Positions 1 to 64,000 of a stretch of 64,000 nucleotides of DNA are shown here, one piece after another. The DNA is taken from assembly GCA_017432895.1 (NCBI GenBank), contig JAFRIG010000041.1:1-64000 (forward strand), given 5' to 3'. This DNA is from Erysipelotrichaceae bacterium (GTDB taxonomy: Bacteria > Bacillota_I > Bacilli_A > Erysipelotrichales > Erysipelotrichaceae). Below the pieces are notes generated by a model. The model ran no database searches and had not been told where the DNA came from. It was given only the letters and a program-made list of their open reading frames with translations. Numbering within the stretch: the stretch's first letter is position 1; each line of letters begins with the position of its first letter. A program made the position numbers and the translations under genes.

Positions 1-3000
1 AGAAGAGACACTGACCAGGGAATTATCGGAAGTCCAGGTGATTTTCTTGTTGTTGGCATCGGCAGGAAGCACATCGGCCTTTAAGGTGATGGACTTTCCG
101 GCTGCCACTTCGGATGGACCGGTTATGGTGATGTCTTCGACCTTGATCGGTGACCAGATCGCATACAGGGTAATGGAGCCTTTCTTTTCAAAGGAAAGAT
201 TGATGAAGCCTTCATCTTCGTATTCCACTTCCCCGCTCTTCTTTGTCGACCAGCCTTCAAATCTGTAGGTGGCTCTGGTGAAGAGGTTTGGATCAAGCTT
301 TATATCCACATTGGAGATAGCAGTCTGCTTGGCCATCTTTCCTTTGCCGCCGTTGGCATTGAAGGTGATGGTGTATTCGACTGCAGGCTCATCATTTTTC
401 TCGATATGGACAGTTTTATCGTGTTTGTATTTCTCATATCCGTAAGATTTGATCGTAACACCATAATCGTCTTCCACAAACCCTCTTGTTACGAAAATTT
501 CATTGATCGGAATGATGATAGTGTATTCATCTTTTCTTAAAATATCATTGGTATACTTGCCGAAATTTCCATTGAATTTTCCGTTGCCATTTTCTTCGTT
601 GAGTAGCCAGATGAAACTGTCGTAAGGCGTTGCATATTCATATTCACTGATCCCATCGAGCCAATCCGTATCCTGGGATGATACGATCAGTCCTTTTGTC
701 TTGTCATATGAGACTTCGATATTTTCCGGATAGCTTAAAACGAAAGTATCGATCTGGGTGTATACAGTGATCATATCGCGATCGGCAGCCTTAAGTTCTA
801 CACGATATCTTCCCGAGCTAAGGCTGTATCTTGAGATGGTATTGGCCAAAATCGCAACATCATCCCCCAGCATGCAAAGACTTTCATCAACAGTCTCATA
901 ACCGGCTTCATTCATTATCGAATTTGAGATAAAAGCATTTACTCTGCCATCCGGTACATCATCGTCATCGACGGAAATGAATCTGACGCTTCCGCCGCTT
1001 TTATATTGAGATGGATCATAAACATCATTGTAGGTGAACTCGATCAGACCGGAAAGCAGCTCTGAATCAGATGATCTGATGATGATCATCTGGTCTCCAT
1101 TGCTTTCGACTGCAGGATCATCGATTTCCTGCTGAGCTGAAACGGTAAACGTGATCGAATCGCTGATGCCATCTTCAGAAACAGCGCTGATTGTAACTTC
1201 GCCTTCACTGATCGCCGTCACGACACCGTTTTCGACACTTGCAACTTCTTCATCAGATGAAGTCCATTCGATAGATCCCTCTCCAAAATCAAGTGTCTTT
1301 GTTTCGCCTGCCGTCATTTCGGATATACCTTTCAAAAGACGCAGCGTAACTCTTGAATTGGCCGATATATAGCCAGGCAGACCCAAGTCAACTTCATAAG
1401 AAGAGCTCGTGATGCCATCATTTCTTAAAAGTTCCTTAACGACTATGACGCCATCATTGCCCTCGGTAATCTGGTCTTCATCGACGGTATTCTTATATTC
1501 ACCGATCAAAGAACCGCTGGCAGCTGAACCTGTAGAGATCCTGTTTCCAAGCATCTGATCATCCTGATAGTTATCACCTAAAGCATAAATGCCGATTTTT
1601 GATCCGGAATTCTGCAGATCACCGCTTTGATCATATTCCCACTTAGAGATCAGCGTTTCCAAAAATGCGCTGTTTTTTGTACTTATCTGCAGATCACCGT
1701 TCTCATTCTGAAGAACTCTCAGATCATACGGCACGTCCAGTACACCGCTGATATAGACTGGCTGCGGTGTGAAGTAATTTTTGTAACCATATGAACCTAC
1801 GACGATATAGTAATTGCCGGAGATGATATAGCTGCTCAAAAAGTCCATAGGAATGACGATATTCTTGTCATCCTTACCAAGATACTTTGAACCGGCATAG
1901 AATTCATAATCGTAGTCCTTGTCATCTAAAGAATTGCGCAGTTTAAACTTGACATATGCGGTATTTGGCACGTCATTTTCAGTTATGATGCCATTGATCC
2001 AGGTCGAATTGCTGGCACTGATCACCAGACCTTTGTCTTCAACAAGTTCAACTTTGATATCGGCCGGAAGATCCGATTTTACCGTTGTTACGACATCGAT
2101 CGTTTCATTATCGGGATAATCCCATGAATTGTACTGATTGTAATTTCTGGCCTTAATGATAAAATGATATGTTCCCGAAACCAGCCGTTTGGAGTAGATG
2201 GGATCCTGACCGATCACGATGGATTTTCCATCGGAAGACAAAGAAAAGTCGCTGTTTTCCGTTTTGCCATCATAATTGCCGAATTCATATCTGGCCGCGG
2301 GATTGTTATCATCCCCATTTGTGTAGATCACCATATAGGAGCGGTCAATAGCGTTCCCGTTTGGAACGCTGTACTGGTAAAGATTCTCTATCCAATCCGG
2401 ATCATTTTCACAGCTTATGACGATCTGATCTTCCGTGCAGGTGACTTCAACCCCTTCCGGGGCTTTGCTCAAAGCATGTTTCAAAGTTACAGTTGTATAT
2501 AGAATGTCATACCCTCTGGCTTCGCAATATACTTCAAGAGTACCGTTTTCGATCATGCAGTTCAGTATCTGTTCACGGCGGATGATAACTTTTCCATCAT
2601 CATATATAAGTGATGAGTTATTCGGATTATAGTTTCCGAAATGAACATAGTCGGGGAATTCACTGTCATCTTTGGCGATTCTTACTTCCGAAGACTTCTT
2701 GCCCTGCTCGTATGGCGCCGCCAAAGCGATCAGATAGTCATCATCTGATGAAGTGATAAAGATATCGCCATTCTCCTGCTCTTCCAGTTTGACTACTTCA
2801 GGAACAGATTTGACACCTTGTTCGATGGTAAAGATCCCATTTTCATCACGGATATAATATTCGGTATAGCCATATACGGAAAAATCAATATAATTTATCA
2901 CCGTTCCGGACGGAATGCTATTATTGATCAGCAGATCATAAGAAATCCTGATCTGTCCATCAGTATATTCAATGCTGTTAGAAAAATCATAAGGATTAAT

Positions 3001-3846
3001 AAAATTTTCTGCCCTAAAAGAGTAATCATCATTAGAAAACACAATACTGCTTCCATATTCAGTCTGTTTATACTGGTCGTTATAAACAGTGTATTTTGTC
3101 AGGTTGGAAAGCCAGTTCGTATCTTCGGATTCGATGATGATGACGCCATCATCATCCTGATCTATCTCGAATTTGACTTCTCCACTCAGACACCCAATCG
3201 TCAATTCATGAAAATCGACATTGAATGAATCATAATCCTGCGCATTAAAAGTCAAATATCCGTTTTCATCGTATGTATTGTTTTCGATATGAAGTCCTTT
3301 CAGGATCGCTTCCGGAATCAGAATGTTTTCGCCATCGAAAATCAGCATATCAGGACTATACTCTTCGTTTTCAATCCAGTACCACTTGCTGTTAAAATAG
3401 AGACTAACGCTTCCACCTTCATGCCATTCGCCCAATGCTCTATCATAATATGATCTATCAGCTAAAGTGGCCAGAAAATCGGTATCGCCCTTAATCAGAA
3501 TACCTTTTTCATCTCCTTCGCTGATCTCTTCGACACTAACATTGTAAGGATTGGTCTCGGCTTCGCCTTCCTCAGAATCCTCAAGGATCTCATCCTCGTT
3601 AATCTCCGTGACTTCAGGCACGTTTTCTTCGTTTTCTATCAATGTCTCAGCTTCAGATGCTTCTTCCTGAAGAAATTCTTCTTCGGTGAAGATATCTTCT
3701 TCTATCTCTGCTTCTTCTTCAATGACATAAACTTCCTGCTGGCCTTCTTCGTCATTTTCTTCAGCAGCTATAGCATATGGCAAATAAGAAAAAGCCGTTG
3801 TAAATAGCAGCATCAGAGAAAGCAACAGCGTCAACGATCTCTTCAT
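1..3846 (-). CDS. Giant secreted repeat protein with Ig-like and InlB-type domains (partial, C-terminus off the left edge)
   Basis: An open frame of 1282 codons runs from ATG at 3846 to the window edge without a stop. A GAGGAGG ribosome site lies 8 bases upstream. Residues 1-26 form a signal peptide (MKRSLTLLLSLMLL then an A-rich cleavage region), followed by a very acidic E/D-rich linker to about residue 100. I see eight roughly 100-residue repeats starting near residues 111, 233, 355, 470, 603, 713, 914 and 1050, each opening with a strand-like stretch and a motif close to S-x-D-x-x-W/Y/F-L-x-x-L; they resemble the DUF1533/heme-binding-like repeats of Gram-positive surface proteins, but that link is by memory. 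A Big_2 (Ig-like) domain occupies about 834-905, an InlB B-repeat (TFNANGGKGKMAKQ) starts near 1157, and a second Big_2 begins near 1234. It is probably a cell-surface adhesin or matrix protein. The anchor cannot be seen. Confidence 0.8.
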   Translation of the reverse strand, partial: MKRSLTLLLSLMLLFTTAFSYLPYAIAAEENDEEGQQEVYVIEEEAEIEEDIFTEEEFLQEEASEAETLIENEENVPEVTEINEDEILEDSEEGEAETNPYNVSVEEISEGDEKGILIKGDTDFLATLADRSYYDRALGEWHEGGSVSLYFNSKWYWIENEEYSPDMLIFDGENILIPEAILKGLHIENNTYDENGYLTFNAQDYDSFNVDFHELTIGCLSGEVKFEIDQDDDGVIIIESEDTNWLSNLTKYTVYNDQYKQTEYGSSIVFSNDDYSFRAENFINPYDFSNSIEYTDGQIRISYDLLINNSIPSGTVINYIDFSVYGYTEYYIRDENGIFTIEQGVKSVPEVVKLEEQENGDIFITSSDDDYLIALAAPYEQGKKSSEVRIAKDDSEFPDYVHFGNYNPNNSSLIYDDGKVIIRREQILNCMIENGTLEVYCEARGYDILYTTVTLKHALSKAPEGVEVTCTEDQIVISCENDPDWIENLYQYSVPNGNAIDRSYMVIYTNGDDNNPAARYEFGNYDGKTENSDFSLSSDGKSIVIGQDPIYSKRLVSGTYHFIIKARNYNQYNSWDYPDNETIDVVTTVKSDLPADIKVELVEDKGLVISASNSTWINGIITENDVPNTAYVKFKLRNSLDDKDYDYEFYAGSKYLGKDDKNIVIPMDFLSSYIISGNYYIVVGSYGYKNYFTPQPVYISGVLDVPYDLRVLQNENGDLQISTKNSAFLETLISKWEYDQSGDLQNSGSKIGIYALGDNYQDDQMLGNRISTGSAASGSLIGEYKNTVDEDQITEGNDGVIVVKELLRNDGITSSSYEVDLGLPGYISANSRVTLRLLKGISEMTAGETKTLDFGEGSIEWTSSDEEVASVENGVVTAISEGEVTISAVSEDGISDSITFTVSAQQEIDDPAVESNGDQMIIIRSSDSELLSGLIEFTYNDVYDPSQYKSGGSVRFISVDDDDVPDGRVNAFISNSIMNEAGYETVDESLCMLGDDVAILANTISRYSLSSGRYRVELKAADRDMITVYTQIDTFVLSYPENIEVSYDKTKGLIVSSQDTDWLDGISEYEYATPYDSFIWLLNEENGNGKFNGNFGKYTNDILRKDEYTIIIPINEIFVTRGFVEDDYGVTIKSYGYEKYKHDKTVHIEKNDEPAVEYTITFNANGGKGKMAKQTAISNVDIKLDPNLFTRATYRFEGWSTKKSGEVEYEDEGFINLSFEKKGSITLYAIWSPIKVEDITITGPSEVAAGKSITLKADVLPADANNKKITWTSDNSLVSVSS

Positions 3847-3904
3847 CTTCAAATCCTCCTCATATCCCATAAAATCAAATTTATAAAATATTAATACTAA
3901 AAAT

Positions 3905-3913
3905 ATTATACCA
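3905..3913 (-). promoter_or_regulatory. Extended -10 promoter of the giant surface protein
   Basis: Read on the minus strand the box is TGGTATAAT, a perfect TATAAT with the TGN extension. It lies 59 bases before the start codon at 3846, which leaves a leader of about 50 bases ending in a strong GAGGAGG. No good -35 is visible; a 19 bp palindrome sits in the -35 region instead. The assignment rests on sequence match only. Confidence 0.5.
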
Positions 3914-3931
3914 AATCAAAAGTTTTGATTT
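3913..3931. repeat. Perfect 19 bp palindrome over a stop codon and a -35 region
   Basis: Arms AAATCAAAA and TTTTGATTT are perfect over 9 bp around a single central G. The left arm covers the stop codon of the Wzy-like gene (3916-3918) and abuts the extended -10 of the surface-protein promoter. It may be an operator for a regulator of the surface protein or an AT-rich terminator hairpin of the upstream gene; the sequence cannot separate these. Confidence 0.45.
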
Positions 3932-5370
3932 TCAGCCTGCGAAATAAAAATGGCAAAACAAAGCAAAAGAACAATATTTGTTAGCGTTGCTGAATTCACC
4001 AAAGCCTGACCAAAATAGGCAAAAAGTCCTGCATAAAGACAGATCTTCTGCTGATCATGACTCTTTATTTCTTTTATGAAACCCATCAGGACAGAGGCCC
4101 AGGAAAAAAGCCAGGTCAAAAGACCGGAAATCCCCATCGTCAATAGCACCTGGATCGGTTCGCTGTGTGATACGTTATAGACGATCCCGTATTTGGAAGA
4201 CATCGGTGCATAGATGTTTCTCAGCATTTCCGGTCCTATGCCGAAGATCTTCATAAAAGGCGTAAAATTCTTAAACGCCTTTAGCGAGAGGCTCCAAAGC
4301 TCGATTCTGTGGCTTCCCCAATCGGCTTCCACATGTCTGCTTAGAATTATTGCTGCCATGATCAGAGAAATGAGATAGACGACCTCCGCAATAACTATGA
4401 TCCTTTTTCTAATATTCTGATAAGACTCTTTCTTGATAAAACAAGAAGATATAAAAACAATAGAGTTAATAAAAAACAGGATCAGCGAATATCTGAATAA
4501 AAACAAGCTTATCCCATCCAATAAAGCAAAATAGGAAAAGGCAGCTCCACTTTTTTGAAAGATGAACATCGTCAGAAATAAGATCGACAATAATCCCGAT
4601 AATTTCCTGATGTTTGACAGCTCAGCAAGTATTGTCGGAAGGATCAAAGGGATGCAGAAAGCACAAGCCAAATAGATGCTGTCGACACCGATAATGACCG
4701 AAACAAGGATCCCCAAAAAACTCAAAACGCAAAAAGCTATAGCTTCAATTCTGTTTTCAGAAAGGAAATATTTGCACAATATGAAAGGCACCAATAGGCT
4801 AAGATATCCGGCAAACCAGTTGCTGTTGCCGATCGTTCCATAATAAGAATAAAAAGAAGACAGACTCAAACCTTCCCGCATCTTAAGCAGGTCGATATCA
4901 AAAACCGTCAATATCGATATACCGCATTCGAAAACAAAAACCAGATACAGGAAAAACAGAATGATACGATTATCTCTGTTTCTGTCCTTAAGCGCCAGAA
5001 AACTCATAACCAGAAACAGGATCACTTTATAGCCCACATACCAGCCCTGATCCCCCGTGTAAGCGTTATTAATGGAATAGGAATTAAAGGTTGAAACGGA
5101 AGCACTGATCAGAAACAGGACAACAGGCAGATCAAGAATGATCGACTTTCTAAATAATTGTCTACTGATGCATTTTGCAATGGTCAGTATTACCATAAAC
5201 GGCAGCAAAAGATCACATGCTTTAAAAAATAATCCCGCCTTTGCTTCCATAATATCGAAATACGCATCATGGAAATATAAGACCATCAGGATAACGGCAA
5301 AAAAGAAAAATGCATAGTATAAAAGATCTGAAAACACCTCATAGATCTTTCTTGTCTTATTTCCTGCCAT
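3916..5370 (-). CDS. O-antigen ligase/polymerase-family membrane protein (Wzy_C-like)
   Basis: This is a 484-residue polytopic membrane protein with about 11 hydrophobic segments. The stretch TGDQGWYVGYK followed by GTIGNSNWFAGYLSLLVPF near residue 180 and the large extracytoplasmic loop containing HRIELWSLSLKAF and FGIGPEMLRN are typical of the Wzy_C family, which polymerises lipid-linked repeats or transfers finished glycan to an acceptor. Two start codons are adjacent, GTG at 5373 and ATG at 5370; I use the ATG. No clear ribosome site is visible. The gene stands alone between a terminator at 5394-5426 and the surface-protein promoter, so it needs its own weak promoter or read-through. It is unclear whether it acts as polymerase or ligase; a second, different Wzy candidate lies at 38270-39448. 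Confidence 0.75.
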   Translation of the reverse strand: MAGNKTRKIYEVFSDLLYYAFFFFAVILMVLYFHDAYFDIMEAKAGLFFKACDLLLPFMVILTIAKCISRQLFRKSIILDLPVVLFLISASVSTFNSYSINNAYTGDQGWYVGYKVILFLVMSFLALKDRNRDNRIILFFLYLVFVFECGISILTVFDIDLLKMREGLSLSSFYSYYGTIGNSNWFAGYLSLLVPFILCKYFLSENRIEAIAFCVLSFLGILVSVIIGVDSIYLACAFCIPLILPTILAELSNIRKLSGLLSILFLTMFIFQKSGAAFSYFALLDGISLFLFRYSLILFFINSIVFISSCFIKKESYQNIRKRIIVIAEVVYLISLIMAAIILSRHVEADWGSHRIELWSLSLKAFKNFTPFMKIFGIGPEMLRNIYAPMSSKYGIVYNVSHSEPIQVLLTMGISGLLTWLFSWASVLMGFIKEIKSHDQQKICLYAGLFAYFGQALVNSATLTNIVLLLCFAIFISQAENQNF

Positions 5371-5393
5371 CACAATTATCTTACTACAAAGAA

Positions 5394-5426
5394 AAAGGAA
5401 CCGATACAGGCTGTATTGGTTCCTTT
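5394..5426 (-). terminator. Rho-independent terminator after the LCP gene
   Basis: A 16-base arm (5394-5409) pairs with 5411-5426 with one G-U pair, forming a long hairpin that opens to a small loop; on the minus strand it ends in a T-rich run (CCTTTTTCTTT). It begins 10 bases after the stop codon of the LCP gene at 5436 and should end that two-gene unit. Confidence 0.85.
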
Positions 5427-5435
5427 ATTGAATTT

Positions 5436-8246
5436 CTATCGGAAAATTCTGAACAGATTCAGAAGACCGGTAAAACTCTCACCGCCTTCCCCCTCGCCCG
5501 GTTCTGGTTCGGGTTCAGGTTCCGGTTCTGGTTCTGGCTCGGGTTCAAGCTTTGCCAAAGTCTCGGTATATTCTTTTTCGCATCTTGAACACCTGTAAAC
5601 GACATAACCGTCGGATTCTGTCGTCGGCTCTACCCGTTCGACTTCCTGATAATTGTGACCTAAGGCGGCGATCGTTTCCGATTCTTCTTCGCCGCACTTT
5701 GTACACTTGTGCTTTCTGGATCCTTCGTTTTCACAATCCGGCTCCTGCGTTACCGTCCAGTCACCCCAGTTATGGTTGCAGTACTTCTTCCAATGAGCAT
5801 AGACAGTCGCATTACCACTGATATCATCGGTATCATAGACCCTGTCGCCGTCTTCCGGCTTGGTATACCAGCCCTGGAAGACGTAAGTGTCACCGTTTTC
5901 TTCGACATTGCTCATATCCTTGAAAGTCTTTGCATCATCGCCCGTCATGACCGTGATCGGACTCGGTGCTGTTCCATGGCCGTTGGCATCAAATTTGATC
6001 TCCTGAATACCCGCCTTGACAACGAGTTTAAGAACTTTACAGTTTTCGATCGCCGTTCCGGGACTCGGAGACTGTTTGACAACATCGCCGACTTTTCCAT
6101 CGACATCCGTATCAAAGTCGATCTCATAAGGCACGTAGTGAGCCTTAGCCCATTTGATGGCCTTGGAGTAGTTGTGATCAACGAAATCAGGTACCTGTTT
6201 GTCTTCATCGATCTTGCTTGGACCCATGACCGTGATGCTTCCGCTCTTGTACTCGGAAACAAGCGAACCATATCGCGGACTCTGTTCAACGACAAGTCCT
6301 TCATAAGCCTTATCATAGCCCGGATCTGTCGATTTGATGGTCGTGACACTGAGGCTTACGCCATTGGCCGAAGCCCAGGACATCGCCTGAGACTGTGTCA
6401 TACCCGTCAATGTCGCCCAATATGCCGGCATCGGATCAGGCTCATACATGAATGTATGTTCGTAATCAGTCGATATCAGACTCGGTCTTTCGTATTCATT
6501 GTCAAGCGAGAATTCCATATTCTTTGTCTGTGAAATACTGGAATAGTTGCCCATGACATTGTTGATGTGCTGGACCGACTCATCATAGGAACCCTGATAG
6601 ATCAGATAAACCCATAACGGAAGTCTCATGGAATAGCTGTAATACATGATACCGCCATAGCCCGTGATCCTGGTATTCTGGAAATCCACCAGATCGAAAG
6701 TATCGATTCCGGTATAGTTTTTGGTATTCAGAAGCAGATTGAAGACCGAGGTCAGCTGTGATAGCGTCAGGTCGGTCGACATCCATTCGGAAGCCTCTTC
6801 CATGGCTTTCAAAGCCAAAGTAACGCTTCCCGATTCAACGAAAGCCTTAGCGATCTCAATAATGACTTCTTTCTGATGCTGCTGACGATCGAAATCGCCG
6901 TTAGGCATGTGATGTCTTTCTCGGCAGAACTGTAAAGCCATCTGGCCATCCGCAAAGACATGTTCACCGGCCGGCACATAGATACCGTCCAAAGTGAATG
7001 AAACCGGGTTATTGATATAGATACCACCGATGACATTTACGATCTGAACCAATCCAAGATAATCGAGTTCCATATAGTAGTCGATATCCATATTCATGAA
7101 ATTCTCGACCGTTTCAATGAAACAGGCTCTGGAAGTCGATCTTCCGGAATTGATCTTGTCGTACTCGCCTCCATAGCAGGGAATAGGTACGAATGAGTCT
7201 CTGGCGATAGAAGTCATAGATACTTCATAAGTCTGCGGATTTATCGTAGCCAGGATGATGGAGTCGGCAAGACCAACGGTCGAACCTATATCCGTTCGCG
7301 AATAGCCTATCAGCAGAACATTGAACGGATCTGTTGAAAGGTTCTTTGTCGAACGCTGTGTATCGATCTTCAGTTCCTGTTCAAAACTGTAGAAATCGAT
7401 CAGATTTGGCAGATATTTAGTAAACGGAGATTCCTCAGCCGTGCTTTCGACAACAGTGGACTCATCTTCGCCAGCCTCTTCTTCCTCGTAAGAGATATCG
7501 GCTGTTTCTGTATCTTGAGTTTCTTCACCAGGGGTCTCTTCAACGCCCTTATAGATGCTTCTGTAAGCAGACGTGATGACGATCGCATCGACATCGCCAT
7601 CCAGAAGTCCCTGCATCATTTCCGCATTAGTCTTATAATCGACCGTCGCATAATCGATCTTTTCCTGCGACAGCAGATTCGTCGCTATATAAGTCAGACC
7701 ATTCGATGTCTCCACCAGCATGCCGACTTTCTTACCGGCCAGATCTGCTAAAGAATTAAACTTATTGTTCTTGTCATAACAGACAAAAACACCTGAGAAA
7801 GTCTCATATTTGTCGGATTTGCCATCGTCAAGGACATTGTTGACGATGCCGTTGGCCTTAGCCAGTGCCACCGAACCGACTGTTCCGCCTATCAATAGAA
7901 GAACAGCCATGATCGTCGAAATGACTTTCAACGCAAGATCCTTGTGATTGAAACCGACAAAAAAGACAATATCGATGATGACCATTGCACATAATACGAT
8001 ACCCACCAAAGAACCAAACAAAGCCGGCTGAATAGAATAGTATCGCCATGACCAAAGAACCGCCAAAAGAACAGCGACATGTGCCAACACCAGGATCGTC
8101 GAAGCGATGATCGTGACGATCTTCTGAGAATTGACTTTCTCTTTTGGTTTTGCTGCTGCAGCTTCGCTAGCTGTTCTCTTCTGCCGACGTCTCAACATCT
8201 GTTGACGTCTCAGCTGCTGATGTTTTTTCTGATCCTGTTCTTGCAT
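5436..8246 (-). CDS. LytR-CpsA-Psr ligase fused to a solute-binding-like domain, with PASTA-like and InlB-type tail
   Basis: The 936-residue protein has a basic cytoplasmic start, three membrane segments (about 44-66, 73-97, 105-127), then a bacterial substrate-binding-protein-like half domain at about 145-230 (FNSLADLAGKKVGML, with DGDVDAIVI), an acidic linker, and an LCP catalytic domain at about 305-470. LCP enzymes move undecaprenyl-linked glycans onto peptidoglycan; the expected motifs NVLLIGYSRTD, SIARDSF, GGEYDKIN, GQMALQFCRERH and DFDRQQHQ are all present. Two PASTA-like units (near 613 and 682), an InlB B-repeat (near 750), two CxxC pairs (near 820-890) and an eightfold Glu-Pro linker follow. 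The start overlaps the upstream gene by 80 bp; ATG at 8246 has a weak GTGAG site, and an ATG at 8198 is an alternative. It is the likely attachment enzyme for glycans made by this locus. Confidence 0.88.
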   Translation of the reverse strand: MQEQDQKKHQQLRRQQMLRRRQKRTASEAAAAKPKEKVNSQKIVTIIASTILVLAHVAVLLAVLWSWRYYSIQPALFGSLVGIVLCAMVIIDIVFFVGFNHKDLALKVISTIMAVLLLIGGTVGSVALAKANGIVNNVLDDGKSDKYETFSGVFVCYDKNNKFNSLADLAGKKVGMLVETSNGLTYIATNLLSQEKIDYATVDYKTNAEMMQGLLDGDVDAIVITSAYRSIYKGVEETPGEETQDTETADISYEEEEAGEDESTVVESTAEESPFTKYLPNLIDFYSFEQELKIDTQRSTKNLSTDPFNVLLIGYSRTDIGSTVGLADSIILATINPQTYEVSMTSIARDSFVPIPCYGGEYDKINSGRSTSRACFIETVENFMNMDIDYYMELDYLGLVQIVNVIGGIYINNPVSFTLDGIYVPAGEHVFADGQMALQFCRERHHMPNGDFDRQQHQKEVIIEIAKAFVESGSVTLALKAMEEASEWMSTDLTLSQLTSVFNLLLNTKNYTGIDTFDLVDFQNTRITGYGGIMYYSYSMRLPLWVYLIYQGSYDESVQHINNVMGNYSSISQTKNMEFSLDNEYERPSLISTDYEHTFMYEPDPMPAYWATLTGMTQSQAMSWASANGVSLSVTTIKSTDPGYDKAYEGLVVEQSPRYGSLVSEYKSGSITVMGPSKIDEDKQVPDFVDHNYSKAIKWAKAHYVPYEIDFDTDVDGKVGDVVKQSPSPGTAIENCKVLKLVVKAGIQEIKFDANGHGTAPSPITVMTGDDAKTFKDMSNVEENGDTYVFQGWYTKPEDGDRVYDTDDISGNATVYAHWKKYCNHNWGDWTVTQEPDCENEGSRKHKCTKCGEEESETIAALGHNYQEVERVEPTTESDGYVVYRCSRCEKEYTETLAKLEPEPEPEPEPEPEPEPGEGEGGESFTGLLNLFRIFR
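5500..5547 (-). repeat. Hexanucleotide tandem repeat encoding (Glu-Pro)8
   Basis: About eight copies of a six-base unit (GGTTCN on the plus strand) encode alternating Glu-Pro near residues 899-915 of the LCP protein, followed by GEGEGGE. It is a rigid spacer at the extreme C-terminus. Copy number may vary by slippage because each unit is a multiple of three and keeps the frame. Confidence 0.85.
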
Positions 8247-9054
8247 CTATCGTACTCTCACTTGCTTCAATAACCTCGAATCTGCCGTCTCTATTAATGA
8301 TCATCAGATTAATAGAATTCGCAAATTGATTCATCGGTAAAACCGTGTTTTCTTTATATGTCCAGCGGCAAGTCACCGCATAGGCATCAAAGCCATGATC
8401 TTCGCGGTAATCATACCATTCACCTTCGGAATCCTGTTTATAGGAAACGTGCTCATTGATGAAATATTGTGAACTCAGTTTATCACAACGGGTGATCTCG
8501 ACATTCTCAACTTCAAGAAGATTCTCCTTGCCGTATTGTGTCCCATAATAACTGATATATTTATAGAATCCGTCTCTCGCCTTGAGATAGACGTTTTCTT
8601 TGAAATGATCACCGTTTTCAAATTCACCGTCATATACGTAATATAATCCGCCGATATCATACTGTCCGCGCTTATTAGTCCAGGTATAGAAATCGGTGAC
8701 GTAGTTCTTGGCAACCAATCCGGCTATCGTCGTATCATCAGCTCTCTCTTCGCCTTCGATCGCTTCTTTCAGTTCGGCAAAATATTCCTTCTGAATATCT
8801 GTCGGGTTGTCACGAAGGATATAATTCATCGACTCGACGATATTCTCCGCTTTCGTCTCGACCTGTCCGCCATTTGCCAGATCCATCAAAGCCTTTGCTT
8901 CCTTGTAAGCGATCGAAGAAAAAACACCGATCGCAATAATAAACGGCAGCATCAGCAGGAACATAAACAGATAACGCTTTTTCTTATCCGCAAACAACGA
9001 ACCGACCGATCTTTTCTTTTTTTCTTTTTTTAATTTCAATCTTTTTTCTTCCAT
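8167..9054 (-). CDS. Unknown membrane-anchored extracytoplasmic protein, partner of the LCP gene
   Basis: The 295-residue protein has a strongly basic cytoplasmic head (KKEKKKRS), one membrane segment at about 27-48 (FMFLLMLPFIIAIGVF), and an outside domain rich in Tyr, Asp and Glu (YYGTQYGKENLL, EWYDYREDHGFDAYAVTCRW). The last 35 residues are a Ser/Thr/Glu tail. I do not recognise the family. It shares a strong promoter with the LCP ligase and overlaps it by 80 bp, so the two are translated from one message and may work together at the membrane. The ATG at 9054 is the only plausible start; its ribosome site is poor and lies inside a leader hairpin. Confidence 0.7.
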   Translation of the reverse strand: MEEKRLKLKKEKKKRSVGSLFADKKKRYLFMFLLMLPFIIAIGVFSSIAYKEAKALMDLANGGQVETKAENIVESMNYILRDNPTDIQKEYFAELKEAIEGEERADDTTIAGLVAKNYVTDFYTWTNKRGQYDIGGLYYVYDGEFENGDHFKENVYLKARDGFYKYISYYGTQYGKENLLEVENVEITRCDKLSSQYFINEHVSYKQDSEGEWYDYREDHGFDAYAVTCRWTYKENTVLPMNQFANSINLMIINRDGRFEVIEASESTIDARTGSEKTSAAETSTDVETSAEENS

Positions 9055-9059
9055 AATAA

Positions 9060-9082
9060 AAGAGGACCCTATAATCCTCTTA
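9060..9082 (-). terminator. Hairpin with T-run directly before a start codon (terminator or leader hairpin)
   Basis: On the minus strand the sequence reads AAGAGGA, an eight-base loop, TCCTCTT, then TTATT and the ATG at 9054. It could end transcription from the 9145-15652 unit. Because a good promoter lies just upstream (9085-9113) the hairpin would also form the first 25 bases of the new transcript, which would hide or space the ribosome site. Both roles are possible. Confidence 0.5.
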
Positions 9083-9084
9083 CA

Positions 9085-9113
9085 ATTATATTAAATAGCT
9101 TCCCTATTTTCAA
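9085..9113 (-). promoter_or_regulatory. Sigma-70-type promoter for the LCP operon
   Basis: The minus strand has TTGAAA, a 17-base spacer, and TATAAT, the best -35/-10 pair seen in the window. Predicted start of transcription is near 9078-9080, about 25 bases before the ATG at 9054. It would drive the unknown membrane protein and the LCP ligase. Confidence 0.75.
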
Positions 9114-9144
9114 ACCTTCACATCAAATCACATAAAACGAACAA

Positions 9145-10482
9145 CTATTTTTCATCACTGACGCCTTCAGCGGCTTCCTTATTGAAAATGATCTTCAAAG
9201 TCAGAAGTATCAGCTTGATATCATCGACAATGCTGTAATTCTCAATGTAGTACAGGTCCAGAAGCAGCTTATCTCTTAAAGAAGTATTGTACTTGCCGTA
9301 GACCTGAGCATAACCGGTCAGACCCGCCTTGACGACCAGACGATATCTGAATTCCGGCATCGTCATACAGATCTCATCATAGATCTCCGGTCTTTCCGGT
9401 CTTGGGCCGACGAACGACATCTCACCATTAAGTATATTGATCAGCTGAGGCAGTTCATCAAGCCTAGTCTTGCGGATGAATCTTCCTACCGGCGTGATAC
9501 GATCATCGTTCTCTTTTGCCAGAACTGCCCCGGTATTCTTTTCGGCATTCATGACCATGGAACGGAACTTGATGATCTTAAACTCTTTTTCATCTTTTGT
9601 TAGTCTAACCTGCTTATAGAAAACATCGCCTGAATCTTGAACTTTGATAGCTATAGCCACTGCCAGCATGATCGGAGAAGCGATGATCAGCAAGATCAAA
9701 GAACCAAACACATCGATAGATCTTTTAACGATCCTTTCAATCTGAGAAGGACCGAACTTGTTGATCTTCAGGATCGGAGAATCAACGATATGCAGGATAT
9801 CGCTGCTGGCAAGCAGCATATCGGTGATACTTGGAACATCATATATCAGCATCTTTCTGGCATAACAAGCCTTAAAGATCTTCTTCTTGTTTTCATGGTG
9901 GACATCCAAAGTGACCACCCCGTCTGTTCCTTCCAGCAATTCATCGAGCTTTTCATAATCGATATCTTTCAGATCGATCGTCTTAACAACGCTGATCGAC
10001 AGATCCCTGATATTATTCAGCTTGCCGATCAGATTGTAATGCGATTCACCATAGATCGCAACAACCTTGACCGGCGGAAAATTCGCTCTGATATAATGAT
10101 TTTCCAGATAGATCAGAACGGTACCTATCACGACCTGGATCAGCAGCATCAGCAGGATAGGCCACAAAGGAATGATCCGCAAAGTGATCAGACACAGGAT
10201 AAAATAGATCAGGATACTGGAAAAGATCAGCGTCAGAGAACTGGAAAGAAACAGATCGGTTGTCGTCGTCTCACCGATCTCAAAAGTATTGAACAGTCTG
10301 CCAAAAAGAATAAACAGGATCAGATAGATCAAAAAAAAGACCAGATAGCCATTCGAATAGTAAAAGAAATAGTTGATATAGCACATCATCAGCGTAGCCA
10401 AAAAGATGATCTCATAAAGAAACAGATTTGCTATATATAGGGCGATCTTGCCGTTTTCTTTACTGTTGAATCTTTCGCTCAT
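9145..10482 (-). CDS. WcaJ-type undecaprenyl-phosphate sugar-1-phosphate transferase (initiating enzyme)
   Basis: The 445-residue protein has four to five N-terminal membrane segments (to about residue 125), a CoA-binding-like soluble domain, and a C-terminal bacterial sugar transferase domain from about 255. That domain shows the basic segment FYKQVRLTKDEKEF, KIIKFRSM, the catalytic Asp-Glu in RLDELPQLINILNGE, SFVGPRPERPE, and AGLTGYAQVYGKYNT. It starts glycan synthesis by moving a sugar phosphate onto undecaprenyl phosphate; the sugar (often Glc or Gal in WcaJ-like enzymes) cannot be read from sequence. It overlaps the upstream GT2 by 4 bp (ATGA) and is the last gene of the unit starting at rfbB. 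A second initiating enzyme of the short PglC type is at 42225-42830. Confidence 0.88.
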   Translation of the reverse strand: MSERFNSKENGKIALYIANLFLYEIIFLATLMMCYINYFFYYSNGYLVFFLIYLILFILFGRLFNTFEIGETTTTDLFLSSSLTLIFSSILIYFILCLITLRIIPLWPILLMLLIQVVIGTVLIYLENHYIRANFPPVKVVAIYGESHYNLIGKLNNIRDLSISVVKTIDLKDIDYEKLDELLEGTDGVVTLDVHHENKKKIFKACYARKMLIYDVPSITDMLLASSDILHIVDSPILKINKFGPSQIERIVKRSIDVFGSLILLIIASPIMLAVAIAIKVQDSGDVFYKQVRLTKDEKEFKIIKFRSMVMNAEKNTGAVLAKENDDRITPVGRFIRKTRLDELPQLINILNGEMSFVGPRPERPEIYDEICMTMPEFRYRLVVKAGLTGYAQVYGKYNTSLRDKLLLDLYYIENYSIVDDIKLILLTLKIIFNKEAAEGVSDEK

Positions 10483-11441
10483 TTGATCTTTTTCAGTTCT
10501 TTTTTATTTGATTCGGAAACGATATAGTGCGGCCTGTTTTTGACCTCCATATACGTCTTGCCAATATATTGTCCAATAATACCCAAAGCAAACAGCTGCA
10601 TACCACCCATCAGCAGGATGACGCAGATCAGTGTCGCCCAGCCCTGGACCGGATCGCCAAACAGGGCATATTTAATAATGATGAAAATCAGATAGATAAA
10701 CGCAAAAAACGTCGTCAGCAGGCCGAAGAACGACGCCAGATCCAAAGGTGCGTTGGAAAAATTGACGATCCCGTCGATCGCATATTTGGCCAGACCCCAG
10801 AAACTCCACGAAGTCGTTCCCGCGACTCTTTCCACATTTTCATATTCGATCCAATAGGTATTGAAACCCACCCATGAGAAGATGCCCTTGGAAAAACGGT
10901 TATATTCCGACATCGCAATGATGGCCTCTGCCATATCCCTTTTCATCAGACGGAAATCACCGGCCCCATCGACCATCTGTGCATCAGAGATCAGGTTGAT
11001 CAGCTTGTAGAATTTGCGGGCAAACCAGGTTCTGATCTTTGAATCGCCTTTTCGATCGACTCTGCGACAGGCTGCACAATCATATTCTCCGGTCTTAAGA
11101 GCCTCCAGCATCTGTTTGATCAGCACAGGCGGATGCTGAAGATCAGCATCGATAAAACCGATATAATCACCCTCGGCATTGCACAATCCGGAGTACATTG
11201 CCGATTCTTTACCGAAATTGCGGGAAAAAGACAGATACACGATATGCTGATCCTTTGCCGAGAGTTCTTTCATGACCTTCAGCGTTCCATCAGTAGAACC
11301 ATCATTGACCAGGATTAATTCGTAGTCTTCTTTCAGAGAAGATAACACCTCGGTGATCTTTTCATAGAAAAAAGGCAAAGCTTCTTCTTCGTTAAAACAA
11401 GGAACGATGATTGAAATCTTTTTTTCTTTTTTTGCCATCAT
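10479..11441 (-). CDS. GT2 glycosyltransferase, DPM1/GtrB-like with two C-terminal membrane segments
   Basis: The 320-residue protein has a GT-A fold: ISIIVPCFNEEEALPFFY at the start, VNDGSTDGT, the metal-binding DADLQHPP, and DFRLMKRDM. Two C-terminal membrane helices at about 235-260 and 270-295 (SFFGLLTTFFAFIYLIF and TLICVILLMGGMQLF) place it in the family that loads a sugar onto a polyprenyl phosphate for use outside the membrane. It overlaps its neighbours by 4 bp on each side. The neighbouring GT-C-like protein at 12333-13766 is a reasonable user of such a lipid-linked sugar. A close copy lies at 46107-47066. Two in-frame ATGs are adjacent (11441, 11438). Confidence 0.85.
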   Translation of the reverse strand: MMAKKEKKISIIVPCFNEEEALPFFYEKITEVLSSLKEDYELILVNDGSTDGTLKVMKELSAKDQHIVYLSFSRNFGKESAMYSGLCNAEGDYIGFIDADLQHPPVLIKQMLEALKTGEYDCAACRRVDRKGDSKIRTWFARKFYKLINLISDAQMVDGAGDFRLMKRDMAEAIIAMSEYNRFSKGIFSWVGFNTYWIEYENVERVAGTTSWSFWGLAKYAIDGIVNFSNAPLDLASFFGLLTTFFAFIYLIFIIIKYALFGDPVQGWATLICVILLMGGMQLFALGIIGQYIGKTYMEVKNRPHYIVSESNKKELKKIK

Positions 11442-12343
11442 ATACCACCCGTAAGTTTATTTATCTCTTTGACCGCCTTCTTTTCGATCTCTCTGTTTCT
11501 GCTGGAATTGAAATCCGCGAAATACTCTCTGTTCATTTCGTTACCATATTCATCCGCCAAAGCTCTGCCCGGATGAAAAAGGATCTCAAGCTTTCTGCCA
11601 TCCTTTTTTGCTTTAGCCATCATATCGGGATAGATCTTTTCGATCCGGTCATAGTCCATATGGCCCGACATCGTCAGCCCCCACATATACATTTTAGCAA
11701 TTTTCTTCTCATCGCAGAATTTATCGACCTTTCCCGAATAAAACATCAGGATCCTGTTCTTGATCAGATTGGCCACACCATAGGAAGATAATAAAGATGT
11801 ATGCTTTAAAAACGGGATCAGAGGCTCTTTGGGATTGCGGATGTATTCGATATCATACCCTTCTTCATCGATCACTTCAATAAGCGATTCCCAGACGATC
11901 GGGATGAGATGAGTATGGACGTGGGAATCGAGCCTGATCCCTTTCTGATGACATTCGATATGTTTATCTTTGGCAATCATGATACATTTATCAATTGCAC
12001 ACTGTGCTTTATCGATCTGCCTTTTAAGTTCTTTCTTCAGTTCCGTTTTGACTGCTTTTCTTTTGAAACTGTAGGAGCTCGCAAAAAGAGATACCCAGCT
12101 CATCGGCAGTATCCTGCTTTCACTTTCCCCTTCCGGAAGATCCAGATGGATCGACATCAAAGGCAGAAAAGGCAAAGCGGGGATCTGTTCATAGAGAAGA
12201 TCCATGCTTTTTTCAAAATGGGAAGTATTGCAGATGATCGATATACTGTCGAGTTTTCCTTCTTTCATGCATTCGATCAGATCTTCGGATGTATGCAAAG
12301 AATAGCCGAAATCATCCGCATGGATATCCAATTCAGCTTTCAT
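11438..12343 (-). CDS. YdjC/ChbG-family carbohydrate deacetylase
   Basis: The 301-residue protein starts ELDIHADDFGYS, the metal-binding DD motif of the YdjC family, followed by SIHLDLPEGE, the metal-site stretch LDSHVHTHLIP, and ILFHPGRA near the end. Members remove acetyl groups from N-acetylated sugars, for instance chitobiose (ChbG) or lipid-linked GlcNAc (HpnK-like). Size fits the family (about 250-300). A GGAGC site precedes the ATG at 12343 inside the end of the upstream gene. In this setting it may de-N-acetylate a lipid-linked sugar in the glycan begun by the WcaJ-type enzyme; that step is inferred. Confidence 0.85.
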   Translation of the reverse strand: MKAELDIHADDFGYSLHTSEDLIECMKEGKLDSISIICNTSHFEKSMDLLYEQIPALPFLPLMSIHLDLPEGESESRILPMSWVSLFASSYSFKRKAVKTELKKELKRQIDKAQCAIDKCIMIAKDKHIECHQKGIRLDSHVHTHLIPIVWESLIEVIDEEGYDIEYIRNPKEPLIPFLKHTSLLSSYGVANLIKNRILMFYSGKVDKFCDEKKIAKMYMWGLTMSGHMDYDRIEKIYPDMMAKAKKDGRKLEILFHPGRALADEYGNEMNREYFADFNSSRNREIEKKAVKEINKLTGGI

Positions 12344-13766
12344 GATGAAGCTCCGCTCTGTATAAAGAGATCATGTAAATGAACAGCGTTACATACACAC
12401 TGTATTTATTGACGACGATACAAAACATCGTCAGCGCAATGACACCCAATAATTCCAGTTTATAATTGGAAATTAACATCAGATCCTCTTTTTTCCGGTA
12501 ATAGACAAGTCCTATCGTGATCATAAACAGATAGATCAGAGCACTGATCCCCAGAAAACCATAATAAACAAGTCCATCTACAGCATCATAGAAATGTGCC
12601 AGTTCGATCGGATAATGGACACCGCTCCACAATATATAAATCTTATGAACGATCAGCCTGATCAGGGTGACAGGATGTTTAAGAAGATAGATATAATGTT
12701 CGATCAGCACATGTTTAGCTGCATCGATAAAACCTTCATGGGAAAAATCCAAAGTGTTTTCATGGATGTACATCCGCATCTGCTTTAAAGGATAACCGTC
12801 TTCCTGTTCTCCCAGGACATTGGGATTGACGCCATGGATCAGGATCGTATATGTGTTCATCGTCGTGACATATTCATCGATCTCCAGAAAACGGGAGATA
12901 CCATTGGAACTTAAGATCGACAAAACCAAAGCGAGGGCAATCAGGGCTTTCTTACTGATCTTAAGATTGCTTATAAGTATAGCCAGGATCATGATGATAT
13001 AAATGATGTAACCGCCCGGATTGACAAAACAAGTTAAAACAGTACTTACGACCATAAAAAGCAAATCAAGAACCGTCTTTTTTATATCTTTTTCATCCAA
13101 AAATCTGTTAAAGAAATACAGAAAAACGGAAATATACAAAAAAACAAAAACTTCATGTGTCGGCGAAAAAGTGAAAAACGCGGTCGAAGGCATCAGCAGA
13201 TAGACCATCACCGCAAAGAAAGCTTTCGTCTTACCGATGATCTTTTTAAAAGACAGGAAATTGAATACGATCCCTGTATAGATAGCCAGAAACAGTCCTA
13301 TATGCAAAGGCAGATGGATCAGCCTAAACACGACAAAATGCAAGGCCAGACCATACAAATGTGAGATCGCCCGCGTATGAAGATTACCGGTTTGAAGGAT
13401 CGTTTCCGCGATGTCATTATAGATCTTGATATCGCCGGATTGCGTTCCATCATAATTGAAAAAAATGGTAAAGATCACTTTGATCGCTACAGCCGTCAAA
13501 GTGATGATCACCAGCATGGTCTTTTCATCCAGTTTTTCGATCTTTTCAAAGATCTTTTCGATCACCAGCGCGATCCTATCTTTACAAAAGTGAATGATCA
13601 GCAGATATGCGGTTATGATCAACAGATAGGCGGCATATTTAAAACTTCCCGGTATAAAGGAAGCAAAAAGAAACAATGACACCAAAGGTGCCGCCACAAA
13701 AAAACCATCTATGAAAACGGCCATCACCTTCTGAAACCACTTGCAATACTGAAACCTATTCTCCAT
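12333..13766 (-). CDS. Polytopic membrane protein, probable GT-C-type glycosyltransferase
   Basis: This is a 477-residue protein with roughly 11-12 hydrophobic segments. The first long outside loop contains NYDGTQSGDIKIYNDIAE, an acidic motif placed like that of GT-C enzymes (ArnT/PMT-like), which use polyprenyl-phosphate sugars. No WWDYG motif of oligosaccharyltransferases is present. It overlaps rfbD by 11 bp at its start and the YdjC gene by 11 bp at its end. The GT2 two genes downstream could supply its donor. I do not recognise a named family, so the function is inferred from topology and context. ATG at 13724 is an alternative start. Confidence 0.6.
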   Translation of the reverse strand: MENRFQYCKWFQKVMAVFIDGFFVAAPLVSLFLFASFIPGSFKYAAYLLIITAYLLIIHFCKDRIALVIEKIFEKIEKLDEKTMLVIITLTAVAIKVIFTIFFNYDGTQSGDIKIYNDIAETILQTGNLHTRAISHLYGLALHFVVFRLIHLPLHIGLFLAIYTGIVFNFLSFKKIIGKTKAFFAVMVYLLMPSTAFFTFSPTHEVFVFLYISVFLYFFNRFLDEKDIKKTVLDLLFMVVSTVLTCFVNPGGYIIYIIMILAILISNLKISKKALIALALVLSILSSNGISRFLEIDEYVTTMNTYTILIHGVNPNVLGEQEDGYPLKQMRMYIHENTLDFSHEGFIDAAKHVLIEHYIYLLKHPVTLIRLIVHKIYILWSGVHYPIELAHFYDAVDGLVYYGFLGISALIYLFMITIGLVYYRKKEDLMLISNYKLELLGVIALTMFCIVVNKYSVYVTLFIYMISLYRAELHHES

Positions 13767-14631
13767 ATCCCATTTCTTTCAGATATCTGCTTAACGCATC
13801 CTTCCAATCCGGCAGTCTTTCAAAGCCATTCTCGCTCAGTTTGGACTTATCCAGTCTTGAATTGAACGGACGCTTCGCCTTACTCAAACCATATTCCAAA
13901 GTTGTGACAGGAATGACTTTAGTAGTCAGACCGGCCTGTCTGTAGATCTCCTCACAGAAATCGTACCAGGAGATATAACCGCCTTCATTGGTCGCATGAT
14001 AATATCCGTATTTATCAGTCTCGATCATATCGACCAAAAGTCTTGAAAGATCATATGTATAAGTGGGTGTTCCGATCTGATCGTTCACAACACGCACCTC
14101 ATCATGTGTCTTACCGACATCGATCATGGTCCTGATAAAATTCTTGCCATTGAGACCAAAGACCCAGGCGATGCGCACGATAAAATACTTTTCCAGATCC
14201 GCCACGGCTTTTTCACCCATGAGTTTGGTCTCGCCATAATAGCATAGTGGCGCATATGACTTGTCATCCGGCTTCCAGGGCGTCTCACCCTGGCCATCAA
14301 AAACATAGTCCGTACTCAAATATAAGAATCTGCAATCCAGATATTCAGCCGCCTTTACAAGATTTTCGGTTCCCGTAACATTGATCGCATAGACTTTTTC
14401 TTTGTTTTCTTCATCTTCAGCTGCATCCACGGCTGTCCAGGCAGCACAATGAATGATCGCTTCCGGAGCGATCTTCTTGACAGCATCGATCACTTCGGGC
14501 TTGGTGATATCCAAAAGATAGTCCATCGCCCCGGCAATATCGGTTGTGATCGCTTCATGGCCTCTTTTTCTTAATTCGTTGACTACATCATGGCCTAACT
14601 GACCATTTGCACCTGTTACTAAAACTCTCAT
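13756..14631 (-). CDS. rfbD: dTDP-4-dehydrorhamnose reductase
   Basis: The last step of dTDP-L-rhamnose synthesis: NAD(P)H reduction of dTDP-4-keto-L-rhamnose. The 291-residue protein has the nucleotide motif TGANGQLGHDV at the N-terminus, IHCAAWTAVDAAE, the catalytic STDYVFDG with YGETKLMGE (Ser/Tyr-x-x-x-Lys), and GIPTP-like RVVNDQIGTPTYTYDL and PFNSRLDKSKL near the end, all standard for RfbD/RmlD. It starts one base after the rfbB stop, so the two are co-translated. Confidence 0.95.
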   Translation of the reverse strand: MRVLVTGANGQLGHDVVNELRKRGHEAITTDIAGAMDYLLDITKPEVIDAVKKIAPEAIIHCAAWTAVDAAEDEENKEKVYAINVTGTENLVKAAEYLDCRFLYLSTDYVFDGQGETPWKPDDKSYAPLCYYGETKLMGEKAVADLEKYFIVRIAWVFGLNGKNFIRTMIDVGKTHDEVRVVNDQIGTPTYTYDLSRLLVDMIETDKYGYYHATNEGGYISWYDFCEEIYRQAGLTTKVIPVTTLEYGLSKAKRPFNSRLDKSKLSENGFERLPDWKDALSRYLKEMGYGE

Positions 14632-14632
14632 T

Positions 14633-15652
14633 TTACTTCTTCGAATACATTTCCTCGTAATATTTCAGGTAATCGCCGGAAGTGACATCATCCATCCACT
14701 CCTGGTGATCCATATACCACTGTATCGTCTCTCTAATACCTGTTTCAAAGTTATATTTTGGTTTCCAACCCAATTCCGCCTCGATCTTGGTCGGATCGAT
14801 GGCATAACGCAGGTCATGACCCTTTCTGTCTTTGACATAAGTGATCAGTGATTCCGGCTTGTCCAGTTCTCTTAAGATCGTCTTTACGACATCGATATTA
14901 TGTCTTTCGTTATGACCGCCGATATTGTAGACTTCACCATTTCTTCCGTTTCTCATAACAAGATCAATGCCGGCGCAATGATCATAGACATGCAACCAGT
15001 CACGTACATTCAAGCCTTCGCCATAAACGGGCAATGATTTATCATGTCTGGCATTATTGATCATCAAAGGAATGAGCTTTTCCGGGAACTGATATGGACC
15101 ATAGTTATTGGAACATCTGGTGATCGTCATGTCCAGACCGAATGTCCTGTGATAGGCCATGACCAGCAGATCGGCGGAAGCCTTGGAGGCACTGTATGGC
15201 GAACTGGTATGTAAAGGTGTCGTTTCCGTGAAGAAGAGATCTGTAGCCTCCAAAGGCAGATCGCCATAGACTTCATCGGTCGATACCTGATGATATCTCT
15301 TCACACCATATTTTAAAGAAGCATCCATCAGTACTTCCGTACCGATGATATTGGTCCTTAAGAACACTTCCGGATCTTCGATGGACCTGTCCACATGGGA
15401 CTCGGCGGCAAAATTGACGACGATATCAAACTTTTCTTCTTCAAAAAGTTTATTAATGTTTTCTCTATCCCGGATATCCATCTTTACGAATTTAAATTTG
15501 GGATTTTCTTTGCACTCATCCAGATTTTTCAGGTTTCCGGCATATGTCAATAGATCCAAAGCGACGATCTGGTCTTCCGGGTGTTTATCCAATTCATAAT
15601 ATACGAAGTTTGAACCGATAAAACCGGCAGCACCTGTGACTAAGATCTTCAT
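14633..15652 (-). CDS. rfbB: dTDP-glucose 4,6-dehydratase
   Basis: Second step of dTDP-L-rhamnose synthesis. The 339-residue protein shows TGAAGFIGSNFVYYEL, VVNFAAESHVDRSI, the catalytic STDEVYGDLPLE, SPYSASKASADLLV (Tyr-x-x-x-Lys), TRCSNNYGPYQFPEKLIPLMI and NVRDWLHVYDHC, all hallmarks of RfbB/RmlB. A GGGAGG ribosome site and an extended -10 candidate (15686-15694) lie upstream, so rfbB is the first gene of the unit rfbB-rfbD-12333-11438-10479-9145. The rhamnose set is split: rfbA and rfbC are in the unit upstream. Confidence 0.97.
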   Translation of the reverse strand: MKILVTGAAGFIGSNFVYYELDKHPEDQIVALDLLTYAGNLKNLDECKENPKFKFVKMDIRDRENINKLFEEEKFDIVVNFAAESHVDRSIEDPEVFLRTNIIGTEVLMDASLKYGVKRYHQVSTDEVYGDLPLEATDLFFTETTPLHTSSPYSASKASADLLVMAYHRTFGLDMTITRCSNNYGPYQFPEKLIPLMINNARHDKSLPVYGEGLNVRDWLHVYDHCAGIDLVMRNGRNGEVYNIGGHNERHNIDVVKTILRELDKPESLITYVKDRKGHDLRYAIDPTKIEAELGWKPKYNFETGIRETIQWYMDHQEWMDDVTSGDYLKYYEEMYSKK

Positions 15653-15685
15653 AAGAAAAGTTCCTCCCTCTCGGATAACATTATC

Positions 15686-15694
15686 ATTCTATCA
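15686..15694 (-). promoter_or_regulatory. Extended -10 candidate for the rfbB unit
   Basis: The minus strand reads TGATAGAAT, matching TGN plus a five-of-six -10 box, 34 bases before the rfbB start and downstream of a terminator at 15731-15764. No convincing -35 is present. Confidence 0.45.
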
Positions 15695-15730
15695 AAATAA
15701 GAAAAATAACTCTACTTTCCCTGTTTTCTC

Positions 15731-15764
15731 AAAAAAAAGCAGTACAAGATTGCGCTTATACTGC
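15731..15764 (-). terminator. Rho-independent terminator after the metallophosphatase-like gene
   Basis: On the minus strand GCAGTATAAG pairs with CTTGTACTGC (one G-U) around a six-base loop and is followed directly by eight T. It starts 15 bases after the stop codon at 15779 and separates the rfbA-rfbC unit from the rfbB unit. Confidence 0.9.
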
Positions 15765-15778
15765 CGGATTTGTTTTTC

Positions 15779-16732
15779 TCAATAAAATGTCATGATCAGT
15801 TCATTGATCGAACTGTCTTTTTCATAAACCGAAGGATAAAGGATGGTCGTGTAAGTGTGATCAGGATGAATAGCGAGTACACCAAGATTCTGCAGTTTCT
15901 CACCGGTCGAAGTCAACACGACCTTTTTTCCATCCGCATCATATACTCCTTCTCCCGAGATCACGGTATGGGAATGGCCATCGATCACCACATCGATGCC
16001 ACTGGTATGGTCGATCAGATCATAGGAACTGAAACCTTCAGTAACACTATTGGAACCCAGATGGGCGAGAACGATGACATAATCCACTTTTTTTCTAACC
16101 TTATCGATCGTCTTCTGGACCTGCTGATAGAGATCTGCTCCTTCGTTGCCTTCATAGAAACTGTATAACAGCTGTCCATCTTTTTCGATCGCTGCCCTGG
16201 CTTCTTTTCCCTCGGTCAGCGTTTCAGGAGTCGTAACACCGATAAAAGCGATCTTTGTGGGGCCGTATTTTTTGATCACATAAGGTTTAACCTTTTTTAA
16301 CGGATCTTTGCCCGAACCCAAATACTTCAGATTGCAGCTGACATAAGAAAAATCCGACTTGCCGATGTTTTCCGCCAGAGCGTCCAAACCGATCGAAAAC
16401 TCCTGATTGCCCAATACAACAGCATCATAACCAACGGCATTCATGACTTTGACGATGTTTTGGCCCTTGCTGGCTCGTGAGATATCGCCATCAAAAAAAT
16501 CACCGGCATCGACCAGAGATACATACTGATGTTCGCTCTTCAGATAGTCTTTATAACCCTTGACACCGGCATAACCGACATCGCCATATACTTCGCTGGC
16601 CACGTCGTTGGTATATAGGATATAGATATCTTCAATCTGTTCCTTCTGGCAGCCGCTCAGCGAGAATGATAACAGGACAATGAAGACCGCAAAGAAGAAC
16701 TTTTTTGATTTATTAGTAGATAAAATTCGCAT
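15779..16732 (-). CDS. UshA-type metallophosphatase-like lipoprotein with altered active site
   Basis: The 317-residue protein has a lipoprotein signal (LLSFSLSGC, Cys28) and the metallophosphoesterase half of the 5'-nucleotidase family, but lacks the C-terminal nucleotidase domain (UshA is about 550 residues). Several metal sites remain: Asp43 (YTND), Asp78 (DAGD), Asn109, His224 (AHLG), His253 and His255 (DGHSH). Two expected histidines are gone: the TND-x-H position is Ala45, and the catalytic GNHE is GNQE (Gln110). It may be a weak or non-catalytic phosphatase, or bind a phosphorylated ligand outside the membrane. It overlaps rfbC by 20 bp, so it is translated with it, and is followed by a terminator. 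Confidence 0.8.
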   Translation of the reverse strand: MRILSTNKSKKFFFAVFIVLLSFSLSGCQKEQIEDIYILYTNDVASEVYGDVGYAGVKGYKDYLKSEHQYVSLVDAGDFFDGDISRASKGQNIVKVMNAVGYDAVVLGNQEFSIGLDALAENIGKSDFSYVSCNLKYLGSGKDPLKKVKPYVIKKYGPTKIAFIGVTTPETLTEGKEARAAIEKDGQLLYSFYEGNEGADLYQQVQKTIDKVRKKVDYVIVLAHLGSNSVTEGFSSYDLIDHTSGIDVVIDGHSHTVISGEGVYDADGKKVVLTSTGEKLQNLGVLAIHPDHTYTTILYPSVYEKDSSINELIMTFY

Positions 16733-17276
16733 TGCAATGTTGTAGATCCGGAGCGTTCTTGTCTTTTTCGGATAATACGGGTTCTATCCCGTTGAGCAGT
16801 GAACCCCAGTCGACACCGATGAAAGGATCATCATATCTGATGGCGCCTTCCGATTCCTTGTTGTAAAGCTCATCGCATTTATACTGGAATTCGACATCAT
16901 CGGTAACCGTCAGAAAACCATGAGCCATGCCTTTAGGCAGATAGAACATCCTCTTGTTTTCGGCCGACAGTTCACAGGATACCCATTTGCCGAAGGTCGG
17001 AGATCCTTTTCTGATGTCGACAGCTACGTCAATAACGGAACCTTTTGTACATCTGACAAGCTTGGCTTGCGAATAAGGAGCCCTCTGATAGTGAAGACCT
17101 CTCAATGTCCCCTTCTGTGCGCTGTATGACATATTGTCCTGTACAAAGACGGTATCGATACCCATTTCTTTGAACTTGGCTTCATTGTAGGTCTCCATGA
17201 ACCAGCCCCTGTTATCGCCATAACAGTCCGACTCAATGATATATACACCTTCAATGATCGTATCAATCTTCTTCAT
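16713..17276 (-). CDS. rfbC: dTDP-4-dehydrorhamnose 3,5-epimerase
   Basis: Third step of dTDP-L-rhamnose synthesis, a double epimerisation at C3 and C5. The 187-residue protein is a cupin with DNRGWFMETYNEAKF, VQDNMSYSAQKGTLRGLHYQ, the catalytic His in that segment, AVDIRKGSPTFGKWV, LPKGMAHGFLT and EFQYKCDELYNKESEGAIRY, as in RfbC/RmlC. It shares its start/stop base with rfbA (17276) and overlaps the next gene by 20 bp, forming a tight rfbA-rfbC-lipoprotein unit. Confidence 0.96.
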   Translation of the reverse strand: MKKIDTIIEGVYIIESDCYGDNRGWFMETYNEAKFKEMGIDTVFVQDNMSYSAQKGTLRGLHYQRAPYSQAKLVRCTKGSVIDVAVDIRKGSPTFGKWVSCELSAENKRMFYLPKGMAHGFLTVTDDVEFQYKCDELYNKESEGAIRYDDPFIGVDWGSLLNGIEPVLSEKDKNAPDLQHCNANFIY

Positions 17277-18157
17277 TATTCCTTACCTTCAGCTACATTC
17301 TTTAAATGTTCACCATATGGAGATTTGCCATAACGGGCCGCACTTGCCAATAATTCCTCTTTAGCGATCCAGCCGTATTTGAAAGCGATCTCTTCAGGAG
17401 CGGAAATGATGTAGTTTTGTCTCTTGGAGATGATCTGCACGAAATTGGCCGCCTCAAGCAGTGAATCCATCGTGCCGGTATCCAGCCAGGCATAGCCCCT
17501 GCCCAATAACTGCACATCCAGTTTCTCCTGTTTGAGATACATATCGTTCAAGGTGGTGATCTCAAGTTCCCCTCTGGCGGAAGGCTTGACATCATTGGCC
17601 ATCTTTGAAACACCTGCCGGATAGAAATACAGACCTGTGATACAATAATTTGATTTGGGATGTTCAGGTTTTTCTTCGACGGACAGGACCTTGCCGTCCT
17701 TATCGAATTCAACGATGCCGAATCTCTCCGGATCATTGACATGATAACCGAAGATCGTCGCCCTGCCGTTATTTTCGGCATTTTCCGCCGCTTTCTTCAG
17801 TACATGAGAAAAGCCATCGCCGAAGAAAATATTATCGCCAAGGACCATGGCACAGGCTTCATCGCCAATGAACTCCTCGCCCAATATGAATGCCTGGGCA
17901 AGACCATCCGGTGAAGGCTGCACGCAATATGACAGATTCACCCCAAACTGATGTCCATCTGACAGCAGCTGTTCAAATCTAGGCGTATCCATAGGGGTGG
18001 AAATAATCAGGATATCTTTGATCCCCGCCAGCATCAGAGTACTTAGCGGATAATAGATCATCGGCTTATCATAAACAGGCAAAAGCTGTTTGGAAGTCAC
18101 CATAGTAAGTGGATAAAGTCTCGTTCCGGCACCACCGGCTAATATAATACCTTTCAT
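17276..18157 (-). CDS. rfbA: Glucose-1-phosphate thymidylyltransferase
   Basis: First step of dTDP-L-rhamnose synthesis, making dTDP-glucose from dTTP and glucose-1-phosphate. The 293-residue protein begins [18 protein letters not shown] with [16 protein letters not shown], then [32 protein letters not shown] and [17 protein letters not shown], as in RfbA/RmlA. The frame is open 37 codons further upstream, but ATG at 18157 has an AGAGGAAT ribosome site at good spacing and starts at the family's usual N-terminus. A TGCTATAAT promoter box lies 20 bases upstream. Confidence 0.97.
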
Positions 18158-18176
18158 ATCGTTATTCCTCTCGTCA

Positions 18177-18185
18177 ATTATAGCA
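18177..18185 (-). promoter_or_regulatory. Extended -10 promoter (TGCTATAAT) for rfbA
   Basis: A perfect TATAAT with the TGC extension lies 20 bases before the rfbA start, giving a leader of about 13 bases that still holds the AGAGGAAT ribosome site. It sits immediately after the stop codon of the HAD gene. The same nine bases occur before the genes at 24557 and 52163. Confidence 0.65.
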
Positions 18186-20135
18186 TCAATAGCCTCTTTC
18201 TCTATAGGCAAGGATGAGATCCGCGATCGATTTATCATTATTTGAAGAAACCGGCCCCTGACTGTCAATGATCAAAGCAAGCTCATCGATATCGCTTTGA
18301 CAGCAGTATCTTAAATAATCTTCACAAAGATCGAACCATTCCTCAGGATCAAACAGATATTTCTCATTTTCTTCGAAAAATCGCCTGTGATCTTCGATAT
18401 AAGCAAAGATGCCTTTCATGATCTGCTCATATCTCTCTTTCTTTGCTTCACTTAACCCATATTCATATACAGGATCGCCATTCCTGTCAACTCCCATAAT
18501 AGGGCTTTCGTAAGATGTGATCAGAAATTCGCTTATTTTGACCGGCAGATTATCGCGCATGCCCAAAAGACGCTTGCAGAAACGATCATGTTTAATATCA
18601 CTATCCGCGAAATTTCCGGCATAAAAACCCATAGCCATTTTGTCTTTCAGATAATAATTTGCGCCTTTTTGCGAAGTGCAGTTGCCGGAAAACATATCGA
18701 CACTCGCGCAGCGTTCATGTCCAAGTGATATGTGTTCAAGATGATCCCTTAGGTAACCGCTCTGTTTCTCAGACCAGGCTTCAAGTGCCTTTGCATCATC
18801 TGTTTGAGTATTATTGTATACTTTGAAAACCTTACTCAATTTCATCGGATCATTATACACTTTGTTTTCATAGGATCCCGAAATGATACAGGCCCTTGAC
18901 AGATAGGCATAGGCAGATGCGATCTGATACTTTTCAAAAAAATAGCGGTCGTATATCTTCTTAAGACAATAGCCGTCACGACTGACAAACAGCAATTCAT
19001 CGATCCCGTTTTCTTTAGCCGCTTTACAAATATGAGATAAATAGGCGTAGGCCAAAGGACCGCCCAAAATATAAGCGAGCTTTTCAAAGAAAGGGATCTT
19101 TTGACTTGCCGAAAGATACTCACTTGTCTGTGCCAGATAAATGGAAGAAGCCAAAGAATCGTGATGTTTCATAAAAGACAACAACGCTTCATTTTCTTTT
19201 TTGTGTAAAACAAGATCGGATATCTTCGGAGTCTGATAGGCGAAAGCGCCATTAGATATAGCTTCGGAATAATCGCTGATATAGTTGTCACCGAAATGGA
19301 CAAGCTCAGAAGCCGAAATTTCTTCTTTTTCAAAGACGTAAGCGTACAGTTTGCCTGATCCCTTGGTCAGATTCAAGTCGCAGGAAACATAGATCTCATC
19401 CATTTCATATCCGGCATTTTTCAGGATCCTGGCGATGATATCTTTCCCCAGATACATATCCGAAACGGCGATCAGTCTTTTTCCTTCTTTCCTGGCATAT
19501 TCATAAAGCGGTCGCAGTACGGGATTGAAATGACAGAACGCGATCTCTTTTTCGATCTCTTTTTCTCTGATCGGCTTGAATTTTTCTTCGATGTGATCGT
19601 AGATCTCATCGATATTGACTTCCTTATTCAGCTTTTTTCTGGCATCTTCTTCAGCTTCTCTTCTCGCAATCGCAAATCCAGGCAATTCACATTCGGATTC
19701 AATAACGTCAAAGAGCTGCTCCGCTTTAAGAAAAGGACGGATGACAAGCGTATCAAAGACATCAAAACTGACTACCTTTTTCTCATCAATTGTTTTCTTG
19801 TATTCTTCAATTTCCAGCTCTATATCCTCGAGCTGATAGTCATTCACACTTCTGTTTTTAGGAATAAAAGCTCTTCGGCCCTCGTATTTTCCGAAAACTT
19901 CATAATGCAAAAGCGGATTGATCTCTTTGACATCCGGATTATTGATCAGATAGTCTTTGGAAGAAAAGCGATCGGAAGGATCGCAGTTTTCAAAGCCTCC
20001 TTTTTCAAGATAATGTTTTGCAGGATCACCGGTGATATTGTATTTTTCCTTATACCATTCGCCATCAAAAAAATCCGATCTTTCGATCAGTCTTTTGGGA
20101 TCGATCTTCAATAGAAGCTTATCTTTAAAAGCCAT
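18186..20135 (-). CDS. HAD-family hydrolase with N-terminal repeat region of cell-wall glycosylation enzymes
   Basis: The 649-residue protein has three parts. Residues 1-90 hold two short repeats of the type [11 protein letters not shown] ... HYLEKGG and [13 protein letters not shown] ... [11 protein letters not shown], seen at the ends of glycan-synthesis proteins. Residues about 115-310 are a HAD hydrolase: [14 protein letters not shown] (nucleophile Asp), [10 protein letters not shown], and [10 protein letters not shown]. The rest (about 325-649) is a COG5610-like region ([29 protein letters not shown]). ATG at 20135 has GAGGT upstream; the open frame reaches a TTG at 20156 that I reject. 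It follows the GT4 by one base. The substrate is unknown; a sugar phosphate is likely. Confidence 0.75.
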
Positions 20136-20136
20136 A

Positions 20137-21849
20137 TCAGATGACCTCGAAATCAACCTTTCTATCGCCGTATTTATTTTTGAAATGCCCGATCAGCTTC
20201 TCATCATCAACTATGATGACACTGCTTTTTTCATAAAAGATCTTTTCAATATCGGCCGTGATCTTTTCGGTATGGAAATTGGACGCCTCATGATACTCTT
20301 CCGGAATCATGCCATGGCAATCCCAATAAACTTTGACACCCGGCAGATCAAAGACTTTATACATATCATCGGAGATCTTATCTCGCATGAAACGGATGAC
20401 GCTGTGTATCAGGCAATTCCTGCATGTCGAAATGAGTTTCAATACTTCCTCGCTTTGCAGAATGTCAAAAGAGTTGCAGACGATAATGGCGTGTCTGTCA
20501 TCTTTGAAAGACACCTTCAGATGTTCTGCGATGCGATCTTCACCTGAAAAATAGATCCTGAAATGATCCTGAAAATGTTCATCCACCGCCCTGATTCTTT
20601 GATCGTATGTGCTTTCCGTCTTTGGATATGGCGCGATCACAAAGAGGCTTTTTTCCTTGGCGATGATCTCTTTCAGTTTTTCCAGATTCCGCCTGTCTTT
20701 GACAGCCTCTTTGCGTTCTTCAAGCTTGGAACCGATTTTCTGCATGAACCAGGCCGGAAAATTCAGACCATGTTCTCTGATCTTTCGATAGACCCGCTTG
20801 AAAAAGATGATAAACTTCACTAAACCTAATCCGGGAATCTTTCCATATTCTTTCTTTTTGAAATCATGGGCGATCTTTTCAAAATAGTCATCCGCCAGGA
20901 TATCCAGGCTATAGATCTCATTGGCCTCTTTCAGACATTCATCCGAGATCTTTTTTCTGAGCTCTTCGTTTTCGATAAGTTCACTGATCGCGTCTACCCA
21001 TTCTTCTGTCGTATTATTGACCAGCAGGCCGTTTTCCTTGTCTCTGATCCCGAAGACATAGGGTTCACAATTCGTATAGATCCCGGCAATGCCGAATGAT
21101 GCGTATTCGACATATTTATTGAAGTACTTGCACCTGTGAAATTCACTTAAAGGCATTGGTGCCAGGCCGATATCCCAGTTGCATTTGGCCATATAGGCCG
21201 TATAGTTGTCATAACCGTCCTGATATGGCAGATGTTTAAGTCCGAGCTTTTCGACAAAGTCAGGCTTGGCCCCCATGATCTGGATCTCAATTGAATCGCC
21301 ATATTTCTTGACGATCTTCGTGATCGCCTCTTCCAGTATTTCGTTAAGATCCTGGGCCCTGTCGATCGAACCCGCAAAACCGATCCTGACTTTATCATTT
21401 TTTTCTTTTTTTACGATCCTGTTCAAAGAAGGTTCGGGAATAGTGAAACAGTATTTAAACATCTGACCGTATTTCTCCAGCAGAACAGGAGAGGGACTTA
21501 AAAAAGTATCGCAATTGGACATGATAGTTCTGATATTATGTTGTGTGGATGGAAGCAGATAGTATGGTGCACTGCTCAGATAGGAAGGTACGTTGAGCAG
21601 GTCGTCATCCATGACATAGATCAGCTTTTTGCCGGCCTTTTTGGCGATCTTCGATACATAGGAATCGATATCCGAATCCGAACGCAGGAAAACGATGATA
21701 TCGGCCCATTCAACGTTTTTCTTGTTTATAAAATGGGAAATTGAAAATTTGTAATTGCATCTGCCTTTTTTCTCAAGGTATTCCAGCTGGCAATGTCCGC
21801 ATAATAAAACAGAGGGAATAAAGGTTGTTGAAACGACCAGTACGTTCAT
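20137..21849 (-). CDS. GT4-type glycosyltransferase with an extra half glycosyltransferase domain
   Basis: The 570-residue protein has a complete GT-B unit in residues 1-330: MNVLVVSTTFIPSVL, VRIGFAGSIDRAQDLNEIL, GLAPMPLSEFHRCKYFNKYVEYASFGI and the tail ENGLLVNNTTEEW. From about 375 to the end a second region (SLFVIAPYPKTESTYDQRI, YWDCHGMIPEEYHEA, SSVIIVDDEKLIGHFKNKYG) looks like the acceptor half of another GT-B enzyme that stops where the donor half would begin. ATG at 21849 overlaps the upstream TGA by one base (TGATG). Acceptor and donor are unknown; it belongs to the ABC-exporter module. Confidence 0.78.
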   Translation of the reverse strand: MNVLVVSTTFIPSVLLCGHCQLEYLEKKGRCNYKFSISHFINKKNVEWADIIVFLRSDSDIDSYVSKIAKKAGKKLIYVMDDDLLNVPSYLSSAPYYLLPSTQHNIRTIMSNCDTFLSPSPVLLEKYGQMFKYCFTIPEPSLNRIVKKEKNDKVRIGFAGSIDRAQDLNEILEEAITKIVKKYGDSIEIQIMGAKPDFVEKLGLKHLPYQDGYDNYTAYMAKCNWDIGLAPMPLSEFHRCKYFNKYVEYASFGIAGIYTNCEPYVFGIRDKENGLLVNNTTEEWVDAISELIENEELRKKISDECLKEANEIYSLDILADDYFEKIAHDFKKKEYGKIPGLGLVKFIIFFKRVYRKIREHGLNFPAWFMQKIGSKLEERKEAVKDRRNLEKLKEIIAKEKSLFVIAPYPKTESTYDQRIRAVDEHFQDHFRIYFSGEDRIAEHLKVSFKDDRHAIIVCNSFDILQSEEVLKLISTCRNCLIHSVIRFMRDKISDDMYKVFDLPGVKVYWDCHGMIPEEYHEASNFHTEKITADIEKIFYEKSSVIIVDDEKLIGHFKNKYGDRKVDFEVI

Positions 21850-22592
21850 CACTTTATCCCCTGAGCCTTTTTATATGCTTCGCAGACCTCTTTGGTTTCC
21901 CCGAACATGACCACCGTGCCATGATCCAGCCAGATGACTTTATCGCACATCTCTTCGATCTTTTCGAGGTCATGGGAAACAAACAGAACGGTCGCCCCGC
22001 CCGACATCAGCTCTTTCATGCGGTTGAAACTCTTTTCCTGAAAAGCGACATCGCCGACAGCCAGGATCTCATCGACGATCAGGATCTCGGGCTGAACAAC
22101 GGAAGCGATCGAGAAAGCCAGCCTGGCCATCATACCGGATGAATAATTGCGGATAGGCATATCGACAAAATCCGCGATCTCCGCAAACTCGACGATCTCA
22201 TCATACTTGGACTCGAGATACTCTTTCGAATAACCCAGTATAGCGCCATTGAGATAAATATTTTCTCTGCCGGTCAGTTCAAGATCGAAACCGGCGCCCA
22301 ATTCCAGCATCGGCACGATATTGCCATAGGTACGTATCACGCCCTTGGTCGGTTTCAGGATCCCGGAGATCAGTTTAAGGGTCGTCGATTTTCCGGCCCC
22401 GTTCCTTCCGATTAGACCCAAGGTCTTGCCTTTTTTCAAAACAAACGAGACATTATCCAGGGCCAGAAACTCATTGAACCGCAGTTTTCCCTTTACAGCC
22501 GTCGTAAAAACTTCTTTCAAAGAATTCAGAGGCTCGTCTGACATTCTGAATTTCATTGTCACGTTTTCAACTTCGATCATGTTTTCAGTCAT
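21849..22592 (-). CDS. Polysaccharide ABC exporter, ATP-binding subunit (Wzt/TagH-type)
   Basis: The 247-residue ATPase has Walker A GLIGRNGAGKSTTLK near 50-62, the signature YSSGMMARLAFSIA, Walker B EILIVDEILAVGD and the switch His in LFVSHDLEKIEEMCD. With the permease just upstream it should export a lipid-linked polysaccharide across the membrane. It ends soon after the ATPase core, so it lacks the C-terminal carbohydrate-binding domain that Wzt proteins use to read a terminal cap; export is therefore probably cap-independent, as in TagGH and the streptococcal rhamnan exporters. Confidence 0.92.
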   Translation of the reverse strand: MTENMIEVENVTMKFRMSDEPLNSLKEVFTTAVKGKLRFNEFLALDNVSFVLKKGKTLGLIGRNGAGKSTTLKLISGILKPTKGVIRTYGNIVPMLELGAGFDLELTGRENIYLNGAILGYSKEYLESKYDEIVEFAEIADFVDMPIRNYSSGMMARLAFSIASVVQPEILIVDEILAVGDVAFQEKSFNRMKELMSGGATVLFVSHDLEKIEEMCDKVIWLDHGTVVMFGETKEVCEAYKKAQGIK

Positions 22593-22601
22593 AAGAAACC
22601 T

Positions 22602-24026
22602 CTACAGATATAACGCAAACTTATCCTGTGTCTTCTTGAAAGTATAAGAACCTATCAACAAAGACAGCAGTGCAAAAAGAAGACAGAAAATATAAGCCCT
22701 TGGCTCAGGCGAGATACCGTTGATCAGGCAGGTACGGCAGTTGCCGATAAAGTGATACAGCGGATTGAATCGCACGATAAATTTATACTTCTCAGGAATG
22801 ATCTCAGCCGGATAAAAGATCGGAGTCGCATACATCCAGATCTGCATCAGCACGCTCCATAGGAACTGGATATCCCTGAAGAAGACCATCAAAGCCGATA
22901 GGAACATACCCACGCCCAGCGAGAAAAGGATCAGACAGGCCAGAAAATAGAAAAACAGGATAGCCTGAGGCCTGATCGCGATCCCCAGGATCACCGAAGC
23001 CAGGAAAAGCGGTACCAGAGAGATCGCCAGGTTGACTGACGAAGAAATCGTTCTGGCCAAAGGAAAGATGTATTTCGGGATGTAGACCTTGGTGATCAGG
23101 CGGGCATTCCCACTGATCGAAGACAGACACATGGTCGTACATTCGTTGAAAAAGCTGAAACAGACGACACCGCACAAGAGATATACGGGATAGTTCTTGG
23201 TATCCGAACTGAAAAATGTTGAGAAGACCAAAAACTGTACCGTCATCGTCAGCAGCGGATTCAGAAATGACCAGAATACGCCAAGAATAGATCGCTTGTA
23301 TTTCGATTTGAAATCTCTGATCACCAGCTGGCTGATCAGAAACTGGTATCGGTACATTGCACTAATGGCAGTTACCAGATAGTTGTTTCTCCCGTTAAGA
23401 TACTTATGATAGGAAAGCAGGAAAAGCGCAGCCAGAAACAAGCCAAACCCACCCATGATAAACCAGTAATACTGGCTGACCTCGATCTTTTCACTTCCAC
23501 TCAGTGAGAAACAAAGTGAGCCTTCCATCACTTCATTTCCTATCATGATCTTGGAACCATCGGGACTGATACTCTTGTTCATCATGGCCGAAACGCCTTC
23601 ATTGACTTTCGAATTGGAATAGATGCTGATCGTCAGCGTTTTTCCCTTCAGACCTCTTATCGGATTTTCCGGCTCCAGGTAGACCCTGTGCTGTTCGGGG
23701 ATCTTCTCAACATCAAGAATCTTGCGATACAGCAGGTCATCTCCATCAAGCAGATCGATGGTCAGTAGACCTTTACCATCCCGATACAGCTTCGTAAAGA
23801 TCAGTGAGACCTGTTCGATATTGTCGACAGTATTCAGAAAACTTTGCGAAACATTGAGCCCTCTGACGATCTCAGGCGTAACGGAATCGGCTTCCAGAAT
23901 AGAGATCTTATCCTCGGCAACTCTGTATTTGAGCTGATCGCCGGAAAGATAATAAAAAGCTACGGCGAATACCGCATATACAATAAAAGCTATCGTAAAA
24001 ATTCTTTTCAAATCGTTCTTTTTCAT
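22602..24026 (-). CDS. Polysaccharide ABC exporter permease with an added N-terminal outside domain
   Basis: The 474-residue protein is longer than Wzm/TagG permeases (about 260-280). The usual ABC-2 permease occupies about 205-474 (LVIRDFKSKYKRSILGVFWSFLNPLL, PVYLLCGVVCFSFFNECTT, YATPIFYPAEIIPEKYKFIVRFNPLYHF). Before it lie one membrane segment (about 9-27), an outside domain (about 30-185), and a second segment (188-206). The outside domain closely matches the protein encoded next upstream (24027-24557): both have QHR-x-YLEP, GLK-x-K-x-LT and a final LCF. It may contact the exported glycan or the wall. The gene starts directly after its neighbour's stop. Confidence 0.9.
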   Translation of the reverse strand: MKKNDLKRIFTIAFIVYAVFAVAFYYLSGDQLKYRVAEDKISILEADSVTPEIVRGLNVSQSFLNTVDNIEQVSLIFTKLYRDGKGLLTIDLLDGDDLLYRKILDVEKIPEQHRVYLEPENPIRGLKGKTLTISIYSNSKVNEGVSAMMNKSISPDGSKIMIGNEVMEGSLCFSLSGSEKIEVSQYYWFIMGGFGLFLAALFLLSYHKYLNGRNNYLVTAISAMYRYQFLISQLVIRDFKSKYKRSILGVFWSFLNPLLTMTVQFLVFSTFFSSDTKNYPVYLLCGVVCFSFFNECTTMCLSSISGNARLITKVYIPKYIFPLARTISSSVNLAISLVPLFLASVILGIAIRPQAILFFYFLACLILFSLGVGMFLSALMVFFRDIQFLWSVLMQIWMYATPIFYPAEIIPEKYKFIVRFNPLYHFIGNCRTCLINGISPEPRAYIFCLLFALLSLLIGSYTFKKTQDKFALYL

Positions 24027-24557
24027 TTATTCAGTTATTGCAAAACACAAAGTTCCCTTGATCGTTTTATTGCCAAACCTGAAAGTCGTATCCATATCCT
24101 TATCCATCATGACGACCAGACCTGTATCCTCCTGCTGAACAGGATAGATCTTCAGGGTCAATTCCTTATTTTTCAATCCGCTCAAAACGGAAGACGGCTC
24201 AAGATATGTGCGATGCTGATCCTCGATCTGTGCGATCTTATAAGTAGAAGCAGCCAAAAGATCATTGCCATCCCAGAGTTCGATCGCCAGATCGATCCCT
24301 TCTTTATAAGAGAGCCGGGAAAAGACGATCGCAACATTGCTGATGGAATCGGTCGTATTGATAAAATCCTGTTCAATGACGATCCCTTTTTTGATCTCGC
24401 TGGTCGTGTCGTTGGCACTAGGCATGATGGTGCTGTCAGATCTTCTCGCATCTGAAGAACCATTAAAGATATTTCTGCCAAAAAACAGCAATGTGGTAAG
24501 TACAACGAATGCAGCCGTGACCACCAGGACGATCATCTCCAGCTTTTTATTCTTCAT
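24027..24557 (-). CDS. Small membrane-anchored copy of the exporter's outside domain
   Basis: The 176-residue protein has one N-terminal membrane segment (about 7-27) and then a single beta-rich outside domain with DFINTTDSISNVAIVFSRL, ELWDGNDLLAAS, DQHRTYLEP and TIKGTLCFAITE. It is plainly related to the N-terminal domain of the permease next to it and more distantly to that of the DUF2142 protein at 26588-28633. I know no name for the family. Likely it is a partner or sensor of the exporter. A TGCTATAAT box lies 10 bases before the ATG, so the mRNA may be almost leaderless. Confidence 0.75.
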   Translation of the reverse strand: MKNKKLEMIVLVVTAAFVVLTTLLFFGRNIFNGSSDARRSDSTIMPSANDTTSEIKKGIVIEQDFINTTDSISNVAIVFSRLSYKEGIDLAIELWDGNDLLAASTYKIAQIEDQHRTYLEPSSVLSGLKNKELTLKIYPVQQEDTGLVVMMDKDMDTTFRFGNKTIKGTLCFAITE

Positions 24558-24566
24558 AACATTCCT

Positions 24567-24575
24567 ATTATAGCA
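24567..24575 (-). promoter_or_regulatory. TGCTATAAT box 9 bases before a start codon
   Basis: The extended -10 matches perfectly and ends 9 bases before the ATG at 24557. A start of transcription 7 bases downstream of the box would leave a leader of about three bases and cut off the AGGA that could act as ribosome site. The box follows the stop codon of the gene at 24578. Confidence 0.6.
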
Positions 24576-24577
24576 TT

Positions 24578-25489
24578 TTAGATATAGTTTACTATCACCA
24601 GGATCCCGAAGAACAGATCGTTGATCGTATGTGATCTGAAACGATCATCATTCAGCAGCTTTCTTTTCAGCTTAACATCGCTTCGATAATCAGCTACGAT
24701 TTGCAACAGTTCCCTTTTATCTTCATCGATCTCATCGCCATAGACTTTCAGCAGCGACTTTGCCGTCTCACTGCGATAATTCCTGATCTTCCCATTCGCA
24801 AAACGCTGTACTCTGCCGATAAAAACCCGCACTTTATTCGCATCCATGCCGATCTCATTATTGCCATGCTGGCGATAATACATATGTGAACTATCATCAA
24901 GTATCACTTTTCCAAACATCGCTACAACTTTATGGATGATCGCATCATGAATGATACAGTAGTCTTTTTCCGGATCATATTTCTCGATCTTTTCTCTGGC
25001 AGCCTGATTATAGACGAATGTACAGCCCGGTGCTGTATGATAAAGCAAGGCATGAGGAAAATCGGTAAAACCGTAAAGAGAGGATACATCCGAGTTTAAA
25101 GCAACAAGATCTTTGTCGGTCAGAGTATATCTGCTGCAATACAGCAGCGGGATCTCACTTTTTTCTTTTTCCAGATTCTTTACAGCTACCGCCAATTTTT
25201 CCGGAAACCAGACATCATCCTGATCACATAGAGCATAATAATCCGCCTTGTCGCAACGACAGATGAGTTCCCAGAAAGAACGAGCAGGGCCTTTATTCTC
25301 GCCGTTATAATATCGGATAAACGGATACAGACTGGCATATTCTTCCAATATAGCCATTGTATCATCCTTGGAACCATCATCACGGATCAGGATCTCATCC
25401 GGTCTTAGCGTCTGGTTTAAAAGAGAATCCAGCTGTTTACGCAGATATCTTTCGCCATTATATGTCGACATAAGTACAATCAGGCTCAT
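24578..25489 (-). CDS. GT2 glycosyltransferase, rhamnosyltransferase-like
   Basis: The 303-residue protein is a GT-A enzyme: MSLIVLMSTYNGERYLRKQL, IRDDGSKDDT, ALCDQDDVWFPEKL (DxD) and a C-terminal helical tail. The pairing STYNGE-RYL with CDQDDVW is typical of rhamnosyltransferases of the RfbF/RgpB kind, which agrees with the dTDP-rhamnose genes in this window. It overlaps the upstream GT4 by 4 bp. The linkage it forms is not known. Confidence 0.82.
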   Translation of the reverse strand: MSLIVLMSTYNGERYLRKQLDSLLNQTLRPDEILIRDDGSKDDTMAILEEYASLYPFIRYYNGENKGPARSFWELICRCDKADYYALCDQDDVWFPEKLAVAVKNLEKEKSEIPLLYCSRYTLTDKDLVALNSDVSSLYGFTDFPHALLYHTAPGCTFVYNQAAREKIEKYDPEKDYCIIHDAIIHKVVAMFGKVILDDSSHMYYRQHGNNEIGMDANKVRVFIGRVQRFANGKIRNYRSETAKSLLKVYGDEIDEDKRELLQIVADYRSDVKLKRKLLNDDRFRSHTINDLFFGILVIVNYI

Positions 25490-26586
25490 CTCATCACCTC
25501 ATCTATGACCTGCAGACATCTTTTATTGAAAACATCCAGCGAAAGATTCTCATCGAAAAGTTCATAGATCCTTTCATTATCAGCTCTTTTTTCGATCAGC
25601 GAAGTCGCATCTACTATATTTTCACCATCGACATTGACTCCGGCCCCATATTCTTCAACAAAGTTCCAGGTATCACCTTTGATATTGTTGATGATCGGCA
25701 AACCATGTTCAAAATAATCGATACATTTGACCGTCAGACCGATATATAAACCTTCCCGGTAGATATTGATCCCGGCATGACATAAAGCAAAGATCTTCGC
25801 CTTTTTCTGTTCATCCCTGATCGGGCCGTGGTATATCACTTCACAAACCTTTTTCAATGTCACAAGAAAGCTTGCGGTATTCTCCCCTTCGCCTATCACA
25901 TGCAAAGTGACCGGCATCTTCATATTCGCAATGATCGAAGCGATCTTTTCCGTAGCGATTATGTTGTTGATCGACCCGATATATACCAGATTGAGCCGCT
26001 CAAAATCGATCTTTTGCCTTGGCCTGATCGCCTTGCTGTCCCTGGCCCAGCGTATCGTTGTGATCTTTCCGTCATATTCCTCTTCAAGGATCTGCTGATA
26101 AAGATCGCATTCACTTACCAAAGCATCGGCGCAATTTAAATTATCTGCCCGCAGTTTTTTCCACAGAGTCAAAGGAAAACGATCCTTTCTGAAATTTACA
26201 GGCAGCGATTCCGGCCACATATCGATAATATCGATGATGATCTTTTTATCAGGATGTTTTTTCTTATAGATCCTCGCCTGTCTGATAAGAGAATTGGCGG
26301 GAACCATCAGCCAGATGAGATCCGGATCTTCTTTTTCGATCTGAACAAAAAGATCTTTCGCAAAGCGATGATGAGATAAGATCCTTTCTATCGAAAGATT
26401 CCTTTTATAAGGCTTTGTCCCTATCAGATCAAAACCTTCAGGTCCATGCTCTCTTTTTTCCTTTCTGATATGTGAAAAATCAGAGCTGAAAACCCGCGTT
26501 TCGTAAGCTCTTTTTTCGCATGCCCTTTTTACGAAAGAAGCACGTTCTTCGTTTGATTCAAAACAGGTAGCAATTACAACTTTCAT
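25486..26586 (-). CDS. GT4-type glycosyltransferase
   Basis: The 366-residue GT-B protein has an N-terminal acceptor half (MKVVIATCFESNEERASF, DPDLIWLMVPANSLIRQA, IIDIIDMWPESLPVNF) and a donor half (LNLVYIGSINNIIATEKI, LHVIGEGENTASFL, INIYREGLYIGLTVKCIDYFEHGLPII). The IIDMWPES segment is common in cytoplasmic GT4 enzymes of capsule loci. It starts one base after the DUF2142 gene and overlaps the next GT2 by 4 bp. Confidence 0.8.
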   Translation of the reverse strand: MKVVIATCFESNEERASFVKRACEKRAYETRVFSSDFSHIRKEKREHGPEGFDLIGTKPYKRNLSIERILSHHRFAKDLFVQIEKEDPDLIWLMVPANSLIRQARIYKKKHPDKKIIIDIIDMWPESLPVNFRKDRFPLTLWKKLRADNLNCADALVSECDLYQQILEEEYDGKITTIRWARDSKAIRPRQKIDFERLNLVYIGSINNIIATEKIASIIANMKMPVTLHVIGEGENTASFLVTLKKVCEVIYHGPIRDEQKKAKIFALCHAGINIYREGLYIGLTVKCIDYFEHGLPIINNIKGDTWNFVEEYGAGVNVDGENIVDATSLIEKRADNERIYELFDENLSLDVFNKRCLQVIDEVMR

Positions 26587-26587
26587 C

Positions 26588-28633
26588 TTAATTCATGAAG
26601 GTATAGGAAAGAACATATACGACGACCTCAAACACCAGAACAACGAAAGCATACAGAATATACTGATCGCATTTTCGGGATATTTTCAATCGTGAATTAT
26701 TGATAATGATGAACAGATAAGGCAAAAACGGCGAAAAATACCTTCCCTGTATTCCCTGAATGATCGGACCGCCATAATCCTCGATGATCTCCTGATCGAC
26801 CTCCGTCCAGCTTATCAGCATGCCGCCGACCATCATCAGCCCGGCAAAACAGCACATGATCAGAATGACAAACCGGAAAGTGAAACTGCCGGTATGCTTT
26901 TCTTCCAGCAAGGCAGAAAGAACGATGAGAGCCAGCAGGGAATGGACCAGATAAGTCGGAAGGATGAGCGTATTGCCCGATAAGGCTCGGCCAAAAGAGG
27001 CATAGAACCAGGTCTTCAAAGAATATCTGATCGTCCTTAACAAAAGTTCGATCGCTTCCATCGGATGGGCCATGACATCGGAGAAGGTATAGGTATCCCC
27101 TTCTACCAATAACGGGTTTGAGACAAAGAAGGTCTCGGCGGAAAGCTCTCTGAGGAAAAGATTCTCAAAGATCTTGCGGATTATCCTGAAAGCCAGCGGG
27201 AACAGCAATACCGTCAGTTCATACATGGCCGGAGCCGTTATGATCAAAGCACCGATGATCTTGTCTTTTTTCTTGCCGAAATTCTCTTCCGGGACGAACC
27301 AGTAAAGGAAGCTGAAGAGGCCATAGACGACTTTGATCGGTGCTATCAGCATATTGACAATGAACACGAAAACGAATTCCTTTAAATCGATGATCTCTTT
27401 CTGATGCATCCATTTCATCAGACAGCCAATGATCACAAAAGTCAGGCCATTGATGTAGCAGTCGTATGAGAACGAAGCCGCCTGCTGCATGAAGATCGGA
27501 AGAGTAGCCAGGATGCCAAACAGCAGTTTATGGACCGGTGTCTTCTTAATGGCGATATATACGCATATCACATAGAATATCAGATTGAAAAGTCTTCCCA
27601 GATAGAAAGTCCTTAACATGTTCCAGTTGAGAAGTCTTGCCAAAGTGATGCCCAGTGCCTGAGGAACAAAACAGATCTTATAGGATTCATCGATATCAAA
27701 ATTCATCTTTGAATCTTTATTATCCAGATGCATCGGACGGTTGATCTTGGTGATAAAACGTTCGTAGGCGGCGGAAATGTTCAAGTGACCGGCCATTGCC
27801 CCATAATTCTGGTATTCTTCATCGATGATCAGATGGTCTTTCTTGCCCATCATATAATTGGAAAGCTGCAGCGAATACTCGTAATGGATCGTCTCATCAG
27901 GAACCGACATCGGTGTGATGATCAGCCAGAACGTCAAACCAAAACAGATCGCGATCACCGTAAACAGGACCTCGTATTTCGGCTTCACGAGCAGTATCAG
28001 CAAGATGATAAGCGTGAAAGTACTGATCACCCAGATGATGACGATGCGATAGAAAAGATCCAACTCTTTGCTTTCACTTAAAAACCGCAAAGAAAGATCG
28101 CCTTCCTGGAGCTGGCCATTGATCTCAAGTTTACCGTCTTCGTAAGCTTTCAGATTCGAATAGTAAACCCCGGCCCCCTGGCCGCTTTGCGAATCTGAAC
28201 TTAACACAACACGGATCTGACTGTCGTTTTTAGGATCCAGTTTCTCAGACAGCCTGAAAGTCATAAATGCGTTGTCCTGCAAAGATGATACTTTTACCTG
28301 TTTGTCGGCATAAATTATGCCGCTGTCAATACCGCTGACCCGCACTGTAAAAGAACCATTGTTTCTTCTGGCGTAGGTCGCAAATTTGATCGCCAGAGAT
28401 TCACTGCCCTCAACGATCGGAAGGTTTTGCTGAACAACTGTTCCATCCGCAAGTTCAACAACATTATCGAAAGCTTCATTTCCGGTGGAGATCTTGCCTA
28501 AAGAATCCTGATAGAAATACAAAGTAAAAGGCACCGCAAAAGCCCATAAGAGCAGCAAAATGATGACTGCGATCTTATTTTCCCGGCAGTTTTCGATAAT
28601 CCTTTCTTTAAATTCAAAAAACTTATCTTTCAT
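26588..28633 (-). CDS. DUF2142-family polytopic membrane protein with outside N-terminal domain
   Basis: The 681-residue protein has a first membrane segment (about 22-41), an outside beta-type domain (about 50-195: VVQQNLPIVEGSESLAIKF, SDSQSGQGAGVYY), and then about 11 membrane segments. The segment MSVPDETIHYEYSLQL right after the second membrane helix and IFMQQAASFSYDCYINGLTF identify DUF2142, a family thought to be GT-C glycosyltransferases; the Asp-Glu is the presumed active site. The outside domain resembles those of the exporter permease and its small neighbour. It likely acts on lipid-linked glycan outside the cell. It overlaps its upstream neighbour by 11 bp. Confidence 0.8.
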   Translation of the reverse strand: MKDKFFEFKERIIENCRENKIAVIILLLLWAFAVPFTLYFYQDSLGKISTGNEAFDNVVELADGTVVQQNLPIVEGSESLAIKFATYARRNNGSFTVRVSGIDSGIIYADKQVKVSSLQDNAFMTFRLSEKLDPKNDSQIRVVLSSDSQSGQGAGVYYSNLKAYEDGKLEINGQLQEGDLSLRFLSESKELDLFYRIVIIWVISTFTLIILLILLVKPKYEVLFTVIAICFGLTFWLIITPMSVPDETIHYEYSLQLSNYMMGKKDHLIIDEEYQNYGAMAGHLNISAAYERFITKINRPMHLDNKDSKMNFDIDESYKICFVPQALGITLARLLNWNMLRTFYLGRLFNLIFYVICVYIAIKKTPVHKLLFGILATLPIFMQQAASFSYDCYINGLTFVIIGCLMKWMHQKEIIDLKEFVFVFIVNMLIAPIKVVYGLFSFLYWFVPEENFGKKKDKIIGALIITAPAMYELTVLLFPLAFRIIRKIFENLFLRELSAETFFVSNPLLVEGDTYTFSDVMAHPMEAIELLLRTIRYSLKTWFYASFGRALSGNTLILPTYLVHSLLALIVLSALLEEKHTGSFTFRFVILIMCCFAGLMMVGGMLISWTEVDQEIIEDYGGPIIQGIQGRYFSPFLPYLFIIINNSRLKISRKCDQYILYAFVVLVFEVVVYVLSYTFMN

Positions 28634-29864
28634 TCAAATGACCAAGTAATAGTTTATCATAATTATCATTATTCAATTTCTCAAGCGAATAATCACATTT
28701 ATAATCGTCATTTATGATCGAAAGAATATTTCTTCTGATCACATCCGCTTTTGAACCGACCGTTTCAAAACCGTATTCTTTCAGGATCCTGTAACTTGGT
28801 GAATTGGGATCACAGATCCCTAAAATCGGCTTCCTAAGCATCAGATACTCTACGATCTTGCTGGGAAGATAAGGCTGACATTCCGCTTTCGGCATCAGCG
28901 TATCGAACAGCACCAGCACATCGGCATCTTTCATGATCGCGACCGATTCTTTATAAGAGACCTTGTCATGCAAAACAAAGAGATCCTGTAGACCATAATC
29001 CCTGATCTTTCTAATATCGGGTTCCTGGATCTCGGAATACTGATGAAAGATGATCTTTTTTCCGATTTCCGGATCTTCTTTATTCAAATCTCGCAAAGCT
29101 TCCAGAAAAGAGTCGATCTTTCTTAAACCGTATAATCTTCCAAGATGAACGGCCTGTTTGATATGATTATCGGCTTTTGGTACATCCAGCAGTGAAGAAT
29201 ACATTTCCCAATCCGGAATATAGGTCAAGGGATAGATGACGGACTTTTTCAACAGCTCATCATAATCCTCGTATTGTTTCAAAGTGAAATCTCTTTGCTC
29301 CTCGCAGATGAAAACCAGTTCATCCGCATTTCTGACTGCCACCTCTTCATATCTGTCGTTATACAGGCAGAAAGCGCCAACATTGAAAGCGATCCTATAA
29401 AAGATACTGCGGTCTTCAAGGTCGGTCTTCTTGTATGGTGATCCCTTGAAAGGATCGGAAAAAGAAGCGATCCACTTTACCTCCGGGTGTTTCCTTTTGA
29501 TCTTGGCTCCGGCGATATGAGAGATACCCGGAACGATCGAAGTAAACAGATATTTATAATCGCCTTTTTCAAACTCCTTCAAAGCATCATGAACATACCT
29601 GTTCATCAAAAAAAGGCCAGCCGGTAGCCGTAAAGGATAGTTTCGCGGAATCGCCCAATCCAGGTCACTGCTGTATCTGATATGAAATTTTGCGAAACTG
29701 TCATCCTTTTGAAGCTGTTTGGCAAGGCTCTGGTCTTCCTTTCCGCGAAAACAGAAAACATCCAGATCCAGATCCAGGTCCCGCAGACGCTTATATGTAA
29801 GCAAAGTGACAGTGTCGTTATAGGGCACAAAACTACCCGGAACGACAAACATCCTATCTTTCAT
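28623..29864 (-). CDS. GT4-like glycosyltransferase
   Basis: The 413-residue protein is a GT-B enzyme with an N-terminal half containing TLLTYKRLRDLDLDLDVF, SIVPGISHIAGAKIKRKHP and WIASFSDPFKGSP, and a donor half with HIKQAVHLGRLYGLRKID, VLVLFDTLMPKAECQPYLPSKIVEYLM (the usual E-x7-E region is partly changed) and the tail LGICDPNSPSYRILKEYGFET. The open frame reaches a TTG at 29885; ATG at 29864 is used, inside the last codons of the DUF2304 gene, and another ATG lies at 29852. Confidence 0.72.
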   Translation of the reverse strand: MKDRMFVVPGSFVPYNDTVTLLTYKRLRDLDLDLDVFCFRGKEDQSLAKQLQKDDSFAKFHIRYSSDLDWAIPRNYPLRLPAGLFLMNRYVHDALKEFEKGDYKYLFTSIVPGISHIAGAKIKRKHPEVKWIASFSDPFKGSPYKKTDLEDRSIFYRIAFNVGAFCLYNDRYEEVAVRNADELVFICEEQRDFTLKQYEDYDELLKKSVIYPLTYIPDWEMYSSLLDVPKADNHIKQAVHLGRLYGLRKIDSFLEALRDLNKEDPEIGKKIIFHQYSEIQEPDIRKIRDYGLQDLFVLHDKVSYKESVAIMKDADVLVLFDTLMPKAECQPYLPSKIVEYLMLRKPILGICDPNSPSYRILKEYGFETVGSKADVIRRNILSIINDDYKCDYSLEKLNNDNYDKLLLGHLNER

Positions 29865-30213
29865 TTTTTTTCTTAAGTTCTTCAAGCTCTTTTTTCAAAG
29901 AAGCCACTTCGTAAGTCAGTTTAATGATCTCCTCATTATGTTTGGAAATCATGATATATACATAAAAAGTCAAGGCATACAGTAAAGCCGTCATGATCAG
30001 AAAGACCGTATTGACCGGCATCTGTATTCCCAACAGATGGGACAAGGAATAGAATGTCTCCGGAAAGACCGCCATAATAAGGGACAGAAGTGCCCATAAA
30101 AGCCAGACGATGGAATAGCGGATATTCAGTCTTCTTCTGACGACGGAAAGTATGATGACGACAAAGACACCCAACGATGCCAGCAGTAAACCCAGACGTA
30201 AACCAGAACTCAT
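29854..30213 (-). CDS. DUF2304-family small membrane protein
   Basis: The 119-residue protein has three membrane segments (about 5-24, 34-52, 68-88) and a charged coiled-coil C-terminus (EEIIKLTYEVASLKKELEELKKK). The core RRRLNIRYSIVWLLWALLSLIMAVFP is typical of DUF2304. These proteins are regularly found beside a DPM1-like GT2, as here with the gene immediately upstream, and probably form a membrane partner for it. An AGGAG ribosome site precedes the ATG. The end overlaps the following GT4 by 11 bp. Confidence 0.85.
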   Translation of the reverse strand: MSSGLRLGLLLASLGVFVVIILSVVRRRLNIRYSIVWLLWALLSLIMAVFPETFYSLSHLLGIQMPVNTVFLIMTALLYALTFYVYIMISKHNEEIIKLTYEVASLKKELEELKKKNER

Positions 30214-30222
30214 GTAAAACTC

Positions 30223-30888
30223 CTATTGAATGAATAAGATCGAAAGGATCTCAAACAACATAAAATATGCCGATTTGAAAGGATTGGCGAAATAAGAAAC
30301 ACCCGCCTCTCTTTCTTTCATATCGACCTGTATCTCCTTGACGCGATAGCCGTGATGCAAAAGATAACACATCGCATCCGGTTCGGCATAAAAGTTCATC
30401 GATTCGTCAAAGCTTTCAATGACCTTTTTTCCCAGACAACGCATACCGCTTGTGGGATCCGATACCGCCTTCCCGGTTTTGATCCTGATCAGAAAACACA
30501 GGATCCGACTGCCCAGCATGCGCATGGTCAAAGGTTTTTTCTTTTCCACAAAACGGGAACCGACCACATAGTCATAACCCTCTTCGACCTGTCTGATCAG
30601 ATCATTCATAAAGACCGGAGGATGCTGGCCATCACCATCGATGCAGATGACGCAGTCGTAATCATGATCATGGGCATACATGAAACCCGCCCTGGTCACT
30701 CCTGCCAGACCCAGATTGATCGGCAGATCGAGATGATTGAAATTCATCTCATCCAGGATCCTTGGCGTTTCGTCGGTCGAGCAGTCGTTGATGATCAAAT
30801 AATCATAACCGTAAGCGGTTATCTCACCGATCAGATTCGCAATGCTCTCCTGCTCATTAAAAGCCGGAATGACGACAAGTGTTTTCAT
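30223..30888 (-). CDS. GT2 glycosyltransferase, DPM1-like without membrane segments
   Basis: The 221-residue GT-A protein has TLVVIPAFNEQESIANLI, YDYLIINDCSTDETP, the metal motif CIDGDGQHPP, YDYVVGSRFVEKKK and DPTSGMRCLGKKVI, as in dolichol- or polyprenyl-phosphate mannosyl/glucosyltransferases. It lacks the C-terminal membrane helices of its two relatives in this window and probably relies on the DUF2304 protein downstream. No ribosome site is visible; a TATAAT ends 8 bases before the ATG, so the mRNA may lack a leader. Confidence 0.85.
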   Translation of the reverse strand: MKTLVVIPAFNEQESIANLIGEITAYGYDYLIINDCSTDETPRILDEMNFNHLDLPINLGLAGVTRAGFMYAHDHDYDCVICIDGDGQHPPVFMNDLIRQVEEGYDYVVGSRFVEKKKPLTMRMLGSRILCFLIRIKTGKAVSDPTSGMRCLGKKVIESFDESMNFYAEPDAMCYLLHHGYRVKEIQVDMKEREAGVSYFANPFKSAYFMLFEILSILFIQ

Positions 30889-30896
30889 ATAAAGTA

Positions 30897-30925
30897 ATTA
30901 TAGTTTATTCTCTGTTCTTTTTAAA
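30897..30925 (-). promoter_or_regulatory. Promoter (TTTAAA-17-TATAAT) just before a GT2 start
   Basis: On the minus strand TTTAAA (four of six) is 17 bases from a perfect TATAAT, which ends 8 bases before the ATG at 30888. Transcription would start at or within about two bases of the ATG. It overlaps the last codons of the upstream GT4. Confidence 0.55.
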
Positions 30926-32014
30926 ATACGCATCAAAATACGGTTTCTGTCTTCTAACCATATTCTCGATCGTGAAATCCCGGATGATCTTTAAACTCAT
31001 TTCAGACATCTCCCTGTTCCTCTTTTCTTCCAGACACAGATCGATGTCTCTGCTCAGTTCATCTACATCGTAGGTTCTGAACATCATTCCATTATTCCTG
31101 ATCAAAGAATAAGCACCGACCACACTGTCGGAAGCGATGACGGGAAGACCCTGAGCCATAGCTTCATTGACCACCAGACCCCAGACATCCGTTTCTGAAG
31201 GCAAAACAAAAAGATCACAGGCTTTGTAATAGTCATTCACTTCTTCAGGCACAACGAAGTCAATAAAATGGAATCGATCTGAGCCTTCAGTCAGCTGCAG
31301 GTAAGAATTTAATGGCTTGCCACCCAGAATATAGAGATCGCAATCGCTCTCGCATTTTTTTACAGCTTCGATCAGATCCTCAAAGCGCTTAAGCGGCAAA
31401 AACCTTCCCACACCCAAAACGATCTTCTTTCCACTGGCGATACCAAGCTTTTTTCTCAGCTCAAGTTTTTCATTTTTTTTCAAAGGTCTTTCGATGATCT
31501 GCTTTTCACTGATCGAAGAGAAATTATGAATAATGATCTTATCCGGATCGACTCCATATGAAACTAGATGATCTCTGGCTGCCTCACCGCTGCATGTGAA
31601 GCCGGTACAAAGTCTTCTGATCACGAATCTCTTGATCGCCTCTTTTATGCCTGATCTTACCCTTTCTGTGGGATAACCGTCGACATTGACATAGGAAAAC
31701 CGGCCACTCATCTTGCAATAAAGCAAACCCAGCAGATTGGTCTTAGGACCGTAACCATCAAATATGATCAAAGCATCTTTATTCTTTCTCAGCAGTGTGA
31801 TCACATCAAAACAAAGCGGATCAAAAAGATCCTTATCATTCTTCAATTTGACGATCTTGCAGGCATCGGAAGACTTCTGCAGCCACCTGTCATCCCGCTC
31901 ATAATCATGATCCTTCGTATAGACGATCGTGACATCGTAAAAAGAAGCGAGCTGTTCACACCACTTTTTTCTATAAGGCGCGATATTGGAAGTGATGACG
32001 ATGATCTTATCCAT
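30905..32014 (-). CDS. GT4-type glycosyltransferase
   Basis: The 369-residue GT-B protein begins IIVITSNIAPYRKKWCEQL and has FIDGYG-like LIIFDGYGPKTNL, FTCSGEAARDHLVSYGV, KKIVLGVGRFLPLKRFEDLIEAV, CDLYILGGKPLNSYLQL and the donor motif FVLPSETDVWGLVVNEAMAQGLPVIAS (E-x7-E). Such enzymes join a nucleotide-activated sugar to a lipid-linked chain at the inner membrane face. It overlaps the GT2 upstream by 8 bp and is the last gene of the Wzx/Wzy module. Confidence 0.88.
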   Translation of the reverse strand: MDKIIVITSNIAPYRKKWCEQLASFYDVTIVYTKDHDYERDDRWLQKSSDACKIVKLKNDKDLFDPLCFDVITLLRKNKDALIIFDGYGPKTNLLGLLYCKMSGRFSYVNVDGYPTERVRSGIKEAIKRFVIRRLCTGFTCSGEAARDHLVSYGVDPDKIIIHNFSSISEKQIIERPLKKNEKLELRKKLGIASGKKIVLGVGRFLPLKRFEDLIEAVKKCESDCDLYILGGKPLNSYLQLTEGSDRFHFIDFVVPEEVNDYYKACDLFVLPSETDVWGLVVNEAMAQGLPVIASDSVVGAYSLIRNNGMMFRTYDVDELSRDIDLCLEEKRNREMSEMSLKIIRDFTIENMVRRQKPYFDAYFKKNRE

Positions 32015-32960
32015 TCAGGTCCATCCTTTTACACAATTTATAGAGAGCTGCAACAGAGAATGAACTCACAGCAGCCAAAGCATAAGCCTTTTTCTCCCCG
32101 ATACCCGCAACTCTTTTAAACAGACTTCTTCCTTCCATCATCTGATAGATCTGTTTATAATCCTTGTAGTCCAATAAAGATGCAGCCGTATACAATGTAC
32201 CCAGCTGCCACCTTGGCAGGATCAGAGCGATCTTCTTTTCATATTCCGGATATTTATTTTCAAGTTCTTCACAAAAAGCTTTAAAAACCTCATGGCCTGT
32301 CACGATCCTTTCGTATGCTGAACCGGTCATGATCGAGCTTTCTCTCAGATAATAACCGTACAGTTTTGCCGGCAGATAGACAGCCTGATGTGATTTGAAC
32401 AATACTTCCCAGATAAAAAGCTGATCCTCGGAAAAGCGGATGTCTTCTCTGAAAAGCAGCTCGTTCTCAAGCAGAAATTCCTTTCTAAACAGCATCGATG
32501 GCACAACGAAGCTGATCGTTCTTTTCAGAAAAGCATCGATAAGCGCATCTTTGTCATATAAAACAAAATTCGGATCATCATCCACCGGTGCGACCGGTGA
32601 CTTGACGTAAGAAAAGCCACAGAATGTAAAATCAATGTCCTCATTCATATGTTCCATCAGCCTTTTCAGAAAATCCTCATGGATCACATCATCGGAATCG
32701 ATAAAGACGACATAGTCTCCCTTGGCCTGACGCAAGCCAAAATTGCGGGCACTCGACTGCCCTCCGTTTTGTTTCTCAAGGATACGCCAGCTGATATCAC
32801 ATTTTTCCAGCACTTCCAGCGCCGTATCGATACCGGCGTCAGTGGAACCATCATCTACCAACAGCAGTTCAAAATCCCTGAAAGACTGCTTCAGGATGCT
32901 CTCAAGACAGTTTCTGATATATCTTTCGACATTGTATACCGCTACAATGACCGTTATCAT
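32007..32960 (-). CDS. GT2 glycosyltransferase, EpsJ/CpsI-like
   Basis: The 317-residue GT-A protein has ITVIVAVYNVERYIRNCLESIL, LLLVDDGSTDAG, GGQSSARNFGLRQAKGDYVVFIDSDD (DxD) and, further on, SEDQLFIWEVLFKSHQAVYLP, the usual layout for capsule GT2 enzymes. It overlaps the deacetylase upstream by 4 bp and has a GGAAAG ribosome site. The sugar transferred is unknown. Confidence 0.88.
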   Translation of the reverse strand: MITVIVAVYNVERYIRNCLESILKQSFRDFELLLVDDGSTDAGIDTALEVLEKCDISWRILEKQNGGQSSARNFGLRQAKGDYVVFIDSDDVIHEDFLKRLMEHMNEDIDFTFCGFSYVKSPVAPVDDDPNFVLYDKDALIDAFLKRTISFVVPSMLFRKEFLLENELLFREDIRFSEDQLFIWEVLFKSHQAVYLPAKLYGYYLRESSIMTGSAYERIVTGHEVFKAFCEELENKYPEYEKKIALILPRWQLGTLYTAASLLDYKDYKQIYQMMEGRSLFKRVAGIGEKKAYALAAVSSFSVAALYKLCKRMDLNG

Positions 32961-33643
32961 TTTATCTTTCCTTCAAACACGGAATCGTTCATGTTCATGC
33001 GCGGAATGATATTCCCATAGTCCTCATGATAAGGAAGATCATAAGTCATGAAGATATGATCATAGTATCCCTTTGCCATCTCGATATCCTCTTTTGAACA
33101 GGCATACATCGAACCAAAAGGAAAAGCGAAACAGTCCACCTTTACGCCAAATTCTTCCTCCAGCTTTTTCTTTGAGCTGCTAAGCCCCTTTTCCAAATCC
33201 GTTCTTTCAATAAAACGTGCCATCACATGCCGATCAAGATGCGATCCGATAATGGCCTTGGAATCTTTAAGCATTTCTAAGACCATCTTTGAACTAAGAT
33301 ATCCATCTTTATTTAAGAATTCATCACAGATAAAAAGATAATAAGGGACATCCTTTTCCTTCAGTAGTGGATAAGCATTGAAATAGACGCTCTCATAGAC
33401 ATCATCAAAACTGATCACGACATTTCTCGGATCTTTTTCCCTAAGAAGTGTCTCGATATCGACGATATTCCTGTTTTTAAACAGCTGATCGATGACTTTG
33501 ACAAAGTTTTCCTTCCTGATCGCATATACATCCCCATCGTCCGCAACTTTGTGAAACATGTAAACCTTGCCTTGTGAAGGTTTGGTTTTCCTGTTTAAGA
33601 CATAAAGCCTCTGCGCAATGATGTAGTAAAGCCTTTTAAACAT
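32957..33643 (-). CDS. NodB-type polysaccharide deacetylase-like protein
   Basis: The 228-residue protein has a CE4/NodB core: VVISFDDVYESVYFNAYPLL (motif 1 Asp-Asp), AIIGSHLDRHVMARF (motif 2, His-x3-His metal site), and CFAFPFGSMYACSKEDIE (motif 3). No signal peptide or membrane segment is clear, so it appears cytoplasmic and may act on a lipid-linked or nucleotide sugar instead of a finished chain. Members remove N- or O-acetyl groups. It overlaps both neighbours by 4-8 bp. Confidence 0.82.
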   Translation of the reverse strand: MFKRLYYIIAQRLYVLNRKTKPSQGKVYMFHKVADDGDVYAIRKENFVKVIDQLFKNRNIVDIETLLREKDPRNVVISFDDVYESVYFNAYPLLKEKDVPYYLFICDEFLNKDGYLSSKMVLEMLKDSKAIIGSHLDRHVMARFIERTDLEKGLSSSKKKLEEEFGVKVDCFAFPFGSMYACSKEDIEMAKGYYDHIFMTYDLPYHEDYGNIIPRMNMNDSVFEGKIK

Positions 33644-34781
33644 CCTTCCTCCACACCATTCTATTCACGATACCGGTATAGGACTGGATGATCTTGACGA
33701 CCTTGTCCGAAACATTGAGATCGGTGTAATCCGGAACCGGGATACCAAGATCATTGTTCCTGTTCATTTCGATGGCGGTATCGACTGATTGTAATACTTC
33801 TTTTTCCGTAATACCGGACAGTATGAAACAGCCCTTATCCAAAGCTTCCGGTCTTTCAGTCGAAGTACGTATGGCGACAGCCGGGAAAGATTTGCCGATA
33901 CCTGTGAAAAAGGATGATTCTTCAGGTAAAGTTCCGGAATCGGATACCACACATAACGCATTCATCTGCAGATTATTGTAGTCATGAAAGCCTAAAGGCT
34001 TATGCATGATGACCCTCTTATCTAGTTCAAAACCTGATTCCTCAAGTCTTTTCCTTGATCTGGGGTGGCAGGAATACAGGATCGGCACATCATATCTTTC
34101 AGCCAGAGAATTAATGGAATTAAACAGCGACAGGAAATTCTTTTCGGTATCGATGTTTTCCTCTCTGTGGGCACTTAATAAGATATACCTGCCTTTTTCA
34201 AGATTCAACTGCTCAAGGATATCGGATGCTTCGATCTGCCTGAGGTGAGCAGATAATACTTCCGCCATGGGAGAACCGGTGACATAGGTACGCTCTTTAG
34301 GCAGACCGCATTCGGCCAGATATCTTCTGGCGTGTTCGGAATAGGCCAGATTGACATCGGAGATGATATCGACGATACGCCTGTTTGTCTCTTCCGGCAG
34401 ACATTCATCCTTGCAGCGGTTGCCCGCTTCCATATGGAAGATCGGGATATGCAGTCTCTTGGCACCGATGGCGGAAAGACAGGAGTTGGTATCACCCAGT
34501 ACCAGTAAGGCATCAGGCCTTTCCTTGACCATGAGCTTGTAGGACTTGTCGATGATGTTGCCGATGGTGGAGCCAAGATCATCGCCCACGGCATCAAGAT
34601 AGTAATCGGGATCTCTTAAGCCCAGATCCTTAAAGAAGATGCCGTTTAATTCATAGTCGTAGTTCTGGCCGGTATGCACCAGTAGTGTATTGAAATATTT
34701 GTCACACTTCTTGATGACTTCCGATAATCTGATGATCTCGGGTCTGGTACCGACGATGATCATGAGTTTGAGTTTATCCAT
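33636..34781 (-). CDS. capG: UDP-N-acetyl-L-fucosamine-forming C2 epimerase (CapG/WbjD-like)
   Basis: The 381-residue protein belongs to the non-hydrolysing UDP-GlcNAc 2-epimerase fold: VGTRPEIIRLSEVI, HTGQNYDYELNGIFF, VLGDTNSCLSAIGAKR, FHMEAGNRCKDECLPEETNRRIVD, LLSAHREENID, and VVSDSGTLPEESSFF. The position next to CapF and CapE homologues indicates the last step of UDP-L-FucNAc synthesis (UDP-N-acetyl-L-talosamine turned into UDP-FucNAc-L) and not ManNAc formation. The ATG at 34781 is 3 bases after capF. The order capE-capF-capG matches the pathway. Confidence 0.9.
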   Translation of the reverse strand: MDKLKLMIIVGTRPEIIRLSEVIKKCDKYFNTLLVHTGQNYDYELNGIFFKDLGLRDPDYYLDAVGDDLGSTIGNIIDKSYKLMVKERPDALLVLGDTNSCLSAIGAKRLHIPIFHMEAGNRCKDECLPEETNRRIVDIISDVNLAYSEHARRYLAECGLPKERTYVTGSPMAEVLSAHLRQIEASDILEQLNLEKGRYILLSAHREENIDTEKNFLSLFNSINSLAERYDVPILYSCHPRSRKRLEESGFELDKRVIMHKPLGFHDYNNLQMNALCVVSDSGTLPEESSFFTGIGKSFPAVAIRTSTERPEALDKGCFILSGITEKEVLQSVDTAIEMNRNNDLGIPVPDYTDLNVSDKVVKIIQSYTGIVNRMVWRKDV

Positions 34782-34784
34782 GAA

Positions 34785-35927
34785 CTACACCTCCTCAAAG
34801 AATGTATCCGGTCTGTCTTTTTCAAACAGTTCATTAGCCCACATAAGAGTGACCAGATCTTCCGTATCGCTTAAATTGATGATATTGTGCGTATAACCCG
34901 GCAACATATGGATCGCTTCCAGTTTCTTCCCATTAACTTCAAATTCCATGATCTCGTCGGATCCGATCTTTCTTTCCTGTATAAGACCGTGTCCCGCGAC
35001 GACCAGGAAGAACTCCCACTTTGTATTATGCCAGTGCTGGCCCTTGGTGATGCCGGGCTTGGATATGTTGATCGAAAACTGACCATGATCCTTAGTCTTC
35101 AGAAATTCGGTAAAAGAACCTCTTTCATCGACATTGCCTTGCAGTTCAAAACTGACTTTTCTTATAGGAAGATATGACAGGAAAGTCGAATACAGTTTCT
35201 TTTCAAAACTGCCTTTGGGAATAGAAGGCATCAATAAAGTTTCGGGTTCTGAATTGAATGTTTCGAGAAGATCGACGATCTCTCCCAATGTCTTTTTATG
35301 CGTGATCGGAACATAACACAGATCGCCATCTTTATGTTCCAAACCTTTCAAGGCTTCAAACATCTCATCGACGATATCATCGATATAGACCAGAGTCAGT
35401 TGCGTATTTCTATCGTTGACCTGAATAGGAAGATCGTTGGCGATATTGTGGCAGAAGGTTGCGACCGCCGAATTATAATTGGGCCGGCACCACTTGCCAA
35501 AGACGTTTGGAAAGCGGTAAACGCAAACTCTTACATCATTATTTTTGCCATATTCCAGCAAAAGATCTTCCGCCTCTTTCTTGGATCTTCCATAATCGTT
35601 GTCCAGTAAAGCCTGTGTCGAACTTGATAACATGACGGGACACTTATTGCCATATTTCTCTAAAGTATTCAGAAGGTCACCCAAAAACGAATGATTGACA
35701 TTGAACTGTGCTGCATCTTTTGGCCGATTGACTCCGGCCAGATTGAAGACGAAATCACAGGTTTTACAATACTCTTCAAAAAACTCCCTTGGCGTATCAA
35801 TATCATATTCAAAGATCTCGTCGATCACGACAGCTCTTGTACGATCTTTATTATCTCGGACGTTTTTCAGGTTCTCCACCAGGTTTTTCCCGACAAAGCC
35901 TTTTGCGCCGGTCACTAATACTTTCAT
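34785..35927 (-). CDS. capF: CapF-like bifunctional reductase with C-terminal cupin
   Basis: The 380-residue protein has an N-terminal short-chain dehydrogenase domain (VLVTGAKGFVGKNLVENL, FNLAGVNRPKD, SSSTQALLDNDYGRSKKEAE) and a C-terminal cupin from about 250 (NVDERGSFTEFLKTKD, KGQHWHNTKWEFFLVV, MLPGYTHNIINL). This two-domain form is specific for CapF/WbjC, where the cupin epimerises at C3 and the reductase reduces C4 to give UDP-N-acetyl-L-talosamine. The cupin metal histidines are present. Length fits (S. aureus CapF is 369). The ribosome site is GAGAGGAA. Confidence 0.94.
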   Translation of the reverse strand: MKVLVTGAKGFVGKNLVENLKNVRDNKDRTRAVVIDEIFEYDIDTPREFFEEYCKTCDFVFNLAGVNRPKDAAQFNVNHSFLGDLLNTLEKYGNKCPVMLSSSTQALLDNDYGRSKKEAEDLLLEYGKNNDVRVCVYRFPNVFGKWCRPNYNSAVATFCHNIANDLPIQVNDRNTQLTLVYIDDIVDEMFEALKGLEHKDGDLCYVPITHKKTLGEIVDLLETFNSEPETLLMPSIPKGSFEKKLYSTFLSYLPIRKVSFELQGNVDERGSFTEFLKTKDHGQFSINISKPGITKGQHWHNTKWEFFLVVAGHGLIQERKIGSDEIMEFEVNGKKLEAIHMLPGYTHNIINLSDTEDLVTLMWANELFEKDRPDTFFEEV

Positions 35928-35952
35928 ACTGTTCCTCTCTATTTTATAAAAT

Positions 35953-35975
35953 AAGCGCTTTTTAATAAAGCGCTT
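35953..35975 (-). terminator. Short hairpin between capE and capF
   Basis: AAGCGCTT repeats as an inverted pair around an AT-rich centre, followed on the minus strand by a moderate T-rich stretch (ATTTTAT). It lies in a 57-base gap in the middle of an otherwise packed operon, so it is probably a partial terminator or mRNA-processing hairpin that sets the capF/capG level. Confidence 0.45.
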
Positions 35976-35984
35976 GGATCGCAG

Positions 35985-37001
35985 TTAATTGAACATCTCC
36001 AGTTTCATTAAAAGTTTTTTCATCCCCTCGACATCCAGTCTTTCCGTATTGTGGGAATTATATTCTTCGACTTCATCAAGCTTATCGGTACCCTTGCTGA
36101 TGTAGCGGTCATAATTGAGATCCCTGTTATCAGCCGGAATGCGGTAATAATCGCCCAGGTCTTCGGCCTTGATCATATCTTCTTTAGTGACCAGAACTTC
36201 ATAAAGTTTTTCGCCATGTCTGGTACCGATATTGATGATCTTCGTATTTTCGTTTCCCTTCAAGGCAACGACTGCTTTCGCTAGTGTATCGATCGTAGCC
36301 GCCGGTGCTTTCTGAACAAAGAGGTCACCCTGGTTGCCGTTTTTGAAGGCGAACAATACCAGTTCCACAGCCTCGTCGAGAGTCATCATGAATCTTGTCA
36401 TGTTGGGATTGGTGATCGTCAGCGGCTGATCGTTTGCGATCTGTTCCACAAACAAAGGAATGACCGAACCTCTGGAAGCCATGACATTGCCATATCTGGT
36501 CAGACACAAGATCGTATCATTCTTTGATAACTGTCTGGAACGGGCGACGACATTCTTTTCCATCAAAGCCTTAGTCATACCCATGGCGTTGATCGGATAA
36601 GCGGCCTTATCCGTCGAAAGGAAGATGGCCTTCTTGACACCATGTTTTACACAGGCATCGATGACATTGTCCGAACCCAGGACATTGGTCTTGACGGCTT
36701 CGATCGGATAGAATTCGCAGGACGGAACCTGTTTTAAAGCTGCCGCATGGAAGACATAATCGACGCCTTTGAAGGCATATTCGATCGATTTATAATCTCT
36801 GACATCGCCGATGTAGAATTTCAGCTTATCGGCATAATCAGGATATTTCTGCTGATACTCATGCCGCATATCATCCTGTTTCTTTTCATCTCTGGAAACG
36901 ATACGGATCTCGGCAATATCGCTGGTTAGAAAACGTCTGGCGACGGCGTTTCCGAATGATCCTGTTCCACCGGAAATCAATAGTACTTTATCTTTAAACA
37001 C
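35985..37001 (-). CDS. capE: CapE-like UDP-GlcNAc 4,6-dehydratase/5-epimerase
   Basis: The 338-residue soluble enzyme has LLISGGTGSFGNAVARRFL, SRDEKKQDDMRHEYQ, FHAAALKQVPSCEFYPIEAVKTNV, and the catalytic STDKAAYPINAMGMTKALMEK, in which Met takes the usual Tyr place (Ser-Met-Lys triad of this family). TRFMMTLDEAVELV and RHGEKLYEVLVTKED follow. In S. aureus CapE makes the first intermediate towards UDP-FucNAc; the capF and capG homologues downstream support the same role here. It overlaps the flippase by 8 bp. Confidence 0.93.
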   Translation of the reverse strand: MFKDKVLLISGGTGSFGNAVARRFLTSDIAEIRIVSRDEKKQDDMRHEYQQKYPDYADKLKFYIGDVRDYKSIEYAFKGVDYVFHAAALKQVPSCEFYPIEAVKTNVLGSDNVIDACVKHGVKKAIFLSTDKAAYPINAMGMTKALMEKNVVARSRQLSKNDTILCLTRYGNVMASRGSVIPLFVEQIANDQPLTITNPNMTRFMMTLDEAVELVLFAFKNGNQGDLFVQKAPAATIDTLAKAVVALKGNENTKIINIGTRHGEKLYEVLVTKEDMIKAEDLGDYYRIPADNRDLNYDRYISKGTDKLDEVEEYNSHNTERLDVEGMKKLLMKLEMFN

Positions 37002-38280
37002 GGGACTGCCTCCTGTTTAGCACACCTTTCAATAAGATCGCATCCAGTATTAGTTTAGCATTTTCTCTGGTATCTTTCATCACAAAAAGGAAGATGAAGT
37101 TGGTCAGAAACTGGGTCAAAACCGCCGCCATTGCCGCACCGACGATGTTATAAGCCCTGATCAGGAAATAATTCAGCAGAATCGAAGCAACAGCGCCAAA
37201 CAAGGAGATCGTTGTTTCATACTTCGTTTTTTCTTCACATTGCATCCAGATGGCTCTTGCCACCCCAATGTAGGAAAAGGCAGTGCTCCATCCGTATATC
37301 TTCATCGGCAAAGCTGCCGGGGCATATTCCGGTCCATAAACGATACGGATCGCCAGATCGGCAAAGACTGTGATGCCGATCGCTGCCAATATGGATATAT
37401 AGAAGATCATGGCATAGAGCTGTTTCAGTTTTTTTCTGAAAGCTTCTTTATCCGTTTTATGAAGATCAATGATGACCGGGCTTAAAGAATCGATGATCGC
37501 CGTCAGGATGAAAGGCCAGGCGTTGCATAAAACCGTTCCAGCCGAATAATATCCGACTGTCGTCTCATTGACCATCTTGCCTAAAAGCAGCGTATCCGTA
37601 ACCTTTCCATAGATGACCACAAGTAGTCCGGCAAAGATGTAATAACGGCTCTTTTTCAAGAGAGTCTTAGCCATCGAAAGGGAAAACTTCAGTTTCAGAT
37701 GATCTTTTCTGTAAGTGACATAAAGAAACAGCGCTACCATCAGATAATCAAGGGAATAACAGAAAGCAAACCAGAATACGCCCTTCTTCAGGATGATAAA
37801 AGCGATCCTGAAAACAGAAGCCACTATATAAGCCAGGGCATAGGCCATACCCGACCGCTGCGATAAAAGCTTCGACTGGTAGAAATACATCAGAGCGTCT
37901 AACGACTGGAATAATAACGACAACGATTGCAATAAAGCAATCGTTACATAAGATCTTTCATCATTGAGCAGTGAAACCAGAATGACCGCTGCCAGCATTG
38001 AAAGCAAAGACACGGCCATTCGCATCACGATCGTCGTTCCCAATATCTCATCATTTTTTTCTCTTTGATCAACGAGTTCTTTGACAATGATATCGTTGAG
38101 ACCCAATGTACATAAAGGCAAAAACAGCTGAACATAGGAATAAGCATAGACGAGTTTGCCATTATCCGTAGGCCCTAAATATCTCGCCGTCAGCATGGTC
38201 GTGACAAAAGTCAGAGCCAGCTGAAAGATACGACCGATCATGATCCATGAGGCGTTGACCACCAGTTTTTTATTGCTCAT
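36994..38280 (-). CDS. wzx: Wzx-type oligosaccharide flippase
   Basis: The 428-residue protein has about 12 membrane segments. N-terminal NASWIMIGRIFQLALTFV and ARYLGPTDNGKLVYAYSYVQLFLPLCTLGL, and AAIGITVFADLAIRIVYGPEYAPA with LPMKIYGWSTAFSYIG later, are typical of the MOP-family O-unit translocases. It should flip undecaprenyl-linked repeats begun by the PglC-type enzyme (42225-42830). The ribosome site is GAGAGG. A second, unlike flippase is at 55277-56794. Confidence 0.88.
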   Translation of the reverse strand: MSNKKLVVNASWIMIGRIFQLALTFVTTMLTARYLGPTDNGKLVYAYSYVQLFLPLCTLGLNDIIVKELVDQREKNDEILGTTIVMRMAVSLLSMLAAVILVSLLNDERSYVTIALLQSLSLLFQSLDALMYFYQSKLLSQRSGMAYALAYIVASVFRIAFIILKKGVFWFAFCYSLDYLMVALFLYVTYRKDHLKLKFSLSMAKTLLKKSRYYIFAGLLVVIYGKVTDTLLLGKMVNETTVGYYSAGTVLCNAWPFILTAIIDSLSPVIIDLHKTDKEAFRKKLKQLYAMIFYISILAAIGITVFADLAIRIVYGPEYAPAALPMKIYGWSTAFSYIGVARAIWMQCEEKTKYETTISLFGAVASILLNYFLIRAYNIVGAAMAAVLTQFLTNFIFLFVMKDTRENAKLILDAILLKGVLNRRQSRV

Positions 38281-39448
38281 AGATCAACCTCTCAAATAAG
38301 GCGTGGATGATGATCCCGACCAGCAGGAATAATGAAGCTCCCGACATGACCGGCTCCAGAAACAGCTGTACGACGATACTGGCGATCACCCCGGTCATCA
38401 GGATCTTGAAGTCGCTGCTGATCTTTGCGGATTTTAACAGCCTGTATATATCTTTGACAAACACAAAGGAGTAGACCATCATCAGCAGATAAGTGATGAT
38501 GCCCGCATGATCATATACATCCAGCCAGAAGTCGTGGACTTCGATGCCAAGGATGGAACTGATCTTACTTCCGCCCCAAAGATGTGAAGGCATCAGTTTT
38601 AAGGCACTGATATATAAACCGAAACGTTCGTTGCCTAGTAAACCTTCCGAAAACTTGCGGATGATATGAATGGTCTGAAGGGTTTCCCTGAGATCAAACA
38701 GATTCAAAGAATAGACCATAAATACTAGTGCAACAAGAAAAGCGATGAAAACCAAGGCCAGCAGAAAACTTCTCTTTAAGGCCGCTGAACCTTTTTTGAG
38801 AACGAAAGTCTCATACAAAAACGAAAGGATCGCCGATAGACCAAGGATCATGATCGGAGTTCGACGGCCGATCACCAGCAGATAAAACATGGATAGCGAA
38901 AATACGATCAGCGAAACGGTTTTCATCCGTTTATCCTTCTCATGGAATATCAGATAGTACAAGCAGCCAAGGATCAGATCGATGTTGATCGCTGTCGCCG
39001 TGTTGGAGATCTTTTCTCTGGTCCAGATATCATAATGTGTCGAAGAGAAAAAGAAGCCGTGCGATCCATGGACGATAAATTCGAAGATCCCGTTCAATAT
39101 GACATGAAGCCCCATGGCTAAAGCCAAAAGATAGATCATTTCCCGGACATTTTTTTCATCTGGATATTTCATATTGGAACCGATATAGTAAGCCATTGGC
39201 AAGGTGAAACCCATCACACAGTAAAAATCCTTGATCGAGAAAGCATAAAAGCTCACCGCAAACAGGCACAAGATGACAAACACGAAAGGATCATTGACTC
39301 TGAATTTCATTCCCCTGTCCAGAAACAGGATAAAACAAATGACAGGCAATATCAGCTGTCCATAATGCAGGAAATTGATCCCGGTCAAAAACAGAAGCAG
39401 ATCGACCAGAAGATCGACATATTTATTATCCGACCAGATCCTCTTCAT
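38270..39448 (-). CDS. wzy: Wzy-like polysaccharide polymerase
   Basis: The 392-residue protein has about 11-12 membrane segments, with a larger outside loop (FDLRETLQTIHIIRKFSEGL ... LWGGSKISS ... HDFWLDVYDHAGIITYLL). The pattern GNERFGLYISALKLM plus EVHDFWLDVYDHAG is common in Wzy proteins, where Arg and His residues join repeats. ATG at 39448 overlaps the upstream stop (TGATG); an in-frame ATG at 39484 has a poor ribosome site. Its place between wzx and the glycosyltransferases fits the role; sequence alone is weak because Wzy proteins diverge. Confidence 0.78.
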   Translation of the reverse strand: MKRIWSDNKYVDLLVDLLLFLTGINFLHYGQLILPVICFILFLDRGMKFRVNDPFVFVILCLFAVSFYAFSIKDFYCVMGFTLPMAYYIGSNMKYPDEKNVREMIYLLALAMGLHVILNGIFEFIVHGSHGFFFSSTHYDIWTREKISNTATAINIDLILGCLYYLIFHEKDKRMKTVSLIVFSLSMFYLLVIGRRTPIMILGLSAILSFLYETFVLKKGSAALKRSFLLALVFIAFLVALVFMVYSLNLFDLRETLQTIHIIRKFSEGLLGNERFGLYISALKLMPSHLWGGSKISSILGIEVHDFWLDVYDHAGIITYLLMMVYSFVFVKDIYRLLKSAKISSDFKILMTGVIASIVVQLFLEPVMSGASLFLLVGIIIHALFERLIYEQ

Positions 39449-40548
39449 CAGCCAACGATGCTCCCATAGAATTCTTCGAGCCATCTCGCTGTGCTCTTGA
39501 CATCAAAACCGGCTTTGACGATCGCTTCTTTTACATAGGGTCTTAAAGCGACTTCTTCTTTCATTTTTGCCACCCACGTCTCTTCTTTCAAAGGAAGGAA
39601 CTCGCAAAGCCCCGTGATATTGACATTGCTATCACATCGGTCTGAAAGAAGACACCTGATGCCTGTCGCTTGTGCTTCAACTGCCGCCACACTAAGTCCT
39701 TCAAATAAAGAAGGCATCAAGAAACAATCCGCCATCTGCAGAAGCTTCTGCACATCATTCCGATATTCCAGGACTCTCACATGATCGCCGATCCCCTGCT
39801 CTTCGATCTTCTTATCCAGTTCTCCCCTGAGTTCACCATTGCCCACCATAAACAGTCGGCTTAACGGATCATCTTTCAGATATCTCGCAAATATCTCCAG
39901 GGTGAAAAGAGAGTTTTTCTGTTTTGACAATCTGCCGACCTGTATAAAAACCTTCTCATCATGCAAGCCAAACATCTTCCTGTACTCTTCCCTGATCTTT
40001 TCGTCAAAAGAAAAACGATCCGTATCGATGGCATTGTTCAATACATAAAATCTGTCGCTGTTCACGATCTTATCGCCAAACAGCCATTCACCGGCTTCTT
40101 TTGAACAGCCGAAAAAGTAATCCGCCCGATAACGCAGCGGATACTGCAAGACATTCTTAACCAGCGCTTTAAAGCCCTTGCCGTTGGATGTATTGTGGGA
40201 ATGGATGATGGTCTTGAGACCGTGTTTTCTGGCAATCGGAAGATAGATCGAAGCGTAGGAACGTGAATGGGAATGCAGGATCTGATAGTCCTGGTGTTCA
40301 CTTAAAAACTGATCCCAAGCTTTTTTGATCTCCTTTACATTGGCACCAGTAAAAGTAGGAAGCACATAGATCTTTGAACCCATGCCCTCAATGATCTCTT
40401 TCATACCGGACAGCTCGGGATGATCAATAATAAAATCGCAATGGACCTTATCCGCATCCATCGATCTGCACAGATTGACGATCATCGCCTGAGACCCGCC
40501 ATAGGTCAGACTGGCGATCATTTCAAGTACTTTTACCGGTTCGTTCAT
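39448..40548 (-). CDS. GT4-type glycosyltransferase, EpsF-like
   Basis: The 366-residue GT-B protein has VLEMIASLTYGGSQAMIVNL, ILHSHSRSYASIYLPIARKHGLKTIIHSHNT, FFGCSKEAGEWLFG, VFIQVGRLSKQKNSLFTLEIF, LFMVGNGELRGEL, and CFLMPSLFEGLSVAAVEAQATGI (E-x7-E donor motif). It resembles EpsF-type exopolysaccharide glycosyltransferases. It overlaps the next upstream GT4 by 4 bp. Confidence 0.88.
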   Translation of the reverse strand: MNEPVKVLEMIASLTYGGSQAMIVNLCRSMDADKVHCDFIIDHPELSGMKEIIEGMGSKIYVLPTFTGANVKEIKKAWDQFLSEHQDYQILHSHSRSYASIYLPIARKHGLKTIIHSHNTSNGKGFKALVKNVLQYPLRYRADYFFGCSKEAGEWLFGDKIVNSDRFYVLNNAIDTDRFSFDEKIREEYRKMFGLHDEKVFIQVGRLSKQKNSLFTLEIFARYLKDDPLSRLFMVGNGELRGELDKKIEEQGIGDHVRVLEYRNDVQKLLQMADCFLMPSLFEGLSVAAVEAQATGIRCLLSDRCDSNVNITGLCEFLPLKEETWVAKMKEEVALRPYVKEAIVKAGFDVKSTARWLEEFYGSIVG

Positions 40549-41636
40549 TTTACTGCCTTTTCAATAGCTCTTAAATATTCATTGATCACGATATTGCGAT
40601 CAAACTGCTCCTCGACCTTCTTGCGGCCATTGAGACCCAGCTGTTTTCTTTCTTCTGCCGAAAGACCAATAAAGATCCTGATCTTTTCGACCAGATCTTC
40701 TTCATCATTCTGTCTGACGACAAAACCGTTGACTTTGTCATCTACGATCTCTCTACAGCCGGGACGATCGGTCGTGATGATGGGCCTGCCGCAGGCCAGA
40801 GACTCCAGAAGCACATTCGACATTCCCTCAGGATAATAGGTCGGATGTATCGTGCAGTCGATCTTCTCATAGATATCGGTCATTTTATCGACCAAACCAT
40901 GATATATGATGACATCATTTTTCACAAGTTCTTCAACTCTTTCCTTGTAATTGTCTTCGTAATCTCCACAGACATGGAACCTGGTATACGGATATTCCTT
41001 TCTGATCTTCTCGGCAGCCGAAGCATACAAGTCAAAACCCTTCTCCTTCATCAGCCTGCCTACATAGACAAAATCGATCGTCTCATGTACGGGATAAGGC
41101 ATATAACTGTACTGATTCAGATTCACTCCGGAACCCGGAATGAGCCGGTAATTGTCTTTGACGACGCCTTGCCTGATCATGAAATCTCTGTTGGCTTCAT
41201 TCTGAAAGAAGACGGTATCCGCTTTTCTTAAGCCCATTCGGTAAAGAAAAACCGTGATCTTCTGCATCAGACCGCCATTCTCGACAGCCGAACCCAATCC
41301 GGTCACATTCGCTATGTAGGGTATCCTGTTTTTCTGACAGGCCAAACCTCCGTAGACATTGGGCTTGATCGTATAGGACAAGACTGTATCGGGCTGATAT
41401 TTTCTGATCATCTCATCATAACGTTTCAGCAGCTTCAGATCGGTGATCGGATTAGTTCCTCTTCTTTGGATCGGCGTCTCAATAAAGGTACAGCCCATCT
41501 TTGTCATATCTTCCACAAAAGAGCCGAAAGGAAGGGAGATGAGAACTTCATTTCCATCTTTCAGCAGTCTTTCCAGCAGTTCCTTGCGAAACTTGAATAA
41601 ACCCACGTCGTTATTGGCCAGAATCAGGATCTTCAT
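40545..41636 (-). CDS. GT4-type glycosyltransferase, PglA/CapM-like
   Basis: The 363-residue GT-B protein begins MKILILANNDVGLFKFRKEL and has FIETPIQRRGTNPITDLKL, VLSYTIKPNVYGGLAC, YIANVTGLGSAVENGG, FVYVGRLMKEKGFDLY and TYYPEGMSNVLLESLACGRPIITTDRPGCRE. This matches the PglA/CapM branch that adds the second sugar onto undecaprenyl-diphospho-diNAcBac or FucNAc. Its position directly after the PglD and PglC homologues supports that. It overlaps the acetyltransferase by 4 bp. Confidence 0.87.
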   Translation of the reverse strand: MKILILANNDVGLFKFRKELLERLLKDGNEVLISLPFGSFVEDMTKMGCTFIETPIQRRGTNPITDLKLLKRYDEMIRKYQPDTVLSYTIKPNVYGGLACQKNRIPYIANVTGLGSAVENGGLMQKITVFLYRMGLRKADTVFFQNEANRDFMIRQGVVKDNYRLIPGSGVNLNQYSYMPYPVHETIDFVYVGRLMKEKGFDLYASAAEKIRKEYPYTRFHVCGDYEDNYKERVEELVKNDVIIYHGLVDKMTDIYEKIDCTIHPTYYPEGMSNVLLESLACGRPIITTDRPGCREIVDDKVNGFVVRQNDEEDLVEKIRIFIGLSAEERKQLGLNGRKKVEEQFDRNIVINEYLRAIEKAVK

Positions 41637-42223
41637 TTTTTCTTTACCGGAACACCGATATAGGTGCCCTTCTCTTTGATATCATCGATGACCACTCCTC
41701 CGGCACCGATGAGCACGTCATCGCAGATCGAAACATTATTCACGATCACAGCACCGATCCCTGCAAACACTCTGTCACCGGTTATGACCGTGCCGGCTGA
41801 ATGGGAGGCAACGGAAAAATGATTGTACTTGCCGATGATGTTATCATGGTCAATGGAGGAACAGGTGTTGATTATCGTCCCATCACCGATCACAGTCCCG
41901 GGATTGATCACGGCATTAGCCATGACGATGACACCATTGCCCAATGTAACATCTTCACCGATCACTGCACTTGGATGGATCAGTGTAACGATGTCATCGA
42001 ACCTCTTGCTGATAAGTTCTCTGGTCTTGTTGTCGCCGATAGCGATGAAAAGATCGTAGTCCTTTTCTTCAGGGAAAACATGGATCACTTGAAAAGGACC
42101 AAACTTGTTTTTTACCTGGTCATCATCATAAAAGATAATATCTTCATATCCGTTTAATTTCGCAATATCGGCAGCGACCTTCCCATGTCCGCTGGCTCCA
42201 TATATGATCAGTTTCTTCTTCAT
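41633..42223 (-). CDS. pglD: PglD-like UDP-4-amino-sugar N-acetyltransferase
   Basis: The 196-residue protein has an N-terminal nucleotide-sugar binding part (LIIYGASGHGKVAADIAKLNG, FIAIGDNKTR) and a left-handed beta-helix of hexapeptide repeats (IHPSAVIGEDVTLGNGV onward) with the catalytic His in SSIDHDNIIGKYNHFSV. It acetylates the C4 amine to give UDP-N,N'-diacetylbacillosamine. The frame is open 20 codons upstream, but ATG at 42223 has a GGAAA ribosome site, follows the previous stop by one base and starts at the family's usual position. PglF and PglE homologues are in the same operon. Confidence 0.92.
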   Translation of the reverse strand: MKKKLIIYGASGHGKVAADIAKLNGYEDIIFYDDDQVKNKFGPFQVIHVFPEEKDYDLFIAIGDNKTRELISKRFDDIVTLIHPSAVIGEDVTLGNGVIVMANAVINPGTVIGDGTIINTCSSIDHDNIIGKYNHFSVASHSAGTVITGDRVFAGIGAVIVNNVSICDDVLIGAGGVVIDDIKEKGTYIGVPVKKK

Positions 42224-42224
42224 C

Positions 42225-42830
42225 TCAGTTATTTCCTTTAAATTCTTCGGCCGTCGAAGAACCCTTCGCATTGATCCCTTCATGGCTCAGAACGTTCTTC
42301 ACCGTTTTTAAAATGATCCTGATATCACCAAGCAGTGTGATGTTGTTGACATAGTCGATATCATATCTGAACTTATCCTGCCAGGACAGGAGGTTGCGGC
42401 CATTGACCTGAGCCAGGCCGGTAAGTCCGGGCCTGACATCATGGCGATGTCTTTGTTCCTCATTGTACAAAGGAAGATACTTTACCAGCAAGGGCCGCGG
42501 TCCGACGATAGCCATATCACCTTTCAAAATATTGAACAGTTCCGGAAGTTCATCCAGGGAAGTACTTCTGAGTTTTTTTCCATAACTGTTGAGTCTGATA
42601 TCATCACTAAGATAATTTCCGTTTTCATCTTTTTCTTCAGACATCGTCCTGAATTTGATCAGTCTGAAGATCTTTTCGTCTTTGCCGGGTCTTTCCTGCG
42701 TAAAGAAAGGATTGCCCTTCATATTCTTGTAACCCAGGACGATCAAAACGACAAAAACCGGCGCCAAAACGATCAGCGCCGTTAACGATAAGATAAAATC
42801 AAATAATCTTTTAAAGAAATTTCTGTACAT
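42225..42830 (-). CDS. pglC: PglC-like undecaprenyl-phosphate sugar-1-phosphate transferase
   Basis: The 201-residue protein is the minimal form of the family: one membrane-dipping helix (LFDFILSLTALIVLAPVFVVL), FTQERPGKDEKIFRLIKFRTM, the catalytic Asp-Glu in TSLDELPELFNILKGD, VGPRPLLVKYLPLY and RPGLTGLAQVNGRN. Size and motifs match C. jejuni PglC, which moves phospho-diNAcBac to undecaprenyl phosphate; the diNAcBac pathway enzymes beside it make that substrate likely. It starts directly at the aminotransferase stop. Confidence 0.93.
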   Translation of the reverse strand: MYRNFFKRLFDFILSLTALIVLAPVFVVLIVLGYKNMKGNPFFTQERPGKDEKIFRLIKFRTMSEEKDENGNYLSDDIRLNSYGKKLRSTSLDELPELFNILKGDMAIVGPRPLLVKYLPLYNEEQRHRHDVRPGLTGLAQVNGRNLLSWQDKFRYDIDYVNNITLLGDIRIILKTVKNVLSHEGINAKGSSTAEEFKGNN

Positions 42831-44108
42831 CTATTCAAAACATTCTCTGATGACTTCGATGACCATATCCTGTTCCTCTTCAGTCATCTTGATATCGGAA
42901 GGAAGACACAGTCCTCTGTTGAAGATATCCATGCCGACATCAAGTACTTTGCCCTCATCGATATAGGCATTTGACTGACCTCTGCCGTTTCCTTTGGCCG
43001 TGACGAACTTGTTGGACCTGTAGATCGGCTGCATATGCATCGGCTTCCAGATCGGCCTGCCCTCCATATTGCACTTGGCCAGGTTTTCTAAGATCTCCGT
43101 TGGACATGACTTGCCTTTTTCATGGATATACAAGGCCTTTTTGTCATCTCTTACCTGTTTGCACATGGCATCTTCATCAACGATCAGACAGCTGAGCCAG
43201 AAATTCGGAACAGAGTTCTCTTTGTCATAAGGATTCATTTTTACCGGCAATCCCCTTAGTCCTTTTTCATAGCGCCGATAGATTGCAGTCTTTCTTTCGA
43301 TATGCTGATCAAGATAAGGGATCTGACCCCTGATGACCCCGGCTACGATGTTGGACATGCGATAATTGTAGCCCAGCTCTTCATGCTGATACCAGAAGGC
43401 ATCTTCTCTAGACTGCGTGGACCATTTTCTGACCTTGTCGGCGTCTTCTTTTGAGTTTGTCAAAAACATGCCACCGGCAGAACCCGTGATGATCTTGTTG
43501 CCGTTGAATGAAATACAGCTGTAATCACCAAAAGTACCGGTCTCAACCCATTCTCCTTTATATCTGTATTTTGCACCTAAAGATTCACAGGCATCTTCAA
43601 TGATCAGGATACCGTGTTCATCACAGATCTTTCTGATTTCTTCGATCTTGCCAGGCGTGCCATAGAGATGGACCATGACATAGAGCTTGACATCCGGATA
43701 TAATTCGATCGCCTTTTTCAAAGCCTCGGGATCACTATTCCAGGTATCGTATTCCGTATCAATGAAGATCGCTTCCCCACCTTCATAGCCGATCGGATTG
43801 ATCGAAGCATCGAAAGTCATATCGGAAGCGAAGGCCCTTCTTCCCTTCAGAGAACCTTCATTGGGTCTTGGCTGGCCATAGAGTTTTTCGCCGGCAAGTC
43901 TGGTCGCCAGATGCAAGGCTGAAGTGCCGGTACCTAAACCTACCGCGTATTTGACTCCGATATATTCGGCCATGAGCCTTTCGACTTCATCGATATTCTT
44001 GCCTACAGTCGTGACCCAGTTGGTATCAAAGGCTTCTTTGACGTATTTCTCCTCGTCTCCGTGCATCGTGCCGGTCGACAGGAAGATCATTTTTTCAGCT
44101 TTCTTCAT
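42831..44108 (-). CDS. pglE: PglE-like UDP-4-keto-sugar aminotransferase (DegT/DnrJ/EryC1)
   Basis: The 425-residue PLP enzyme has GLGTGTSALHLATRLAG, FIDTEYDTWNSDP, HLYGTPGKIEEI, IEDACESLGAKY, and the PLP lysine in SFNGNKIITGSAGGM, followed by ELGYNYRMSNIVAGVIRGQI. It converts the 4-keto product of PglF to the 4-amino sugar. Its position between the PglF and PglC/PglD homologues supports the bacillosamine assignment. It starts directly after the pglF stop. Confidence 0.9.
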   Translation of the reverse strand: MKKAEKMIFLSTGTMHGDEEKYVKEAFDTNWVTTVGKNIDEVERLMAEYIGVKYAVGLGTGTSALHLATRLAGEKLYGQPRPNEGSLKGRRAFASDMTFDASINPIGYEGGEAIFIDTEYDTWNSDPEALKKAIELYPDVKLYVMVHLYGTPGKIEEIRKICDEHGILIIEDACESLGAKYRYKGEWVETGTFGDYSCISFNGNKIITGSAGGMFLTNSKEDADKVRKWSTQSREDAFWYQHEELGYNYRMSNIVAGVIRGQIPYLDQHIERKTAIYRRYEKGLRGLPVKMNPYDKENSVPNFWLSCLIVDEDAMCKQVRDDKKALYIHEKGKSCPTEILENLAKCNMEGRPIWKPMHMQPIYRSNKFVTAKGNGRGQSNAYIDEGKVLDVGMDIFNRGLCLPSDIKMTEEEQDMVIEVIRECFE

Positions 44109-46049
44109 TCACTTGTCCTCATTTCTTTTATATGTTGTGACAACTTCTTCCACCAGCTCAAATATTCGATCATCATTGTTGTGGGAAACGATATGCAACC
44201 GTTTCAGCTGATCCAGGAATTTGTCTTCATCGATATCCAAAGGCTTGCCGACAAAGATCAGATCATTATCCGTCTTCTTGTTTCCTTCAGCAGCCATCAG
44301 TTTTTCTTCGTAAAGTTTCTCACCCGGGCGAAGTCCCGTATATACGATCCTGATATCCTCATCCGGTCTTAAACCCGATAATTTGATCAGGTTCCTGGCC
44401 AATGTATCGATCTTGACCGGCTCACCCATATCCAGGATAAAGATCTCACCGCCCTTGGCATAGACACCGGCCTGCAGGACCAGTGATACAGCCTCCGGAA
44501 TGGTCATGAAATAGCGGATGATGTCCGGATGTGTGACCGTAACCGGACCGCCGGCCTCGATCTGCTTCTTGAAAAGAGGTATGACCGAACCGTTGGAACC
44601 CAAAACATTGCCGAAACGGACGGCAACGAACTCCGTTTTTCCTTTCAGTTCTTTGACGCTTACCTCAGAAAAACAGTCTTCGACAACGGAAAGTTTAGCG
44701 GTCGTTTCATTCTTGATCAGCTTATCGAAAGTCTGAATGACCATCTCACACATTCTTTTGGAAGCACCCATGATGTTGGTGGGATTGACAGCCTTATCCG
44801 TCGAGATCAGTACGAAACGCTCCACTTCGTATTTGACAGCGGCATAAGCCACTTTGAAGGTGCCGATCGTGTTGTTTTTGATCGCTTCATTGGGCGAAGC
44901 CTCCATCAGAGGCACGTGTTTATGGGCTGCCGCATGATAGACGACGTTTGGACGATAAAGGCTGAAGACGTGATCGACTCTTTTGGAATCCCGCACTGAA
45001 CCGATCATGACCACCAGGTCGAGTTCGGGATGATTGCGCTTCAGTTCCTGTTGTATATCATAGGCGTTGTTTTCATAGATATCGAAGATCACCAGACGCT
45101 TCGGCGAGTGTTTTGCGATCTGCCGGCAGAGTTCCGAACCGATGGAACCGCCGCCTCCGGTCACCAGAATGACCTTGTCATTGATGAAATCAAAGATCTC
45201 CTCATTATTGACCTTGACCACATCCCTGCCCAGAAGGTCCTCGATGGCCACATTCTTCATCATATTGACCGAAACATCCCCTTTGACGATCTGCTGAATA
45301 CCGGGCAGGACTTTGATCTCGCAATCCGTCTCCCGGCAGATATTCAGGATGTCTCTTCTTTGTGCAGCCGAAGCCGAAGGAATGGCAAAATAGATTTCAC
45401 TTATGTTGTATTTCTCGATATTTTTCAGGATATCATCTCTGCCACCGACGACCGGAACACCTTCAATGTATCTTCCGACCTTATTGGTATTATCATCGAT
45501 GATACAGACGACCCGAGAACTTGATTCGATGTTTTTGTTGACATCTCTAAGGATCGTCATTCCGGCATCCCCTGCCCCTATCAGCATGACCCGATTAAGA
45601 TTCTTGCTGTTTCGCTGCTGTCTTTTGATCATCAGGATAAAGCGATAAGAGAATCTGATGATCGCCGCAAAGATCATCTGCATAATAAAACCGATCACAT
45701 GGAAAGAAAGCGGCATCCTCGCCCCAAAGATCCTGGTCACGGCATAATTGAACACACCACAGATGAGATTGGAGAGGATGATATTGGTCAGCTCATTATA
45801 TGAGGCAAAACGCCAGATGCTTCTGTACAATTTGAAAAGCCAGTAAATAAAGATACAGACCAGAGCATAGGGAATTATCAGTTTATAATAAACATTAAGA
45901 TAAGCGATCGGTATCCTGGAAAAGCGGAAATCGAACCTGAGCCAAAGGCCAAAAAAGTATGAAAAAGCGATCGTCACAAAATCATACAGCATCAATATGA
46001 ACGCGATCACCTTCCAATGCTCAATATAAAAAGCACGAGATCTACTCAT
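44109..46049 (-). CDS. pglF: PglF-like membrane UDP-GlcNAc 4,6-dehydratase
   Basis: The 646-residue protein has four N-terminal membrane segments (to about 125), a first Rossmann-like part (RVMLIGAGDAGMTILRDV), and a second SDR domain from about 290: VTGGGGSIGSELCRQI, YHAAAHKHVPLMEASPNEAIKNN, and the Ser-Met-Lys type catalytic segment STDKAVNPTNIMGASKRMCEM. It makes UDP-2-acetamido-2,6-dideoxy-4-keto-hexose for diNAcBac. The ATG has no spaced ribosome site; a TAAAAT ends 6 bases upstream, a weak promoter sign. A 57-base gap separates it from the next gene upstream. Confidence 0.93.
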   Translation of the reverse strand: MSRSRAFYIEHWKVIAFILMLYDFVTIAFSYFFGLWLRFDFRFSRIPIAYLNVYYKLIIPYALVCIFIYWLFKLYRSIWRFASYNELTNIILSNLICGVFNYAVTRIFGARMPLSFHVIGFIMQMIFAAIIRFSYRFILMIKRQQRNSKNLNRVMLIGAGDAGMTILRDVNKNIESSSRVVCIIDDNTNKVGRYIEGVPVVGGRDDILKNIEKYNISEIYFAIPSASAAQRRDILNICRETDCEIKVLPGIQQIVKGDVSVNMMKNVAIEDLLGRDVVKVNNEEIFDFINDKVILVTGGGGSIGSELCRQIAKHSPKRLVIFDIYENNAYDIQQELKRNHPELDLVVMIGSVRDSKRVDHVFSLYRPNVVYHAAAHKHVPLMEASPNEAIKNNTIGTFKVAYAAVKYEVERFVLISTDKAVNPTNIMGASKRMCEMVIQTFDKLIKNETTAKLSVVEDCFSEVSVKELKGKTEFVAVRFGNVLGSNGSVIPLFKKQIEAGGPVTVTHPDIIRYFMTIPEAVSLVLQAGVYAKGGEIFILDMGEPVKIDTLARNLIKLSGLRPDEDIRIVYTGLRPGEKLYEEKLMAAEGNKKTDNDLIFVGKPLDIDEDKFLDQLKRLHIVSHNNDDRIFELVEEVVTTYKRNEDK

Positions 46050-46106
46050 GCCTTTATTTTACAATAAAACGATCTGATAAAAAACTTATATTGGCTATCC
46101 CGTTTC

Positions 46107-47066
46107 TTATCCCTTATTTGCGTTTTTTTCAATATTGGTCCTGGCAACGATATACTGAGGCCTCTTTTTAGTCTCCATATAGGTCTTGCCGATATACTGG
46201 CCCATGATGCCAAGACACAGAAGCTGAATGCCGCCGATAAAGATGATGACACACATCGTCGATGCCCAGCCGGCGACCGGATCGCCGAACAGCAGTTTTC
46301 TGACAATGATGAACACCAGCATGACAAAAGCAATTATCGTCATCGTAATACCGAAACCGGAGGCCACTTCCAAAGGAAATTCCGAGAAATTGATGATACC
46401 GGAGATCGCATATCTGAATAAACCCCAGAAAGACCACTTGGTGGTACCGGCGACTCTTTCCACATTCTCAAAAGGCAGCCAGTAAGTTCTAAAACCGATC
46501 CAGCCAAAGATACCCTTGGAAAAGCGATTGTATTCACTCATGGACACGATCGCATCGACCATCTCCCTTCTCATCAGCCTGAAATCTCTTGCGCCATCGA
46601 CGATCTCAGCATCCGAGATCATGTTGATGATCTTATAGAACATTCTGGCAAAAAAGGATCTGACTTTCGATTCACCCTTTCTGGTCACCCTTCTGGTCGC
46701 GACCGAATCGTATTCTCCGCCTTCAAGGATCTCAAGCATCTGTGGCAGCAAAGCCGGAGGGTCCTGCATATCCGCATCCATGACCGCCACATAATCCCCC
46801 TTGGCATGACAGAAACCGGCATACATAGCCGCTTCCTTGCCGAAATTCCTGGAGAAAGAGATATAACGGACATGTTCATCCTTCTCAGATAGCTGCTTCA
46901 GGATCCTGAAGGTATCGTCTTTTGAACCATCATCGACCATGACGAACTCATAATCGACATTCATAGTCGCAAGAACTTTGCTGGCCTCCTCGTAGAAGAT
47001 CGGCAAGGCCTCCTGTTCGTTATAACAAGGAACAATCAGTGAGATCAGTTCTTTCTTTTTCCTCAT
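46107..47066 (-). CDS. GT2 glycosyltransferase, DPM1/GtrB-like with two C-terminal membrane segments
   Basis: The 319-residue protein has LISLIVPCYNEQEALPIFY, VMVDDGSKDDT, VMDADMQDPP, ARDFRLMRREM and two C-terminal membrane helices. By eye it is well over half identical to the GT2 at 10479-11441 along its whole length, including SEYNRFSKGIF and ENVERVAGTT, so the two are copies. It likely makes a polyprenyl-phosphate sugar. ATG at 47066 has a GGAG site at 7-8 bases; a GTG at 47072 is too close to it. It is the last gene of the acyl-modification cassette. Confidence 0.86.
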   Translation of the reverse strand: MRKKKELISLIVPCYNEQEALPIFYEEASKVLATMNVDYEFVMVDDGSKDDTFRILKQLSEKDEHVRYISFSRNFGKEAAMYAGFCHAKGDYVAVMDADMQDPPALLPQMLEILEGGEYDSVATRRVTRKGESKVRSFFARMFYKIINMISDAEIVDGARDFRLMRREMVDAIVSMSEYNRFSKGIFGWIGFRTYWLPFENVERVAGTTKWSFWGLFRYAISGIINFSEFPLEVASGFGITMTIIAFVMLVFIIVRKLLFGDPVAGWASTMCVIIFIGGIQLLCLGIMGQYIGKTYMETKKRPQYIVARTNIEKNANKG

Positions 47067-47078
47067 GAACACACTCCT

Positions 47079-47612
47079 TTAAATAGAATAATACGGAATA
47101 TTTTTATCCAGCAAACGAATGAAGAACTTATGATCGACGATCTTCATTCCGACACTCTCATACAGATGCAAAGCCTTAATGTTCTTCCTGGCGCAGACCA
47201 GGCAGACATTCCTGCAGCCATGCTTTTTTATGATCGCAAAGATATGATCCATGATCTTCTTCGCATAACCCCGTCCCTGATACTCTTCATCGACTTCCAT
47301 GCGAAAGATGAAACTGTCTGCCTCTTTGACTTTATACAGCTTTTCGTCACCGCCCTTGAACATGATCCAGCAGGAACCGACCTGCTGGCCGCTGCCGTTG
47401 CGGAAACAATAACCCTCGGCATAAGGATAATCGTTCAATATCCATTTCCGCGTCGTATTGCCAATCGCATTGCCAACCTGTTCACAGTTGTTTTTATTGA
47501 TCCTGATCGTCAGCAATTCGTTGTCTGAGAGCTCGTGATCATCAAGATCAATCTTCAGAACATAGTGATCGAAAGTCTCAAACAGGATCTTATTTTTCAG
47601 TTTGATCTTCAT
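47079..47612 (-). CDS. GNAT-family N-acyltransferase
   Basis: The 177-residue protein has the acyl-CoA binding core FRMEVDEEYQGRGYAKKIMDHIFAI (Q-x-x-G-x-G/A motif) followed by NVCLVCARKNIKALHLYESVGM, the standard motif A/B of GNAT enzymes. It lies 3 bases after a ketoreductase and 6 bases before a GT2. The substrate is not readable; with the thiolase and ketoreductase beside it, transfer of a 3-hydroxybutyryl group from CoA to an amino sugar is a good hypothesis. Acetylation of an unrelated target is the alternative. Confidence 0.82.
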   Translation of the reverse strand: MKIKLKNKILFETFDHYVLKIDLDDHELSDNELLTIRINKNNCEQVGNAIGNTTRKWILNDYPYAEGYCFRNGSGQQVGSCWIMFKGGDEKLYKVKEADSFIFRMEVDEEYQGRGYAKKIMDHIFAIIKKHGCRNVCLVCARKNIKALHLYESVGMKIVDHKFFIRLLDKNIPYYSI

Positions 47613-47615
47613 ACG

Positions 47616-48338
47616 CTAAAGACTCATCCCGCCATTAACATCGATCACCGTACCGGTGATGTAAGAAGCCTTATCAGAAGCCAGGAAGCAGATCAGATCC
47701 GCCACTTCTTCCGGTTCTCCCAGCCTTTTCAGCATCGTCCTATCGGCGAATTTCTTCAAAAGATCCTCGGGTACCTTCTTTACCATATCCGTCAGGATAT
47801 AACCAGGCGCTACCGCATTGACCCTGACCTGAGCCCCTTTTCTGGCGAACTCTTTGGCAAAAGACTTGCACATGCCGATCAGTCCGGCCTTGGAAGCCGC
47901 ATAGTTGGCCTGACCGATATTGCCTTGTTCACCGACGACTGAACTCATCGCCACGATAGAACCGTATCCCTGTTCTTCCATTAAAGGACCAAACAGTTTT
48001 ATCAGCCGAAAGACTCCTTTAAGGTTGGTGTCGATGACCAGGTCAAAATCATCTTCCGACATCTTTCTGGTCATGGCATCCCTGGTGATCCCGGCATTGG
48101 CGATCAGTACATCGACCCTACCATGTTTAGAAAGCACATCTTCATAAAGCTTCTGGCACGAAGCTGTATCCGTGACATCCAGTTCATGATATAAGATATT
48201 GTCACCATAGAAATCCGCTTTGGAACGGGAACAGGCATAGACCAAAGCGCCTTCTTCCGCCATCTTTAAAGCGATCTGCTTGCCGATGCCTCTTGACGCC
48301 CCACTGACAACTACGATCTTATCCTTCAGTAATTCCAT
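47616..48338 (-). CDS. FabG/PhaB-like 3-oxoacyl reductase (SDR)
   Basis: The 240-residue protein has VVSGASRGIGKQIALKM, the NAG turn (IANAGITRDAMTRKM), SSVVGEQGNIGQANYAASKAG (Ser and Tyr-x-x-x-Lys) and a C-terminal SYITGTVIDVNGGMSL, as in FabG and PhaB. It starts 4 bases after the thiolase gene. Next to a thiolase and with no acyl carrier protein, synthase or other fatty-acid genes, reduction of acetoacetyl-CoA to (R)-3-hydroxybutyryl-CoA is more likely than a fatty acid role. GITRDAMTRKM is shared by both groups, so sequence alone does not settle this. Confidence 0.88.
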   Translation of the reverse strand: MELLKDKIVVVSGASRGIGKQIALKMAEEGALVYACSRSKADFYGDNILYHELDVTDTASCQKLYEDVLSKHGRVDVLIANAGITRDAMTRKMSEDDFDLVIDTNLKGVFRLIKLFGPLMEEQGYGSIVAMSSVVGEQGNIGQANYAASKAGLIGMCKSFAKEFARKGAQVRVNAVAPGYILTDMVKKVPEDLLKKFADRTMLKRLGEPEEVADLICFLASDKASYITGTVIDVNGGMSL

Positions 48339-48342
48339 CTTT

Positions 48343-49554
48343 CTAATTCCTCTTCAATAATAAAGCAGCACCCATTCCGCCACCAATGCACAAGGAAGCG
48401 ACACCGTACCTGATATCGCTGTTTCTGTTCATCTCATAAGCCAAAGTCGTCGTGATACGAGCTCCGGTCATACCTAACGGATGACCCAGTCCCAGACCTG
48501 AACCATAACGGTTGCAGCGGTCCGTCAGATATTTCTCATCTACGCCGTATTCCTCTTCCAGCAGTTTGAAACAGCCAAGCACCTGCGCGGCAAATGCTTC
48601 ATTGATCTCGAAATAATCGAGTTCTTTAAAAGAAACACCGCTTTTTTGACACAGTTCTCTGATCGCATAATACGGACCAAGACCCATGAATTGCGGATCT
48701 AGTCCGACCACCGCATGATCGACGATCTCCGCAAGCGGATCGATGCCGTTTTTCTGGCAGTAATCCTGGGAAGCGATCAGCAGGAAACAGGCGCCATCAT
48801 TGATACCGGAAGTATTGGCAGCCGTGATCGTGCCTGTCTCGTCTTTGATAAAAGTCGGTTTGAGCGAAGACATCTTTTCCCTTGTCGAATCCCTGTTAGG
48901 AAACTCATCGGTATCAAAGGCGAACTCCCTGCCCCGATAATCCCTGAGATTCACCGGAACGATCTCATCTTTGAAGACTCCCGAATCTACCGCTCTGATC
49001 GCTCTTTGCTGAGTCAGATAGGCATAATCATCCTGTGCCTTTCTGCTGATCCCGTATTCGCGGGCGATGTTTTCGGCCGTGATGCCCATGTGAACTCCGG
49101 AAAAAGAATCTGTCAATCCATCCGAGACCATCAGATCGGTCATTTCGAAATTGCCGAACTTCTTGCCAAGCCGCAGAAAAGTATTGGTCGCATAAGGGAT
49201 GTTGGACATGAACTCCACACCACCGGCCAGGATGAGATCCTTGCCGCACTCTATCTCGTTGCAGGCATTGATGATGGCCTGCATGCCAGATCCGCAGACC
49301 ATATTCACGGAATAAGCCGGAACACTCTGGTCGATACCCGAATTGATGGCGATCGCCCTGGCAACGCCCTGCCCCATTCCGGCGGAAATGACGTTGCCTA
49401 CGATGACCTGCTGCACATCTTTCAAATAAGCTGCCGAAAAGCCCTTTTCGATCAGCTGCTTAGAAACATCTACAACATCTTTTTCATATAAAGAACCCAA
49501 AAATCTGCCGATCGCCGTCCTTTTGGCTTCGATAATAAACTTCTTTCTATTCAT
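48343..49554 (-). CDS. Acetyl-CoA acetyltransferase (thiolase)
   Basis: The 403-residue enzyme has all catalytic residues of biosynthetic thiolases: Cys87 in VNMVCGSGMQAI, His358 in GLGHPLGMTGAR, and Cys389 in CIGGGMGAALL. EINEAFAAQVLG is also present. It joins two acetyl-CoA to acetoacetyl-CoA. A thiolase is unusual in a glycan locus. It is packed between a glycosyltransferase (4 bp overlap) and the ketoreductase, so it is expressed with them. No PHB synthase or butyrate genes are nearby, which points to acyl supply for glycan decoration. Confidence 0.92.
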   Translation of the reverse strand: MNRKKFIIEAKRTAIGRFLGSLYEKDVVDVSKQLIEKGFSAAYLKDVQQVIVGNVISAGMGQGVARAIAINSGIDQSVPAYSVNMVCGSGMQAIINACNEIECGKDLILAGGVEFMSNIPYATNTFLRLGKKFGNFEMTDLMVSDGLTDSFSGVHMGITAENIAREYGISRKAQDDYAYLTQQRAIRAVDSGVFKDEIVPVNLRDYRGREFAFDTDEFPNRDSTREKMSSLKPTFIKDETGTITAANTSGINDGACFLLIASQDYCQKNGIDPLAEIVDHAVVGLDPQFMGLGPYYAIRELCQKSGVSFKELDYFEINEAFAAQVLGCFKLLEEEYGVDEKYLTDRCNRYGSGLGLGHPLGMTGARITTTLAYEMNRNSDIRYGVASLCIGGGMGAALLLKRN

Positions 49555-50564
49555 ATTACTTCCTCATCATTGATGATCGCCATGATCTTCTCAAGCCTGT
49601 TAGCCCAGGTATGGTACTTCATAAAGTGATCATAGTTTCTATTGACGATCGTCCAGTACTTCCCTTCATCGTTTTCCAGTTCATCGATCTTTTCATCGAA
49701 ATCTTTGAGATCCTCATCAAACTCGATCATACCGTCTTCCGGAAACAGTTCATCAAAGATCAAAGGCTTCTTGCCGATGATCAGCGTCTTGCAGGCGATC
49801 GATTCATAATACCTTCCCGTCATCGCGCAGATATCTCCGGTCTTGTGCGGACTTTCATAACATTTGGGGATGCAGACGATGTAGCGGGAACGGTTGATCT
49901 CTTTTACCAGATCGTTCAGATCGGGAAAAAGAGCTTCCTTTTCTTTCCGGCGATAGACGTAATTGTCATTGTTGTCTTCCAAACCCTTTTTATCCAGATA
50001 AGCCAGGATCTTTGCGTGCATACCAGGATTGACTCTCCCCATCTGCATGAATCTCCTGGTCTTGGGAATGTTCAGATCTTTGAAGAAATAGGTATTGGCG
50101 CTTTGCGCTACCCAATAACAGTTGTCATAAAGCTGACTGAAATACAGATAATTCTGTTTAAAAGAAAGGATCAGGTAGTCGGGCTTTAGATCATCGATGA
50201 TCCCGGTCCATCTTTCATATTCCGGTTCCCAGCAGTCCCAGATATAGATGGCCAATTTATTGCCATGTTTCTGAATGTTCTTCAGATGATGGATGTTTGC
50301 CATGAGATAGTTGGCCGACATGGCGATATAAAGATATACGGCATCTTCTCTTTTTTTATAAGTGAAAGGATCGCAAAGCGGTCTCAAATGTACCTTATTC
50401 AGCAGACGATTGAGGCCTTTCACAAAAAAACTGAGATATCTGATCTCTACATTCCCCTTCCCGTATTCCAGAAAAGCCCTCTCTTGTCCAAGTATCGCAT
50501 CATGAGACAATGGTCTGGAAATAAAAGACTTCTGTTCGGAAACGATAAGCAGCTTTTTCATCAT
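49551..50564 (-). CDS. CgeB/GT1-like glycosyltransferase
   Basis: The 337-residue protein has an N-terminal half with IYIWDCWEPEYERWTGIIDDLKP and a C-terminal half with RFMQMGRVNPGMHAKIL, SRYIVCIPKCYESPHKTGDICAMTGRYYESIACKTLIIGKKP and YWTIVNRNYDHFMKYHTWANRLEKI. The last part is the familiar end of glycosyltransferases that look like CgeB (motif with R-Y-Y-E and a final H-T-W). It overlaps the WbqC gene by 4 bp (ATGA). Donor and acceptor are unknown. Confidence 0.7.
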   Translation of the reverse strand: MMKKLLIVSEQKSFISRPLSHDAILGQERAFLEYGKGNVEIRYLSFFVKGLNRLLNKVHLRPLCDPFTYKKREDAVYLYIAMSANYLMANIHHLKNIQKHGNKLAIYIWDCWEPEYERWTGIIDDLKPDYLILSFKQNYLYFSQLYDNCYWVAQSANTYFFKDLNIPKTRRFMQMGRVNPGMHAKILAYLDKKGLEDNNDNYVYRRKEKEALFPDLNDLVKEINRSRYIVCIPKCYESPHKTGDICAMTGRYYESIACKTLIIGKKPLIFDELFPEDGMIEFDEDLKDFDEKIDELENDEGKYWTIVNRNYDHFMKYHTWANRLEKIMAIINDEEVI

Positions 50565-51304
50565 CTTATCTCACAGACGTTTCCAGCAAAATCATAGACA
50601 GGCTCATTGCCCACCATAATGACCTTTTTTGCTTCAGCAAAACCGACATTCATAAAAAGATCCAAAGCCGACAGATGCGAAATGAAGTCTTCGCTTCTTC
50701 TTTGCGGATATTGAGGATGGTGATAATCGTTGAAAACGACCTTGATGCCCGCTTTTTCAAACGCTGTCATATCCAGGTAATCTCTTCCGCTGGGACCGGC
50801 AATATAGACATCAGTATCGACAGCCTTGCAGATATCCAGGATCAGATCGCTCTTTAAGCCGTTGACCTTCAATTGTGAAGATCTGACATACTCCGGAAAG
50901 ATCTCCAGCTTTTCGCAAAAAGCCTTAATGATCGAAATATTGATCTCACAAAAAAGATCCGTATCCACGTTCATCGCTTCTTCAAGGACCGGATAGACTT
51001 CATTGAAATAAGGATACTTTCCATAGCTCATCCTGATCGTCTGCAGATACTTCTCTTTCCACTTTGCATTCTTGGGATCGCTGGCGATGAGAGTCGTGGC
51101 GATCGAACCATCCATGTGGCCTTTATTGCTTATGGGAATGGAAAGCCATTGTACGCCATTGGTTCCTAAGATACGGTTGCGATTCTGAAAATAATTCTTC
51201 TCATACTGCACGGAATCCAGGATGACGAATTTATCCGCTTTCGCGATCTTATTGAACAGGCCCAGCCAGGGCAAATGTTCGGGCTGATGTATCGTTATGA
51301 TCAT
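50561..51304 (-). CDS. WbqC-family protein
   Basis: The 247-residue protein begins IITIHQPEHLPWLGLFNKIAKADKFVILDSVQYEKNYFQNRN-type sequence, the hallmark of the WbqC family, followed by WLSIPISNKGHM and YIAGPSGRDYLD. WbqC proteins occur in O-antigen and flagellar-glycan loci and are suspected to act in amino- or acyl-group modification of sugars; a defined reaction is not known to me. It lies between the PIG-L deacetylase (8-base gap, AGGAG site) and a glycosyltransferase in the acyl cassette. Confidence 0.88.
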   Translation of the reverse strand: MIITIHQPEHLPWLGLFNKIAKADKFVILDSVQYEKNYFQNRNRILGTNGVQWLSIPISNKGHMDGSIATTLIASDPKNAKWKEKYLQTIRMSYGKYPYFNEVYPVLEEAMNVDTDLFCEINISIIKAFCEKLEIFPEYVRSSQLKVNGLKSDLILDICKAVDTDVYIAGPSGRDYLDMTAFEKAGIKVVFNDYHHPQYPQRRSEDFISHLSALDLFMNVGFAEAKKVIMVGNEPVYDFAGNVCEIR

Positions 51305-51312
51305 TTTTACTC

Positions 51313-51975
51313 CTACAGCTTGCTGTCTTCAGCAAAATTCAGTTCCAGTCTCAGGATCTCAAAAGCCTCGGCATATTTTTTGCCTATCTCATAACCCCTG
51401 AAACCGCAGCGGCATTTGACGCCTTTGATCCAGTCTTCACCGCCGAACTTCTTATATTCGGATTTATGCTTCTTCAATGATGCGATCTTGACATCGATCG
51501 TCTCATCGATCCCGACATACATATCCGGCTTAAAAGCGACATAAGATCTCCCCGAAGGCTGTATCGGTTCGAAGAAAAAGACCGTATTTTTTCTTCGCGC
51601 TGCAGCGATTGTCGCCTTTGCCACTCCCTCATGAGCCTGATGAGTATCGAATGGATGATGGGTAAAGATCACATCCGGATCATAGTCCGCCATCACCACA
51701 TCGATCGCGTTGACCACATCCGATCTGAATGGGATATCCTTGGTCTCAAAATCAAGGATCTCAATATCCTCGATTCCCAGTGTCTTTAAAGCCTCGACAC
51801 CTTCCTTGACCGCTACATCATCAGAACGCTGGACCTTGCCTTCTTTATTGGTATAACCTGATTTGGACATGATCAGTGCCTTGACCTGGTGGTTGTTTCT
51901 GATCGCTTTGGCGAGCGTTCCCCCGCAGGCCAGTTCTATATCATCAAGATGAGCACCTACAACTAATATTTTCAT
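51313..51975 (-). CDS. PIG-L/LmbE-family N-deacetylase
   Basis: The 220-residue protein has the zinc motif VGAHLDDIELACGGTLAK at the start and FTHHPFDTHQAHEG (His-x3-Asp-x-His form) near 110, as in MshB, BshB and PIG-L. These enzymes remove an N-acetyl group from GlcNAc-type sugars. It is the first gene of the acyl cassette, with a promoter at 52002-52010. Removing an acetyl here would free the amine that the GNAT enzyme could re-acylate; that order is inferred. Confidence 0.88.
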   Translation of the reverse strand: MKILVVGAHLDDIELACGGTLAKAIRNNHQVKALIMSKSGYTNKEGKVQRSDDVAVKEGVEALKTLGIEDIEILDFETKDIPFRSDVVNAIDVVMADYDPDVIFTHHPFDTHQAHEGVAKATIAAARRKNTVFFFEPIQPSGRSYVAFKPDMYVGIDETIDVKIASLKKHKSEYKKFGGEDWIKGVKCRCGFRGYEIGKKYAEAFEILRLELNFAEDSKL

Positions 51976-52001
51976 AATGAACTTCTCTTTCTAACAGAAC
52001 C

Positions 52002-52010
52002 ATTATATCA
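52002..52010 (-). promoter_or_regulatory. Extended -10 promoter (TGATATAAT) of the acyl cassette
   Basis: A perfect TATAAT with TGA extension lies 26 bases before the PIG-L start codon, giving a leader of about 20 bases that contains an AGAAAGAGAAG ribosome site. No clear -35. It points away from the plus-strand promoter at 52147-52155. Confidence 0.6.
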
Positions 52011-52023
52011 TCTATCCCAATAA

Positions 52024-52095
52024 GTTCTTTTTTCATTCTATCTAAAAGGAAAGACCTCGAAGCCTTGTCTTTATATAACGGCAGTAAAAAAGAAC
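52024..52095. repeat. 10 bp inverted repeat in the divergent intergenic region
   Basis: GTTCTTTTTT at 52024-52033 is matched by AAAAAAGAAC at 52086-52095, 52 bases apart, between the two divergent promoters. It may be a two-site operator. The arms are partly simple T and A runs, so chance is possible. The rest of the 187-base gap shows only the two promoter boxes. Confidence 0.35.
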
Positions 52096-52146
52096 CATTC
52101 CTGTTTCTGTTGTGATCATGTATATTCAGAATCGGAATGATCAAAA

Positions 52147-52155
52147 TGCTATAAT
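52147..52155 (+). promoter_or_regulatory. TGCTATAAT box 7 bases before the plus-strand gene
   Basis: A perfect extended -10 ends 7 bases before the ATG at 52163. The expected start of transcription is the ATG itself or the base before. TTCAGA 19 bases upstream of the TATAAT is a poor -35. Confidence 0.6.
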
Positions 52156-52162
52156 GTTGCTG

Positions 52163-53368
52163 ATGAAAACGATCGTAGAAGTTAACAGCAACAATTATGC
52201 CAGTACCGGCAACATCGTCCTCAATATCGCCAAAAGGGCCCGACAGGAAGGCTTCAAAGTCTATACCTGCTGCCGTAAAAGCAGAGTCGGCCTCAGATAC
52301 AGGTATGAGGATCAGATCTATATCGGAACCTGGCTTGACCGGGTCATATCCGAAAGACTGTCCTACATCTTTGGCCTTAACGGTTATTTCAATGTGATCA
52401 ATACCTGGCTTTTCATCAATAAACTGAAAAAGATCAAACCCGATCTGATCCATATTCATTCCATGTGCGACAATTATCTCAATGTCGATATGTTTTTCAG
52501 CTATATCAGAAAAAACAAGATCCCGACCATCTGGACATTGCACGATAACTGGGCCTTTACCGGCAGGTGTGCCCAGTTCAGATGTGAAAAATGGGCCCAA
52601 GGCTGCGGCAACTGTCCGCATTTGGAATACTTCCCCGCTTCTCTTTTTCTCGACAATACCGCCAAAGTCTGGAAAAAACGGGAAAAACTCTACAACAGCA
52701 TTCATACTATGACCATCGTCACCCCATCAAAATGGCTGTCCGATCTGGTCAGGATCTCTCTGTTTAAAGAAAATCATCCCATCAAAGTCATCAACAACGG
52801 CATCAATCTCGATATCTTCAGGCCGGTCGAAAGTTCTTTCAGAAAAGACCATCAGATCGAAGACAAACATATGATCCTGGCTGTCGCTTATTTCTGGGAT
52901 GCCGGAAAAGGCCTTTACGTCTTTAAAGAACTTGCGAAAAGGCTGCCGGAGAACTATCAGATCGTCATGGTAGGCACCAATGATGAGACGGACAAAGAGT
53001 TGCCTGACAACATCGTATCCATCCACAAGACCTACAATCAGGAAGAACTTGTCAAGATCTACTCCTGTGCCGACCTCTTTGTCAATCCGACGACCGATGA
53101 AAATTTCCCGACCGTCAACATGGAAGCCCTGGCTTGCGGATTGCCGGTTTTGACCTATGCTACAGGAGGCTGTGCCGAGATCATCGACGAAAACAGCGGA
53201 TCAAGCGTTTTATCAGGCGATATCGACGCCTTAGAAAAAGAGATCATCCGAATATGTGAAACAAAGCCATACAAAAAGGAGGACTGCATCAACAGAGCCT
53301 CCGGCTTCAATATGAACGATAAGTTTCAGGAATATGTAAAACTGTATAACGAATTGCTCGATCGATAG
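52163..53368 (+). CDS. GT4-type glycosyltransferase, WcaC-like; only plus-strand gene
   Basis: The 401-residue GT-B protein begins MKTIVEVNSNNYASTGNIVLN and has LIHIHSMCDNYLNVD, TIWTLHDNWAFTGRCAQF with a C-x4-C-x6-C-x2-C cluster, VTPSKWLSDLVR, ILAVAYFWDAGKGLYVF and LFVNPTTDENFPTVNMEALACGLPVLTYATGG (E-x7-E type donor region). The pattern matches WcaC-like enzymes. The frame is open to 52112, but ATG at 52163 starts at the usual N-terminus. It has no ribosome site and a TATAAT 7 bases upstream, so it may be read from a leaderless mRNA. It converges with the gene at 53378. Confidence 0.87.
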   Translation: MKTIVEVNSNNYASTGNIVLNIAKRARQEGFKVYTCCRKSRVGLRYRYEDQIYIGTWLDRVISERLSYIFGLNGYFNVINTWLFINKLKKIKPDLIHIHSMCDNYLNVDMFFSYIRKNKIPTIWTLHDNWAFTGRCAQFRCEKWAQGCGNCPHLEYFPASLFLDNTAKVWKKREKLYNSIHTMTIVTPSKWLSDLVRISLFKENHPIKVINNGINLDIFRPVESSFRKDHQIEDKHMILAVAYFWDAGKGLYVFKELAKRLPENYQIVMVGTNDETDKELPDNIVSIHKTYNQEELVKIYSCADLFVNPTTDENFPTVNMEALACGLPVLTYATGGCAEIIDENSGSSVLSGDIDALEKEIIRICETKPYKKEDCINRASGFNMNDKFQEYVKLYNELLDR

Positions 53369-53381
53369 ATCAGAGATCTAT
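53365..53381. terminator. Palindrome joining two convergent stop codons
   Basis: ATAGATC, a three-base loop, GATCTAT forms a hairpin in which each arm holds the TAG stop of one of the two convergent genes (plus stop 53366-53368, minus stop 53378-53380). The T-runs of a standard terminator are missing, so terminator strength is doubtful, but the symmetric layout suits a two-way end. Confidence 0.45.
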
Positions 53382-54496
53382 AGCGAAAGATAAAGATCCT
53401 CCAGATTTCTGATCTCTTTTTTCATATCGTAATCTTCGATATTGCCCCATTTTTCGATATTTCCCTGGGGATGCATAAGCGCGTCGACCCACGTATCGAT
53501 ATCATCCTCAAGACTGAGCTTTGTGATGTTTTTGCTCAGATAGACCTGCTCAGGTACATTGTCCGATACCACACAAGGAAGCCCGGCTGCCTGTGCTTCG
53601 ACTAAAACGATACCGAATCCCTCAAACCTTGAGGGTAACATAAAGACATCCATCGTTTTCAGCAGTTCAGGGATATCTCTTCTGGCGATCAGAAGCTCCG
53701 CCTTGTCTTCGATACCCAGTTGTCTGATCTGTTTGCGAAGAGACTCTTCCTGTTTTCCCCTTCCGATCAGTAACAGTCTCGCCTTGTCATTTTTCTTTAA
53801 TAGTTCATTAAAAACCGCAACCGTAAATTCAGGATTCTTCTGATAAGTGAACCTTCCAACCTGGCCGACGACCAAAGCATCATCAGGAATGTTCAGCTCT
53901 TTTCTTTTTTCCGGACCTAAGATATCGACATTTCTGAAGCGGTCAAGATCGATGCCGTTGCGGATGACGGATACATTTTCAATGCCAAACATCTCTTCGA
54001 TCTCTTTCGCCATCCCTTCATGCAAAGCGATGATGTGAAGATCGTTGTGATCCAATAAATAGCGGCAGGCATCCCTTTCACCCGGCCTTTCTTCTCCGAT
54101 CAGTTTCTGTGGCGGATTATGACAGGTAAAGAAAAGTCTGATCCCCTGAAGAACTTCTTTACCGTGATACATGACTTCCAGCAGCTCCAGATGAGTGTGG
54201 ATGATGTCGGGCTGAAGTTCCCTTATCGCCTTTTTAAACAGGATCGCCACATATCTTTTTCCCAATAATCTGGCCAGGACCTTGTTGATAAAAAAGGATT
54301 TTTCGTACATGACCTTCATTTTGACCCCGTTTTCCTTCAGTGTCTTGTAGATGGTCGAATTTTCCTTATAGTCTTCGCAAAGAACCGTCACATCGAACTT
54401 TTCCTTATCCAGCATCAAGGCATAGTCCTTGACCAGAGTCTCAGCACCGCCATCCTGGATACGGCCGATGAATTCCACTAGTTTAATCTTTTTCAT
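53378..54496 (-). CDS. GT4-type glycosyltransferase, EpsF-like
   Basis: The 372-residue GT-B protein has KLVEFIGRIQDGGAETLVKDY, IIHTHLELLEVMYHGKEV, LFFTCHNPPQKLIGEERPGE, VSVIRNGIDLDRFRN, LVVGQVGRFTYQKNPEF, LLLIGRGKQEESL and VFMLPSRFEGFGIVLVEAQAAGLPCVVSD (E-x7-E). ATG at 54496 overlaps the LicD stop by 4 bp (ATGA) and is preferred to ATG at 54514, which has no ribosome site. It is the last gene of the heptose module. Confidence 0.88.
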   Translation of the reverse strand: MKKIKLVEFIGRIQDGGAETLVKDYALMLDKEKFDVTVLCEDYKENSTIYKTLKENGVKMKVMYEKSFFINKVLARLLGKRYVAILFKKAIRELQPDIIHTHLELLEVMYHGKEVLQGIRLFFTCHNPPQKLIGEERPGERDACRYLLDHNDLHIIALHEGMAKEIEEMFGIENVSVIRNGIDLDRFRNVDILGPEKRKELNIPDDALVVGQVGRFTYQKNPEFTVAVFNELLKKNDKARLLLIGRGKQEESLRKQIRQLGIEDKAELLIARRDIPELLKTMDVFMLPSRFEGFGIVLVEAQAAGLPCVVSDNVPEQVYLSKNITKLSLEDDIDTWVDALMHPQGNIEKWGNIEDYDMKKEIRNLEDLYLSL

Positions 54497-55275
54497 TCTT
54501 CTAACCTGTAGCATTCAAAGCTGTGCGTCACTCTCTTGTCTTCCGGAGGCAAAGTCATGTAGTCACCAAAAAAAGCCGTCAAAAATTCATCATAGCCCTG
54601 CGGAATACAGAAAATATGACCTTCAAATTCACCATAAGCCTTCGCAAATACCGCTTTGGGAAGTGCACCGGTAAAACCATTCGGTGACCACCTCATCCTG
54701 ATGACATAATCGCTCTTGTCATAATCGTATGTCTGAGCGTTTCTTTCGATCAGCTTTACAAGATTCCTGCTGCCGATGAGACGGGGAATGATGCGATTGA
54801 TGCATTTGATCGGATTTTTCCTCAGAAAGATCGGCTGATTGGAAAGCCTCAGCAGCGTTTCCAGGAAACACGACCTTTTATACAGCTTATTGATGATCTT
54901 TTCATCATTGACGATGCCGTCTAGTGGAAAGATATCGACATCGACACCGATCGCCTTGTTTTTGCGATAATCGGTATCGGCTTCGTATTTTACGGTATGC
55001 GGATCATAAACTTTAGCGTAATAAAGTAAACCCGCATCCGGTTTTAGAAGCTCATATTGGCCATCATACTCATTAAGAAACCTCTTATAATCGGGCCTTG
55101 GCATCATGATATCCACATCATCATCCCAGGGGATGAAACCTTTATGACGGATCGCACCCAAAAGCGTCCCGACCGCCAGAAAATAGGTGATGTCATGTTT
55201 ATCGCAAAAATCAGCGATATCGATCAGGATCTCGAGAGATATTTTTCTTACTTCTTGAAGACTTACTTTTTCCAT
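54493..55275 (-). CDS. LicD-family phosphotransferase
   Basis: The 260-residue protein has CDKHDITYFLAVGTLLGAIRHKGFIPWDDDVDIMMPR, the LicD signature with metal-binding Asp residues, then DVDIFPLDGI and a C-terminal IPQGYDEFLTAFFGDYMTLPP. LicD enzymes put phosphocholine or a related phosphoalcohol (glycerol-P, ribitol-P) on a glycan. No choline kinase or CDP-choline gene (licA, licC) is in the window, so the donor is open. It starts one base after the flippase stop. Confidence 0.92.
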   Translation of the reverse strand: MEKVSLQEVRKISLEILIDIADFCDKHDITYFLAVGTLLGAIRHKGFIPWDDDVDIMMPRPDYKRFLNEYDGQYELLKPDAGLLYYAKVYDPHTVKYEADTDYRKNKAIGVDVDIFPLDGIVNDEKIINKLYKRSCFLETLLRLSNQPIFLRKNPIKCINRIIPRLIGSRNLVKLIERNAQTYDYDKSDYVIRMRWSPNGFTGALPKAVFAKAYGEFEGHIFCIPQGYDEFLTAFFGDYMTLPPEDKRVTHSFECYRLEE

Positions 55276-55276
55276 T

Positions 55277-56794
55277 TCACTTTCTCTTCAGGAAATTCCT
55301 CTTAAGTTTGCCGATCAGATTCATCAGATCGTCTTTATAAAACAGATAATCGGTGCCTATGGTCAATATGATGGCGATAATCGTCGTCAATACCGCATAG
55401 CAGATCCAGCTGAACCAGTTGGCAACAACGACCGGCATATAGAGCTTGGAGATCAGCCAGACAGCCGCCATGATCGCAAAAGTCAAAACCACGTGTCTGA
55501 TGAAATATTTCAGATCGCGGTACATGATGTTTTTGGAAAGATACACCGCATACTGCAGAGTTCGAAAGACCATGGCGCAAAGTGTTCCCATGGCAACACC
55601 GATCAGACCGAAACGGATACAGCCCAGAACGGAAACAACGATATTCAAAACCGCCTCGAAAATGGCACCGTTTTTGGTCTGTTTATAATGGCCGACATTG
55701 ATGACGATGACCCGGTAAGGAATACGGAAACAGTTAAAGATCGATGCCAGTACCGTCACCAGGGCAAAATAAGGTCTGATATATTCGATATCCGTGACAC
55801 CGCTGGTGTAGATGACCACAAAGGGAATGATCATAACGAAACAGACTGAATAAAGAATTGAAGTAAAAGAATAAATGATCAGTTCGAAGATGCCCAGATT
55901 CTGATGCATCAGCTCGATCTCATTTCTTGCGTACATATCGCCAAACGCCGCTCCGAACCCGACCGTCACCTGCGTGACGATCTTCTTCAGATTGGAAATG
56001 ACATAGTGATAGACCGAATAGACCGAGATCTCCGACATATTCGTAAAGAAAGTCAGCAGTACGACATCGGTGTTGTTGTTGATGAAGGAAGCGACTTCAT
56101 GGGCCGTAGCGTCCCAGCGCTGCGGTATGAGATCCTTGTTTGGTTTGACATCTTTGATCAGATCGTATTTCTTTCTGACATAGAAATATAAAGACAGGGG
56201 CGTGATCAGATGAGCGAGAGAAGATCCCAGTTTGATCACATGAATGCTGTGATTGCCCCTGATCAGGATGACGGAAAGGATGGTATTGACGATCGTCGTC
56301 AGGATATTGAGACAGGTCGTGATGTAATCCTTCTGGTCGGCACTTAGAAGCATCTGGTATGTGAAACCGAAATAGTATTGTCCAAAGGTCGAGATCGAAA
56401 TGATCAGTACCAGTGAAGCGGTAAACAGCCAGCCGAACTCTTCCGAGACAAGAAGCGGATATACACAGGAAAAGACCAGCACAAAGACCGCAAAGATCAA
56501 AGCGATCTTGCGCATGAAGTCCTCAGTCGCCGCCAAAACCTCGGAGATCTTCCGATTGTCCTTTTCAGCCAGTGGCTTATATAAGGCGACCGCCGTAGCT
56601 CCGCCGATCCCCGCCTTCATCAAAGAGATGTAGGAGATAAACTGGGAAATCGACTGCGTGATGCCGTTGTATGCTGAACCATAGTTGCTTAAGATGAGCC
56701 TGGGCAGGATCAGACCGCAAGCCAGTGATATGAATTCACTGGCGATGCTTGTCGCAACATTCAGAAAAGCTCTTTGAGTCCTTGATTTTTTCAT
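55277..56794 (-). CDS. Second Wzx-type flippase
   Basis: The 505-residue protein has about 14 membrane segments with an N-terminal NVATSIASEFISLACGLILPRLILSNYGS, GITQSISQFISYISLMKAGIGGATAVALYKPLAEKD, and QMLLSADQKDYITTCLNI, as in MATE/MOP-type lipopolysaccharide and capsule flippases. It is not similar to the flippase at 36994. It probably moves the heptose-containing repeat. The next upstream gene overlaps by 4 bp. Confidence 0.87.
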   Translation of the reverse strand: MKKSRTQRAFLNVATSIASEFISLACGLILPRLILSNYGSAYNGITQSISQFISYISLMKAGIGGATAVALYKPLAEKDNRKISEVLAATEDFMRKIALIFAVFVLVFSCVYPLLVSEEFGWLFTASLVLIISISTFGQYYFGFTYQMLLSADQKDYITTCLNILTTIVNTILSVILIRGNHSIHVIKLGSSLAHLITPLSLYFYVRKKYDLIKDVKPNKDLIPQRWDATAHEVASFINNNTDVVLLTFFTNMSEISVYSVYHYVISNLKKIVTQVTVGFGAAFGDMYARNEIELMHQNLGIFELIIYSFTSILYSVCFVMIIPFVVIYTSGVTDIEYIRPYFALVTVLASIFNCFRIPYRVIVINVGHYKQTKNGAIFEAVLNIVVSVLGCIRFGLIGVAMGTLCAMVFRTLQYAVYLSKNIMYRDLKYFIRHVVLTFAIMAAVWLISKLYMPVVVANWFSWICYAVLTTIIAIILTIGTDYLFYKDDLMNLIGKLKRNFLKRK

Positions 56795-57903
56795 TGCTTA
56801 TTCCCATTTCCGGATAAAAAACCTTCGATACAGCTTTTGAATTCATCGACGCTTTCAGGAATCATGATCTTATCCCTGTTCCGGTATCTTTCTGTAAATC
56901 TTTCCACGAATTGATCAAAACGTTGATTTCTAGTCGTGACCTTATCGTCACACAACTTATAAAAAAGCAGGATATACGGTTCCTTATCAAACAGGATCTT
57001 CGGCGTAAAACAGGCCGTCGAATGGATCGAAATGAGCAGTTTCTCATCAAGATCGGTAATATTCAGCTGTTTGAGTTCCCAGATCTGTTTCCTGATCGCA
57101 TAATCAAGTTCATATGTTTTTTCATCCTTATGGCGAGGATGCGGGATATACAAGACATCTTTTCTGAAAGTTTCCAGATAGGAAAGCAGTGAATCGATGA
57201 AGATGTTGATATCCCTGTTGTTTAAAAACTGCGCAAAATACAAGACGCTTTTGTCCTTCATATCGCTGCAGTCCGCATATTCCGCAAACAGTTTTCTAGC
57301 CATATCCAGGCATTCATCCGAGAAAGCAGGTATGTCGACGACTTTATCATAAGCTTCGCCGGTAAACAGGCTTTTGTCATTTAGATAGATGGCCTGGTGA
57401 TCATAGAAATCCTTTCCATGATTCAAGGTCTTATAAAACCTTTTATATAGGGTCGAATCAGGCGTGAGACGCATGGAACCGAAATATGTCCCCGCCCCAT
57501 CCTCGATGATGTGCAGTTTTGCCTGCGGATTTAGCCTCCATATCGCCGCGGTGATCGTTGAATATTTAGGCACACAGATCGCTTCATAAATACCCTGTAT
57601 ATCTTTCTTTTTGAAACCGTATTTGTCCGCAAGATAAAAAGAAGGCGAAAACACATCATAAAGAGTCTTCAGTGCATGAAAACTTCCCGAATTATATGCC
57701 TTATTTATCAGGATGACGTCATGAAAGATCTTCTGTTTCTTTAACAGTTCGCAGATCCTTTCGGCCTCGTTGAAAGAGTTTAAGATCATCAGATCCCCGT
57801 CATATTCTGTGAGATTCTCAAAACCGGCATATTTTCTATGCCAGTGCAGATTCAACACGGTGAGGATCTGATAAGCAGAATTGCAATAGTAAAGATAGCG
57901 CAT
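56791..57903 (-). CDS. GT52/polysialyltransferase-like glycosyltransferase
   Basis: The 370-residue protein starts MRYLYYCNSAYQILTVLNL and has LHIIEDGAGTYFGSMRL (the D/E-D/E-G motif), VLYIPHPRHKDE (HP motif), and LLISIHSTACFTPKILFDKEPYILLFY (Ser-rich motif). These three in this order mark the GT-B superfamily of bacterial sialyl- and polysialyltransferases and related capsule enzymes (GT38/GT52). No sialic-acid synthesis or CMP-sugar gene is in the window, so the donor could be another nucleotide sugar. It starts at the base where the cupin gene ends. Confidence 0.75.
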   Translation of the reverse strand: MRYLYYCNSAYQILTVLNLHWHRKYAGFENLTEYDGDLMILNSFNEAERICELLKKQKIFHDVILINKAYNSGSFHALKTLYDVFSPSFYLADKYGFKKKDIQGIYEAICVPKYSTITAAIWRLNPQAKLHIIEDGAGTYFGSMRLTPDSTLYKRFYKTLNHGKDFYDHQAIYLNDKSLFTGEAYDKVVDIPAFSDECLDMARKLFAEYADCSDMKDKSVLYFAQFLNNRDINIFIDSLLSYLETFRKDVLYIPHPRHKDEKTYELDYAIRKQIWELKQLNITDLDEKLLISIHSTACFTPKILFDKEPYILLFYKLCDDKVTTRNQRFDQFVERFTERYRNRDKIMIPESVDEFKSCIEGFLSGNGNKQ

Positions 57904-58262
57904 TATCGGTTCCAGATATCCTTGGTGTTTTCATCAAGTTCAACACCATCGTTATACATTGCCACCAGATAAGTATCTTCGTGATATTCAAAAGAATGAT
58001 AAACGTATTCAGGAATGATAAACATATCACCTTTGTTTATTTCGTATTCTTCTTTGACATCGTCCTTCCAGACGATCAGCTTAAAAGAACCCTCCAGGAT
58101 GAAGAAACATTCCTTATTGTATTTGTGATAATGACCCCCTCTTACCGCTCCTTTAGCCGTAAAGATCGCATTGACCTGTTTCCAGCCCTCATGGACCAGC
58201 TGGTTGAGCTGTCCGGCTTCATTATTGAAAACGAAATCGGGTTTGACGAATTCTATCAGCAT
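57903..58262 (-). CDS. Small cupin protein, possible sugar isomerase or epimerase
   Basis: The 119-residue protein has one cupin fold: WKQVNAIFTAKGAVRGGHYHKYNKECFFILEGSFKLIV holds motif 1 (two His and a Glu) and KGDMFIIPEYVYHSFEY motif 2. It resembles the small FdtA/WxcM-type cupins that isomerise 4-keto sugars. Its start overlaps the stop of the GDP-heptose 4,6-dehydratase gene by one base, so it may act on that enzyme's 4-keto product (C3 or C5 epimerase or isomerase); this is inferred from position. Confidence 0.78.
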   Translation of the reverse strand: MLIEFVKPDFVFNNEAGQLNQLVHEGWKQVNAIFTAKGAVRGGHYHKYNKECFFILEGSFKLIVWKDDVKEEYEINKGDMFIIPEYVYHSFEYHEDTYLVAMYNDGVELDENTKDIWNR

Positions 58263-59293
58263 TATCTTGTTAAGAACTTTCCTTTCTTGACTCTTTGACG
58301 CCAGTAATCCAGAAGATCCTTCATCGTCTTTTCATAAGGGATCTCAGGCTCCCAGCCGGTATGAGCCTTAAATTTGGAACAATCCGGGATCTGTAAATCC
58401 GCATCGATCGGCCTTAATCTTTCCGGATCCGTGACGACTTTGATCTGATCCTTCATCGTCGAAAAAGAGATCAGAGTGTTAAGGGTATCTTTGACCAGGC
58501 AGGTATAAGACCCGCCAATATTGTAATATTCGCCCGGGATCGGATCGCAAGTCACCAGCATATAATAAGCCCTTACCGCATCACGCACATCGGCATACGT
58601 TCTCAATGATTCCAGGTTTCCAACCATGACCTTAGGTTCGATCATGCCCTCTTCGATCATCGCAATCTGTTTGGCAAAAGTCGACTCATGGAAGACATCA
58701 CCTCTTCTGGGCCCGGTATGGGTAAACATCCGTGTTGTCATGACCGTCATGCCATAAGCTTCCGCATAATATCTGCCCAACAAGTCGGTACCGACCTTGG
58801 AGATCGCATATGGCGAAGCCGGATGGAAGCGGCATTCCTCGTTGATACCGTTCTCCGGTTTCTGATCAGCCGGAATGCGGCCAAACACTTCCGAAGAAGC
58901 ACAGACATGGATGACAGGCTTATATTCCTTGTCTTCTTCCATGATCAGATGGATGGCTTCCAGCAAACGACAGGTACCTAAAATATTGGTATTCAAGGTA
59001 TCGATCGGTGCCGTAAAACTGGTCAAAGGATATGACTGGGCTGCCAGATGGAAGACATAATCAGGTTTTACTTTCTTGATGACCGTGATCAAAGACATCT
59101 CATCATTGAGATCGGCGTAATCAAAGAAAACTCTGTCTTTTCTATTTACCCTATCAAGTAAATGTTCGACATTATCCAAAGGGCTCCGCCAACGACAGAC
59201 ACCATAGACATCCCAATCAGTATTCTCCAATAAGAAATCAGCGAGATGGGATCCCACCATTCCGGTAATTCCTGTGATCAGTGCTCTAGTCAT
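58262..59293 (-). CDS. wcbK: WcbK/DmhA-like GDP-heptose 4,6-dehydratase
   Basis: The 343-residue SDR enzyme has ALITGITGMVGSHLADFLLENT, CRWRSPLDNVEHLLDRV, FDYADLNDEMSLITVI, VFHLAAQSYPLTSF, VCASSEVFGRIP, SPYAISKVGTDLLGRYY (Tyr-x-x-x-Lys) and HTGPRRGDVFHESTFAKQI. These segments match, from memory, the Campylobacter GDP-D-glycero-D-manno-heptose 4,6-dehydratase more closely than hexose-specific GDP-mannose dehydratases. Three genes for GDP-heptose lie just upstream, which supports the substrate. The product is a GDP-6-deoxy-4-keto-heptose. It overlaps the kinase gene by 8 bp. Confidence 0.85.
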   Translation of the reverse strand: MTRALITGITGMVGSHLADFLLENTDWDVYGVCRWRSPLDNVEHLLDRVNRKDRVFFDYADLNDEMSLITVIKKVKPDYVFHLAAQSYPLTSFTAPIDTLNTNILGTCRLLEAIHLIMEEDKEYKPVIHVCASSEVFGRIPADQKPENGINEECRFHPASPYAISKVGTDLLGRYYAEAYGMTVMTTRMFTHTGPRRGDVFHESTFAKQIAMIEEGMIEPKVMVGNLESLRTYADVRDAVRAYYMLVTCDPIPGEYYNIGGSYTCLVKDTLNTLISFSTMKDQIKVVTDPERLRPIDADLQIPDCSKFKAHTGWEPEIPYEKTMKDLLDYWRQRVKKGKFLTR

Positions 59294-60299
59294 TCCCTTC
59301 TTCCTCCGTCTTGTAATGTTCAGGTACGTAATATATCACACTAGTCCCCTCATTCTCAAATCGGAAAGGAACCAGTAATAATTCACTCAATTCATTCTTG
59401 ATCGCTTCCTGTTTGTCTTTAGGTACATAAAACAGGGTAAAACCGCCACCGCCGGCACCCAAAAGCTTGCCACCAAGAGCTCCGGCCTTCATGGCTCTAT
59501 CATAGATCATATCGATCTGATTCGTACTGATCTTGGAACCGGTGCTTCTCTTTAATTTCCAGGATTCATCAAGCAATCTGCCGAAGTCGTCCAGACTCTC
59601 ATTCTCGTCAATCAGGATCTTTTCCGCTTCATCAACCATAGCCTTCATCCTTAGCAATGTCTCAGTATTGTTTTTGATGTTTTTCTTGGTATCGGTCTGG
59701 ATATCAGCCGAGAATCTTGAGAAACCCGTGAAGAATAACATCAGATTATCATTGAGCTCGTTCTTTCTTTCTTCAGATATCTCGATCGGCTTGACATGAT
59801 AGCCATCCTTATCGAAATCGATCCTATTTAAGCCACCAAAAGAAGCAGCGATCTGATCCTGCAGGCCGCCGGCCTCATCACACATCACTCTTTCGACATA
59901 GATCGCTTCATCGGCCAGGATCTGTTTGTCCTTAAGTTTTCCTTTCAAAGAATGGAAGGCATTAAGCAAACCAACCGCAAAAGAAGAACTGGTGCCCAAA
60001 CCCGTTCTGGCAGGCAGATCGGCATCATAGTTGATGATCAGCTCATGCATATCCAATAGTTTCATCGCATTCCTGACCATCGGATGTTCAAGCTCATCGA
60101 CATCGCCGACTCTTTCGATCTTCGAATAAGTCAGCTGATTCTTGTAATCAAAAAATCGCGGTAAATGCCTTACCGTGACATAGACATACTTATCGAAAGT
60201 GGAGGACAATACCGCTCCTCCGTTTTCCTCATAAAATTCTTTAAGATCGGTCCCTCCGCCAAAGAAGGACATTCTGAATGGTGTTTTGGTGATGATCAT
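59286..60299 (-). CDS. hddA: D-glycero-D-manno-heptose 7-phosphate kinase
   Basis: The 337-residue GHMP kinase has IITKTPFRMSFFGGGTDLKEFY at the start, the ATP motif LPARTGLGTSSSFAVGLLNAF, and GALGGKLLGAGGGGFTLFY near the end, as in HddA. It phosphorylates heptose-7-phosphate at C1 in the GDP-heptose route (alpha anomer). It overlaps gmhA by 4 bp and the dehydratase by 8 bp. Confidence 0.93.
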   Translation of the reverse strand: MIITKTPFRMSFFGGGTDLKEFYEENGGAVLSSTFDKYVYVTVRHLPRFFDYKNQLTYSKIERVGDVDELEHPMVRNAMKLLDMHELIINYDADLPARTGLGTSSSFAVGLLNAFHSLKGKLKDKQILADEAIYVERVMCDEAGGLQDQIAASFGGLNRIDFDKDGYHVKPIEISEERKNELNDNLMLFFTGFSRFSADIQTDTKKNIKNNTETLLRMKAMVDEAEKILIDENESLDDFGRLLDESWKLKRSTGSKISTNQIDMIYDRAMKAGALGGKLLGAGGGGFTLFYVPKDKQEAIKNELSELLLVPFRFENEGTSVIYYVPEHYKTEEEGND

Positions 60300-60949
60300 T
60301 TTTTCTTACCGTAATAGTTGCTTTCCAACATCAGACATAAGGCGTGATAGACCGGCAGATGCAGTTCCTGGATCTTATAGGTCTCGGTCTCGGGAACCTT
60401 TATGCAGATATCGGATACTTTGGAAAGCTTGCTTTCATTCTGGCCGGTCAAGCCGATTATTTTTATTCCTAAAGCTTTTGCTACGACACAGGCTGAGATG
60501 ATATTCTCCGAATTGCCGGAAGTCGAAATGGCTAAAAAGACATCGCCTTCATCGCCAAAACCCAGCATCTGTTGAGCAAAGACGCCGGTCGCATCGGCAT
60601 CGTTCATATAAGCCGTCGTAATCGCGATATGTGAGGTCAAAGGAACGGCCCTTAAAGGCATCTCCAGGTTTTGAACCAGTCTCTCTCCTCTTTCCGGATC
60701 GATCGCCATGAGCTTGTTGGCAAGCTGCTTATTGATCGGTCTGGTGATCTTGAAGCGTTTCATCAGCTCACCGGCGATATGTTCACTGTCAGCTGCCGAA
60801 CCGCCGTTGCCGGCGATCAGAAGCTTACCGTTATGGTCATAGGTCTTCTGAAGCAAAAGATAAGCCTTCTCGATGTCTTTCTTGCAGACGTCAAGCTGCG
60901 GATATCTTGCGATCAGTTCTTCCAATTCATTCTTTACTATCTTTTTCAT
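60296..60949 (-). CDS. gmhA: Sedoheptulose 7-phosphate isomerase
   Basis: The 217-residue SIS-domain enzyme has KLLIAGNGGSAADSEHIAGELMKRF, VFLAISTSGNSENIISAC and LHLPVYHALCLMLES, the GmhA signature with the catalytic Glu and His. It makes D-glycero-D-manno-heptose-7-phosphate. Size fits (about 190-220). It lies 3 bases after the fused HddC-GmhB gene. Confidence 0.94.
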   Translation of the reverse strand: MKKIVKNELEELIARYPQLDVCKKDIEKAYLLLQKTYDHNGKLLIAGNGGSAADSEHIAGELMKRFKITRPINKQLANKLMAIDPERGERLVQNLEMPLRAVPLTSHIAITTAYMNDADATGVFAQQMLGFGDEGDVFLAISTSGNSENIISACVVAKALGIKIIGLTGQNESKLSKVSDICIKVPETETYKIQELHLPVYHALCLMLESNYYGKKK

Positions 60950-60952
60950 AAA

Positions 60953-62197
60953 TCAGTCATCCAACGCCTTTTTCACTGCTGCCAAAAGATCGCCGTCTCT
61001 ATCTATTCTAATACATTTGCAGCCCGCATTGCTACCGGCACCCATATCGTTGTCACCATCGCCTATCATATACGAGGCACTAAGATCGATATTGAAATCT
61101 TCGGCTGCCTTAAACAACATGCCCGGTTTAGGTTTGCGGCAGTCGCAATCGATCTTGAGTTCCTTGACTTCGCCTTCGTAACCTGAGTGAGGATGATGGG
61201 GACAGAAATACAATCCATCAAGATAGGCACCATCTTTGCCTAACAAAGTCTCCATCTTGTCATGGATCTGATCCAGTTCTTCAAAAGTAACTTCGCCTCT
61301 GGCAATGACGGGCTGATTGGTAATCACGATCACCAGGTATTCGGAATCATTGATGGCCTTTATCGCTTCGGATACTGTAGGCAGAAGTTCAAAATCGTTT
61401 ATATCGGTCAGAAAACCGACATATCTATTGATCGTACCGTCACGATCCAGGAAAATCGCCTTCTGCTTATGAGTGAGGCTTCTTCTTTCAACTTTACCTG
61501 ACAAGAGATCTTCACTAACCTGGGCATATCTTTCCGGGGTGCCCATATCCTTGACGTATTCACAGGAATCATAGGCAAACATGACCCCTGTTCCACATAA
61601 AGGTTTCAGAATGTCTCTATCCAGATCGATCTTTTCTTTCTCGATTTCTTTATCAAGTATCTTTGGTGATATCACATGTATCCCGGCATTGACTCTGTTT
61701 TTATAGTATTCAGGTCTGTCATCTTCCTTGGTCAGCCAGCCGGTAACACATTTATTATCATCAGTTATTACTAAACCGCTGTCATAGGGATGGGAATTGG
61801 GATGGGTAAACAACGTGACCAGAGAGCCCTTTTCCTTGTGATACTTAACAAAGCGATTGGCATCGAATTCAAAAAGCACATCCCCATTGATCAAAAGAAA
61901 GTCCTCATCAAGTTTATCCTTGATCTTAAAAAGAGCTCCGGCATTTCCTAAAGGAACTTCTTCATTGTAGTATTCAATATTCACACCGAACTTTGAACCA
62001 TCACCAAAATAGTCGCTGATGATATGTCCCAGATGGGAAATAGTGATAATAAAATCATTAAAACCCTGTTTCTTTAATGACTCGATTTCTAACTGTAACA
62101 CCGGTTTATCACCGATCTTGATCATCGGTTTGGGAATATCGGCAGCGATCGAGGAGATCCTGGTACCCTTGCCTCCGGCCATAATTACTGTTTTCAT
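60953..62197 (-). CDS. Fusion of heptose-1-P guanylyltransferase (HddC) and heptose bisphosphate phosphatase (GmhB)
   Basis: The 414-residue protein joins two steps. Residues 1-235 are a nucleotidyltransferase: MAGGKGTRISSIAADIPKPMIKIGDKPVL, LINGDVLFEF, NRVNAGIHVISPKIL and DMGTPERYAQVS. Residues 245-414 are a HAD phosphatase: AIFLDRDGTINRYVGFL (nucleophile Asp), ITNQPVIARG, and the GmhB zinc loop CPHHPHSGYEG with CDCRKPKPGML. The first should transfer GMP to heptose-1-phosphate and the second removes the C7 phosphate. Order of use is phosphatase then transferase. It overlaps the SDR gene by 4 bp. Confidence 0.92.
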   Translation of the reverse strand: MKTVIMAGGKGTRISSIAADIPKPMIKIGDKPVLQLEIESLKKQGFNDFIITISHLGHIISDYFGDGSKFGVNIEYYNEEVPLGNAGALFKIKDKLDEDFLLINGDVLFEFDANRFVKYHKEKGSLVTLFTHPNSHPYDSGLVITDDNKCVTGWLTKEDDRPEYYKNRVNAGIHVISPKILDKEIEKEKIDLDRDILKPLCGTGVMFAYDSCEYVKDMGTPERYAQVSEDLLSGKVERRSLTHKQKAIFLDRDGTINRYVGFLTDINDFELLPTVSEAIKAINDSEYLVIVITNQPVIARGEVTFEELDQIHDKMETLLGKDGAYLDGLYFCPHHPHSGYEGEVKELKIDCDCRKPKPGMLFKAAEDFNIDLSASYMIGDGDNDMGAGSNAGCKCIRIDRDGDLLAAVKKALDD

Positions 62198-63090
62198 GCT
62201 TTGAATTTCGGTCTTTCAAATATATCAACATATTCAAGATCCAGGATCTCTTTGAGCAGTGAATTGTCCATCAAAGTACTGGTCGCCCTTTTCGTCACGA
62301 AACCTTCGACTGTTATCTCACCCATGTTGACCGGAACGATCAGATCAGGATCCAGGTTTTCTCTTTGAGCCAACAATAGACCGACATCGTATTTGGACAG
62401 ATCCTTGTCGCCGCAGACATTGACGATGCTGTGGCGGTTTCCTTTTTCCATCAGCATGATCGTCAGCCTGGCTGCATTTTCAAAGCTCAAAGAAGAGCGG
62501 TAGGAATCCTGATACATCTCAAAAGGCTTGCCATTCTTAAGCGATTCGACGATCCGGTCATAGAAGTGCGGTTTGCCAGCCAAGCTTGGCGAAATTAAGA
62601 ACGGAAATCTTACCACATTGCGTCCTGAGTGGACCATAATTGCTTCCGCGGCACACTTGTTGTGGCCATAGATATTGACTGGATTTAAAGGATCGCCTTC
62701 CTTGAAATGATAGAAATCGATGCTTTCGCCATAGACGCTGTCGGTGGAAGGATAGTAGATCTCTTTGGCAAAATACGCCTTATTGATGAAATAAGAAAGC
62801 GATGTCACATTGATGTTCCAGGCCAATTGCGGATTGGCTTGGACCAGATCGGGATTGTGATAAGCGGCCAGATAGACGATCTTCAGATCGGAATTATTTC
62901 TTAATTCTTCAGTGAGACTATCTACCGCTTCCCGATCGGTGATATCACAGTTGACCCAGCTGACTCTTTTCTCGTTTTCAGTTTCCGGGATCAGCCTGTC
63001 TACGCAGATCAGATCCTCATCCGTATCTTCGAGGACAGCTTTCCTGATGTAAGCTCCCAAATAGCCATTTGCACCGATGATACAATACAT
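62194..63090 (-). CDS. RmlD-like SDR sugar reductase or epimerase
   Basis: The 298-residue protein has MYCIIGANGYLGAYIRKAV, IVYLAAYHNPDLVQANP, STDSVYGESIDF with YGHNKCAAEAIM (Tyr-x-x-x-Lys), and RFPFLISPSLAGKP, as in dTDP-4-keto-rhamnose reductase relatives. With the WcbK-like dehydratase in the same operon it may reduce or epimerise the GDP-4-keto-heptose. ATG at 63090 has a GGGGAG site and follows the upstream stop by one base; the frame is open to 63126. Confidence 0.83.
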   Translation of the reverse strand: MYCIIGANGYLGAYIRKAVLEDTDEDLICVDRLIPETENEKRVSWVNCDITDREAVDSLTEELRNNSDLKIVYLAAYHNPDLVQANPQLAWNINVTSLSYFINKAYFAKEIYYPSTDSVYGESIDFYHFKEGDPLNPVNIYGHNKCAAEAIMVHSGRNVVRFPFLISPSLAGKPHFYDRIVESLKNGKPFEMYQDSYRSSLSFENAARLTIMLMEKGNRHSIVNVCGDKDLSKYDVGLLLAQRENLDPDLIVPVNMGEITVEGFVTKRATSTLMDNSLLKEILDLEYVDIFERPKFKA

Positions 63091-63091
63091 T

Positions 63092-64000
63092 TCAGACTCC
63101 CCTTCTTCTCTTGAAAAGACTTGCAATATAAATGATGGCCGCCAGCGAAGAGATCACAGCGCCGGCCTTGAGACCCGGTGTCATATAAACCAGTTCCACC
63201 TGATGCTCACCGGCTTTCAGTGGCAGAGCCAGATAATGCTCATCCGCCTTCAGGACAGCTGTTTCTTTCCCATCAACATAAGCCTTCCAGCCTTTCGAAT
63301 ACGGGATCGAAAGCAGCATGTACTTGTCGCTCTTCAGCGAGATCCTGCCACTGACCTTATTATTTCCAAAGACGACATCTTCAAGGTGTTCATCGCTCAA
63401 AGCCGAGATCTTTTCCACATAGTCATTTCTATCGATCACACTTAAATAGATATCTTCATAGGTATAAATACCCGGCAACGAAAAACTGATCGTGATCTCT
63501 TTGGTCTCATCGCCAAGATACGTCACGTAATCGTGTTTGTTGAAATTGTAACGATGAGACAGAGTCATGTGATAGAGATAATACGGATCTTCCCGGCCGT
63601 TATAGATCTTCAATACGGCTACCGTGTGGTCATCTTCAATGATCCCACGATCATCGATATATTCCAAACCATCGATCGAAAGATAAAGCTGCTTGACATC
63701 TTCTTTCGGTTTCAAGGTGATCGTTCCGTTTTTCTCCTCGACGATGATACTTCCTTTAGAAAAATGCACATTATCTGAACTGCTGACCTCATAATCAAGC
63801 AAAGAAACCGTGTTTTTCCAGACATCCGTACCATTTTCGATCACGACCGCATCCAGCAATAGTTCCTGCTTTTCGACACTGTTAAGATCGTACCAGTCCT
63901 CATAGGAAACGGCCTTTTCAAAGGTCGAACCAAAAGGCAGAAAATAATCGTTCTCATAGATCCGGTAACGGCCATTGTCTTCCCGATAGCTGAAACCTTC
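63092..64000 (-). CDS. YfhO-family membrane protein (partial, N-terminus off the right edge)
   Basis: 302 residues of the C-terminus are visible and the frame stays open to the window edge. The region DYFLPFGSTFEKAVSYEDWYDLNSVEKQELLLDAVV, the later LLSIPYSKGWKAYVDGK and LPLKAGEHQVELVYMTPGLKAG, then a final membrane segment (AVISSLAAIIYIASLF), match the outside C-terminal domain of YfhO. YfhO-type proteins are GT-C-like and take part in glycosylation of lipoteichoic acid or other polymers outside the membrane. It likely belongs to the heptose operon. Confidence 0.88.
   Translation of the reverse strand, partial: EGFSYREDNGRYRIYENDYFLPFGSTFEKAVSYEDWYDLNSVEKQELLLDAVVIENGTDVWKNTVSLLDYEVSSSDNVHFSKGSIIVEEKNGTITLKPKEDVKQLYLSIDGLEYIDDRGIIEDDHTVAVLKIYNGREDPYYLYHMTLSHRYNFNKHDYVTYLGDETKEITISFSLPGIYTYEDIYLSVIDRNDYVEKISALSDEHLEDVVFGNNKVSGRISLKSDKYMLLSIPYSKGWKAYVDGKETAVLKADEHYLALPLKAGEHQVELVYMTPGLKAGAVISSLAAIIYIASLFKRRRGV

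Follow-up and report, generated by a model that had tools for sequence, protein, structure and literature searches.

N-3-hydroxybutyryl sugars are already known, and the closest described systems resemble the locus reported here in different respects. An excerpt of PMC4869667 names FdhC as the 3-hydroxybutanoyl transferase of E. coli O103, and a title cited as reference 52 of PMC12273574 makes FdhC a GNAT-superfamily sugar N-acyltransferase. According to the same excerpt of PMC4869667, FdhC and QdhC, from E. coli O103 and Acinetobacter, are sugar N-acyltransferases that add (R)-3-hydroxybutyrate to an amino sugar, as we propose here, but no dedicated acyl-CoA supply genes are named there for their clusters. 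The viosamine island of Pseudomonas syringae has a dedicated 3-hydroxybutyryl supply for a 4-amino sugar, made up of VioS, VioR and an acyl carrier protein (ACP) (PMC3927599); it shares with our locus the placement of such genes beside a sugar cluster, but employs a ketoacyl-ACP synthase III and an acyl carrier protein where here a thiolase and presumably CoA would serve, no PF00109 ketoacyl synthase having been found. The Acinetobacter qhbCB/gdr module for QuiNAc4NHb uses a dehydratase, an aminotransferase and an acyltransferase to produce a 4-(3-hydroxybutanoylamino) sugar, which is the kind of product that we propose, but with no thiolase or reductase named (PMC9676051, PMC3628348). The PhaA/PhaB polyhydroxybutyrate (PHB) pathway follows the two-step chemistry that we propose, but here no PHB synthase was found and the context is a glycan locus. 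In the bacillithiol (BshA-BshB-BshC) and mycothiol (MshA-B-C-D) pathways the order of steps is glycosyltransferase, PIG-L deacetylase, ligase and, for mycothiol, GNAT. Our locus likewise has a glycosyltransferase, a PIG-L deacetylase, a protein with a ligase-like predicted fold and a GNAT; it differs in lying within a polysaccharide cluster, with a PIG-L protein below the BshB cut-offs and no BshC family match in the genome.

The window analysed is a 64,000-nucleotide stretch from a 2.29 Mb draft genome in 78 contigs (93.5% complete), whose nearest named records are the Erysipelotrichaceae MAGs RGIG2701 (goat omasum) and RUG14902; the habitat is the gut, probably the rumen. The window also encodes a LytR-CpsA-Psr protein, a polysaccharide-type ABC exporter, LicD and a flippase-like gene, and we therefore regard it as a surface-glycan region. 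Six open reading frames lie where the initial annotation placed them and carry the names it gave, with Pfam matches over cut-off for all six (Table 1). Its description of a tightly packed unit is accurate for the spacing (4 bp overlaps or gaps of 3 to 8 bp, all on the minus strand) but not for the boundary, since a GT2 gene starts 6 bp beyond the GNAT and the PglF, LegC-type, PglC and PglD genes follow in the same run. The promoter that it assigned to the unit was not recovered: a sigma-70 consensus scan of the divergent gap gave no promoter-like site, where chance alone would yield 1.1. In comparison with the nearest relative, every gene has a pairwise pN much lower than its pS, and dN/dS is about 0.05 where dS is unsaturated, indicating purifying selection.

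Table 1. Features of the locus, with coordinates in the window and the basis of each assignment.
Feature	Coordinates	Strand	Basis and remarks
PIG-L/LmbE-type N-deacetylase	51313..51975	-	Pfam PIG-L over cut-off
WbqC family protein, BshC-like predicted fold; proposed amine ligase	50561..51304	-	Pfam WbqC and structural model
Glycosyltransferase (GT), Glyco_trans_1_2	49551..50564	-	Pfam over cut-off; upstream of GNAT in three genomes
Thiolase, acetyl-CoA C-acetyltransferase type	48343..49554	-	Thiolase_N/C and TIGR01930 over cut-off; catalytic residues
FabG/PhaB-type SDR (reductase)	47616..48338	-	Pfam adh_short_C2 over cut-off; catalytic residues
GNAT N-acyltransferase	47079..47612	-	Pfam Acetyltransf_1 over cut-off; predicted fold
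GT2, PgfS/ArnC-like, directly downstream of GNAT in the same gene run	46107..47072	-	Family match
PglF-like UDP-GlcNAc 4,6-dehydratase	44109..46049	-	Pfam and NCBIfam searches
LegC/PseC-type 4-aminotransferase; proposed maker of the free 4-amine	42831..44108	-	Family match
PglC-like initiating phosphoglycosyl transferase	42225..42830	-	Translation
PglD-like N-acetyltransferase; not found in G153	41633..42283	-	Family match
Bac_transf protein	9145..10482		About 41% match to relatives of the PglC-like protein

The thiolase belongs with the acetyl-CoA acetyltransferases, scoring over the family model cut-off and having the catalytic Cys, His and Cys that had been reported for it. C87, H358 and C389, together with a NEAFA motif, do not vary between the window protein and two relatives, and the three catalytic residues align with those of solved acetyl-CoA acetyltransferases. 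It would convert two acetyl-CoA to acetoacetyl-CoA, which the reductase would then reduce to (R)-3-hydroxybutyryl-CoA. The SDR catalytic residues S133, Y146 and K150 are present in the reductase, which we class only as a FabG-type SDR; it falls below the PhaB cut-offs (TIGR01829, 241 of 302 bits; NF042966, 211 of 436 bits) and below that of TIGR01830, and the fact that it passes no CoA-specific model cut-off counts against CoA-level chemistry. We rejected a housekeeping role in fatty-acid synthesis for this FabG-type protein because no ketoacyl synthase partner was found with the PF00109 model, whose only match in the genome is the thiolase itself. The window genome has further SDRs, one of which adjoins a gene reading as EF-P and therefore may be an EF-P-modifying reductase.

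The window thiolase is also the only PF00108 match in the genome, and searches of the same genome gave no 3-hydroxyacyl-CoA dehydrogenase over the cut-off and no PHB synthase PhaC; these gene absences, and those in the relatives below, are from draft MAGs. Genes for building fatty-acid chains and for making butyrate both seem to be missing from this bacterium. With a single thiolase, and with no dehydrogenase over cut-off, PhaC or ketoacyl synthase, the simplest use of CoA-level chemistry would be within the glycan locus. Our favoured reading, which we hold to be moderately probable, is that thiolase and reductase serve specifically to supply (R)-3-hydroxybutyryl-CoA and that the adjacent GNAT acylates the amine of an amino sugar in a surface glycan. 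In this reading the individual catalytic reactions, their stereochemistry and the acceptor are inferred; gene content, conservation, co-localisation, and the failure to detect other thiolases or butyrate, PHB and ketoacyl synthase genes, are observed.

A survey of thiolase relatives covered 316 genomes of the order. The closest are in G153 (82% identical), a goat-omasum Erysipelotrichaceae relative, and G176 (73%), with all others at 51% or less; a Lachnospiraceae MAG (L062) has a thiolase at 65%, plasmid thiolases are all below 60% identity, and viral contigs gave no thiolase relatives. The same six-gene order, for which a search of other genomes had been suggested, recurs in G153. In the independent locus of L062 the row is a DegT aminotransferase, a GNAT, thiolase, reductase, FdtA and a flippase-like gene, the GNAT being different from that of the window. 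The initial annotation knew of no such complete gene set in a Gram-positive locus; this needs qualifying, with the six-gene order in one other Erysipelotrichaceae genome and thiolase-reductase-GNAT in a Lachnospiraceae genome. The window, G153, G176 and L062 thiolases form one clade (support 100/100), all in surface-glycan-type loci, and this clade is separate from thiolases of bcd-etf-hbd-crt type neighbourhoods; the branch that joins it to another long one may be an artefact, a caution that does not concern the clade itself. Among the more distant thiolase loci examined, several are of the bcd-etf-hbd-crt type, and others lie beside a reductase, a hydrolase, a KASIII-like gene and ABC genes (all named from protein starts).

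These comparisons bear on two alternatives. Butyrate and PHB pathways commonly use members of the thiolase and FabG families, and the pair could be ordinary central metabolism that lies in the locus by chance; this is very improbable given the lack of PhaC and of a 3-hydroxyacyl-CoA dehydrogenase over cut-off, a clade distinct from butyrate-locus thiolases, and co-localisation with glycan genes kept in a second genome. We rejected a butyrate or PHB role on the missing genes and the separate clade. Alternatively, (R)-3-hydroxybutyryl-CoA could feed membrane O-acylation by an MBOAT/SGNH-like system further along the contig, where MBOAT and AMP-ligase genes lie downstream of the window. In G176 the pair directly precedes an SGNH-like protein (a reader's call, with no family match), a DltB-like MBOAT and an acyl-CoA (AMP) ligase, which suggests that the donor can serve O-acylation, but in the window genome and G153 the pair adjoins the GNAT and not MBOAT genes, and we consider O-acylation improbable here. 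The supply of (R)-3-hydroxybutyryl-CoA to a glycan with GNAT as the likely transferase, as first annotated, is borne out as an inference by the sole thiolase, the lack of dehydrogenase, PhaC and ketoacyl synthase, the L062 locus and the strongly supported clade.

The GNAT model is of moderate quality (pLDDT 72.7) and has a GNAT fold; its many structural matches include glucosamine N-acetyltransferases, mycothiol synthase and WecD. The protein thus falls in the superfamily expected of an FdhC-like sugar N-(3-hydroxybutyryl)transferase; judged by labels, no chain labelled FdhC is among the best 60 of its 65 sequence matches to E 10, or among those of the L062 GNAT to E 10. It adjoins the supply genes in both the window and G153 and, with FdhC as precedent, appears the likeliest transferase, one that would move the 3-hydroxybutyryl group onto a free amine of a surface-glycan amino sugar. 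The G147 GNAT is 60% identical and no thiolase was found in that genome (88% complete); GNATs of this type may therefore use another acyl-CoA. The most likely acceptor is the 4-amine of UDP-4-amino-4,6-dideoxy-GlcNAc, which PglF and the LegC-type enzyme would provide; the amine freed by PIG-L, or an amino acid added by WbqC, may be the acceptor instead. The window genome's PglD could already cap the 4-amine, which counts against the favoured reading.

Between a plus-strand glycosyltransferase gene and PglF lies an island that varies among relatives. That of the window genome contains PIG-L, WbqC, GT, thiolase, reductase, GNAT and GT2, and G153 has the same genes without GT2. In G147 it contains PIG-L, WbqC, GT, GNAT, a formyltransferase and GT2; in G149, G172 and G176, PIG-L, WbqC and a formyltransferase; in G167, PIG-L and WbqC only; and in G158 and G161, a formyltransferase without PIG-L or WbqC. 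Since PIG-L and WbqC occur together in relatives without thiolase, reductase and GNAT, the six genes do not make up a single obligate cassette. The proposal of one functional cassette in which PIG-L frees the amine is therefore not supported in that form, and the GNAT of G147, with no thiolase found, also speaks against it. In the favoured reading PIG-L and WbqC would be a neighbouring amine-modification pair, outside the acyl-CoA supply.

Capping-type genes in the same cluster of relatives comprise PglD, the formyltransferase and FemAB-like genes. A close PglD is present in the window genome, G158, G162 and G167 and was not found in G153, G149, G147 and G161, some of which hold a relative at about 30% identity of the NeuB-adjacent kind. 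The window genome and G153 have no dedicated formyltransferase, only a distant Fmt-like match. G153 has PglF, LegC and PglC, and with no detectable PglD and no dedicated formyltransferase, GNAT is the evident capping enzyme of its locus. A FemAB-family protein adjoins PglC in G157, and FemAB-like proteins were recognised, by first residues only, in G165, G144, G169 and G166. From gene content in these draft genomes, the capping step looks exchangeable across relatives. ATP-grasp-like genes were identified by eye in G168 and G176.

The initial annotation gave WbqC no role. No solved structure matches it by sequence, and it lies outside the BshC sequence family, with only PF08889 matched in Pfam and nothing in NCBIfam. 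Its AlphaFold2 model is of high confidence (pLDDT 92.4); Foldseek gave no significant match, and with VIA-align 2, on which the assignment of a BshC-like fold relies, BshC 4wbd came first (Z 15.1, rmsd 3.3, 224 residues), followed by tyrosyl-tRNA synthetases at Z 8.4 and less. BshC is the cysteine-adding enzyme of bacillithiol synthesis, so the model suggests that WbqC may be an amine ligase, a fold not being proof of function. Among the papers searched, none dealt with the function of the WbqC family. A bacillithiol pathway itself was rejected because the window genome has no BshC (no PF10079 match); PIG-L is below the BshB deacetylase cut-offs (TIGR04001, 68.8 of 182.5 bits; TIGR04000, 45.4 of 195 bits).

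A mycothiol-like order of steps could nonetheless operate, with PIG-L freeing a glycan-sugar amine, WbqC ligating an amino acid and GNAT capping the amine of that amino acid with 3-hydroxybutyrate. This is consistent with the margin of the BshC match over the next one, with the adjacency of PIG-L and WbqC in every genus relative where both sides of the neighbourhood are readable, with the presence, in this island of four genomes, of a formyltransferase, which is a kind of enzyme that caps amines, with mycothiol synthase among the matches of the GNAT model, and with the ATP-grasp and DegT genes that adjoin WbqC in other genera. Set against this, Foldseek found nothing significant and the fold does not show function, the formyltransferase also occurs without PIG-L and WbqC, and the GNAT fold is generic; we regard this order of steps as rather unlikely. 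The broader idea that mycothiol-like steps have moved into a surface polysaccharide, with a cap from a dedicated thiolase and reductase here and a formyl cap in relatives, is in our view unlikely.

If the favoured reading is correct, with thiolase and reductase supplying the GNAT, this supply within a Firmicute glycan locus would be a distinct route to N-3-hydroxybutyryl sugars, in a bacterium apparently without ketoacyl synthases. The gene pair would then be a genomic marker predicting a 3-hydroxybutyryl acyl group in gut bacteria. Independently of this, WbqC belongs to a widespread family, for which the BshC-like model suggests a function that can be put to the test.

In one related genome (G173), the WbqC gene adjoins a remnant of the dedicated formyltransferase; the remnant shares 76% identity with that protein over 38 residues and contains an in-frame stop. 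This suggests that the dedicated formyltransferase has been lost there, or else that the assembly is in error. Relatives of WbqC itself are encoded on 105 stretches of the viral collection (L138-L217), with top identities of 40-42%.

Features discussed, with their locations
Feature	Location	Remarks
Formyltransferase C-terminal remnant	G173, contig C170, 3331-3441 (locus L090)	Adjoins WbqC
NeuB (PF03102) and NeuC-type genes	Window contig, 64001-84000 (locus L134)	3' of the window
Second GT2	Window, 10479-11441	Same type as GT2 46107-47072

A distinct set, thiolase-FabG-hydrolase-KASIII-like, is present in other genera of the family (L049, L050, L054 and L057), and is adjoined in several of these loci by ABC transporter genes.

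Downstream on the window's contig, the NeuB and NeuC-type genes are accompanied by a putative CMP-sugar synthetase, assigned by reading, and together form a legionaminic-type set; the same contig also encodes an FkbH-domain protein, a MaoC-like dehydratase, an MBOAT and an AMP ligase. Within the window, relatives of each of the two GT2 proteins cross-match at about 62% identity, and the presence of two same-type genes suggests that the glycan machinery is duplicated.
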